From Slackia sp. (GTDB taxonomy: Bacteria; Actinomycetota; Coriobacteriia; Coriobacteriales; Eggerthellaceae): a DNA stretch of 36,083 nt. Shown here piece after piece: positions 1-36,083 of this stretch. The translations under genes were made by a program, and so were the position numbers. A model generated the notes under the pieces. That model had not been told where the DNA came from. It worked only from the letters and a program-made list of their open reading frames with translations, and did not search any database. The first letter of the stretch is position 1. The number at the start of each line of letters is the position of its first letter. The stretch is taken from NCBI GenBank assembly GCA_030525985.1, contig JAUNDR010000014.1:1163-37245 (forward strand), read 5' to 3'.

Positions 1-329
1 CGTTCTTCCTTGCCGTCGAAATAGCGCACCTCAACGCCCGATTGCAGGTAGTCGTTGAAAATCTCGTTACGTTGCGCGAGCGTGCCGCCCTCTACGTTGC
101 TAATCTTGAGAACAGCCTCGTCAACTGCGGCGCGAGAAAGATGCCCGTTAATACGTTCAAGGGCCGAAGAAAGGATGTCGAACAGGAACACATCGCGATA
201 CTCTTCGGTGCTGCGAGCCACATCGGGACCGTACAAGTGCACGTAGTCCTGGTTATCGCAAAGATGCTCGATGATGGCCTGCTCATAAAAATCCTCATCG
301 ATTACGAAGTCATATTCATAATGTGCCAT
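1..329 (-). CDS. hsdR: Type I restriction endonuclease R subunit, N-terminal part (cut by window edge)
   Basis: Only the first 109 codons are inside the window; the gene runs off the left edge. The translation begins MAHYEYDFVIDEDFYEQ and contains the stretch NEIFNDYLQSGVEVRY. This matches the start of the HsdR N-terminal domain, where an 'N..F...L..GV.V.Y' segment precedes the PD-(D/E)xK nuclease core. HsdR is the ATP-dependent translocase and nuclease subunit of the HsdRMS complex, which cuts unmodified DNA. The start is the ATG at 327-329, preceded on the minus strand by an AAGG about 7 nt away. A TATAAT -10 lies upstream at 409-414. An IS200 element sits directly upstream, so hsdM and hsdS, if present, must lie beyond the left edge. 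Family call is fairly sure; completeness and function of the system cannot be judged. Confidence 0.72.
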   Translation of the reverse strand, partial: MAHYEYDFVIDEDFYEQAIIEHLCDNQDYVHLYGPDVARSTEEYRDVFLFDILSSALERINGHLSRAAVDEAVLKISNVEGGTLAQRNEIFNDYLQSGVEVRYFDGKEE

Positions 330-408
330 GGCGCACCTTATCCGTTCCTTGGCCACCCTATACCAGTTCAATATCTGCCGCGAATCCGAATCGAATTCAT
401 ACTCGTGA

Positions 409-437
409 ATTATATGCCATGTACCATGGTTCGCCCA
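409..437 (-). promoter_or_regulatory. Candidate hsdR promoter with palindromic spacer
   Basis: A perfect TATAAT hexamer (minus strand, 409-414) lies about 80 nt before the hsdR start. The -35 region at 17-bp spacing (432-437, TGGGCG) is poor. The spacer contains the palindrome CCATG-TAC-CATGG (417-429), which could be an operator. The IS200 right-end hairpin begins only about 20 bp further upstream, so the insertion may have replaced or altered the original -35. This rests on sequence inspection only. Confidence 0.35.
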
Positions 438-484
438 TCCGACCAGCGTAAATCAAAACCACCCGTGATAACGGGTGGTTTGCT

Positions 485-503
485 CTTAGGGTATAACCCT
501 AAG
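485..503. repeat. Short perfect hairpin next to IS200 right end
   Basis: CTTAGGGT (485-492) and ACCCTAAG (496-503) form an 8-bp perfect hairpin with a 3-nt loop just inside the right-end hairpin. Further inside, GCCGGC pairs with itself around AAAA near 570-587. These are part of the untranslated 3' region of the IS; their role is unknown. Confidence 0.5.
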
Positions 504-594
504 GATTCCGGCCAGCGCCTAAAGACGCCGGCCTTCACCCTGTTCAGGCCCGACTGCCTTTGACCCGTGGCGTGCCGGCAAAACCGGCAGGCCG

Positions 595-1053
595 TCACTT
601 CGTCTTGAACGGGTCCTCGCACTCCTTGACGCTGAGCTTGTCCAGCGCGATGTCCGCGGCCTCCTGCTCCCTGATGTACTTGGCGATCGTAGCCTCGTTG
701 AGGCCGACCGTCGACACGTAGCAGCCTTCGGACCAGAACTTCCTGTTGCTGAACTTGTACTTTAGATTCGCATGCTTGTCGAAGATCATCAGGGAGCTCT
801 TCCCCTTCAGATACCCCATAAAGCTCGCGACGGCTATCTTCGGAGGTATCGCAACCAGCATGTGGACATGGTCCGACATGAGGTGCCCCTCGATCAGCTC
901 GACGCCCTTGTACTCGCAGAGCCTCCTGAGAATCTCCCCTATGTCCTTCCTGATTTGTCCGTATATCGCTTTCCGCCTATACTTCGGCGTGAACACGATG
1001 TGGTATTTGCACATCCACTTCGTGTGCGAGAGGCTGTAGGCTTTCTGGGCCAT
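595..1053 (-). CDS. tnpA: IS200/IS605-family transposase TnpA (Y1 HUH)
   Basis: The 152-residue protein has the standard length for IS200 TnpA. It carries HIVFTPKYRRK near the N-terminus, the HUH metal-binding motif as DHVHMLV (His62, His64), and the catalytic tyrosine in IAKYIREQE (Tyr125). These enzymes work as dimers on single-stranded DNA, using the tyrosine to cut and paste the transposon strand without copying. Start choice is MAQKAYSL at 1053: the sequence lines up with IS200 proteins from here, and a GGAAAGGTGG stretch precedes it. An in-frame ATG at 1104 lies inside the leader hairpin and is unlikely to be used. All key residues are present, so it is probably active. The adjacent leader hairpin should keep translation low. 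Confidence 0.93.
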   Translation of the reverse strand: MAQKAYSLSHTKWMCKYHIVFTPKYRRKAIYGQIRKDIGEILRRLCEYKGVELIEGHLMSDHVHMLVAIPPKIAVASFMGYLKGKSSLMIFDKHANLKYKFSNRKFWSEGCYVSTVGLNEATIAKYIREQEAADIALDKLSVKECEDPFKTK

Positions 1054-1061
1054 AGCCGACC

Positions 1062-1123
1062 ACCACCTTTCCGCTCGGATTTTTGACGGCCTGAACATCG
1101 TCAATATCCGACGGAAAGGTGGT
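1062..1123 (-). promoter_or_regulatory. tnpA leader hairpin sequestering the ribosome-binding site
   Basis: CGGAAAGGTGGT at 1112-1123 on the plus strand is the exact reverse complement of ACCACCTTTCCG at 1062-1073, giving a 12-bp perfect stem around a 38-nt loop. On the mRNA the 3' arm includes the GGAAAGG that serves as Shine-Dalgarno for tnpA, ending 8 nt before the ATG. The site is therefore occluded when the stem forms. Repression of transposase translation by an RBS-masking stem-loop is established for enterobacterial IS200; its action here is inferred from the geometry. Confidence 0.75.
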
Positions 1124-1202
1124 TTTGTAAAGCAGATTGGGTACCACCCGCAAAGCGGGTGGTTGTCTCGACGCGGCTACGCACGCGCCAGGCTTAAGCC
1201 AT

Positions 1203-1236
1203 TAATAAAAATCCGAGGGCATAAAGCCCTCGGATT
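1203..1236 (-). terminator. Rho-independent terminator of the GmrSD-like gene
   Basis: An 11-bp perfect stem AATCCGAGGGC/GCCCTCGGATT with a 5-nt loop is followed on the minus strand by TTTTTATTAA. It lies about 75 nt after the stop of the restriction gene and before the IS, so that gene ends as its own transcription unit. Confidence 0.85.
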
Positions 1237-1310
1237 CGGTTCGATAAGAAGCCCTACTCGACCATCAGCCCACAACAGCAAACGGCAGCGTCGCATTTAA
1301 GGAAGTTCGC

Positions 1311-3347
1311 CTAGAGCCCTCCTTCGACCTCATTGCGCAATTCAGCAAGCGTTTCGCCCTTATAGAGGAAGTAAAGCGGACCCGAAACCCCATTAGTGTT
1401 GGTCTTACCGAGCAAAACAGCAGCAAGCCTCGATAGCGTATATACCGTACCGTCGTACAAAACATGCGTGTCGTCGTAGACCGTGGCCACGCGACTCGGG
1501 TTGTGTATATACGAAATCTCCTCGCCCGGACGAAGACCGATCATGCTGAACTTAAAGTTGCTCCTTCTTTTGCTGCACGATTCCTCGTCGAACGACTTCT
1601 CCGATTGATACTTCGACGGGAACGACCAGATTTCGACACATCGCTGAGCAAGCTTCCTGCCTCGCCTACGAATCTGCGAGGGACCCCAATCATCATACGA
1701 AAGCAAATCGCGCGTATAGAAAAAGCTCGACTCCCCATACCAGTCGCCCTTCTCAGAAAAAAGGCCGTTGGACATTTCAGCGTTATTGCTGGTAAGAGCA
1801 AGGTTTCCCAATTTATTCAAATAATCGTCATGATGAATGGCATCATCGCCCAAAACGTTCTGCCAGCCCTCGCTTAGGGTTTTCGGCATCACATGCTCAA
1901 TCGTGGTATTGATATCGTCATATCTCGGAAGGCCTTTGGCCGCAGGCGAGTTCTGTTCAAGCACGTAGAGAAGATATTTGGTTCCGCGGGCCCTCAGAAC
2001 CTCGAAAATCTGCCTATTGACAAGCGCGTCGAAGAACATTCTGTCAGACGGGAAGGCGAACTTTTCGCTGCCTGAGGAAAGAGCTACCCAAAAAGCGTCA
2101 ACAAGGTTGTCGTAATCGTCTTCAGGCAGCTTTCTGAGGATATTGCCCGCGAACTGCGAGTTAATACCCGTTGTGCCAGAAACCTTTGCCCCGAAGACAA
2201 GGGAAAGACACGCATTGAGCATTTCCATCATCTGATCCGTCGTAATAAGACCGCGATGATACTTATCCATGACGTACAGCAAGACGGGGCGCGATGCGAC
2301 AGCCTGATTAAGAGAAACAATCGAATAAATGACACGACCCGCATCATCCAGGGCATTCATATCGATTCCGTCGTCGAATACAAGGTCCCTGTAAACCTCG
2401 GAATAACCCAACATGTCCTTAAGGATCAACTCCGTGACCTCGGAAGAGCTCTCGTATCGTTCCTTCTTGCCGACGAGAGAAGCGTAATGGTCTTTAAACG
2501 CTTGGTACAGATTGTTCTCGTTAATGTGAGCCCTTCGGCCTCGGAGCATGAGAGCGTCCGATTTCCTGACAAAGATCAGGTAATCGATAAAAAACCTAAC
2601 CATATTGTCAGCACGAACGTTTTCTTCGATTCCAAACCAATAGTCATCATAGAGACGAACCTGGGTCTCATAATCGAGACTCATAAGAAGGAAGTTTCGA
2701 AGAAGATCGACATCGGTAAGATCAAGGCCTGTAGAGTTCAGACTTTCAAATATCTCCTGAGGATTCTCCCCTTCAACATCCAGGTCGACGATAACGATGC
2801 GATCGAGAGCGGATCGCACATCAGCCACCTGGCACTCGTCCAAGCCTGAAATCGCCTCGTAGAAATAATTATAGTTCTGATAAATTCGAGACGACGCCTC
2901 CGAAGGCGACAACTTGCTTGCCGGAGTGTATTCCTTATTGGAGAGAAGCTTATTGTATACCTCGTCGTCCCTTCTATTGAGATGCAATTTCACCTTATGA
3001 TTAGGCGAAACACCGTACCCATTATTATGAAGGAAGTTGGAATCTATATCATTTTTAAAAACTTCGTTGTCAACATAATCATGCATAGCTTTCATGAGTA
3101 ATGTCACGGTAGTGATTCTCTGCTGACCATCGATAATGGTCTTCTCGTGGCCGTTGAACGTCTTAGAGCAGACAGTGCCGAGAAAGTGAGTCTTTGAAGA
3201 CGGGCTTTGGGAAATGTACCAGATGTCATTCCATAACTGCTTGCAGTTCTCCTCTTTCCAGTCGTAATTTCGCTGATACACGGGAATCATAAAGCTCATA
3301 TTCGTTGCGGTCAGATACTGCGTTATGTTGTTCTTATTAACCTGCAT
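1311..3347 (-). CDS. GmrSD-type restriction protein: DUF262 + DUF1524 HNH + RAMA-like C-terminal domain
   Basis: A 678-residue single-chain GmrSD-family protein. Residues 1-230 are the DUF262 (GmrS) part, with IPVYQRNYDW (21-30), the DGQQR nucleotide-handling motif (73-77) and a later SLNSTGLDLTDVDLLRN stretch. Residues 483-575 are the DUF1524 (GmrD) HNH-type nuclease, with IEHVMP, then KLGNLALTSNN and FSEK. From about residue 598 an extra domain follows (LRPGEEISYI, HVLYDGTVYTLSRLA, NGVSGPLYFLYKGETL), resembling the RAMA/DUF4357 module linked to restriction enzymes and adenine methylases. GmrSD proteins are NTP-dependent type IV nucleases that cut modified, often phage, DNA. The start is supported by AAGGGG 7 nt upstream. 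The gene is AT-richer than the genome core, which suggests horizontal transfer. Family call is strong; the RAMA assignment is by eye. Confidence 0.9.
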   Translation of the reverse strand: MQVNKNNITQYLTATNMSFMIPVYQRNYDWKEENCKQLWNDIWYISQSPSSKTHFLGTVCSKTFNGHEKTIIDGQQRITTVTLLMKAMHDYVDNEVFKNDIDSNFLHNNGYGVSPNHKVKLHLNRRDDEVYNKLLSNKEYTPASKLSPSEASSRIYQNYNYFYEAISGLDECQVADVRSALDRIVIVDLDVEGENPQEIFESLNSTGLDLTDVDLLRNFLLMSLDYETQVRLYDDYWFGIEENVRADNMVRFFIDYLIFVRKSDALMLRGRRAHINENNLYQAFKDHYASLVGKKERYESSSEVTELILKDMLGYSEVYRDLVFDDGIDMNALDDAGRVIYSIVSLNQAVASRPVLLYVMDKYHRGLITTDQMMEMLNACLSLVFGAKVSGTTGINSQFAGNILRKLPEDDYDNLVDAFWVALSSGSEKFAFPSDRMFFDALVNRQIFEVLRARGTKYLLYVLEQNSPAAKGLPRYDDINTTIEHVMPKTLSEGWQNVLGDDAIHHDDYLNKLGNLALTSNNAEMSNGLFSEKGDWYGESSFFYTRDLLSYDDWGPSQIRRRGRKLAQRCVEIWSFPSKYQSEKSFDEESCSKRRSNFKFSMIGLRPGEEISYIHNPSRVATVYDDTHVLYDGTVYTLSRLAAVLLGKTNTNGVSGPLYFLYKGETLAELRNEVEGGL

Positions 3348-3813
3348 GATCGCCCCTTAGACCCGCTGGCGGTAGACCAACGCCAGCGCAATCGATAATT
3401 AGCCGAAAGGTCGCACCTCGCAAACGCGTAAGCGCCCATCCATCCTATCACTTCGCCTTGAAGCAAGCCTTACAAATGGACACTCTCGGACCCCATGAGG
3501 TGAATCGATTGCCCTTTAGCCCTGTTTGAAAGCCGAATAACCCTCGTCGAACGCCATCGCACACAGAAACTTCCAGCGACCAACAGTCAAGTCAATTCAA
3601 GCCTAGAGCGGTTCCATTCGAGCAGCGACAACCCTCCAGCACGGAGGCAGCTGCCGACAAAAAAGCCCCGCGATCAAAGCCAGAACGCTCCTAACAGCTT
3701 CGGAGGCACGGCCTGGCGCCTTAGCGACCCCCTCACGAGCGAGCCATTTCACCTCGATGTAGATACTTCCGCGCCCTTCAAAACATTTGATCGAATCCGC
3801 GTCTATCTTACGA
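3348..3813. other. 466-bp non-coding junction between defence island and core genome
   Basis: No convincing gene is seen on either strand, and no tRNA-like element or obvious attachment site. At 3364-3388 there is a perfect 8-bp inverted repeat just before the restriction gene. Around 3450-3600 the minus strand has only very short open frames. Near 3660 a GGGGC followed by TTTTTT on the minus strand looks like the tail of a weak terminator for the methyltransferase that ends at 3814, but the stem before it is poor. The base composition changes across this stretch. Confidence 0.6.
3364..3388 (-). promoter_or_regulatory. 8-bp perfect inverted repeat in the leader of the GmrSD-like gene
   Basis: CGCTGGCG (3364-3371) and CGCCAGCG (3381-3388) are separated by 9 nt and sit 4 nt upstream of the AAGGGG ribosome-binding site of the restriction gene. 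As DNA this could be an operator for a dimeric repressor. As RNA it is a hairpin abutting the Shine-Dalgarno. No regulator gene is adjacent inside the window. Confidence 0.45.
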
Positions 3814-4770
3814 TTAGGCTCTCTGCAGCACCAAATACTTATTCATCGCCCCCGTGCGGCCGTCGGCTTCGAAAGCATCGATCAGGCGCGCTCGCGACGA
3901 CACGGCGTCAATCAGGCGCCCCACTTCCTCATCAGAGAAATGATGGCAATAGCGCCACGCTCTTTCGACGTTTTTCCAGCCCAGCAGATAATCGCCCTCG
4001 TCGAACGCATCCGCCGCAAGACCGAGCGCGCTGCCTGCCTGCGCGTGCGTCGCCTGCGCCTTCGCCGCCAACGCGGGATTGTTCATGAACTGCCAAAGCG
4101 ACACGGCCACGCATCCCCCGGGACGCACCGCGTCGATCAAACCCTCCAGCACGCGCACGCGCAGCCGCTCGTCAGGCACATGATGCAGAAACCCGAACGA
4201 CACGGCCATATCCGTCTGTGGCGCATGATGCAGTTCGCACAACGACGCACCCGCAATCAAGCCGCCCACGATATCGGACGATTCATACGTCACGAGAATA
4301 CCCAGCTCGCTTGCCGAAGCGGCCAACTCGTCGCAACCGTCCACCGCATACGCGCGCACATCCGCGCACGGCAACGCCTCTTCCAGATAGCGTTCGAAAC
4401 GCAGATTGCCGCATGCCAAGTCGAATACGGAAACCGCGGGGCGCATTGCGCCTTCGGTCTCGCAGGGTGCGGCTTCGCCCGCGTTCCCGTCGGCCGTTAT
4501 TTCGACATGCCGGACTTCTCTCTCGGCGCTATCAGCATCGAACATTCCATCGCAAAGAAGCGGTCCCCTTGAAACAACGCCTTCCCCGCGAAGTCGCCCG
4601 GCACCAACACACAAAGAGCCATCGGCAACGCCCAGCGCCTCCGCCATCATAGCGACGCAACGCCGCCATCCATGCCACGGCGCCGTGCGCGTCGCGGAAA
4701 ACGACGCGGCTTGCGCGCGATAGAAATCGGACGTCACGTTGCAGAGTATTTCAGCGGTCTTCATATCCAT
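3814..4770 (-). CDS. Trm9-like SAM-dependent methyltransferase (candidate tRNA wobble-uridine methylase)
   Basis: A 318-residue class I methyltransferase. The N-terminus carries NVTSDFYRAQ...SFSATRTAPWHGW (about 11-35), which closely resembles the 'YNEIA.HFS.TR..PWP' signature of eukaryotic Trm9. SAM-binding motif I is VFDLACGNLRF (115-125). Later motifs include MAVSFGFLHHVPDE, RPGGCVAVSLW and a C-terminal MNKYLVLQ. About 60 poorly conserved residues (50-110) separate the Trm9-like segment from motif I. Trm9 methylates cm5U34 to mcm5U34 in tRNA. The gene is divergent from elp3 with a 36-bp gap, and Elp3 makes the cm5U substrate, so a linked role is likely but not shown. The start at 4770 (MDMKTAE) or 4764 is uncertain because no strong Shine-Dalgarno is visible. 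A general small-molecule methyltransferase remains possible. Confidence 0.82.
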   Translation of the reverse strand: MDMKTAEILCNVTSDFYRAQAASFSATRTAPWHGWRRCVAMMAEALGVADGSLCVGAGRLRGEGVVSRGPLLCDGMFDADSAEREVRHVEITADGNAGEAAPCETEGAMRPAVSVFDLACGNLRFERYLEEALPCADVRAYAVDGCDELAASASELGILVTYESSDIVGGLIAGASLCELHHAPQTDMAVSFGFLHHVPDERLRVRVLEGLIDAVRPGGCVAVSLWQFMNNPALAAKAQATHAQAGSALGLAADAFDEGDYLLGWKNVERAWRYCHHFSDEEVGRLIDAVSSRARLIDAFEADGRTGAMNKYLVLQRA

Positions 4771-4806
4771 ACGAATCGCCTGCGATTCTACGATAGACTT
4801 ACCCGC
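4771..4806. promoter_or_regulatory. Compact divergent promoter region, methyltransferase/elp3
   Basis: Only 36 bp separate the two start codons. A plus-strand -10-like TACGAT (4789-4794) overlaps a minus-strand TAGAAT (4785-4790). Each would place transcription start within about 4-8 nt of the start codon, and neither gene has a clear Shine-Dalgarno. This suggests leaderless or near-leaderless mRNAs and mutually exclusive polymerase binding. The -35 elements are weak and would lie inside the opposite gene. Confidence 0.35.
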
Positions 4807-6621
4807 ATGGATACTATTTTGCTTGAAGTCATCGAAGAGATACGCTGCGGCACCGACGTGGACCACAAAGTGCTCGCACGCATCCTGCACGAACACAACC
4901 AGGGGCTTTCGCGCAACGAAGACCACTTCGCGAAAAAGCAGCTTCTGCCCTACTATTTCGCGCTCAAAGAGCGCTCGCCCGAAACGGTGGCGACATGGAA
5001 CCTCGACGACGCGACCGAGCGCGCGCTCATTGCGGCACTGCAGATGAAGCCGCGCCGCACTGCATCGGGCGTAGCCACGATCACCGTGATCACCAAGCCT
5101 TGGAGCTGCGGCAGCGATTGCCTCTACTGTCCCAACGACGTGCGCATGCCGAAAAGCTATCTGCACGACGAGCCCGCCTGCCAACGGGCCGAGCGCAACT
5201 GCTTCGACCCGTATCTGCAGGTGGCATCGCGCTTGCGTGCGCTCCACCAGATGGGACACCCCATCGACAAGATCGAACTGATCGTGCTGGGCGGCACCTG
5301 GACCGACTACCCCGTCGCCTACCAGACCTGGTTCATCGCCGAGCTGTTCCGCGCGCTCAACGACGGCGTAGATGCCGCCGAACAGGTGGAGGCGCGCCGC
5401 GCCTTCTACGCGGACGCAGGCATCGCCAGCGACGGCCGCTCCCTTGCCACGTTCGCCCGCGATGCCCAGCAGGCAGTCAACCGGGGCGCTTCCTTCAATG
5501 CCGTAGTGCGCAATCTGTATGCCGAGCACGCAGGCTGGCAACGCGCCGCCGCCATGCAAAGGGCAACCATCGAAGAGCTGGAAGCCTTGCAGCGCGAAAA
5601 CGAGCAGGCGAACAGCCGCGTGGTGGGCTTGGTGGTGGAAACGCGCCCCGACGCGATCGACGCGCATACCTGCACCATGCTGCGCCGGTTCGGCTGCACC
5701 AAGGTGCAGATCGGCGTGCAAAGTCTCAATCCCGCCGTGCTGGCCGCCAACAACCGGCGCATCAGCCCCGAGCGCATCGCCGAAGCCTTCGCTTTGCTGC
5801 GCCTGTTCGGCTTCAAAATCCATGCCCATTTCATGGCGAACCTCTACGGCGCCACGCCCGACGCCGACAAACAAGATTACGAAACCTTCGTGACCGACGC
5901 GCGCTATCTGCCCGACGAGGTGAAGATCTATCCTTGCGCGCTCGTGAACGGCACGGGGCTCGTGCAGCACTTCGAAGACGGCAGCTGGCGCCCTTATACC
6001 GAAGACGAGCTGATCGACGCGCTTTCGCACGACACGCTGATCACGCCGCCCTATATGCGCATCTCGCGCATGATCAGGGATATTTCGGCAAGCGACATCA
6101 TGGCGGGCAACAAGAAGACCAATCTGCGCCAGATGGTGGAGCGCCATATCGAGCAAACCGAACGCGGCGGCCAGGTATCGGATATCCGCTACCGCGAGAT
6201 CAACAATCGCGCCACCGAGGTGGCCGATCTGTCGATCGACGATGTGGAATACGAGACATCCGTTTCGACCGAGCATTTCCTGCAGTGGGTCACGCCCGAC
6301 AATCGCATCGCAGGCTTCTTGCGCCTATCGCTGCCGAACCCCGATGCGATCGACGCGCGCGCCGACCTGCCGATTGCCGAAGGGGAAGCCACGATCCGCG
6401 AAGTGCACGTCTACGGCGCCGCCGCCAAACTGCACGCCACGAGCAAAGGCGCGCAGCATTTGGGGCTGGGCCGCACGCTCGTGGAAACCGCCTGCTCCAT
6501 GGCACACGACGCCGGATACCGCGCCGTCAACGTGATCAGCTCCGTCGGCACGCGCGAATACTACCGCAAGCTGGGATTCGCCGATGCAGGGCTTTATCAA
6601 AAGCGCACGATCGACGGCTAA
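4807..6621 (+). CDS. elp3: Elp3: radical SAM/GNAT tRNA uridine-34 modification enzyme
   Basis: A 604-residue Elp3 homologue with both catalytic halves. The radical SAM domain has KPRRTASG (81-88) and the [4Fe-4S] ligands in CGSDCLYCPND (Cys101, Cys105, Cys108). GGTWTDYP follows at about 162, ETRPDAI at about 278, then VQIGVQSLN. The C-terminal GNAT domain has REVHVYG, the acetyl-CoA loop HLGLGRTLVE and VISSVGTREYYRKLGF. Elp3 uses SAM and acetyl-CoA to add a carboxymethyl group to C5 of tRNA U34 (cm5U). About 115 residues lie between GGTW and ETRPD, longer than I recall for compact members, including a stretch rich in Ala, Glu and Arg. The start is MDTILLEV, where family similarity begins. Upstream in-frame codons overlap the divergent gene. 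The Trm9-like neighbour supports a tRNA role. Confidence 0.95.
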   Translation: MDTILLEVIEEIRCGTDVDHKVLARILHEHNQGLSRNEDHFAKKQLLPYYFALKERSPETVATWNLDDATERALIAALQMKPRRTASGVATITVITKPWSCGSDCLYCPNDVRMPKSYLHDEPACQRAERNCFDPYLQVASRLRALHQMGHPIDKIELIVLGGTWTDYPVAYQTWFIAELFRALNDGVDAAEQVEARRAFYADAGIASDGRSLATFARDAQQAVNRGASFNAVVRNLYAEHAGWQRAAAMQRATIEELEALQRENEQANSRVVGLVVETRPDAIDAHTCTMLRRFGCTKVQIGVQSLNPAVLAANNRRISPERIAEAFALLRLFGFKIHAHFMANLYGATPDADKQDYETFVTDARYLPDEVKIYPCALVNGTGLVQHFEDGSWRPYTEDELIDALSHDTLITPPYMRISRMIRDISASDIMAGNKKTNLRQMVERHIEQTERGGQVSDIRYREINNRATEVADLSIDDVEYETSVSTEHFLQWVTPDNRIAGFLRLSLPNPDAIDARADLPIAEGEATIREVHVYGAAAKLHATSKGAQHLGLGRTLVETACSMAHDAGYRAVNVISSVGTREYYRKLGFADAGLYQKRTIDG

Positions 6622-6795
6622 GCACGCCTATCTGGAAAAGCTCCGACCGCCCCAGCTCCGCTCTGCCCTGCCCATCGCGAAAACCGGACGGCATAAACCC
6701 CTTCGCCGCAATGCGTCGGGTCGTGAAAAGCGCAATACGAACGAAAACCGGCCGCACCCATCGGACGCGGCGCGCAACGAGAAAGGAATCCGCCC

Positions 6796-7335
6796 ATGAA
6801 CATCTGCGTCTTCTGCTCGTCGTCGAGCAACCTGGATGCCGCTTACCTCGATGCGGCCGACGCGCTCGGACGCGCCGTCGCACGCCACGGCCACACGCTC
6901 GTATTCGGCGGCTACGATATGGGCCTCATGGGCGCCGTCGCCCGCGCGACCGTCGCAGAAGGCGGGCGCGTCATCGGCATCACCACAAAGGGCCTGAGCG
7001 CCAAGGGTCGCGCCGTGGTAGCGGGCATCGAGGAAGAATGCACGGCCGACCTTTCCGCGCGCAAAGAGCGCATGGTGGAACTTTCCGACGCCTTCGTCAC
7101 GCTGCCGGGAGGCCTGGGCACGTTCGACGAATTCTTCAGCGTGATTTCGCGTGTGAAAGCGGGCGAACTCGATGCGAAAAGCGCATTGCTTGATGTGGAC
7201 GGCTTCTTCAAGCCGCTGGCCGCCCTGCTCGACGACGCTTGCGCGCGCGGCTTGAACTCCACCGATTGGCGTGCGACCTGCGAAATCTTCGATGACGCCG
7301 AAGCGCTTGTCTCGTGGATCGAGAACGCGCGATGA
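6796..7335 (+). CDS. LOG-family nucleoside 5'-monophosphate phosphoribohydrolase (TIGR00730)
   Basis: A 179-residue Rossmann-like protein of the LOG ('lysine decarboxylase-like') family. MNICVFCSSSS begins the first strand. VFGGYDMGLMGAVA (36-49) is the substrate loop, the conserved Arg-Lys pair is at 89-90, and the signature is PGGLGTFDE (104-112). LOG enzymes release the free base from cytokinin or AMP nucleotides; in bacteria the physiological substrate is often unclear. The usual 'GT.EE' is GTFDE here, a conservative change. The start has AAAGGAA 8 nt upstream. It lies 174 nt after elp3 on the same strand, and its stop overlaps the start of a 55-codon gene by ATGA. Family is certain; substrate is not. 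Confidence 0.92.
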   Translation: MNICVFCSSSSNLDAAYLDAADALGRAVARHGHTLVFGGYDMGLMGAVARATVAEGGRVIGITTKGLSAKGRAVVAGIEEECTADLSARKERMVELSDAFVTLPGGLGTFDEFFSVISRVKAGELDAKSALLDVDGFFKPLAALLDDACARGLNSTDWRATCEIFDDAEALVSWIENAR

Positions 7336-7499
7336 GCAATCGCGCGAACATCGGCCGCCCGCCGCTTCCTCCCCTGCCGAAAAAGCAGCATGCCGGCAAG
7401 CAATTCTTCGGCAGCGCGCACGCATCCAAAGGCATCGGCCCGAACAAGGCATGCGGGCATAAAGGCGGCATCCGTCGCCAGGGGTCGAAACGCGGATAA
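7332..7499 (+). CDS. Hypothetical 55-residue basic microprotein overlapping LOG gene
   Basis: A 55-codon frame begins with the ATG of an ATGA overlap with the upstream LOG stop and ends 6 nt before a strong 14-bp hairpin. The product, starting MSNRANIGRPPLPPLPKKQ, is rich in Lys, Arg, Gly and Pro, with two Cys/His-containing patches (KACGHKGG near the end) and no membrane segment. Roughly 70% of third codon positions are G or C, fitting the genome's coding bias. The overlap suggests translational coupling. I do not recognise the family. It may bind nucleic acid because of its charge, but that is a guess; it could also be a chance frame. Confidence 0.5.
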   Translation: MSNRANIGRPPLPPLPKKQHAGKQFFGSAHASKGIGPNKACGHKGGIRRQGSKRG

Positions 7500-7505
7500 C
7501 GAAAG

Positions 7506-7542
7506 GGGGCCGTCATGCGACGCATATCCGCATGACGGCCCC
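7506..7542. terminator. 14-bp perfect hairpin between convergent genes
   Basis: GGGGCCGTCATGCG (7506-7519) pairs perfectly with CGCATGACGGCCCC (7529-7542) around a 9-nt loop. It lies between the end of the microprotein gene (plus) and the NifX-like gene (minus). The T-tract is short: CTTTCGTT on the minus strand and none on the plus strand. It is probably a bidirectional terminator, with the minus direction better supported. Confidence 0.65.
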
Positions 7543-7576
7543 ATCTGAACAGGCAAAACGCGCGATTGGAAAATGC

Positions 7577-7939
7577 CTAGTGATGACACGCGTGCTCGGC
7601 GCCCATGACGGGAAGCTCTCCCGCCGCGGCGCGCTTGGCGACATCGCCCACGCCCGGGGTCTCGGCGTCGTAGAACACGGTGATGCCCGCCTGGGCGAAA
7701 CCCTGCATAGGACGCATGCCCATGCCCGCCGCCACGATGGCATCGGCTCCGGCGTCGGAAAGAATGCTTACCGGACGCAGGCAGCCGCCGCTTTCGTGCG
7801 GAGGATTGGCCACGATGGAAACCTCTTTGATGTCGCCATCCTCGATATCGACCATCGTGAAACAATCGCTATGGCCGAAATGGCCCGAGCGAACCGCATC
7901 CAAACCGCCCTCGCCCATCGAAGGAATCGCCAGCTTCAT
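7577..7939 (-). CDS. NifX/NifB-C-terminal-like Fe-Mo cofactor-binding domain protein
   Basis: A 120-residue protein of the dinitrogenase iron-molybdenum cofactor family. It begins MKLAIPSMGEGGLDA, followed by SGHFGHSDCFTMVDI and then GADAIVAAGMGMRPMQGF, the family's conserved core. The C-terminus ends EHACHH, a likely metal-binding patch. Such small proteins bind or carry iron-sulfur or Fe-Mo type clusters. In many anaerobes they occur without nitrogenase, and no nif gene is nearby. The start MKLAIP was chosen because it is the conserved strand 1; an ATG 15 codons upstream is also possible and has no better ribosome-binding site. It stands alone between a convergent hairpin and the Orf3-like gene 153 nt upstream. 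Its partner and exact cluster are unknown. Confidence 0.85.
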   Translation of the reverse strand: MKLAIPSMGEGGLDAVRSGHFGHSDCFTMVDIEDGDIKEVSIVANPPHESGGCLRPVSILSDAGADAIVAAGMGMRPMQGFAQAGITVFYDAETPGVGDVAKRAAAGELPVMGAEHACHH

Positions 7940-8092
7940 GCTTGCCACCACGCTTTCTCTCGTTGCGGATAAGACCCTTTCCATGGTATCGCTTTTTGAG
8001 AGCGCTGCGACATCATTTTCACCAACGGTCGCAGGCGGAAAGCGAACCCCCGAAAGACATCGCCATAGCGCGCTGCTCGCCCCGGCAACGCA

Positions 8093-8887
8093 TCAGCCCT
8101 GCGGCTTCTCGCCTTCCTCCTGCATGGCGCGCATGCCCACCTCGGCGCAAGCGTGCATGGCCATCTTCTCCGCAAGCATCATCTTGCAGAATTCCCTCAG
8201 ATCGGCTTCGTTATCGGGCAGGATATCCTTCTCGTAATCGTCGATGGTCTCGATTGCGAATGTCGCGTTCACATCGAAGATGCTGAAATATTCGCGGTCG
8301 AATCGCTCGCCGGGACGCAGTCCCAGCCACTCGCGTGCCTCCTGGTAGCGCGGGTCGGTCGGCTTATCGAGCACCTCGCAGAAATCGACGTAGCCGATCG
8401 TGCCGCCGACGCCCTCGGGCGGAGCCGCGCAGGCGCCATCCAAGCACACGGGCATGAACGGAAACGCCGCCACATCGTCGGCGACGACGCGCTCGATCTT
8501 CACCTCGATTTCCCAATAGTCTTCCATGTCGTAGAAAAACGATATGGAATCGCCCGCCTTGAGCAGGTCGCATATCTTTTTTTCGGCGGCGCTCACGTGC
8601 ACTTCGCCTTTCATACGCGGTATTTTCGACCCGCTTTCCATCAGCAGCGGGTCGTCGAAGAACATCCCGTTTTTATGGAAATAAAAGCCGTATTCGCCGC
8701 TCCATCCGAACGCGGCAAGCAGCGCGTCGCCCAGCATGAAAAACGTGTCGTCGGCGGGAATGATGAACCGACGCCACACGACAGGATCGGTGTAGAGAAG
8801 CGTCGCCTTCACCTGGAAGACGCTTTTCGCGAAGTCGGTCGGCTTCGCCCCTTTCGACGTGGGAAATTGAAATACGTTATCGGCCAT
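8093..8887 (-). CDS. Plasmid pRiA4b Orf3-like domain protein
   Basis: A 264-residue protein whose N-terminal 190 residues match the pRiA4b Orf3-like (IS1096 TnpR-like) fold: FQVKATLLYTDPVVWRRFIIPAD, then FMLGDALLAAFGW and YGFYFHKNG. Later segments are AGDSISFFYDMEDYWEIEVKIE and CLDGACAAPPEGVGG, where acidic and Cys/Pro-Gly loops are typical. The C-terminal 70 residues are more variable and include several Met and Cys residues. The start has AAAGGAC about 6 nt upstream. The gene follows the MoxR-type ATPase by 72 nt on the same strand and may be cotranscribed. The family has no established biochemical function. Family call is confident, role unknown. Confidence 0.88.
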   Translation of the reverse strand: MADNVFQFPTSKGAKPTDFAKSVFQVKATLLYTDPVVWRRFIIPADDTFFMLGDALLAAFGWSGEYGFYFHKNGMFFDDPLLMESGSKIPRMKGEVHVSAAEKKICDLLKAGDSISFFYDMEDYWEIEVKIERVVADDVAAFPFMPVCLDGACAAPPEGVGGTIGYVDFCEVLDKPTDPRYQEAREWLGLRPGERFDREYFSIFDVNATFAIETIDDYEKDILPDNEADLREFCKMMLAEKMAMHACAEVGMRAMQEEGEKPQG

Positions 8888-8959
8888 GGCCGTCCTTTCT
8901 TCGCATTATCCTTGCAGGCATTATCGCACGACGCGCGCAGGCGGCAGACGATCGCCCGC

Positions 8960-10462
8960 TTATTGCGCCATCGCCCGGCGCGCTCTCTCGCGCAAGGCGT
9001 CGGCACGCTCTTCCAGCATCAATTCCTTGGTATGCGCCCGATAGCTTTCCGAACCGTAGCGCCCGATGAAGGCGACCACCGCCGCATCGGCGGAAAGGTC
9101 GGTGGTGAACAGCAGCGATTCCTTGCCCGCGCCGAACGCTTCATCGAAAAACGCATAGGCGTTGTCGAGCCTGGCAGAAGATGCCGCCACCATGCCGTCG
9201 AGCGTTTCGGCATATGCCGAGAAGCGCCCTTTGACCTGCTCGATATCGAGAGCGAACGGCTCGTCGGCGCATGCGCGCAAGAAGCGCGATGCCGTCGCCA
9301 AGGCCGAGCCCTCATCGGAAGACAGCAGCCTGTTTCGGCGCCCCTCGCGTACGCGCTCGTCGCAATCGAGCGTCGCCTTGCCGCACGCCGATCGCACATC
9401 GGAAGCGTCCGCTTCGCCTTCGTCGCATGCACGGACGATGGCTTTCACCGCATCGAAAACGAATTCGGTCGCCCTATCGCGCAGCATCGCATCGTGCATC
9501 TCTCCCGCAAGCGCACTCGATAACAGGCCCACGAGCGCCACGCGTTCGTCGAACGGCGCCGTGCGTGCGCGCTCCGTAATTCCCGCAGGCGCCTCGCCCG
9601 CCAGAATGGATTCGACTTGATAATCGGAACGATATTTATTGAACAAATCGTAATACGCAGCGAACCGCTTCGCCGTTCGAGCGTCTTGGACGTATTGCGC
9701 GATCAAACGCTCGGTCACGGGAATGCCGCGCGCCTCGTAGACGCGCATCACGCGGGAGAGATCGTCCCATCCGCGCGCCGTGACGAATTCCTTGCCGTCG
9801 AGCGTGGTCTCTATATGGTAGAAATCGGACGTTTCCGCATCGAGGTAGGCGATAATCGCCGGATGCACGCGCGTGGCGAGCGCATACGCCTTCCATGCCT
9901 CGTAATCGGGCTCCACATCGATACGCTTAAGGCGGTCCCACGTGGCCACGTCGAAATCATGCGTGCTGCGGTTGTATTCGGACGGATTGCCCGCTGTCAC
10001 CACCACCCAGCCTTGCGGCACGGCATGGCGGCCGAACACCTTGTACTGCAGGAACTGAAGAATGGCAGGCGTCAGCGTCTCCGAAACGCAATTGATTTCA
10101 TCGAGGAACAGGATGCCTTCGCGCCGCCCCGTTTCCTCCATGCTCTCATACACCGAAGCGATGATTTCGCTCATCGTGTACTCCGACACGCTGAATGTCC
10201 GCCCGTCGAAGGAGCGCTCTGCGATGTACGGCAGGCCGAGCGCGCTTTGGCGCGTATGGTGCGTCATGGAATAGCTCACCAACCCGATGCCCATCTCGCG
10301 CGCGACCTGCTCCATGATGGCGGTCTTTCCCACGCCCGGCGCGCCGAGCAGAAAGAGCGGGCGCTGCCGTTCGACAGGGATCAGATACGCCCCGTTTTCG
10401 TCTTTGGCAAGATAGACCTCGACCGCGCGGGCCACCTCTTCTTTCGCCTGCCTGATATTCAT
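8960..10462 (-). CDS. MoxR-like AAA+ ATPase
   Basis: A 500-residue AAA+ protein. Walker A is GAPGVGKT (40-47) and Walker B is ILFLDE (117-122), followed by CVSETLTPAILQFLQ and the sensor-like VVVTAGNPSEYN, as in MoxR-type ATPases. The C-terminal half (about 290-500) is helical with no recognised domain. MoxR ATPases act with VWA-domain partners, often as chaperones for metal-enzyme or surface-complex maturation. Here the partner is plain: the VWA gene directly upstream overlaps this start by ATGA. The start at 10462 has a strong AAGGAGGG site about 7 nt upstream, so a possible 22-codon extension was rejected. Confidence 0.92.
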   Translation of the reverse strand: MNIRQAKEEVARAVEVYLAKDENGAYLIPVERQRPLFLLGAPGVGKTAIMEQVAREMGIGLVSYSMTHHTRQSALGLPYIAERSFDGRTFSVSEYTMSEIIASVYESMEETGRREGILFLDEINCVSETLTPAILQFLQYKVFGRHAVPQGWVVVTAGNPSEYNRSTHDFDVATWDRLKRIDVEPDYEAWKAYALATRVHPAIIAYLDAETSDFYHIETTLDGKEFVTARGWDDLSRVMRVYEARGIPVTERLIAQYVQDARTAKRFAAYYDLFNKYRSDYQVESILAGEAPAGITERARTAPFDERVALVGLLSSALAGEMHDAMLRDRATEFVFDAVKAIVRACDEGEADASDVRSACGKATLDCDERVREGRRNRLLSSDEGSALATASRFLRACADEPFALDIEQVKGRFSAYAETLDGMVAASSARLDNAYAFFDEAFGAGKESLLFTTDLSADAAVVAFIGRYGSESYRAHTKELMLEERADALRERARRAMAQ

Positions 10463-12177
10463 CGCATGCCCTCCTTGCTTGCTCCTGCACGAAATTCCCC
10501 CGAATCGACCTTCACGCGCATCGCCCACGGCGGCACATCGGGCTCTTCGGCATACGCCTCGTCGGTCAGGACGAACGCCACGTCATAGCGCGGCTTTTCA
10601 CGCGGATACGCCCCTTGCCCGTCGGTGAAATACAGAAGTCCCTTCAAATGCGTCAGCTCGCCCGCGTCCACCAGACCGTCGACATAAGAGAAAACCGGCC
10701 GGAAGTCGGTTCCCCCGAAGCCCTTGAGGTCGAGATCGTGCGCCCATGCGCGCGCATCGGAACGCGAAGCGATGCGCGCGACGTCTTGAACCTGGGCATC
10801 GCATTGAATCACGTAGAGATTGAGCGCATCGGAAAATACGCCCGCATCCTCCAGGATATCGCAGGTGCGCTCCACGAACGCCGCCACCGTATCGCCCTTC
10901 GTGGACGCCGACGTGTCGATAGCGATGACGAAATCGCGGATACGCCCGTCGTCGGCATATTCGAGCGGCTCGATCAACGGCATATTCCCGTACCGTTCAA
11001 GACCGTAGCAGTAGTAGACGTAATCGAATTCTTCGTCGTTGACCAGCATCTGCTCGTCGCGGGAAACGAAGCGGCGTAAAAACTCCCCGTAATCGACGCG
11101 CTCGACGTTCGAGCGTTTGAGCGCCAACGAGAAATTCCCGCCCGCCACGCCCCAAAGCTGGGAGAAATCATCGAGCGCCACATCGGCGCGCAGCGAGATT
11201 TCGCGCCATGCCGTCTGCATCGACTCGTTGAAGGTGTCGGTCGGCTGAGGACGGGTGCGCTGCTGAGGCTCGGGGACGCCGCTCATCGTGACGTCGGGCG
11301 CCGGAACGCCGCCCGCCCCGAAGCACGCCGATGCATTCGCCTCTCCCTCAAGACGCGCGGCGGCGAGCATGGACATCATCGAAGACGCCAAAGCGTCGTC
11401 GGCGAAATCCTGCGGCGACGGATTTTCACGGGATTCGATTCGCTCGGACGCGTCGTCGCCCCCATCGGCATCGGATGCGGAAGGCGAACGCGCAACCGAC
11501 TCGTCGGAAGAAGGCGGCATCATCGATTCCCTTCGAGCGGCGCCGCCCTGCGAATCCTGCAAGGCATGCGCCGTGCCGCGCATCCAAAAGGCGTGGTCAT
11601 CGACGAAAAACGCCCGGCGCAGCTCGACGGCCTCCTGATCGGATACGCCCCTTTCCTGCAGCAGGTAATAAAGCGCCTCCGCCGTAACGACCGGCACGGC
11701 GGGGAAAAACCGCGCGCAAAGAGGTGCCTGCAACGACTCGCGGAAAACCGCCAGATTTGAAAATCCCAGGTCGGTGATGCATTCCTCCACCGCCATATCG
11801 CACGCAAGGTCCCACAAGGCCGGCCGAAACGACGCGTTCGAGAACGGATGGCGGAAAAGGCAGTGCAGCGTCATGTGCAGGATATCGCGCGCAAGACGCG
11901 GCGGCTCCTCGGCGAAAGAGGCCGCCACCTGCCGCGCGTCGTAATACAAAGCGGCGCCGTCGGTTGCGAAAAGCGACCCCTCGCATGGCACGCAGGCAAG
12001 GCGCGACAGGGCGGGCTCGAGAAACCGCACGTCGACCAGCAGCATTTCCTTGGCATAGTCGAGCAGATCCGCCGCAAGGACATCCTCGTCGGATTGCGGA
12101 ACATGCCCATCTTGGCGCACGGCGCATCCCTTCGTTGCATTTTGCGTCGCCGCGTTTGCGCGACCGTCGGCATCCAT
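10459..12177 (-). CDS. VWA-domain protein with DUF2201-type metallopeptidase-like N-terminus
   Basis: A 572-residue protein with two recognisable parts. The N-terminal part has DILHMTLHCLFRHPF (His101, His105, His110) followed by DLACDMAVEECI, the putative metallopeptidase region of DUF2201 proteins. The usual glutamate after the first His of an HExxH motif is Met here, so peptidase activity is doubtful. A low-complexity Ser/Asp/Glu/Arg linker covers about 225-300. The C-terminal VWA domain (about 415-572) has a complete MIDAS: DTSAS (421-425), Thr490 in FGGTDFRP and Asp519 in YFTDG. These proteins pair with MoxR ATPases, and the overlapping downstream gene is one. The start has AAGGAG 7 nt upstream. 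A metal-dependent adaptor or chaperone role is inferred from the family. Confidence 0.9.
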   Translation of the reverse strand: MDADGRANAATQNATKGCAVRQDGHVPQSDEDVLAADLLDYAKEMLLVDVRFLEPALSRLACVPCEGSLFATDGAALYYDARQVAASFAEEPPRLARDILHMTLHCLFRHPFSNASFRPALWDLACDMAVEECITDLGFSNLAVFRESLQAPLCARFFPAVPVVTAEALYYLLQERGVSDQEAVELRRAFFVDDHAFWMRGTAHALQDSQGGAARRESMMPPSSDESVARSPSASDADGGDDASERIESRENPSPQDFADDALASSMMSMLAAARLEGEANASACFGAGGVPAPDVTMSGVPEPQQRTRPQPTDTFNESMQTAWREISLRADVALDDFSQLWGVAGGNFSLALKRSNVERVDYGEFLRRFVSRDEQMLVNDEEFDYVYYCYGLERYGNMPLIEPLEYADDGRIRDFVIAIDTSASTKGDTVAAFVERTCDILEDAGVFSDALNLYVIQCDAQVQDVARIASRSDARAWAHDLDLKGFGGTDFRPVFSYVDGLVDAGELTHLKGLLYFTDGQGAYPREKPRYDVAFVLTDEAYAEEPDVPPWAMRVKVDSGEFRAGASKEGMR

Positions 12178-12369
12178 ACAGCGCTCCTTACGCGAGAACC
12201 ATACTTCGCTTCATCATAGCGCAATACGAGCATCGGAAATCCCCCTTCCTCGCGCGAAACGCCTCCCTGCGCTACCATGGCTTCGTTCGAATGCGAACCC
12301 GACCGGATGGAAGCGAAACGCCGCGCCGCCCGGCCGCACGAATACATGCCGAGCCGTATCGGAGGCACC

Positions 12370-14022
12370 ATGGACGACCCTTTGCGCCGCGCGCTTTCCC
12401 GCATTCTGTTTTTCGACGCGACAACGCCTCTTGACGAGCTGATAGAGCATGCGCGCGCAAACCCCGTCACGCTCGATGCCGCAGAGGCCGCCGCACTCGT
12501 CGACTCGGAGCTTTTCTCCCTTTGGCCCGAGCAGCAAGGGTGCGCGCTTCTTGCCGCCGACCTTCACGCGCTCGCACGCGATGCGAAGCTGCCCGACGAA
12601 GGCCTTATCCTGCATCTGCCGCAGGCATTCGGCGATATGCCGCTGACGCGCATCGCACGCGAGGCGTTTCGACCGTGGCTTTCGTACGGAATCAAAATCC
12701 GCCTGCTCATACTGCCCGAAGGCATGACCGACATAAGCGACGGCGCCTTGGCTCCCTTGTGCTTCGAACACCTTTGCCTGCCCTCCACCCTGACGCATTT
12801 CGGGATGCGCGAAGTGCGCTGGAACAAGCTGACATGCTATCCCGACCGCGTCTCGTTTTCCGTTCACGGCGACAATCCCGCTTTTGCGGCGCATGACGGC
12901 TCGCTTTACTCGAAAGACGGTACGGAGCTGATCGCCCACGCATATCCCTACGATGCCTGCATCGATATACCCGATGGCGTCAAGCGCCTGCGAAAAGACG
13001 CCTTCATCCACACGCCGCAACCGCCGCAAAGCATCCTCTGCCCCGACAACCTCGAAGAAGCCCCCGACGAAATCGACCCGTCGCTGCTCTGGATCAGAAA
13101 TTCCACGGCGCCCGTAGCGCAGTTGCTCCGCCGCGAAGGACGCCTCGGAGTTTCGCCCGTTTATTGGCGCGAAGACGGCTGCGTGTTCGATTTCAACCCC
13201 GCCAGAAGCGAATCCGTGCTGGTATCGGCCCAGGGAAACGACGGCGGAGACATCGTTCTTCCCGCATCGGTCGTCGATCGCCCGTTGACGCGTATCGGCG
13301 AGAGGGCTTTGCCCCGGCGCGCGCAATCCGTCGCGCTCTCGGAAAACGTGAAAATCGTCGAAGACGGCAATGCCTGCGAAGGCGCGCAACGCATCGTTTT
13401 GAACGAAGGCCTTGCTTCGATAGGCGCGGGATGCTTCATGCGAGCCGCGCACGATGCAGCCGTGCGCATCCCCCGCAGCGTGCAATCGATCGGCGCGCGT
13501 TCGTTTTGCGCAAGCCGCATCTTCTTCGAAGCCCTAGGAACCGCGGTCTTCATTCCTGCAGGCAGCCACTCGCTCTTCGAGCCGCAGACGTATCGCACAA
13601 CGGGCTTCTCCCGCATCGAGTATGCCCGCCGAGATGCCGACGGCGCATTCACGGCGCCCTTCGACATGGGGGCCTACGATGGGTTTCTTGCGGGCGATCG
13701 CTCGTTTTTCGGCAAAACGGAAGCGATCGTCGACAGGCTTTCGGGCGATGTCGAGATATCGCAGGAACACGCAATCGCATTCGCCGCGCAGCTTGATAAA
13801 AACGCCGATAGCGCCCTTTGCCTGATTGCGCAACGACGCTCGAAGCGCTGCGTCGAGCGCCTAGCGGAACACAGGTTTTACGAAAACGAGCAGCGCTTCC
13901 TCGCTCAATGCGAATTGCTCAGGCAGCACCATGCGACAGAGGCGCTCGGATTGCTCATGGAACAGCGCGTCCATCACGGCAACGTGGCGCCCGCGAAGCC
14001 ATCCGACCGCTTCGCCTTCTGA
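12370..14022 (+). CDS. BspA-like leucine-rich repeat (LRR_5) protein, apparently cytoplasmic
   Basis: A 550-residue protein with scattered LRR_5 repeats of the BspA/TpLRR type: IRLLILPEGMTDISDGALAPL, CIDIPDGVKRLRKDAF, DIVLPASVVDRPLTRIGERAL, RIVLNEGLASIGAGCF and AVRIPRSVQSIGARSF. There is no signal peptide, membrane segment or cell-wall anchor, although most BspA-like proteins are surface-exposed. The last 130 residues resemble an ankyrin-like or helical tail (ISQEHAIAFAAQLDKN, SALCLIAQRRSKRCV). The start MDDPLRRAL has GGAGG 5 nt upstream, which decides against ATGs at 12277 and 12343. It is divergent from the VWA gene with a 192-bp gap. LRR proteins bind other proteins; the partner is unknown. 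Confidence 0.82.
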   Translation: MDDPLRRALSRILFFDATTPLDELIEHARANPVTLDAAEAAALVDSELFSLWPEQQGCALLAADLHALARDAKLPDEGLILHLPQAFGDMPLTRIAREAFRPWLSYGIKIRLLILPEGMTDISDGALAPLCFEHLCLPSTLTHFGMREVRWNKLTCYPDRVSFSVHGDNPAFAAHDGSLYSKDGTELIAHAYPYDACIDIPDGVKRLRKDAFIHTPQPPQSILCPDNLEEAPDEIDPSLLWIRNSTAPVAQLLRREGRLGVSPVYWREDGCVFDFNPARSESVLVSAQGNDGGDIVLPASVVDRPLTRIGERALPRRAQSVALSENVKIVEDGNACEGAQRIVLNEGLASIGAGCFMRAAHDAAVRIPRSVQSIGARSFCASRIFFEALGTAVFIPAGSHSLFEPQTYRTTGFSRIEYARRDADGAFTAPFDMGAYDGFLAGDRSFFGKTEAIVDRLSGDVEISQEHAIAFAAQLDKNADSALCLIAQRRSKRCVERLAEHRFYENEQRFLAQCELLRQHHATEALGLLMEQRVHHGNVAPAKPSDRFAF

Positions 14023-14123
14023 CGATACATCGTGCGGCATGCGCGCAATGGCTTCGCGAAAACAATGAAACGAGAGGGGGCGCTGGGCCATTCGCGGGAA
14101 AACCGCGCTTCGAAAACACGGCG

Positions 14124-14152
14124 AGCGGCGCGAAAAAACAATGCGCGCCGCT
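14124..14152. terminator. Hairpin overlapping the GH73 stop codon
   Basis: AGCGGCGCG (14124-14132) and CGCGCCGCT (14144-14152) form a 9-bp perfect stem with an A-rich loop (T-rich on the minus strand). The right arm enters the stop codon of the minus-strand muramidase gene. No clear T-tract follows the stem on either strand. A second short GC hairpin follows near 14095-14109. Probably a convergent terminator region; moderate certainty. Confidence 0.45.
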
Positions 14153-15294
14153 TAAGCATCGAAGCGATACAGGTCGTATTGGTCCATGATGGCGACAAGC
14201 CTGTCTGCGTAAGAGCTGTCCGTCGCCCAGCCCGCATCCTGCAGGCCCCATGCCATCAAAGCCGAGTTGTTCGTTTCGATGGCGCGACGAATCGTCGGAT
14301 TATCGGCATACGTCGACGCCTGCAGAAAGACGCTCGAACGAAATTCTATGCATGCCTTCTTGCTCTCGAACTCGACGAAGGCATCCGTGATCGTGACGGT
14401 TTTGCCGTCGTATTCTTCGCTGGTACCCCAACTCGCAGGACCGACCACCCCATGCTTCCCCTTGAAGGAATCGGACCATTTCATGCCGAACAGGTTGTTA
14501 TCCTCCTCGGCAAGGCGCGAAAGGCGTGCCCCCTGCCCGCTTTCCTGGATGATCTGAGCGATCGTGCATCCGGCGGGATGGCCGTACTCCTGCCGCATAG
14601 CGCGCGCGACAGCGACCATTTCATCGCTGATGTAGGCAGGCAGGCCGTCGGCGCGCTGTGTCGAGGCGCCCTGCTTCGCCGACACTGCGCTTGACGCGAC
14701 GAATGCAATCGTAACGACAAGGGCGAGAACCGCCGCAAAACGAACGAGATACGACCGCCCCACCACACGGGCCCCGCGCGCAACGACGCCATGGCGGCGC
14801 TCTTGCGACCGGGCAGGGCGCGCCTCCCGCGAAGGCGCGCTGCAGCGCGCGGCATCGGTATTGCGCGGAGAGAACGAACGCCGCGAAGACGAAGTTTTTT
14901 CAGCACGCGCAGTCGAATGAGACGATGCCGTTTTTCCGGCGACATTCTTCGCAGAACCCCTGTTTGCACCGGAAAAGCCGCCTTTGCTTCGGCTTCCCGA
15001 CGAAGAGCGGGACGAGCGGCCTTTCTCGCTTGCCTGCTTCTGCGCGGACGCCGCTTTTGATGAGGAGGCTCCCCTCTTTGCGGCCGTCGTGCGGGAAGAC
15101 GACGTATTCCGAGCCTGCCCGCCCGTTTTTGCCGCCCTCGTTTTGCCCGACGAAAGCGACGCGCTCCCCGCATCGCGCGACGAGCGCGTCGACCGGGCGC
15201 TTCCCGCGCTTTTCGATTTCCCCGACACAAAACGGCCCTCCGCGCGCGACGCCGATGCAGGCGCGCTTCGAGGCGCCGCTTTTCGGGCGCTCAT
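14152..15294 (-). CDS. Membrane-anchored GH73 peptidoglycan hydrolase with long basic N-terminal tail
   Basis: A 380-residue protein in three parts. Residues 1-180 are a Ser/Ala/Arg/Lys-rich, low-complexity, strongly basic tail. Residues 184-206 (SYLVRFAAVLALVVTIAFVA) form one membrane segment. Residues 220-380 are a glucosaminidase/lysozyme subfamily 4 domain, with IIQESGQG (catalytic Glu251), NNLFGMKW, and FVEFESKKACIEFRS near the end. GH73 enzymes cut the glycan strands of peptidoglycan. Topology should be tail inside, enzyme outside, a type II anchor. The start codon overlaps the mfd stop as ATGA, implying translational coupling. The tail resembles histone-H1-like Lys/Ala/Ser-rich tails and might bind DNA, RNA or anionic lipid heads; this is inference. 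Confidence 0.9.
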   Translation of the reverse strand: MSARKAAPRSAPASASRAEGRFVSGKSKSAGSARSTRSSRDAGSASLSSGKTRAAKTGGQARNTSSSRTTAAKRGASSSKAASAQKQASEKGRSSRSSSGSRSKGGFSGANRGSAKNVAGKTASSHSTARAEKTSSSRRSFSPRNTDAARCSAPSREARPARSQERRHGVVARGARVVGRSYLVRFAAVLALVVTIAFVASSAVSAKQGASTQRADGLPAYISDEMVAVARAMRQEYGHPAGCTIAQIIQESGQGARLSRLAEEDNNLFGMKWSDSFKGKHGVVGPASWGTSEEYDGKTVTITDAFVEFESKKACIEFRSSVFLQASTYADNPTIRRAIETNNSALMAWGLQDAGWATDSSYADRLVAIMDQYDLYRFDA

Positions 15295-18200
15295 CGATTC
15301 GCCTTCCCATCGGCGGATTCGCCGTTCGCCAAGTCGCGCGCCAATCCCTCGATCGCTTCGATCAAGCTGTCATCCTCGCCGAGGTCGAAATACTTCACCG
15401 GCACCGAAAGCTTGCCCGTTTGGGCGACATAGCGCGCACCGTATCGGCGCAGCGGCGTCAAGGCGCTGCGAGGCACATCGATCGGCTCGATCGCGACCTT
15501 GCCCGCCGACACGCTGATAAGCTTCACGCCGTGCTCCGACGCCCATGCCCGCAAGCGGGACTTCGCGAACATATTCGCACATGCCTGCGGCATGGCGCCG
15601 TAACGCTCCTGCGTGCGCTCGAGCAGCTCGTCCACCGTCTCGGGCAATTCGGCGCAGGCGAGTTTGCGATACAGCAAAACACGCTCGTCGGCATCGGGAA
15701 CATACTCTTCGGGAATGTAGGTATGCACGGGCACGTTCACCGTGATGTCCGACAGCGCGGGAGGAAGCGTGTCGCCCGCATCGGGCTTGCCTTCGCGTGC
15801 GTCGCTCACGGCCTGGCTGAGCATCTGCGCGAACAAATCGAAGCCCACGCCGCTCATATTGCCGCTCTGCTCTGCGCCAAGCAGGCTGCCCGCGCCGCGA
15901 ATCTCCAGATCGCGCATCGCCACGCGCATGCCGCTTCCCAGATCGCGATGCTCGTTGATCGCATCGAGACGAGCCATGGCCTCTTCGGTCAGGCTCACGC
16001 TTTCCGGGAACATGAAGTACGCATACGCCTGTTGAGCGCTTCGGCCCACGCGGCCCTTGAGCTGATACATCTGCGCCAGGCCCAATCGCTGCGAATCCTC
16101 GATGATGAGCGTATTGGTATGCGGATTGTCGATGCCGCTTTCGATGATGGTCGTGGCGACCAAGACGTCGATCGCGCCGGCAGAGAAATCCTCCATCACA
16201 CGCTCGAGCTCTTCCTTGCTCATTTTGCCGTGCGCCACGCCCACGCGCGCCTCTGCCGCGGCCGCGCCCACGCGCGCAACCGCCTCGTCGATCGTGCGCA
16301 CGCGGTTGCTCACATAATACACCTGACCGCCGCGCTGCAGCTCGCGACGAATGGCCTCGCTCACCACGTCGACATCCCATTCGCCCACATGCACCTCCAC
16401 GGGACGTCGATTGTCGGGCGGCGTAAGGATCAAGCTCATATCGCGCACGCCCGAAAGGCTCATCTGCATCGTGCGCGGGATGGGCGTCGCCGACAACGTG
16501 AGCACATCGATCTGCTCGCGCAAGTTTTTCATCTGCTCTTTATGCGCCACGCCGAAACGCTGCTCTTCGTCGATGACGACCAGGCCCAGATCGCGCGGAT
16601 TCACGTCGCGGGAAAGAAGCCGGTGCGTGCCCACGAGCACATTCACCGTTCCTTCGGAGAATCCTTTCAACGCAAGCTTCTGCTCCGCCGGGCTGCGAAA
16701 GCGCGAGAGCACTTCCACCTTCACGCCGAACGGCTCGAAACGCTCTTTGAAGGTGGTGTAGTGCTGTTGCGCCAGAATGGTGGTCGGACACAGCACCATG
16801 ACCTGCTTGTTGTCCTGCGTCGCCTTGAACGCCGCGCGTAAAGCGACCTCCGTCTTGCCGAAACCGACATCGCCGCACACCAGGCGGTCCATCGGCTTCG
16901 ACGATTGCATGTCCGCCTTCACCTCGGCGATAGCCGCAAGCTGATCGGGCGTTTCTTCATAAGGGAACGCCTCTTCCATCTCCCGCTGCCACGGCGTATC
17001 GGGCGCGTAGCGAAATCCCTGGACGCTCGCACGACGCGTATAGACATCCACCAAATCGAATGCAAGCTGCTTGGTGGCCTTACGCGCCTTGGAAAGCGCC
17101 CGCGACCAATCGCTCGTGTTCAGACGCGTGCAACGCGGGCTCGATCCTTCGGGTCCCACATAGCGCGTCACGCGATCGAGCTGCTCGACCGGCACGAACA
17201 GCTTGTCGCCTTCGGCGTATTCGAGCAGCAGATAATCGCGCATCGTGCCGCCCATGTCCTGGCGCACCAAATCTTTGAAAAGAGCCACGCCGTGAGCGGC
17301 ATGCACCACGTAATCGCCCGGGGCGAACGGAAACGTCACTTCGGTCATATCGACCCGACGACGTCCGCGAATCTGCGAGGTGCGCCCCTGCGTGTCATGG
17401 ACAGACACCAAGCCCACCTTGGCGCTTGGGATGATCATGCCTAAAGGAATATCGACGTCGACCACGTTGACCACGCCGCGCTTGAGCTTGCGCACATCGC
17501 GATGCCACGATGGATTGTCGGATCCCGAACGCGCATTGCGACGCGAAAACGCAGGCGCGATCGAGCCGCCTCCTTGCGCCTGCGCACCCGAAAGCGCGCC
17601 CGCAGAAGAAGCGCCGCCCTCGGATATACCCTCCGCTTCGGCATCGAGGATTTCAACCACAGGCAAGGCGTTGTCCACCAAAAGCAGTTTCATATCGCGG
17701 CGGGCGCGCACATCGGGTACGCTGAAAACCGTGGTATAGCGCTGGTCGACCAGGCTGCGCAGGCGGCCGACGAGCTTTTCGGCGCTGCCCGCCACCTCGC
17801 TGCGTTTGACGGGCAGCTGGGCGTCCACCATGCCGCCGACGCGCATGATTGACGAAAGCGTATAGCGCTGCGCATGGCCGAAATCGAGCTGCGAAGGAGG
17901 GATATACAGCCCGTCGACCGTGATATGGCTTCCGTGCGACCGCTCCTGCGCGTCGTCGTAAGCACGCGAAGCATCGTCGAAGATGCTGCGGGGCTCGCTG
18001 AGAACCACGAGCGCAGCATCCGAAACGTAAGAACAAAGCGTTTCCGTCTTGGCGCAAAGCAACGGCAGCAAAGCGTCGGCGCCGACGAAATCGGTTCCGC
18101 CTTGCAGATTGCCGAGCAGATCGCGCCAGACGGGATCGCTTTCGGCGCGCTTCGCAACCACGGGCAACGCGCGCGCGACGGCCTTTTTTCCAAGCCGGTA

Positions 18201-18914
18201 TTCGCGCACCGGATACACGTCGACCTCGGAAAGCGACATGATGGTCTGCCCCGTCGACGGGACGACGCGGCGGATTTCATCCACATCGTCGCCGAAGAAA
18301 TCGATGCGCACCGGATACGGCGTGTCGCCGGGAAAGATATCCATCGTTCCACCGCGCACGCAAAACGTTCCCGGCCCTTCGAGCGCATCGCCCGTATTTT
18401 GGAAACCGCGCGCGACAAGCGCGACGGCGACCGACTCCATGTCGAGCGCTTCGCCCGTCGCCCCGTCGATGACGGGCGATTCGACGCGCACGATAAGCGG
18501 AGCGAACACGCATGCCCCATGCGGCGCCAAGGCGCGCACGATCGAAGCGGCCGACGCAACCGTCACACGCTCGGCCCCCGACTGCAAGCCCCAAGCCGCG
18601 CGGGCGCGGCGGGCGACGAAGCGCGCGTCGGGGGTCTTGGGAGCGAACGGATAATCGACGCGCGCGGGAAACGCCGCGACATTTTCATCGCCTATATAAG
18701 CGGCGACGCTGCGCGCGAACCCCTCGACGGCATCTTCGCCGGGAATGACCACGAGCATCGGCTGAGGGCGGGAGGCGAAACGCGCCGCCACCGCGAACGG
18801 GCGCGCCGACGCCGCAATGGCGAGAGCGGCATCTTCGCCCGCATCGAGCTTGGCATATACCTCGGCCAAAGCGCCGCTTTCTTCGATAGCGGCGGCAAGC
18901 GCGTCGATCAGCAT
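15291..18914 (-). CDS. mfd: Transcription-repair coupling factor Mfd
   Basis: A 1207-residue Mfd, normal in length and layout. The N-terminal UvrB-like half is followed by the CarD-like RNA polymerase interaction domain (FAPGDYVVHAAHGVALFKD to QLDRVTRYVG). The RecG-like translocase has Walker A GDVGFGKTE, DEEQ in VVIDEEQRFGV, LTLSATPIPRT and HGKMSKEELE. The C-terminal TRCF domain follows. Mfd uses ATP to push stalled RNA polymerase off damaged templates and recruits UvrA. A Gly/Ser/Ala-rich insertion lies at about 420-470, before the polymerase-binding domain. The start at 18914 has AAGGGG 7 nt upstream and is where family similarity begins; ATGs up to 19121 were rejected. It is the first gene of a unit with the GH73 hydrolase. 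Confidence 0.97.
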   Translation of the reverse strand: MLIDALAAAIEESGALAEVYAKLDAGEDAALAIAASARPFAVAARFASRPQPMLVVIPGEDAVEGFARSVAAYIGDENVAAFPARVDYPFAPKTPDARFVARRARAAWGLQSGAERVTVASAASIVRALAPHGACVFAPLIVRVESPVIDGATGEALDMESVAVALVARGFQNTGDALEGPGTFCVRGGTMDIFPGDTPYPVRIDFFGDDVDEIRRVVPSTGQTIMSLSEVDVYPVREYRLGKKAVARALPVVAKRAESDPVWRDLLGNLQGGTDFVGADALLPLLCAKTETLCSYVSDAALVVLSEPRSIFDDASRAYDDAQERSHGSHITVDGLYIPPSQLDFGHAQRYTLSSIMRVGGMVDAQLPVKRSEVAGSAEKLVGRLRSLVDQRYTTVFSVPDVRARRDMKLLLVDNALPVVEILDAEAEGISEGGASSAGALSGAQAQGGGSIAPAFSRRNARSGSDNPSWHRDVRKLKRGVVNVVDVDIPLGMIIPSAKVGLVSVHDTQGRTSQIRGRRRVDMTEVTFPFAPGDYVVHAAHGVALFKDLVRQDMGGTMRDYLLLEYAEGDKLFVPVEQLDRVTRYVGPEGSSPRCTRLNTSDWSRALSKARKATKQLAFDLVDVYTRRASVQGFRYAPDTPWQREMEEAFPYEETPDQLAAIAEVKADMQSSKPMDRLVCGDVGFGKTEVALRAAFKATQDNKQVMVLCPTTILAQQHYTTFKERFEPFGVKVEVLSRFRSPAEQKLALKGFSEGTVNVLVGTHRLLSRDVNPRDLGLVVIDEEQRFGVAHKEQMKNLREQIDVLTLSATPIPRTMQMSLSGVRDMSLILTPPDNRRPVEVHVGEWDVDVVSEAIRRELQRGGQVYYVSNRVRTIDEAVARVGAAAAEARVGVAHGKMSKEELERVMEDFSAGAIDVLVATTIIESGIDNPHTNTLIIEDSQRLGLAQMYQLKGRVGRSAQQAYAYFMFPESVSLTEEAMARLDAINEHRDLGSGMRVAMRDLEIRGAGSLLGAEQSGNMSGVGFDLFAQMLSQAVSDAREGKPDAGDTLPPALSDITVNVPVHTYIPEEYVPDADERVLLYRKLACAELPETVDELLERTQERYGAMPQACANMFAKSRLRAWASEHGVKLISVSAGKVAIEPIDVPRSALTPLRRYGARYVAQTGKLSVPVKYFDLGEDDSLIEAIEGLARDLANGESADGKANR

Positions 18915-19222
18915 GAAAACCCCTTCGTCATAACGGTCGGAAATCGCGAAACGATCCGCAAAACGCCCCATCGCGATCCGCGAATCATTTTCCCTTATAT
19001 CAAACAACTGTTCGTATATTATATGAGAAAACGATCGCGCGGAAAATCTCTTCGCGAGAATCGAAAGAAACCACGCATCGCGAGCGCCTCGGAAGGAATC
19101 GGGCTTTCGAGGGCGCAGCACGACCGATGCGAAGGCGAAGCCGCGCAGGAAGGCGCATGATGCGAAACGCGCGAATCGCCTTACAATACACGCATATGCC
19201 CGCAGACCACGAAGGAGCCGTC
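18915..19222. other. 308-bp divergent control region between mfd and nth
   Basis: The stretch holds no gene. On the minus side there is a TATAAT -10 (19018-19023) and a LexA-box-like palindrome (19001-19014), then an mfd leader of about 95 nt. On the plus side TACAAT (19182-19187) is a possible -10 for nth, with a poor -35. The core at 18990-19030 is clearly AT-rich against the GC-rich surroundings, as expected for a promoter. Confidence 0.6.
19001..19023 (-). promoter_or_regulatory. Candidate mfd promoter -10 with LexA/SOS-box-like site
   Basis: On the minus strand TATAAT (19018-19023) is followed 3 nt later by CGAAC-AGTT-GTTTG (19001-19014). This matches the Gram-positive/actinobacterial SOS box CGAACRNRYGTTYG at all but one position. 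A protein bound here would cover the expected transcription start. The -35 at 17-bp spacing is weak. Whether LexA binds is not known. Confidence 0.45.
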
Positions 19223-19882
19223 ATGCCCCGCGAAAATATGACGCAGAAACGAGAGCGCGCCGCCGAAATCGAACGACGTCTTTTCGACTGCTACGGCGAA
19301 GGAGAATGCTCGCTCGACCACGCCGACCCGTTCACGCTCACAATCGCCGTGATTCTTTCGGCCCAGTGCACCGATGCCGCCGTGAACAAGGTGACCCCCG
19401 AGCTGTTCGCGCGCTTCGGTACCCCCGAAACGATGGCGCATGCCGATGTGGCGGATATCGAATCGATCATCCACCCCTTGGGATTCTTCCGCTCGAAAGC
19501 GAAGAACATCATCGCCTGCGCGCAAACCGTGCTCGCCGATTTCGGAGGCGAGATTCCCAACGACATCGATGCGCTGCAGACGCTGCCGGGCGTCGGACGC
19601 AAAACCGCCAACGTGGTGATGTGCCAGGCATTCCGCAATCCGCAAGGCATTGCGGTGGACACGCACGTCTTCCGTATCGCGCATCGCCTGGGATTCGCCA
19701 CCCGCAATGACGACACGCCGCAGAAAACCGAAACGAAGCTGTTGAAAATCTATCCGCAGCGCGACTGGCTGTTCATCAACCACCAATGGGTGCATTTCGG
19801 ACGCGAATTCTGCAGCGCGCGCAATCCGAAATGTGCATTATGCCCGATCGCCGACCTGTGCCCAAGCCGCGCGAAGCATTAA
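19223..19882 (+). CDS. nth: Endonuclease III (DNA glycosylase/AP lyase)
   Basis: A 219-residue Nth, standard length. It has LSAQCTDAAVNKVTP, the helix-hairpin-helix LPGVGRKTANVV with catalytic Lys127, and VDTHVFR with catalytic Asp146. The [4Fe-4S] cluster ligands lie at Cys197, Cys204, Cys207 and Cys213 with the classic C-x6-C-x2-C-x5-C spacing. It removes oxidised pyrimidines and nicks abasic sites in base excision repair. The start at 19223 has GAAGGAG 5 nt upstream; the longer frame to 19127 was rejected. It diverges from mfd, so two DNA-repair genes share one control region. Confidence 0.96.
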   Translation: MPRENMTQKRERAAEIERRLFDCYGEGECSLDHADPFTLTIAVILSAQCTDAAVNKVTPELFARFGTPETMAHADVADIESIIHPLGFFRSKAKNIIACAQTVLADFGGEIPNDIDALQTLPGVGRKTANVVMCQAFRNPQGIAVDTHVFRIAHRLGFATRNDDTPQKTETKLLKIYPQRDWLFINHQWVHFGREFCSARNPKCALCPIADLCPSRAKH

Positions 19883-19994
19883 GCCGAAGACGATTCTCCC
19901 GAGCGCACGGCGCGACCTGCCGCGAATGCCCGACATGATCTTCCACGCCGCCGCCAAGGCATCCGACGCGGAAGCGGAACGTGCGGCTTGCGCT

Positions 19995-20534
19995 CTATTC
20001 GCCCAGCTTCGTCATGATCGCATCGACGATTTCATCGACGGGCGACAAGGTGCCGCGTGCCACATCGCCGCAGGCAAGCTTGCCGACTCCCGGTCCCACC
20101 AGCTCGATGCCGCGCTCTTCGAGCGTGCGCAGATTCGCCTGAGTGGCGGCGTTTTCATACATATGCGTGTTCATAGCGGGACATACGACAACGGGGCACG
20201 TCGCCGCCAAGAACGTGGACGAAACCATATCGTCGGCAATGCCATGCGCCAACTTGGCGATGATGTTCGCCGTAGCAGGCGCTACGCAGAAAAGATCGGC
20301 ATCTTGCGCCAACGTGATGTGCTTGATGGAGGCATCGTAGTTGTAGTCGAACGTGTCGGTATAGACCATGCGACCGGAAAGCGCCTCGAACGTCAACGGC
20401 GTGACGAATTTCGTGGCGTTCTCAGTCATGATCACCTGCACGTCGACATCGCGTTTATTGAGCTTGCTCACGATGTCGCATGCCTTATACGCGGCGATGC
20501 CGCCCGAAACAGCCAGAAGAACGCGCTTTGCCAT
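19995..20534 (-). CDS. coaC: Phosphopantothenoylcysteine decarboxylase CoaC (stand-alone)
   Basis: A 179-residue flavoprotein of the HFCD family. It has LLAVSGGIAAYKA at the start, His72 in IKHITLAQDAD, APATANIIAKLAHGIADD, the PAMN motif (119-122) and Cys155 in KLACGD; these are the FMN- and substrate-binding and proton-donor residues of CoaC. The enzyme decarboxylates 4'-phospho-N-pantothenoylcysteine to 4'-phosphopantetheine in coenzyme A synthesis. The CoaB synthetase half found in bifunctional Dfp is absent and must be encoded elsewhere. A different HFCD member, for example a peptide or flavin-prenyl enzyme, is less likely given PAMN and ACGD. The start has GGAAGG 4 nt upstream. Confidence 0.88.
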   Translation of the reverse strand: MAKRVLLAVSGGIAAYKACDIVSKLNKRDVDVQVIMTENATKFVTPLTFEALSGRMVYTDTFDYNYDASIKHITLAQDADLFCVAPATANIIAKLAHGIADDMVSSTFLAATCPVVVCPAMNTHMYENAATQANLRTLEERGIELVGPGVGKLACGDVARGTLSPVDEIVDAIMTKLGE

Positions 20535-20583
20535 GATGCCTTCCTTTCCTCGCAAAAATCTTCTGCAGTATAACCCGTCACGC

Positions 20584-20621
20584 AAAAAAGCCCGCCTCCC
20601 TCGATGAGAAAAGCGGGCTTT
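20584..20621 (-). terminator. Rho-independent terminator upstream of coaC
   Basis: AAAGCCCGC (20587-20595) pairs with GCGGGCTTT (20613-20621) around a 17-nt loop, and a run of six T follows on the minus strand. It separates any transcript from the permease side from coaC, which starts 50 nt further on. As it lies in the coaC leader it could also act as an attenuator. Confidence 0.75.
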
Positions 20622-20849
20622 CGCCTCATAAGCGCCGAATCGCCGTGCGTCCGCTCCGTCAACCCTTCCCAAGTCATCAATCGCAGACGAGGGCTCTAGC
20701 ACGAAAGCAAAATCCTCCAGATCGCATAACGGAGAGAGAAGACGCCCGGTGCCCCGAATCGACCCGACTGGCGCAGGGAGCGTGCTTCGTACGCGACCGG
20801 AGCAGCAGGGTCGAGGCGGAACGCCCGGCGTCTTTGCAGCGTCGGCTTA

Positions 20850-20876
20850 TTCCGTCGACCGGAAAGGCCGACGGAA
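20850..20876 (-). terminator. Hairpin directly after the permease stop codon
   Basis: TTCCGTCG (20850-20857) and CGACGGAA (20869-20876) form a perfect stem extended inward by three further pairs. The stem abuts the stop codon of the NCS1 permease. There is no T-tract, so it may stabilise the 3' end rather than terminate. Confidence 0.4.
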
Positions 20877-22199
20877 CTACAAGATCTGATCGGTTTCTTC
20901 GAATTTGACCACATCGACCTTCTTCGCCGCAGCATAGCCTTTCATGGCGACCCAATAGACGATGCCTGCGAACACGAGCGAATTAAGACCAGGAATGCCG
21001 ATCGCGAAAATGCTGCTCGCCTCGCCGACGGCGAATGCGGCGATCCACACGACGATGGCGACGGGGTTCCATTTCTCCACCGTCTTCGGCAGCACGCCCT
21101 CTTCACGCGATGCGTCCAAATCGGCGCGATTGCGTTTGAGCAGGTAGTAATCGACCACCATGATGCCCGCTACCGGCGGAATGGCAACGCCGAGCAGCGT
21201 GAGGAAATCCGTGAAGTAATTGATGATGCCGATCATGGAAAGCACCGTGCCCACGATGCCGAGGACCCACGTCATGATCGAACGGTTCACTTTGACATTG
21301 AACAGCGCGTTGATCATGGTGGCCATGCCCAGGCCGGACGAATACAGGTTGATGTCGTTGAGCTTGACCGTGGAAGCCACCACGATGATCACGCCCAGCA
21401 CGCCGGAAGTAGCCATCATGATGTCGGTGACGTTGTCGGTTCCCGTGGCATGCGCCAAAACGACGGCGATCAGGTTCATGCCGAGCTCGCCCAAAAACGT
21501 GCCGATCAGCGTCATCCAGAACACCTGCGTGCCGCTTTTCAGGTAGCGCGCATAGTCAGGCGTGCAGATGGCGCCCGCGATGAAGCCGCCCGCCACGATC
21601 GTGGTGGCGGCGCCGAACGAAAGCGCAGGGCCCGGATGAGGGGAATTCAAGAATTCGACCAGGCTGTGGTCTTGCAAAACGATAGCGGCCGACGCGATGA
21701 CGGCAACGATGAACAGCGGCACGAAAACGGCGGCGAAACGGGCGATCCATTTGATGCCCGCCACGACAAGCAGCGTGATGCCGAGACCGGTGATCAGCGC
21801 CCAGATGGGAAGATTGAGCACGCCCGTGATGTCGTACATGCCTTCGGCGAATACAGAGTTCTGAACGCCGAACCACCCCACCATGGAGATGGCCACCACA
21901 CCGCCGAGCAGCGCAGAGCCCATCTTTCCCAAGCCTGCCCAGCGCGACAGAAGACTCGTGGAAAGACCCTCGCGCGCGGCCGCCGTGCCGAGCGCCCAGC
22001 TTACGACCTGCAGCAGAACCGAACCGAGCATCGTCGCCCAGAATGCATCCCAAAACGACATGCCGTAGCCGAGCGTCGCGCCGAGCACGAGCTGCGACAC
22101 GCAGCAAAGTGCTCCGATCCTGATCATGAGAATCTGCCACAATGGCTGTTTCGCGCCCTCGGGAATGCGCGATAGCGAGAAATCGTTGTCGTTGCTCAC
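20877..22199 (-). CDS. NCS1-family nucleobase permease (CodB-like)
   Basis: A 440-residue integral membrane protein with about 12 hydrophobic segments. It matches the cytosine/purine/uracil permease family: LSRIPEGAKQPLWQI at the start, GMSFWDAFWATMLGSV, WFGVQNSVFAEGMY, FIAGAICTPDYARYLKSG and VDYYLLKRNRADLD. NCS1 proteins import nucleobases or related compounds with H+ or Na+; cytosine is likely but not certain. The start is GTG at 22199 (VSNDNDFSLSR), with GGAGGG 5-6 nt upstream. A longer ATG frame from 22253 would begin inside a leader hairpin and was rejected. No cytosine deaminase gene is nearby. It is a single-gene unit with its own strong promoter. Confidence 0.92.
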   Translation of the reverse strand: MSNDNDFSLSRIPEGAKQPLWQILMIRIGALCCVSQLVLGATLGYGMSFWDAFWATMLGSVLLQVVSWALGTAAAREGLSTSLLSRWAGLGKMGSALLGGVVAISMVGWFGVQNSVFAEGMYDITGVLNLPIWALITGLGITLLVVAGIKWIARFAAVFVPLFIVAVIASAAIVLQDHSLVEFLNSPHPGPALSFGAATTIVAGGFIAGAICTPDYARYLKSGTQVFWMTLIGTFLGELGMNLIAVVLAHATGTDNVTDIMMATSGVLGVIIVVASTVKLNDINLYSSGLGMATMINALFNVKVNRSIMTWVLGIVGTVLSMIGIINYFTDFLTLLGVAIPPVAGIMVVDYYLLKRNRADLDASREEGVLPKTVEKWNPVAIVVWIAAFAVGEASSIFAIGIPGLNSLVFAGIVYWVAMKGYAAAKKVDVVKFEETDQIL

Positions 22200-22236
22200 G
22201 ATTACCCTCCCCCTCGTCCGATCGAATTCTTTACGC

Positions 22237-22279
22237 GCGATGGCCGTGCGCACGAACGGAACGCACGCACGGCCATCGC
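22237..22279 (-). promoter_or_regulatory. 14-bp perfect leader hairpin of the NCS1 permease mRNA
   Basis: GCGATGGCCGTGCG (22237-22250) and CGCACGGCCATCGC (22266-22279) form a perfect 14-bp stem with a 15-nt loop. It lies between the permease promoter and its GTG start, near the 5' end of the transcript. It does not mask the Shine-Dalgarno, which lies about 30 nt downstream. It may be a 5' stabilising hairpin, a protein-binding site or part of an attenuator. No known riboswitch consensus is recognised. Confidence 0.55.
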
Positions 22280-22298
22280 ATCATGGAAATTGCCGTCT

Positions 22299-22326
22299 AT
22301 TATACTCCATCACATTAAAGCGTCAA
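22299..22326 (-). promoter_or_regulatory. Strong sigma-70-type promoter of the NCS1 permease
   Basis: On the minus strand TTGACG (22321-22326) and TATAAT (22299-22304) are separated by 16 bp, a near-consensus housekeeping promoter. It is the best promoter visible in the window. It lies between the azlD stop and the permease leader hairpin. Confidence 0.8.
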
Positions 22327-22400
22327 AGCACTTTCGCCATGCTTCGCGCGGACGATTCGTCCGACGGGAAACGATGCACCCTGCGGCAGAGCCGAAAAAA

Positions 22401-22742
22401 CTATCCGAGCAGCGCGGGACCGTACATGAGCACCGCCAGGAAGCAAACGCCGACGAGGATGCACCATGCGAGCGATTTCGTCTTGATGCCGACCACCATG
22501 ACCGCCACGGCGGCGATAAGCGGCGCAAGCCACGACCACGTATCGCCCGAAGCGATTTTGACGGGATCGAACAGGTCGTTTGCCACCAAGGCGGCGAATG
22601 CCGCAGGCGGAATGAAATTGAGCGCGCGAACCACGGTTTCGGGCAACTGCTTGCCCTTCAGCAAAAACACCGGCAAAACGCGGCACGCGAGCATCGTCAG
22701 CGCGCAGGCGCCGAATACGATAAGGAAATCGGATACGGACAT
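22401..22742 (-). CDS. azlD: AzlD-family branched-chain amino acid exporter, small subunit
   Basis: A 113-residue protein with four hydrophobic segments, typical of AzlD: FLIVFGACALTMLACRVLPVF, the LPETVVRALNFIPPAAFAALV motif, and two C-terminal helices. AzlD works with AzlC to export branched-chain amino acids or analogues. The ATG begins one base after the azlC stop (TGACATG), so translation is almost surely coupled. Confidence 0.92.
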   Translation of the reverse strand: MSVSDFLIVFGACALTMLACRVLPVFLLKGKQLPETVVRALNFIPPAAFAALVANDLFDPVKIASGDTWSWLAPLIAAVAVMVVGIKTKSLAWCILVGVCFLAVLMYGPALLG

Positions 22743-22743
22743 G

Positions 22744-23454
22744 TCAGGCCCCCATCCTGATGTCGGAATCCTGCGATTCGCGCGTCTTCAAGCTGAACGC
22801 CAATGCGGCGCCGACGCCCACCAGCGCGCCGATCAAGATGGCAGGGCCCGACAGGCCGATCAGCTTGCATACGATAACGCCCGCCATGGCGCTTGCGGCC
22901 GCAACGATATTGGCGCGCGTGATCTTCTGCATGCACAAAAGGCAGATGAACAAAGCCGTCATGGCAAACGACGCAAGCGCGGTGGGCAGCGAGACGGCAG
23001 AGCCCACCAGGGCACCCGCCGCATTGGACAGAAGCCAGGCGCTTTGGGAGAACAGATTCACCGCCAAGGCGGACCCGACCGACCACTCGCCGTTGATGAA
23101 TCGCGCGAGATTCACGCCGAAGCTCTCGTCTGTCACTGTTGCACCGAAGAAAAACGCAAGGCGCTTGCGGCACGTTCCGCAGAATTGCGACAACGACGCG
23201 CCATAAAGCATCTGGCGCGTGTTGACAAGCGACACGCTTGCAATGATGGCCGTCAACGGATTGCCCGCAAGGTACATGTTGGGAATCATGTACTGGCCCG
23301 CTCCGGAATAGAACAGGGCGCACATGACGACCACCATCCACACGTCCATGCCCGCCGTAGCGCACAGGATGCCGCACGGAATGCCCAGCACGACATAGCC
23401 CGCCATGATAGGCAGGGCCATTTTAAATGACTCTTTTATCCAGCTCTTTTGCAT
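22744..23454 (-). CDS. azlC: AzlC-family branched-chain amino acid exporter, large subunit
   Basis: A 236-residue membrane protein of the AzlC/YgaZ family. It has ALPIMAGYVVLGIPCGILCATAG, YSGAGQYMIPNMYLAGNPL, a SLVNTRQMLYGASL motif and TVTDESFGVN, all conserved in the family. It forms the transport pair with the adjacent AzlD. The chosen start MQKSWIKES lies 10 nt after the nhaC stop and has no Shine-Dalgarno. A TATAAT hexamer (23464-23469) overlaps the nhaC stop and would put transcription start within a few bases of the ATG, so both coupling and a leaderless mRNA are possible. Confidence 0.9.
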   Translation of the reverse strand: MQKSWIKESFKMALPIMAGYVVLGIPCGILCATAGMDVWMVVVMCALFYSGAGQYMIPNMYLAGNPLTAIIASVSLVNTRQMLYGASLSQFCGTCRKRLAFFFGATVTDESFGVNLARFINGEWSVGSALAVNLFSQSAWLLSNAAGALVGSAVSLPTALASFAMTALFICLLCMQKITRANIVAAASAMAGVIVCKLIGLSGPAILIGALVGVGAALAFSLKTRESQDSDIRMGA

Positions 23455-23464
23455 AATGCGGCAA

Positions 23465-25030
23465 TTATACGAAGAATTTGTTCTTTTTCCAGATGCTTTT
23501 ACGCGATGGAGCGAAAAAGCGCCGTGGACGGCGGAACGCGCCGTATGCCGCTCTCGTATCGGCGGCCCGATGGCTTGCAGCCCGCTCCTTCTCGCTCCCG
23601 GCAAAAGCAGAGCGTGCGCCGTCGCATGGCGCCCAACCGAGCCTGCGGCCGAATAAAACCGCCGCAAGCACGACGGCGAGCGGATAGAGATAGCAGAAGA
23701 AAGCAAACGGCAGATATTCCACGCACGATACTCCGAGTATAGCAACCATATAGATAGAGCAGGTGTTCCACGGGATGAGGACCGAGGTGATGCCCGCGCT
23801 CGAATTCACGATATTGCTCCATACCTCGCCCGGAGTCCCCTGCTTCTCAAAAGCGCCGCCGTACATCTTGCAGGAGAGCGCGATGGCGGGATACTGATCG
23901 GGCAGAAGCGCATTGAACGCGACGCCGCTGGCGACCGTAGCCGTGCAAAGCGAGCCGAAGCTCCTCAATCGCGAAACGATCGGCCCGATCAGCGATTGCA
24001 TAAGCCCCGCATGTTGCAGGATGCCCACATAGGCCATGACCAGGATAACGATGGAAATGGTCGGCAGCATCTCCTCGATGCCGCCTGTGGAAAACAAGCG
24101 GTCGAGCATTTCGAATCCCGTATCGCTCACCACGCCGGTATTGGCTGCGGCCGCAACGGTCGCGAAATCGGCCCCTTGCAGAAACACCGCTTCGATGGCG
24201 GCCAAAAGCACGCCGAGCAAAAACGAGGGGATGGCGGGGACCTGCGCCACGATGCAGGCGATCATGGCCGCAAGCGGGATAAGCGCGGCGGGGCCGATCG
24301 CGTAAGATTGCTCAAGCGCGCCGAGCAGCTCCTCGACGCTGCCCGCCCCCGCATCGACCGCAGCCGCCTCGAACGTGGTTCCGATAAAGAAATACGTTCC
24401 CACGCTGAGAGCGCAAACGCCGGCGACGATCGGCAGGAACTTCTTACACATTGCGAAAACGCCCACATCGGCGACGGCGGCGCACAATACGGGTCCATCG
24501 GTCAAAGGAGAGGCGATTTCGCTTACGTAGGCAGCGGCGACGATGGCGCCCGCCGCCATCCCCAAGGGAATATCGAGTGCGGCGGCGATGCCCATGAAAG
24601 CGATGCCGATCGTGCCCGCCGCGCCCCACGACCCCAAAACGATGCCGACGACCAACGTGCCGAGAAACGCCACGGGAAGAAAAAGCTGGGGGCTGATCAC
24701 GCTCAAGCCATAGTAGATAAGCGTCGGAACGGTTCCCGACAGAATCCATGTTCCTACGAGCATGCCGATGCACATGAGGATGAACACGGCCTCCATGGCA
24801 TCGAGAACGCCTTTCATGGCTCCGTCGAGCACGTCGTCGAAGGTGCTGCCCCCGTGCATTGCAATGCCGCCCGCAATGACGCAGCCGATCACCATGGGAA
24901 TCTGAGGCTCGCACCCCAGCCCCGCCACGCACACAAGCATGACCGTCGCAAGCGAACCGAAAGCGAGCAGCCCGTGGCGGAATTGCGCTTCCTTTTTCGT
25001 TTTCATCCCCCTGCTCGAAGGCAATGCCAT
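23465..25030 (-). CDS. nhaC: NhaC-family Na+/H+ antiporter
   Basis: A 521-residue transporter with about 11-12 hydrophobic segments. Family marks include VIGCVIAGGIAMHGGSTFDD, GMLVGTWILSGTVPTLIYYG, LGSWGAAGTIGIAFMGIA, YVSEIASPLTDGPVL, NALLPDQYPAIALS and VNSSAGITSVLIPWNTC. NhaC proteins exchange Na+ for H+, though relatives exchange organic ions such as malate/lactate or amino acids. After the last helix (FGRRLGW) a basic, hydrophilic tail of about 53 residues follows, rich in Arg and Lys. The start MALPSSRG has GGAAGGAG 4-5 nt upstream. azlC follows after 10 nt, suggesting a joint operon and perhaps a shared substrate theme. Confidence 0.9.
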   Translation of the reverse strand: MALPSSRGMKTKKEAQFRHGLLAFGSLATVMLVCVAGLGCEPQIPMVIGCVIAGGIAMHGGSTFDDVLDGAMKGVLDAMEAVFILMCIGMLVGTWILSGTVPTLIYYGLSVISPQLFLPVAFLGTLVVGIVLGSWGAAGTIGIAFMGIAAALDIPLGMAAGAIVAAAYVSEIASPLTDGPVLCAAVADVGVFAMCKKFLPIVAGVCALSVGTYFFIGTTFEAAAVDAGAGSVEELLGALEQSYAIGPAALIPLAAMIACIVAQVPAIPSFLLGVLLAAIEAVFLQGADFATVAAAANTGVVSDTGFEMLDRLFSTGGIEEMLPTISIVILVMAYVGILQHAGLMQSLIGPIVSRLRSFGSLCTATVASGVAFNALLPDQYPAIALSCKMYGGAFEKQGTPGEVWSNIVNSSAGITSVLIPWNTCSIYMVAILGVSCVEYLPFAFFCYLYPLAVVLAAVLFGRRLGWAPCDGARSAFAGSEKERAASHRAADTRAAYGAFRRPRRFFAPSRKSIWKKNKFFV

Positions 25031-25261
25031 CGTCTCCTTCCCTTTCGCAAAACAGCGCACTATGGTACCGGGAAACGATCGCAATTCATGGGCCGCGTCG
25101 GCATGCCGCGTGCGCAAGACGCCGCACATGCACGGCGCATAACGGCCGAGCGTGCTTAACCGGGCAATGAGAACGCACGTACGCGCCGTCAAACCGAAGC
25201 ATGGATCGATATCCGTCGCAGGCAACTTCGAAATCGAGAGCGAAACGATCGAGCGGTCTGC

Positions 25262-25299
25262 AAACGAAAACGGACCCGCCCCCAAGAGGCAGGTCCGTT
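25262..25299 (-). terminator. Rho-independent terminator of ppdK
   Basis: AACGGACC (25269-25276) pairs with GGTCCGTT (25292-25299), with an inner GCC/GGC extension, and TTTTCGTTTG follows on the minus strand. It lies 45 nt after the ppdK stop. The remainder of the gap up to the nhaC start (25031-25261) shows no gene and only weak -10-like sequence. Confidence 0.8.
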
Positions 25300-25343
25300 C
25301 GATCGCTTCCGTCCTTCGATCCGGAAAACCGGACCGCAAACGG

Positions 25344-28061
25344 CTATTTCTCTTCGAGAGCGGCCTGGGCGGCAGCCAAGCGAGCCAACGGCACGCGATA
25401 CGGGCTGCAGGACACGTAATCGAGACCGATCTTATGGAAGGTCTTCACGGAATCGGGATCGCCGCCGTGTTCGCCGCACACGCCGCACACCAAGTCGGGA
25501 TTGCCCTCGTGGCCCAGCTCGACGCCCATCTTCACGAGCTTGGCGACGCCGGGATCGATCGTGGCGAAGGGGTTGTACGGCAGAAGCTTCTCGGCCAGGT
25601 ACTGCGGCACGAACTCGGCCTCGACGTCGTCGCGGCTGAAACCGAACGTGGTCTGCGTGAGGTCGTTGGTGCCGAAGCTGAAGAAGTCGGCCTGAGTAGC
25701 GATTTCATCGGCAGTCACGGCGGCACGAGGCAGCTCGATCATGGTACCTACGGGAATCTCAAGCTCGACGCCCACCTCGGCGGCAACCTCGGCAATGGTG
25801 TCGACGGCGACCTTGCGCAGCTTCTCAAGCTCTTTGACCGTGGAAACCAGCGGAATCATGACCTCGGGCTTGGGGTCGAGACCCTCTTTTTTCAGCTGCG
25901 CCGCAGCCGTGGCGATAGCGCGCACCTGCATGACGGGCAGAATGGGATACACGATGCCCAAGCGGCAGCCGCGAAGACCCAGCATGGGGTTGGCTTCGCT
26001 CATGCCGTCGATCTGCTCCATGAGCTTGCGCTTTTCGGCAATGACCTTCGCGTCTCCGCCCGTCGCCTCGAGCTTGGCGATTTCGACATCGAGAGCGCGC
26101 GGGCTTTCGAGGAACTCGTGCAGCGGCGGATCGAGCAGACGCACGATCACCGGCAGGCCGTCCATGGCCTTGAACATACCGTAGAAGTCGCCCGTCTGAG
26201 CCTCGAACAGGTCGTTGACGGCCTTCTCGCGCACGGCTTCGTCCTCGTTGAGGATAAAGGTCTGGATGATCTGCTTGCGATCGCCCAGGAACATATGCTC
26301 AGTACGGTCGAGACCGATGCCTTCCGCGCCGAAGGAGCGGGACAGCTCGGCATCGGCGGGATTGTCGGCATTGGCACGCACGCCCAGGCGACGGAACTCG
26401 TCGGCCCACTCCAGGATGACGTCCAGATCGCCGGAAAGCTCGGGCATGACCAATTCGACCGCGCCGAGAACCACGATGCCCGTGGTGCCGTCGATCGAAA
26501 TCATGTCGCCCTCGCGAATGACGATATCGGTGCCGGCGACGGCCGCTTCCTTCTTTTCGGCATCGATCTTCAAAGCTTCGACGCCGCATACGCACGGAGC
26601 GCCCATGCCACGGGCGATAACCGCCGCATGGCTCGTCTTTCCGCCATGAGAGGTCAGGATACCCTCGGCGGCGATCATGCCGGCAAGGTCGTCGGGGTTG
26701 GTCTCCCAGCGGACGAGCACGCACTTGCGGCCGGCGGCTTCGGCGGCCACCGCATCGGCGGCGGAGAAGACCGCCTCGCCCACAGCGGCGCCGGGGCTGG
26801 CGTTCAAGCCGCGCGCGACCACGTCGTACTCGGCATTCTTATCGAACTGCGGATGAAGCAGCTGGTCGAGCTGCTCGGGATCGACGCGGCAGACGGCCTC
26901 TTCCTTGGTGATCAGGCCCTCTTTGACCATCTCGATGGCGATATGCAGCGCGGCGGCGGCGGTACGCTTGCCCACGCGGGTCTGCAGCATCCAAAGCTTG
27001 CCCTGCTCGATGGTGAATTCGATATCGCACATATCGCGATAGTGGTTCTCCAGGGTGACGAACACCTCTTCGAGCTCGGCACCGGCCTCCTGCAGGCCCT
27101 CGACATGCTTCAGCTCGGCGATGGGGCTCGTGTTGCGGATGCCCGCGACGACGTCTTCGCCCTGGGCGTTGACCAGGTAGTCGCCGTAGAATTCCTTCGC
27201 GCCGTTGGCGGGGTTGCGCGTGAAAGCAACGCCCGTCGCCGACGTTTCGCCCTTGTTGCCGAACACCATGGCCTGCACGTTGACGGCGGTACCCAGGTCA
27301 TCGGCGATCTTGCTCTGCTTGCGATACAGCGTGGCGCGCGGGTTGTTCCAGCTGCCGAACACGGCCTCGATGGCCAGGCGCAGCTGCGTGTCGGGATTCT
27401 GTGGGAAGCAGACCTTGCCGCCTTCGACCAGCGACGGATAATCGTCGGCGGAGACGTTCTCGGAGAAGATGGCCTTGAACTCTTCGACGAGTTCCTGCAG
27501 GTCTTCGGCGGTCAAATCGGCGTCGCTTTTCACGCCGCGCACGATCTTTTTGGCGTTGATGGCATTTTCGAACAGATCGCCGTCAAGGCCCATGACCACG
27601 TTGGAGAACATCTGGATGAAGCGGCGATAGCTATCCCACGAGAATCGGGGGTTTTCGGTGTGCTTGATCAGGCCGTTGATGGATTCGTCGTTCAAGCCCA
27701 GGTTCAGCACGGTATCCATCATGCCGGGCATGGACATGGGGGCGCCGGAACGCACGGACACGAGCAGCGGGTCTTCCGCATCGCCGATCTTCTTGCCGAT
27801 GCGGTTCTCGAGATCGCGGCGATACTGCTCGATCTCGTCGAGCGCGCCCTCGGGCCAAGCGTTGTCGGCGTTGGCGTACTCCATGCAGGTCTGACAGGTA
27901 ATCGTGAATCCCGGAGGCACAGGAAGGCCGATGACGGCCATCTCGGCAAGGTTGGCGCCCTTGCCGCCAAGGATGTATTTCATATCCTTGTTGCCCTCGG
28001 TAACGTTGTTGCCTTCTGCGTCCTTGCCGAACGCGTAGACACGCTTGACGTCTGCAGTCAC
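25344..28061 (-). CDS. ppdK: Pyruvate, phosphate dikinase
   Basis: A 905-residue PPDK, normal length. The N-terminal nucleotide-binding part has GGKGANLAEM and VRSGAPMSMPGMMDTVLNLG. The swivelling phosphohistidine domain has GGKTSHAAVIARGMG with His478 and the regulatory Thr476. The C-terminal TIM barrel has GLRGCRLG, FSFGTNDLTQTT and CGEHGGD with Cys862. It interconverts pyruvate + ATP + Pi and PEP + AMP + PPi; in anaerobes it often works with PPi in glycolysis. The start is GTG, with AAGGAG 6-7 nt upstream; a possible ATG at 28097 lacks such a site. The PPDK regulatory protein gene lies 45 nt upstream on the same strand. Confidence 0.97.
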   Translation of the reverse strand: MTADVKRVYAFGKDAEGNNVTEGNKDMKYILGGKGANLAEMAVIGLPVPPGFTITCQTCMEYANADNAWPEGALDEIEQYRRDLENRIGKKIGDAEDPLLVSVRSGAPMSMPGMMDTVLNLGLNDESINGLIKHTENPRFSWDSYRRFIQMFSNVVMGLDGDLFENAINAKKIVRGVKSDADLTAEDLQELVEEFKAIFSENVSADDYPSLVEGGKVCFPQNPDTQLRLAIEAVFGSWNNPRATLYRKQSKIADDLGTAVNVQAMVFGNKGETSATGVAFTRNPANGAKEFYGDYLVNAQGEDVVAGIRNTSPIAELKHVEGLQEAGAELEEVFVTLENHYRDMCDIEFTIEQGKLWMLQTRVGKRTAAAALHIAIEMVKEGLITKEEAVCRVDPEQLDQLLHPQFDKNAEYDVVARGLNASPGAAVGEAVFSAADAVAAEAAGRKCVLVRWETNPDDLAGMIAAEGILTSHGGKTSHAAVIARGMGAPCVCGVEALKIDAEKKEAAVAGTDIVIREGDMISIDGTTGIVVLGAVELVMPELSGDLDVILEWADEFRRLGVRANADNPADAELSRSFGAEGIGLDRTEHMFLGDRKQIIQTFILNEDEAVREKAVNDLFEAQTGDFYGMFKAMDGLPVIVRLLDPPLHEFLESPRALDVEIAKLEATGGDAKVIAEKRKLMEQIDGMSEANPMLGLRGCRLGIVYPILPVMQVRAIATAAAQLKKEGLDPKPEVMIPLVSTVKELEKLRKVAVDTIAEVAAEVGVELEIPVGTMIELPRAAVTADEIATQADFFSFGTNDLTQTTFGFSRDDVEAEFVPQYLAEKLLPYNPFATIDPGVAKLVKMGVELGHEGNPDLVCGVCGEHGGDPDSVKTFHKIGLDYVSCSPYRVPLARLAAAQAALEEK

Positions 28062-28106
28062 TGTACTCTCCTTCGTGATAGATACCCTACTGCACAAAGA
28101 GCAATA

Positions 28107-29012
28107 TTACTCAAAGATGGTCTTTTGGAAGGGATGGGCAAGCTCATAGTAGCGTAAAATCTCCTGAGCGGTTTCTTCCACGGCCTTGTTGTCGGTTCGG
28201 ATGACGATGCAGCCGAGCTTGCGCATGAGCGCACGGGCCTCCTCGAGATCTTGATAGACCATCTCGGGCTCCGCATAGCTTGCTGCAACCGCAGCCGCGC
28301 CGCGGCCCGAACCGCCCAGACGGCGCGTGCGGATGCCCACGAGCACGTCGGGGGTGGTCATCAAGCCGAATATCCTCGTCGGATCGCAATCGTAGATTTC
28401 TTTCGGCGGCTCGACGCCGAGCGCCAAAGGCACATTGGCCACCTTGTAGCCCTCCATGCCCATGTAAATCGAAATGGGAGTCTTCGAGGAGCGCGACACG
28501 CCCAGAAGCACGATGTCGGCTTCGGCGAGGTCTTGCGGATTGCGCCCGTCGTCATGCTCCACCGTGAACTCCATCGCAGCGATGCGGCGGAAATAGTGCG
28601 CGTCGGTCGTGCGCAGCAATCCCGGGTTGTTGCGCGGAGACAGCCCCGAGGCGTCGGCGAGCGCATGGATGGGCGTGCTCATGATATCGACTCCGTGCAA
28701 GCCCGATTCGGCGCAAAACGTGCGCACTTTGGCGCGCATTTCGGGATCGACCAGCGTGAAAAACACCACCAGATCGTCTTTCAGCCCTTCAGAGCGATAG
28801 CGTTGCTGATGAACGGAGAGGAAATTCACGATTTCCTCGAAGCTGCGGGCCTTCGGAAGAATTTCGATATACGGCTCGGGCACGCCGAATTGACCGGCCG
28901 CGGCGCGCGCGAGCGCATGGGCCGTAGCACCCAAAGAATCGCTGACGATATAGATGGTAGGAAGCGGAGAATCGTTATGGACGCAGATATGGTCGCGCAA
29001 ATCTCCCGACAT
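28107..29012 (-). CDS. Pyruvate, phosphate dikinase regulatory protein (DUF299, bifunctional kinase/phosphorylase)
   Basis: A 301-residue DUF299 protein. It begins with a TIYIVSDSLGATA strand, has KDDLVVFFTLVDPEMR, and carries the P-loop GVSRSSKT (171-178) followed by PISIYMGMEGYKVANVPL. It ends with a conserved Arg/Asp-containing tail. In this family the enzyme switches PPDK off by ADP-dependent phosphorylation of the threonine near the catalytic histidine, and on again by Pi-dependent dephosphorylation. The target, with Thr two residues before His, is encoded directly downstream, so the pairing is clear. The start MSGDLRDHI has GGGGAG about 5 nt upstream. Confidence 0.95.
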   Translation of the reverse strand: MSGDLRDHICVHNDSPLPTIYIVSDSLGATAHALARAAAGQFGVPEPYIEILPKARSFEEIVNFLSVHQQRYRSEGLKDDLVVFFTLVDPEMRAKVRTFCAESGLHGVDIMSTPIHALADASGLSPRNNPGLLRTTDAHYFRRIAAMEFTVEHDDGRNPQDLAEADIVLLGVSRSSKTPISIYMGMEGYKVANVPLALGVEPPKEIYDCDPTRIFGLMTTPDVLVGIRTRRLGGSGRGAAAVAASYAEPEMVYQDLEEARALMRKLGCIVIRTDNKAVEETAQEILRYYELAHPFQKTIFE

Positions 29013-29112
29013 GGCCTCTCCCCTTTCCGCGCGAAATCGCGATCGCGCGTCGTCGTATGCGTTGGCGGGCGATCCGCAGCGATGCGACACGCCGCCATTG
29101 CCCCCAATATAC

Positions 29113-29147
29113 AAAAACCGGCTCCCGCTTGATGCGGGAAGCCGGTT
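29113..29147 (-). terminator. Rho-independent terminator of glyS
   Basis: AACCGGCTCCCGC (29116-29128) pairs with GCGGGAAGCCGGTT (29134-29147) with one small bulge; TTTTTGTAT follows on the minus strand. It lies about 75 nt after the glyS stop and separates the gly genes from the PPDK pair. Confidence 0.85.
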
Positions 29148-29220
29148 CGTCCATAGAAACGCCGATATGCAAGACGTCGAAACTCCGCTCGCGGAAAACG
29201 ACGCTGCAGCGGCCGAAAAG

Positions 29221-31305
29221 CTACTTGGCAAGCAGGCCGAAATCGGCAACGCGCGCGAACACGTCGACGAAACGATTCAGGATGCGCAGGCGGTTCTCAC
29301 GCAGAGAAGCGTCTTCGTCCATGACCATGACCTCTTCGAAGAAGGCGTCGACGGGCTTGCGCAAAGCGGCGAGCTTGGAGAGCGCCTCGGGATAATCGTC
29401 GGCATCCAGAGCGCACGCCACCTCGTTTTCCGCCGCGATGACGGCACGGGCCAAGCCGAGTTCGACCTCGCCCATAAGCGCCTCGTCGTAGGCGTCGCCC
29501 AAAGCCGCGTCGCGCAGATTGTTGGCGCGAGCATAGGCGATGGCCAAATCGGAGAAGGTGTCGGGAGCTTCGCGGCGGGCATGCTCGAGCGCACGAACGC
29601 GGTCGATGAACTCGCGCGGCTCGCGCACGCCTGCGGCGAGCACGGCGTCGGCAGCGTCGGCGGCATTGCCCTCGTCGCGCACCATGACCTTCGTGCGCGT
29701 AATGAAAAAGTCGACGACCTGATCGCGCACAGCCGCCGCATCGAACTCGATGCCGTCGGCGGCATAGGCCGCCAGGGCCGCGTCGATCGCAGGCACCAGC
29801 TGCACGCCCAAGGCGTCATCGCCCGTCAGCATGGCCACGATGCCGAGCGCGCTGCGGCGCAAGGCGAACGGGTCGGAAGAACCGGTCGGCGCCTGGTCGA
29901 CGGCGAACAGGCCGCATACCGTATCGAGCTTGTCGGCGATGGCGACCGCCTTGCCCACGCGCGTCGCCGGCGTGGCGTCGCCCGAGAAACGCGGGCGGTA
30001 ATGATCGGCGATAGCGCCCGCGACGGCGTCGGTCTCGCCTGCGGCCTTGGCATAGTAGGATCCCATGATGCCCTGGACGCTCGTGAACTCGACCACCGCG
30101 CCCGTCACCAGGTCGGCCTTGCAGAGATAGGCGGCGCGCAAGACGTCGGCCCTCTCCTCGCCTTCGATGCCGGCAGCATCGCAGAGATGCTCGGCGATCT
30201 TCACGATGCGCTTCGTCTTGGCAAGCGTCGTGCCGAGCTTCTCCTGGAAAACGACCTCGTCGAGACGCTCGACGTAGGCCTCCAGCGGAAGCTTGAGATC
30301 CTCGTCATAGAAGAACTTCGCATCGTAAAGGCGGGCGGCGACGACGCGCTGGTTGCCGTCGACGATATCGGCCTCGCAGGCAGGGTTGCCGTTGGAGGTG
30401 ATGAGGAACTTGTTCGCAAGCGAGCCGTCGGCGTTGAACAGCGGGAAATAACGCTGATGCACCAGCATGGCGTCGACGATGATCTCCTTGGGAACGGCCA
30501 GGAAAAGCTCGTCGAATTCGCCCACCATGACCGTGGGATACTCGGAAAGGTTCACGACTTCGGCAAGCGTTTTCGCGGGAAGCTCGGCGACAAGGCCCGT
30601 CTTCTCTTCGGCGGCAGCCACCTGGGCGCGGATGCTTTCCTCGCGCTCCTGCTCGCTTGCCACCACGAAGGCGCCGCGCACCACGTCGAGCAGCTTGTCG
30701 GCATGCTCGACCGCATGGGGGCCGGGAGCCAAGAACCGGTGGCCGCGCGTCATGTTGCCGGCTTCAAGGCCTGCGAAGCGCACGGGAACCACCGTATCGC
30801 CCAAAAGCGCGACGATCCAGCGGACAGGACGCGAGAAATACTCGCTCGTTGTGCCCCAGCGGCACGACTTCGGCCACGAAATGGACGCGATGACGCCCTC
30901 GAGGACCTCGGGCAAAAGCGCCGCCACATCGGCAGCGGGCGTATGCTTGACCGCGTAGACGTACTCGACGCCGTCCTCGTCGCGACGCTCGAGGCTTTCC
31001 ACCTCGACGCCTTTGCCGCGCGCGAAACCGGCGGCCGCCTTGGTGGGATTGCCCTCGGCATCGAATGCGATCTTCACGGCGGGGCCGCGGAATTCTTCGA
31101 TTGCGGCCTCGGTGCGCTCGGGCACGCCCTCCACGATGGCGATCAGGCGACGCGGGCTCGAATAGACCTTCACCTCGTCGAAGGGAACGCGGGCGGAAGC
31201 GAGCACATCGCGCACGAGGCCCGGAAGCTGCTCGGTTGCGGCATGCAGGTCGAATGCGGGAAGCTCTTCGGTGCCGATTTCGAATGCGAGCGTGGTCTTT
31301 TCCAT
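29221..31305 (-). CDS. glyS: Glycyl-tRNA synthetase beta subunit
   Basis: A 694-residue beta subunit, standard length. It begins MEKTTLAFEIGTEELPAFDL and contains SSPRRLIAIVEGVPE, YPTVMVGEFDELFLAVPKEII, LTGDDALGVQL-type C-terminal HD-like and anticodon-binding regions, and ALDADDYPEALSKLAALRKPVDAFF near the end. With GlyQ it forms the alpha2-beta2 enzyme that charges tRNA-Gly. AAGGAGG lies 7 nt before the ATG, and the ATG begins one base after the glyQ stop. Confidence 0.97.
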   Translation of the reverse strand: MEKTTLAFEIGTEELPAFDLHAATEQLPGLVRDVLASARVPFDEVKVYSSPRRLIAIVEGVPERTEAAIEEFRGPAVKIAFDAEGNPTKAAAGFARGKGVEVESLERRDEDGVEYVYAVKHTPAADVAALLPEVLEGVIASISWPKSCRWGTTSEYFSRPVRWIVALLGDTVVPVRFAGLEAGNMTRGHRFLAPGPHAVEHADKLLDVVRGAFVVASEQEREESIRAQVAAAEEKTGLVAELPAKTLAEVVNLSEYPTVMVGEFDELFLAVPKEIIVDAMLVHQRYFPLFNADGSLANKFLITSNGNPACEADIVDGNQRVVAARLYDAKFFYDEDLKLPLEAYVERLDEVVFQEKLGTTLAKTKRIVKIAEHLCDAAGIEGEERADVLRAAYLCKADLVTGAVVEFTSVQGIMGSYYAKAAGETDAVAGAIADHYRPRFSGDATPATRVGKAVAIADKLDTVCGLFAVDQAPTGSSDPFALRRSALGIVAMLTGDDALGVQLVPAIDAALAAYAADGIEFDAAAVRDQVVDFFITRTKVMVRDEGNAADAADAVLAAGVREPREFIDRVRALEHARREAPDTFSDLAIAYARANNLRDAALGDAYDEALMGEVELGLARAVIAAENEVACALDADDYPEALSKLAALRKPVDAFFEEVMVMDEDASLRENRLRILNRFVDVFARVADFGLLAK

Positions 31306-31306
31306 T

Positions 31307-32224
31307 CTATGCCTCCTTCGAATCGGCTTCGGGGTCGACCCCCACGACATGTTTCATGTACGAGGCGCAGCATGCCTTGGCGATGGTGCGCACGCGCAGG
31401 ATGTAGCCCATGCGCTCGGTCGCCGAAATGACGCCGCGCGCATCGAGCAGATTGAATGCATGGCAGCATTTGAGCACGCTGTCGTACGCGGGGAGCGGCA
31501 GGCCGGCTTCGAGCGTGCGCAGGCATTCGGCTTCGCGGTCGTTGAATTCCTGGAAGAGGAACTCGGTATCGGCGACCTCGAAGTTATAGCGGGAATACTG
31601 GCGCTCGTTTTCAAGATAAACGTCGCCGTACGTGAAGACGATGCCGTCTTTGCCGCGGCTCCACACGATGTCGAACATGCTGTCGACGCCCTGGATATAC
31701 ATCGTGAGGCGCTCGAGGCCGTACGCGATCTCGACCGGGACGGGATTGCACTCGAAGCCGCCGACCTGCTGGAAATACGTGAACTGCGTCACCTCCATGC
31801 CGTCGATCCAAACTTCCCAGCCAAGACCCCAGGCGCCCAGCGTCGGGCTTTCCCAGTCGTCTTCGACGAAGCGCACGTCATGCTTGTCGGTGTCGATGCC
31901 GATGGCGCGCAGGCTTCCCAGGTACAGCTCCTGGATATCGTCCGGAGAAGGCTTCATGAGCACTTGGAACTGATAGTAGAACTGCGTGCGGTTGGGATTC
32001 TCGCCGTAGCGGCCGTCGGTGGGACGGCGGCAACCCTGCACGTAGCAGGTGCGCCAGGTGTCGGGACCCAGAGAACGAAGCGTGGTTGCGGGAGCATTGG
32101 TGCCGGCTCCCACTTCGTTGTCGTAAGGCTGCAGCACCACGCAGCCCAAATCCGCCCAATAACGCTGCAGCGTCAGGATGATGTCCTGGAAGCTGAGCGC
32201 GTCGGGCTTAGCGGCATGACTCAT
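31307..32224 (-). CDS. glyQ: Glycyl-tRNA synthetase alpha subunit
   Basis: A 305-residue class II aminoacyl-tRNA synthetase subunit. It has [57 protein letters not shown], a [18 protein letters not shown] segment and the class II motif region [15 protein letters not shown]. It carries the glycine activation site. The start has TAGGAG about 10 nt upstream and lies 2 nt after the lepB stop. No T-box leader is visible. Confidence 0.97.
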
Positions 32225-32226
32225 GA

Positions 32227-32796
32227 TTAAAGCACTCCTATATGATCGAGGGGCCAATAGATCGCGACGGCGCGTCCCGACACGGACGCTTCGTCGATGG
32301 AACCGAAGTAGCGGGAATCCGCCGAATTCGTGCGGTTGTCGCCCATCACCCAGACATCGCCTTCGGGCACCGTGTAGGGATAGGTTATCTCCACGCCCGA
32401 TGCCGTCTTCAAAGGCGCGCTCGGTTTGCCCTGGGTATAGGGCTCGTCGATAGCGACGCCGTCGACATAGACGAGGCCGTCGATCAGATCGACCGTCTGG
32501 CCTCCCGTGGCGATGACGCGTTTGATCAGGGTGCGACCGGGAATCTCCGGGTCGGCGAACGTGACGATATCGCCCGGCTGGACATCGCGGAAATAATAGG
32601 TCACTTTCTCGGACCAGATGTTGTCGCCTATCTCGATGGTATCTTCCATGGAGCCGGACGGGATGGTGTACGGACATACGACGAATGTCTGCAAGCCCCA
32701 TACCAACGCCACCACAAGCAGGATGTATCCCGCCCACGACAAGACGGTTCTCAGCATGCCGCGCGAACGCGGCGTCGCATGCTGCCCATAGCTCAC
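32227..32796 (-). CDS. lepB: Signal peptidase I
   Basis: A 189-residue type I signal peptidase. One N-terminal membrane segment (about 20-41) is followed by [10 protein letters not shown] with the catalytic Ser49, IKRVIATGG with the catalytic Lys92, and [14 protein letters not shown]. It cleaves signal peptides from exported proteins at the outer face of the membrane. The start is GTG, with AGGAGG 8-9 nt upstream. It lies 44 nt after trmD across a terminator hairpin, and its stop is 2 nt before glyQ. lepB near trmD/rimM/rpsP is a common arrangement. Confidence 0.95.
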
Positions 32797-32814
32797 GGAA
32801 AAACCCTCCTATGA

Positions 32815-32841
32815 AATGAAAAGGCGTCCTTGAGACGCCTT
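32815..32841 (-). terminator. Terminator/attenuator overlapping the trmD stop
   Basis: AAGGCGTC (32821-32828) pairs with GACGCCTT (32834-32841) around a 5-nt loop, and TTCATTTCAT follows on the minus strand. The 5' arm of the RNA hairpin begins inside the trmD stop codon, so ribosomes finishing trmD would cover it. No promoter fits between it and lepB, so lepB-glyQ-glyS probably depends on read-through or a promoter inside trmD. Confidence 0.6.
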
Positions 32842-33586
32842 AGAATGTGTCGCCGTGCAATGATAGCAAAAAAGCACGTTCGTCTTCGGTTATATTCGCC
32901 GTTTCCAGCAAATCCGGACGCAGGCGGGCGGTGCGTACAAGCGACTGCTCGCGACGCCATGCCTCGATGGCGGCGTGGTTGCCCGAGCGCAGGATGTCGG
33001 GAACATCCATGCCCCGATAGCTTGCAGGACGCGTGTATTGAGGATACTCGAGAAGACCGTCGTAGAAGCTCTCGTCGATCGCGCTTCCCTCGTCGCCGAG
33101 AACGCCGTCGAGCAGGCGCACCGTGGCGTCGATCACCACCATCGAGGCGAGCTCCCCCGACGTGAGCACGTAATCACCCAGCGAGATGCATCGGTCGGCC
33201 AGCGTGTAGACCCGCTCGTCGATTCCCTCGTAATGCCCGCAAATGAACAGCAGGCGCTCCTGCGAGGCAAGCTCGGTTGCGATGCCCTGATCGAACGGCT
33301 CGCCGCAGGGAGTAAGAAAAATCGTATACGGCTTCGGACCGTTTTGAGCGATGTCGTCGTACGCTTCGAAAATAGGCTCGCACTTCATGACGAGCCCCTG
33401 ACCCCCGCCGTAAGGATCGTCGTCGGTGGTTCTGTGGCGATCGTGCGTCCAATCGCGAAGATCGTACGCATGAAAATCAAGCGCGCCGCATGCTTGGGCG
33501 CGCTTCATGATGGATTCCCCCATTACCGAATCATACATATGGGGAAACGTCGAAAGCGTTTCTATCTTCAAGATATCACGCACCAT
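32840..33586 (-). CDS. trmD: tRNA (guanine-37-N1)-methyltransferase TrmD
   Basis: A 248-residue SPOUT methyltransferase. It has KIETLSTFPHMYDSVMGESI, DDDPYGGGQGLVMKCEP, the knot segments FICGHYEGIDERV and CISLGDYVLTSGELA, and a C-terminal YRGMDVPDILRSGNHAAIEAWRR. It methylates G37 next to the tRNA anticodon to prevent frameshifting. The start at 33586 overlaps the end of rimM by 11 nt, with AGGGG directly before it. GTG at 33583 is an alternative, so the exact start is uncertain. It is the last gene of the rpsP unit. Confidence 0.95.
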   Translation of the reverse strand: MVRDILKIETLSTFPHMYDSVMGESIMKRAQACGALDFHAYDLRDWTHDRHRTTDDDPYGGGQGLVMKCEPIFEAYDDIAQNGPKPYTIFLTPCGEPFDQGIATELASQERLLFICGHYEGIDERVYTLADRCISLGDYVLTSGELASMVVIDATVRLLDGVLGDEGSAIDESFYDGLLEYPQYTRPASYRGMDVPDILRSGNHAAIEAWRREQSLVRTARLRPDLLETANITEDERAFLLSLHGDTF

Positions 33587-34139
33587 CCCCTGCTCGTTCG
33601 TCGGTAGACGAATCGAATTGCACAAGACCGCTTGGAAGGTCCATCTCCAACACGCGCTCGTCGTCATCGAATTCGACGATGAAATCGTCCACAAGTGGAA
33701 TCATGATCTCGCCCTCATCGCCTTCGACGATCAGAAGCTCTTGCGTAGGCATTTCACGCACATCGACGATGCGGCCGATTTCGCCAAGCATGCGGTCGAC
33801 GACGAGGAAGCCCTCGAGATATTCGGCGTTGGCATGCATGATGTCGTCGAAATCGTCAGGCAGATCGTCGTGCGAAATCAGACAGTGGCTTCCCGCAAGA
33901 AGCTCCGCCGTATCGCGGTTGCGCACCTTGTCGAATTCGACGGCATATTCCTCAGACCCGAGATGCTGCACGCAACGAACACGGGCCGCCCGGGGGCCGT
34001 CAAGCGTCGGCGGCACGAAATCGACGGTCATGCCCTCGCACAGAAGGAAAGGAAGGCCGCGCACGGAACGTGCGACGAGCCTTCCTTTAAGACCCTGGGT
34101 TGCGATGAGTTCAGCTACGTCAGCCCAACGACGCGTCAT
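33576..34139 (-). CDS. rimM: Ribosome maturation factor RimM
   Basis: A 187-residue RimM. The N-terminal barrel has ADVAELIATQGLKGRLVA, and the PRC-barrel part has EYLEGFLVVDRMLGEIGRIVDV, ELLIVEGDEGEIMIPLVDDFI and VEFDDDERVLEMDLPSGL. It binds ribosomal protein S19 and helps 30S maturation. The C-terminus (about 10 residues after the PRC barrel) runs into trmD. The start follows the khpA stop by 3 nt, with GAGG upstream inside khpA. Confidence 0.94.
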   Translation of the reverse strand: MTRRWADVAELIATQGLKGRLVARSVRGLPFLLCEGMTVDFVPPTLDGPRAARVRCVQHLGSEEYAVEFDKVRNRDTAELLAGSHCLISHDDLPDDFDDIMHANAEYLEGFLVVDRMLGEIGRIVDVREMPTQELLIVEGDEGEIMIPLVDDFIVEFDDDERVLEMDLPSGLVQFDSSTDERAGDGA

Positions 34140-34142
34140 ACG

Positions 34143-34400
34143 CTAATCCTCGACGATTTCAACCTCGACATCGCCGCCGTCGGCGCAAGCCGCGGCGCGA
34201 GCGAGGACGCGGATGGATTTGATGACGCGGCCCTGGCGGCCGATGACCTTTCCGGCGTCATCGGCGGCAACGCGAATCTCAACGAACTCGGTGCCGCTCT
34301 CGGAAAACGAGGAGGTCACCGAAACCGCCTCCTTGTCTTCGACAAGAGGATCGACGATTTCGCGCACCAAGGCGACGATGTCGGATGACGTCTGAGACAT
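34143..34400 (-). CDS. khpA: KH-domain RNA-binding protein KhpA
   Basis: An 85-residue single KH-domain protein with the GxxG loop in GKVIGRQGRVIKSIRVL and a conserved N-terminal helix (IVALVREIVDPLVEDKEAV). KhpA binds RNA, often together with KhpB, and affects cell division and translation in Gram-positives. It starts 2 nt after the rpsP stop with no clear Shine-Dalgarno, so coupling is likely. Position between rpsP and rimM is the typical one. Confidence 0.94.
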   Translation of the reverse strand: MSQTSSDIVALVREIVDPLVEDKEAVSVTSSFSESGTEFVEIRVAADDAGKVIGRQGRVIKSIRVLARAAACADGGDVEVEIVED

Positions 34401-34402
34401 TG

Positions 34403-34648
34403 CTACTGAGCTTTCTTGGCGGTCTCGATGAGACGCTTGACGGTGTCGGTGGGCTGAGCGCCGTTGGCGACCCACTTCTCGACCTTCTCGAGGTCGATCA
34501 CGATTTCGGAGGGGTCGACGTTGGGGTTGTAGCGACCGACCTGCTCGATGTAGCGGCCGTCACGAGGGCTGTGGGCATCGGCGACGACGACGCGGTAAAT
34601 CGGCTTTTTCTTGGCGCCATGACGGGCGAGGCGAATCTTAACTGCCAT
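34403..34648 (-). CDS. rpsP: 30S ribosomal protein S16
   Basis: An 81-residue S16. It begins [19 protein letters not shown] and continues [23 protein letters not shown], both diagnostic. It is an early-binding protein of the 30S body. The start has GGAG about 9 nt upstream; ATGs up to 34675 were rejected because family similarity begins at MAVKIR. It is the first gene of rpsP-khpA-rimM-trmD. ffh, often found next door, is not here; pnp is upstream instead. Confidence 0.97.
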
Positions 34649-34702
34649 TTCGGTAGACTCCTTCATGTAGTACAAGTTGCTTCAAAAAACATGCGAGGGG
34701 AC

Positions 34703-34731
34703 ATGATATAACGTGCCGCCCCGCTTTTCAA
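34703..34731 (-). promoter_or_regulatory. Promoter of the rpsP operon
   Basis: On the minus strand TTGAAA (34726-34731) and TATCAT (34703-34708) are spaced by 17 bp. The start of transcription would lie about 50 nt before rpsP. The -35 directly abuts the hairpin at the end of pnp. Confidence 0.6.
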
Positions 34732-34732
34732 G

Positions 34733-34767
34733 CGTCCGCGCTCCCGAAAACACCGAGAACGCGGACG
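34733..34767 (-). terminator. Hairpin at the 3' end of pnp
   Basis: CGTCCGCG (34733-34740) pairs with CGCGGACG (34760-34767), with an imperfect inner extension. It lies 18 nt after the pnp stop and immediately before the rpsP -35. The T-tract is missing (CTTGAAAAG), so termination may be partial. Confidence 0.5.
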
Positions 34768-34784
34768 AATAAACGAGGTTGCGC

Positions 34785-36083
34785 CTAGTGACGGCGACGC
34801 GGCGTGCGATGCTCGCCTGCGGCCGCTTCGCGGTTCGCGCGGCCCGGACGGCGGTCGGCACGCTCGCGGCGGCCTTCGCCGCGACCCTCCCCACGATTCT
34901 CGCGTGCGGGAGCAGCGCTTTCGGGGGCATCGGGCTTGTCGAGGCGGTCGAGCGAAATCTTGCCGCTCTTCGGATCGATTTCGATAATCTCGACCTTCAC
35001 CACATCGCCCATATTCAGCACGTCTTCGACCTGGCCTACGCGACCGTTGGCCATGCGCGAAATATGCAGCAGGCCGTCCTTGGACGGAGTGAGCTTGACG
35101 AATGCGCCGAAGCTCTGGATTCCCACGACGGCGCCTTCGTAGACCTCGCCCACCTCGGGCTCCTTGACGATAGCCTCGATGGCGGCACGGGCGGCGCGGC
35201 CCGCCTCCTGGTCGACGGCGGCCACATGCACGGTGCCGTCTTCCTGAATCTCGATGCTTGCGCCCGTGGAATCCTGGATGCCGCGAATGGTTTCGCCGCC
35301 CTTGCCGATGACCTCGCGGATCTTTTCGACCGGAATATGGATGGTCTCGATGCGCGGGGCGGTATCGCGCAGCTCCTCGCGCGGCTCGGCGATTTCGTCG
35401 AGCATCGCGGAGAGAATGTGGGCACGACCCTCTTTGGCCTGCTGCAAGGCACGGCCGAGGATCTCGGTGGACAGGCCTTTGGCCTTATTGTCCATCTGCA
35501 GCGCGGTGATGCCGTTGGCGGTGCCGCACACTTTGAAATCCATATCGCCGAGGAAGTCCTCGAGGCCCTGAATATCGGAGAGGATGACCACGTCGTCGCC
35601 CTCCTTGATAAGACCCATGGCGATGCCGGAGACGGGAGCCTTGATGGGCACGCCCGCATCCATCAGAGCCAACGTGGAGCCGCACGTGGAGGCCATAGAC
35701 GACGAGCCGTTGGACTCGAGAATCTCGGAGACCACGCGGATGGCGTAGGGGAATTCGTCCTCGGAGGGAAGAATCGGCAGGATGGCGCGCTCCGCCAGGG
35801 CGCCGTGGCCGATTTCGCGGCGCTTCGGCGCGCCCATGCGACCGGTCTCGCCCGTGCAATACGGCGGGAAGTTGTACTGGTGCATATAGCGCTTGGATTC
35901 CTGCGGATCGATCGTGTCGAGACGTTGGGCCTCATTGAGCAGGCCCAGGGTGCACACGGACAGCGCCTGGGTCTGGCCGCGCTGGAACAGGCCGGAGCCG
36001 TGGACGCGGGGCAGGTAGCCCGGACGGATGTAGAGCGGGCGGATCTCGCTGGCGCTACGGCCGTCGGCGCGCTCGCCCGTCTC
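34785..36083 (-). CDS. pnp: Polynucleotide phosphorylase, C-terminal part (cut by window edge)
   Basis: The last 432 residues of PNPase; the N-terminus lies beyond the right edge. The second RNase PH core begins at [20 protein letters not shown] with [14 protein letters not shown]. It continues with [22 protein letters not shown] and [20 protein letters not shown] domain has [14 protein letters not shown], and the S1 domain has [18 protein letters not shown]. The final 40 residues are an Arg/Gly/Glu-rich tail (repeated RGEGR) ending in TPRRRH. PNPase degrades RNA 3' to 5' with phosphate and can add tails. The basic Gly/Arg tail probably adds RNA affinity, as in other actinobacterial RNases. 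Confidence 0.96.

What the first reader, a model, noticed from the sequence alone, without database searches (positions are those of the whole stretch)
3814..6621. Divergent Elp3 and Trm9-like genes: a possible bacterial cm5U-to-mcm5U wobble pathway
The methyltransferase carries an N-terminal SFSATRTAPW segment very like the Trm9 signature, and it faces a complete Elp3 across 36 bp. In eukaryotes Elp3 makes cm5U34 and Trm9 methylates it to mcm5U34. A two-gene bacterial version without other Elongator subunits would be new to my knowledge. Seen: both proteins and their arrangement. Known: functions of the eukaryotic families. Inferred: that the bacterial pair forms one pathway.
Basis: partly seen in the sequence, partly recalled or inferred. 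Interest (0 to 1): 0.75.

Follow-up and report, generated by a model that had tools for sequence, protein, structure and literature searches.

The report
Bacterial Elp3 with Trm9-like methyltransferase partner
A gut bacterium carries two facing genes that look like a stripped-down version of the tRNA-editing pathway yeast and humans use to tune how the genetic code is read; the two genes occur together or not at all across the bacterial groups tested, which suggests that bacteria also make a tRNA modification not so far assigned to them.

Summary
Window 4807-6621 (+) encodes a full Elp3 (TIGR01211, 407.6 bits, cut-off 350). Across 36 bp, 4770-3814 (-) encodes a 318-aa class I methyltransferase (MT).

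1. Co-occurrence: in 197 Coriobacteriia genomes Elp3 and MT are both present in 95 and both absent in 101; one has Elp3 alone. In 396 Actinomycetota the two sets of 32 genomes are identical, including six outside Coriobacteriia with a different Elp3. Most pairs are divergent neighbours; three are same-strand; two complete genomes have the genes far apart.
2. Family: a 60-sequence MT profile matches yeast Trm9 (5cm2) best in the whole PDB (E 7e-9) and outscores E. coli quinone, small-molecule and CmoA/CmoM methylases.
3. Active site: Trm9 R29, H115, R241 and N271 are invariant in MT; Y243 is Cys.

The genome has the tRNAs mcm5U modifies in yeast, and MnmA, but no MnmG or Trm112. Best reading: Elp3 makes cm5U34 and MT methylates it to mcm5U34 without Trm112. 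A published catalogue lists neither for Bacteria. The reaction is inferred; no nucleoside data exist. Other phyla could not be searched.

The parts
3814..4770 (-). Trm9-like class I SAM methyltransferase, 318 aa (stop codon included in the range)
   Evidence: ORF; profile best match to Trm9 5cm2 in PDB; Trm9s score above all control methylases; residue map
4666..4725 (-). N-terminal FYRAQAASFSATRTAPWHGW segment (residues 16-35); R28 aligns with Trm9 R29
   Evidence: invariant F16 Y17 F24 R28 W32 G34 W35 in 60 sequences; alignment
4393..4428 (-). SAM-binding motif VFDLACGNLRFE (residues 115-126), D-x2-C-G-N shared with Trm9
3943..3993 (-). lid hairpin D260-W265 / R273-Y-C-H276 (residues 260-276); two strands in the AlphaFold2 model, matching Trm9 D163-W168 and R241-H244
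   Evidence: Trm9 lid and R241/Y243 described in PMC5372719
3835..3864 (-). C-terminal DGRTGAMNKY (residues 303-312); N310 aligns with Trm9 N271
4771..4806 (.). 36-bp gap between the two divergent start codons
   Evidence: no consensus sigma-70 promoter found
4807..6621 (+). Elp3 (radical SAM + GNAT), 604 aa
   Evidence: TIGR01211 407.6 bits over the cut-off 350; Pfam domains; PDB Elp3s E 1e-78
5107..5130 (+). radical SAM cysteines C101-x3-C105-x2-C108
   Evidence: CX3CX2C in nearly all Coriobacteriia Elp3s fetched, invariant
6454..6579 (+). GNAT acetyl-CoA site: Q550-H-L-G-L-G ... R583-E-Y-Y-R-K-L-G-F591

Best explanation
The two genes form a two-enzyme wobble-uridine pathway in bacteria. Elp3 (radical SAM + acetyl-CoA) attaches a carboxymethyl group to C5 of U34 (cm5U34). 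The neighbouring Trm9-like enzyme then uses SAM to esterify that carboxylate, giving mcm5U34, on tRNAs of the split codon boxes (Lys-UUU, Glu-UUC, Gln-UUG, Arg-UCU, Gly-UCC); where MnmA adds sulfur the product would be mcm5s2U34. It takes the place of the usual bacterial MnmE/MnmG route, which Coriobacteriia lack, and it works without Trm112. Shown here: the genes, their linkage, joint presence and loss, the relation of the methyltransferase to Trm9 and conservation of its active site, the tRNAs, MnmA, and the absence of MnmG and Trm112. Inferred: the enzyme activities, their order, the product, and Trm112 independence.
For: Joint distribution: 95 genomes with both, 101 with neither, 1 Elp3 only, 0 MT only among 197 Coriobacteriia; identical sets of 32 in 396 Actinomycetota. 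Independent replicate: six genomes of three families outside Coriobacteriia with a different Elp3 (about 600 bits) all carry the MT, divergent to Elp3 in four and at facing contig ends in the other two; neighbours are bacterial genes such as LeuRS, so not archaeal contamination. Rearranged pairs keep the link: ATGA stop/start overlap in L020, and two single-contig genomes have both genes far apart. One genome (G039) has both genes truncated from their facing ends. Family: Trm9 5cm2 is the best PDB match of MT profiles, E 6.9e-9 and 1.8e-20; profile-profile E 9e-25 to Trm9, scores 83-107 to single Trm9s against at most 48 for nine E. coli methylases. Active site: R29, H115, R241, N271 of yeast Trm9 = R28, H196, R273, N310, all invariant (roles from PMC5372719). 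U34 tRNAs and MnmA present.
Against: No nucleoside or enzyme data. Trm9 needs Trm112 in eukaryotes; none was found here. Y243 of Trm9 is Cys in all Coriobacteriia MTs. The tree does not resolve the deep branching. The fold alone does not single out Trm9: METTL6, a tRNA m3C32 enzyme, scores highest with VIA-align. Elp3 here has CX3CX2C cysteines rather than the CX4CX2C of the archaeal enzymes aligned. G096 has Elp3 but no MT found, perhaps an assembly gap.
Confidence: 0.82

Rival explanations
1. The MT acts on the same tRNAs but at another atom or position (for example a base methylation in the anticodon loop like METTL6 m3C32), and only works alongside Elp3.
For: Best VIA-align matches of both MT models are METTL6 (Z 19.7 and 23.2).
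Against: METTL6 did not appear in the profile searches against PDB sequences at the thresholds used, whereas Trm9 was first. The substrate-orienting residues of Trm9 (R29, H115, R241, N271) are the invariant ones. A presence/absence pattern tied to Elp3 fits an enzyme that needs Elp3's product.
Confidence: 0.08
2. The product is not mcm5U but a different C5 side chain: the divergent Elp3 (CX3CX2C, altered zinc region) adds another acyl unit, and the MT esterifies or methylates that.
For: Coriobacteriia Elp3 scores 407 bits against about 600 for other bacterial Elp3s, has a different cysteine spacing, lacks the three linker cysteines of known bacterial and archaeal Elp3s (alignment; PMC6367351), and the MT has Cys for Trm9 Y243.
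Against: Acetyl-CoA site motifs (QHxGxG, EYYRKLGF) are intact. The six other genomes with ordinary Elp3 have the same kind of MT, so the MT substrate is probably the ordinary cm5U.
Confidence: 0.07
3. The MT is a small-molecule or quinone-type methylase that is merely a conserved neighbour of Elp3.
For: Generic class I fold; Pfam finds only sub-threshold generic methyltransferase matches; the tree cannot reject a grouping with UbiE/UbiG (AU p 0.27).
Against: Strict joint presence even where unlinked, Trm9 as best profile match and Trm9 residues. UbiE and UbiG lack them.
Confidence: 0.03

Closest known systems
Trm9-Trm112 (yeast) and the ALKBH8 methyltransferase domain: cm5U34 to mcm5U34
   Same: Best sequence-profile match; F-x2-TR-x3-W N-terminus, DxGCGN, HH, lid D..W / R-Y-x-H, C-terminal N; acts after Elp3
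   Different: No Trm112 found; Y243 replaced by Cys; long basic loop of Trm9 absent, instead a variable low-confidence linker before the SAM motif; bacterial; beside elp3
Archaeal Elp3 + Trm9 (Haloferax, Sulfolobus; PMC2584109, PMC5372719)
   Same: Two-enzyme set without Elp1/2/4/5/6; genes clustered in Sulfolobus solfataricus
   Different: Archaeal Trm9 works with Trm112 (PMC7694415 citing van Tran 2018); Coriobacteriia Elp3 is a divergent type
Dehalococcoides mccartyi Elp3 (DmcElp3)
   Same: Bacterial stand-alone Elp3 acting on tRNA
   Different: Linker zinc cysteines of DmcElp3 are missing here; no Trm9 partner was described for it in the papers read
MnmE/MnmG/MnmC (usual bacterial xm5U34 route)
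   Same: Modifies C5 of U34 in the same split-box tRNAs
   Different: MnmG is absent from 196 of 197 Coriobacteriia; unrelated chemistry
CmoA/CmoB/CmoM (cmo5U34, methyl ester mcmo5U34)
   Same: CmoM also esterifies a carboxylate on U34
   Different: CmoA and CmoM score far below Trm9 and lack the R/H/R/N set

Membership tests
Elp3 (TIGR01211) | Score over the curated cut-off; radical SAM + GNAT domains | tested here: met
   407.6 bits against 350; Radical_SAM, Radical_SAM_C, Acetyltransf_1
Elp3 (TIGR01211) | Radical SAM cysteine triad and acetyl-CoA motif intact | tested here: met
   C101/C105/C108, Q550-H, EYYRKLGF invariant; the spacing CX3CX2C differs from archaeal CX4CX2C
Elp3 (TIGR01211) | Makes cm5U34 on tRNA | not testable with these tools
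   needs mass spectrometry or an assay
Trm9 | Profile match better than to other methyltransferase families | tested here: met
   5cm2 first in PDB, E 6.9e-9 and 1.8e-20; bits 75/46/38 against at most 25 for E. coli methylases
Trm9 | Residues needed for tRNA binding and catalysis: R29, H115, R241, Y243, N271 | tested here: inconclusive
   four of five identical and invariant; Y243 is Cys in Coriobacteriia, and Y, F, C or V in the six other genomes
Trm9 | Class I fold with two-stranded lid | tested here: met
   AlphaFold2 pLDDT 79.9 and 91.4 with strands at the lid; Foldseek 5cm2 rank 5 and rank 2; the fold is shared by many other methyltransferases
Trm9 | Partner Trm112 | tested here: not met
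   no PF03966 hit in the window genome (96% complete); class hits are fragments inside longer ORFs, mostly genomes unrelated to MT presence
Trm9 | Groups with Trm9 in a tree | tested here: inconclusive
   the tree with Coriobacteriia MT + other bacterial MT + Trm9 as one clade has the best likelihood found (+3.45), but AU does not reject rivals
Trm9 | Converts cm5U34 to mcm5U34 | not testable with these tools
   needs an assay
Quinone or small-molecule methylases (UbiE, UbiG, Tam, BioC) | Better match to these than to Trm9 | tested here: not met
   all score lower

The most novel reading that the evidence does not exclude
Bacteria with this pair make an Elp3-dependent methyl-ester wobble modification that differs from eukaryotic mcm5U, because the divergent Elp3 (CX3CX2C, no linker zinc cysteines) adds a different side chain and the Trm112-free, Cys-containing methyltransferase caps it: a new U34 nucleoside.
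Probability: 0.1. Interest if true: 0.88.

Novelty: new variant of a known kind. Interest (0 to 1): 0.72.

Why it matters
A 2020 review of modified nucleosides lists cmnm5U, mnm5U and nm5U for Bacteria but not cm5U or mcm5U (PMC7694415), and a 2017 review states that no bacterial relatives of the Trm112-dependent methyltransferases could be detected (PMC5372719). The pair predicts mcm5U in common human gut bacteria (Slackia, Collinsella, Adlercreutzia, Atopobium/Olsenella relatives), a Trm112-free Trm9 that would be a simple system for mechanism and structure, and a replacement for MnmE/MnmG in a class that lacks it. It also gives bacterial Elp3, so far studied without a downstream step, a clear next enzyme. 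All of this is testable with one LC-MS/MS run on a cultured strain.

Tried and rejected
Anticorrelation of Elp3 with MnmG inside the class: impossible, since MnmG is missing from 196 of 197 genomes, with or without Elp3. Maximum-likelihood tree with E. coli methylases: long branches, no decision. Single-sequence PDB search: only weak hits, Trm9 fifth of six at E 0.56; the 12-sequence profile put Trm9 second and the 60-sequence profile first. VIA-align does not list 5cm2 among the first 50 for the window MT and lists it at Z 21.5, tied with many, for the other bacterial MT. Phage/virus contigs: 72 pattern hits, no relatives. Literature searches found no bacterial Trm9 or mcm5U report, but only open-licence papers are held.

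Full report
What is there. The window lies in a Slackia genome (closest loci S. faecicanis and S. piriformis; 96% complete, 100 contigs). On the + strand 4807-6621 encodes a 604-aa Elp3 with radical SAM, radical SAM C-terminal and GNAT domains, over the curated TIGR01211 cut-off. On the - strand 4770-3814 encodes a 318-aa protein that Pfam recognises only below threshold as a class I methyltransferase. The start codons face each other across 36 bp. The coordinates and arrangement in the finding are right.

Do the two genes belong together? The same 197 Coriobacteriia genomes were searched with TIGR01211 and with a profile of 12 relatives of the methyltransferase (A1). 95 genomes have both, 101 have neither, one (G096) has Elp3 only, none has the methyltransferase only (Fisher p about 1e-56, which ignores phylogeny). 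Joint presence and absence switches within genus g11 (G134 both, G112 neither), within genus g28 (four genomes both, G056 neither) and within families f4 and f10, so there are several independent joint gains or losses. G096 is probably an assembly gap: its Elp3 lies 1.1 kb from the contig start, and in its sister genome G194 the methyltransferase is 4.4 kb upstream of Elp3; but nothing was found in the rest of G096.

Gene order. In the loci fetched 54 entries (one a duplicate) are divergent, 40 of them within 300 bp. In three genomes the genes are on one strand with the methyltransferase directly downstream of Elp3; in L020 they share an ATGA stop/start overlap. In Collinsella an HTH regulator and a DUF4097 protein sit between them. 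In two single-contig genomes, G163 and G136, they are about 80 and 240 kb apart, so joint presence is not just linkage. In G039 only the last 53 residues of the methyltransferase and Elp3 from about residue 195 on remain, as if one deletion across the shared junction had removed both. Distances of the two proteins correlate (r 0.67, Mantel p 0.0005).

Independent replicate. Among 396 Actinomycetota, Elp3 over E 1e-40 was found in 32 genomes: 26 Coriobacteriia and six others (families f44, f53, f82) whose Elp3 is of the ordinary kind, about 600 bits. A profile of 60 Coriobacteriia methyltransferases (A2) finds a relative in exactly those 32 and in none of the other 364. In four of the six it is divergent to Elp3; in G401 and G430 both genes lie with their 5' ends at contig ends, compatible with the same order. 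A bacterial leucyl-tRNA synthetase next to the methyltransferase in G430 and an actinobacterial-type DUF2342/F420 protein next to Elp3 in G264 argue against archaeal contamination. Within the class of G264 only those four of 36 genomes have it.

What family is the methyltransferase? Against all PDB sequences the A2 profile matches Yarrowia Trm9 (5cm2) best, E 6.9e-9, next 3.7e-6. The profile of the six other bacterial proteins (A3) also matches 5cm2 best, E 1.8e-20, and only there over nearly its whole length. In a panel, A2 gives 74.6, 46.4 and 38.0 bits to a haloarchaeal Trm9-like protein, Yarrowia Trm9 and yeast Trm9, against 24.7 for UbiG, 21.0 for CmoA and under 12 for BioC, Tam, CmoM, UbiE, CmoB and YafS; profile-profile scores agree. 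Yeast Trm9 mutants R29A, H115A, R241A, Y243A and N271A lose tRNA affinity and activity (PMC5372719). In the alignment these are R28, H196, R273, C275 and N310 of the window protein: R28, H196, R273 and N310 are invariant in 60 sequences, and Y243 is Cys in Coriobacteriia but Tyr, Phe, Cys or Val in the six others. D260-W265 and R273-H276 form a hairpin in the AlphaFold2 model, like the Trm9 lid strands. The E. coli methylases lack this set. Structure searches agree but do not discriminate: 5cm2 is rank 5 and rank 2 in Foldseek, METTL6 leads in VIA-align. A tree with E. coli outgroups is unresolved; holding both bacterial groups with Trm9 together gives the best likelihood, and a quinone-methylase grouping is 12 units worse than the free tree, but AU rejects neither.

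Context. MnmG is absent from 196 of 197 Coriobacteriia, so the usual bacterial C5 modification is missing. The window genome has MnmA and tRNA-Lys(UUU), Glu(UUC), Gln(UUG), Arg(UCU) and Gly(UCC), the set that carries mcm5U or mcm5s2U in yeast (PMC5372719). No Trm112 was found in the genome. The Elp3 has CX3CX2C radical SAM cysteines where the archaeal enzymes aligned have CX4CX2C, and lacks the linker cysteines said to be conserved in bacterial and archaeal Elp3 (PMC6367351, alignment), so it is a distinct Elp3 subgroup.

Mechanism. Shown: the genes, their joint inheritance, the Trm9 relation and the active-site conservation. Inferred: Elp3 makes cm5U34; the methyltransferase esterifies it to mcm5U34, without Trm112; MnmA adds sulfur in Lys, Glu and Gln tRNAs.

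Known or new. Elp3 alone in bacteria and archaea is known, and archaea have Elp3 + Trm9 (PMC2584109, PMC7694415). No bacterial Trm9 relative or mcm5U was found in the papers available. Verdict: a bacterial, apparently Trm112-free variant of a known pathway; strong comparative evidence, no biochemistry, phyla beyond Actinomycetota untested.

Noticed in passing
window 1311-3347 (-): GmrSD-type modification-dependent restriction protein (PF03235 + PF07510) next to the pair.
   Followed up: no
window 595-1104 (-): 169-aa ORF that looks like an IS200-type transposase (by eye).
   Followed up: no
window 6796-7335 (+) and 7577-7984 (-): TIGR00730 (LOG-like) protein downstream of Elp3, and a small MrpORP/NifB C-terminal-like domain protein.
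   Followed up: no
197 Coriobacteriia genomes: The class lacks MnmG almost completely; a single full-length MnmG in G071 (C8:4785-6713) stands out and may be contamination or a transfer.
   Followed up: no
L019 1033-2800 (G039): Both genes are truncated from their facing ends, as if one deletion removed the start of each; a natural joint knockout or an assembly fault.
   Followed up: partly
L022 1274-2095 (G058:C4): Second full-length copy of the methyltransferase without an adjacent Elp3, in a genome that also has the normal pair.
   Followed up: no
L068 (G096:C62): Only Coriobacteriia genome with Elp3 and no detectable methyltransferase; the contig starts 1.1 kb upstream of Elp3.
   Followed up: partly
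L061 2235-4102: In Collinsella an HTH regulator and a DUF4097 protein are inserted between the two genes.
   Followed up: no
L099 7882-9204 (G228): IscB RNA-guided nuclease gene (NF040563, 357 bits) just downstream of Elp3.
   Followed up: no
window 4498-4602 (methyltransferase residues 57-91): The linker between the N-terminal helices and the SAM motif varies in length and sequence between close relatives (pLDDT under 50 for residues 51-106).
   Followed up: no
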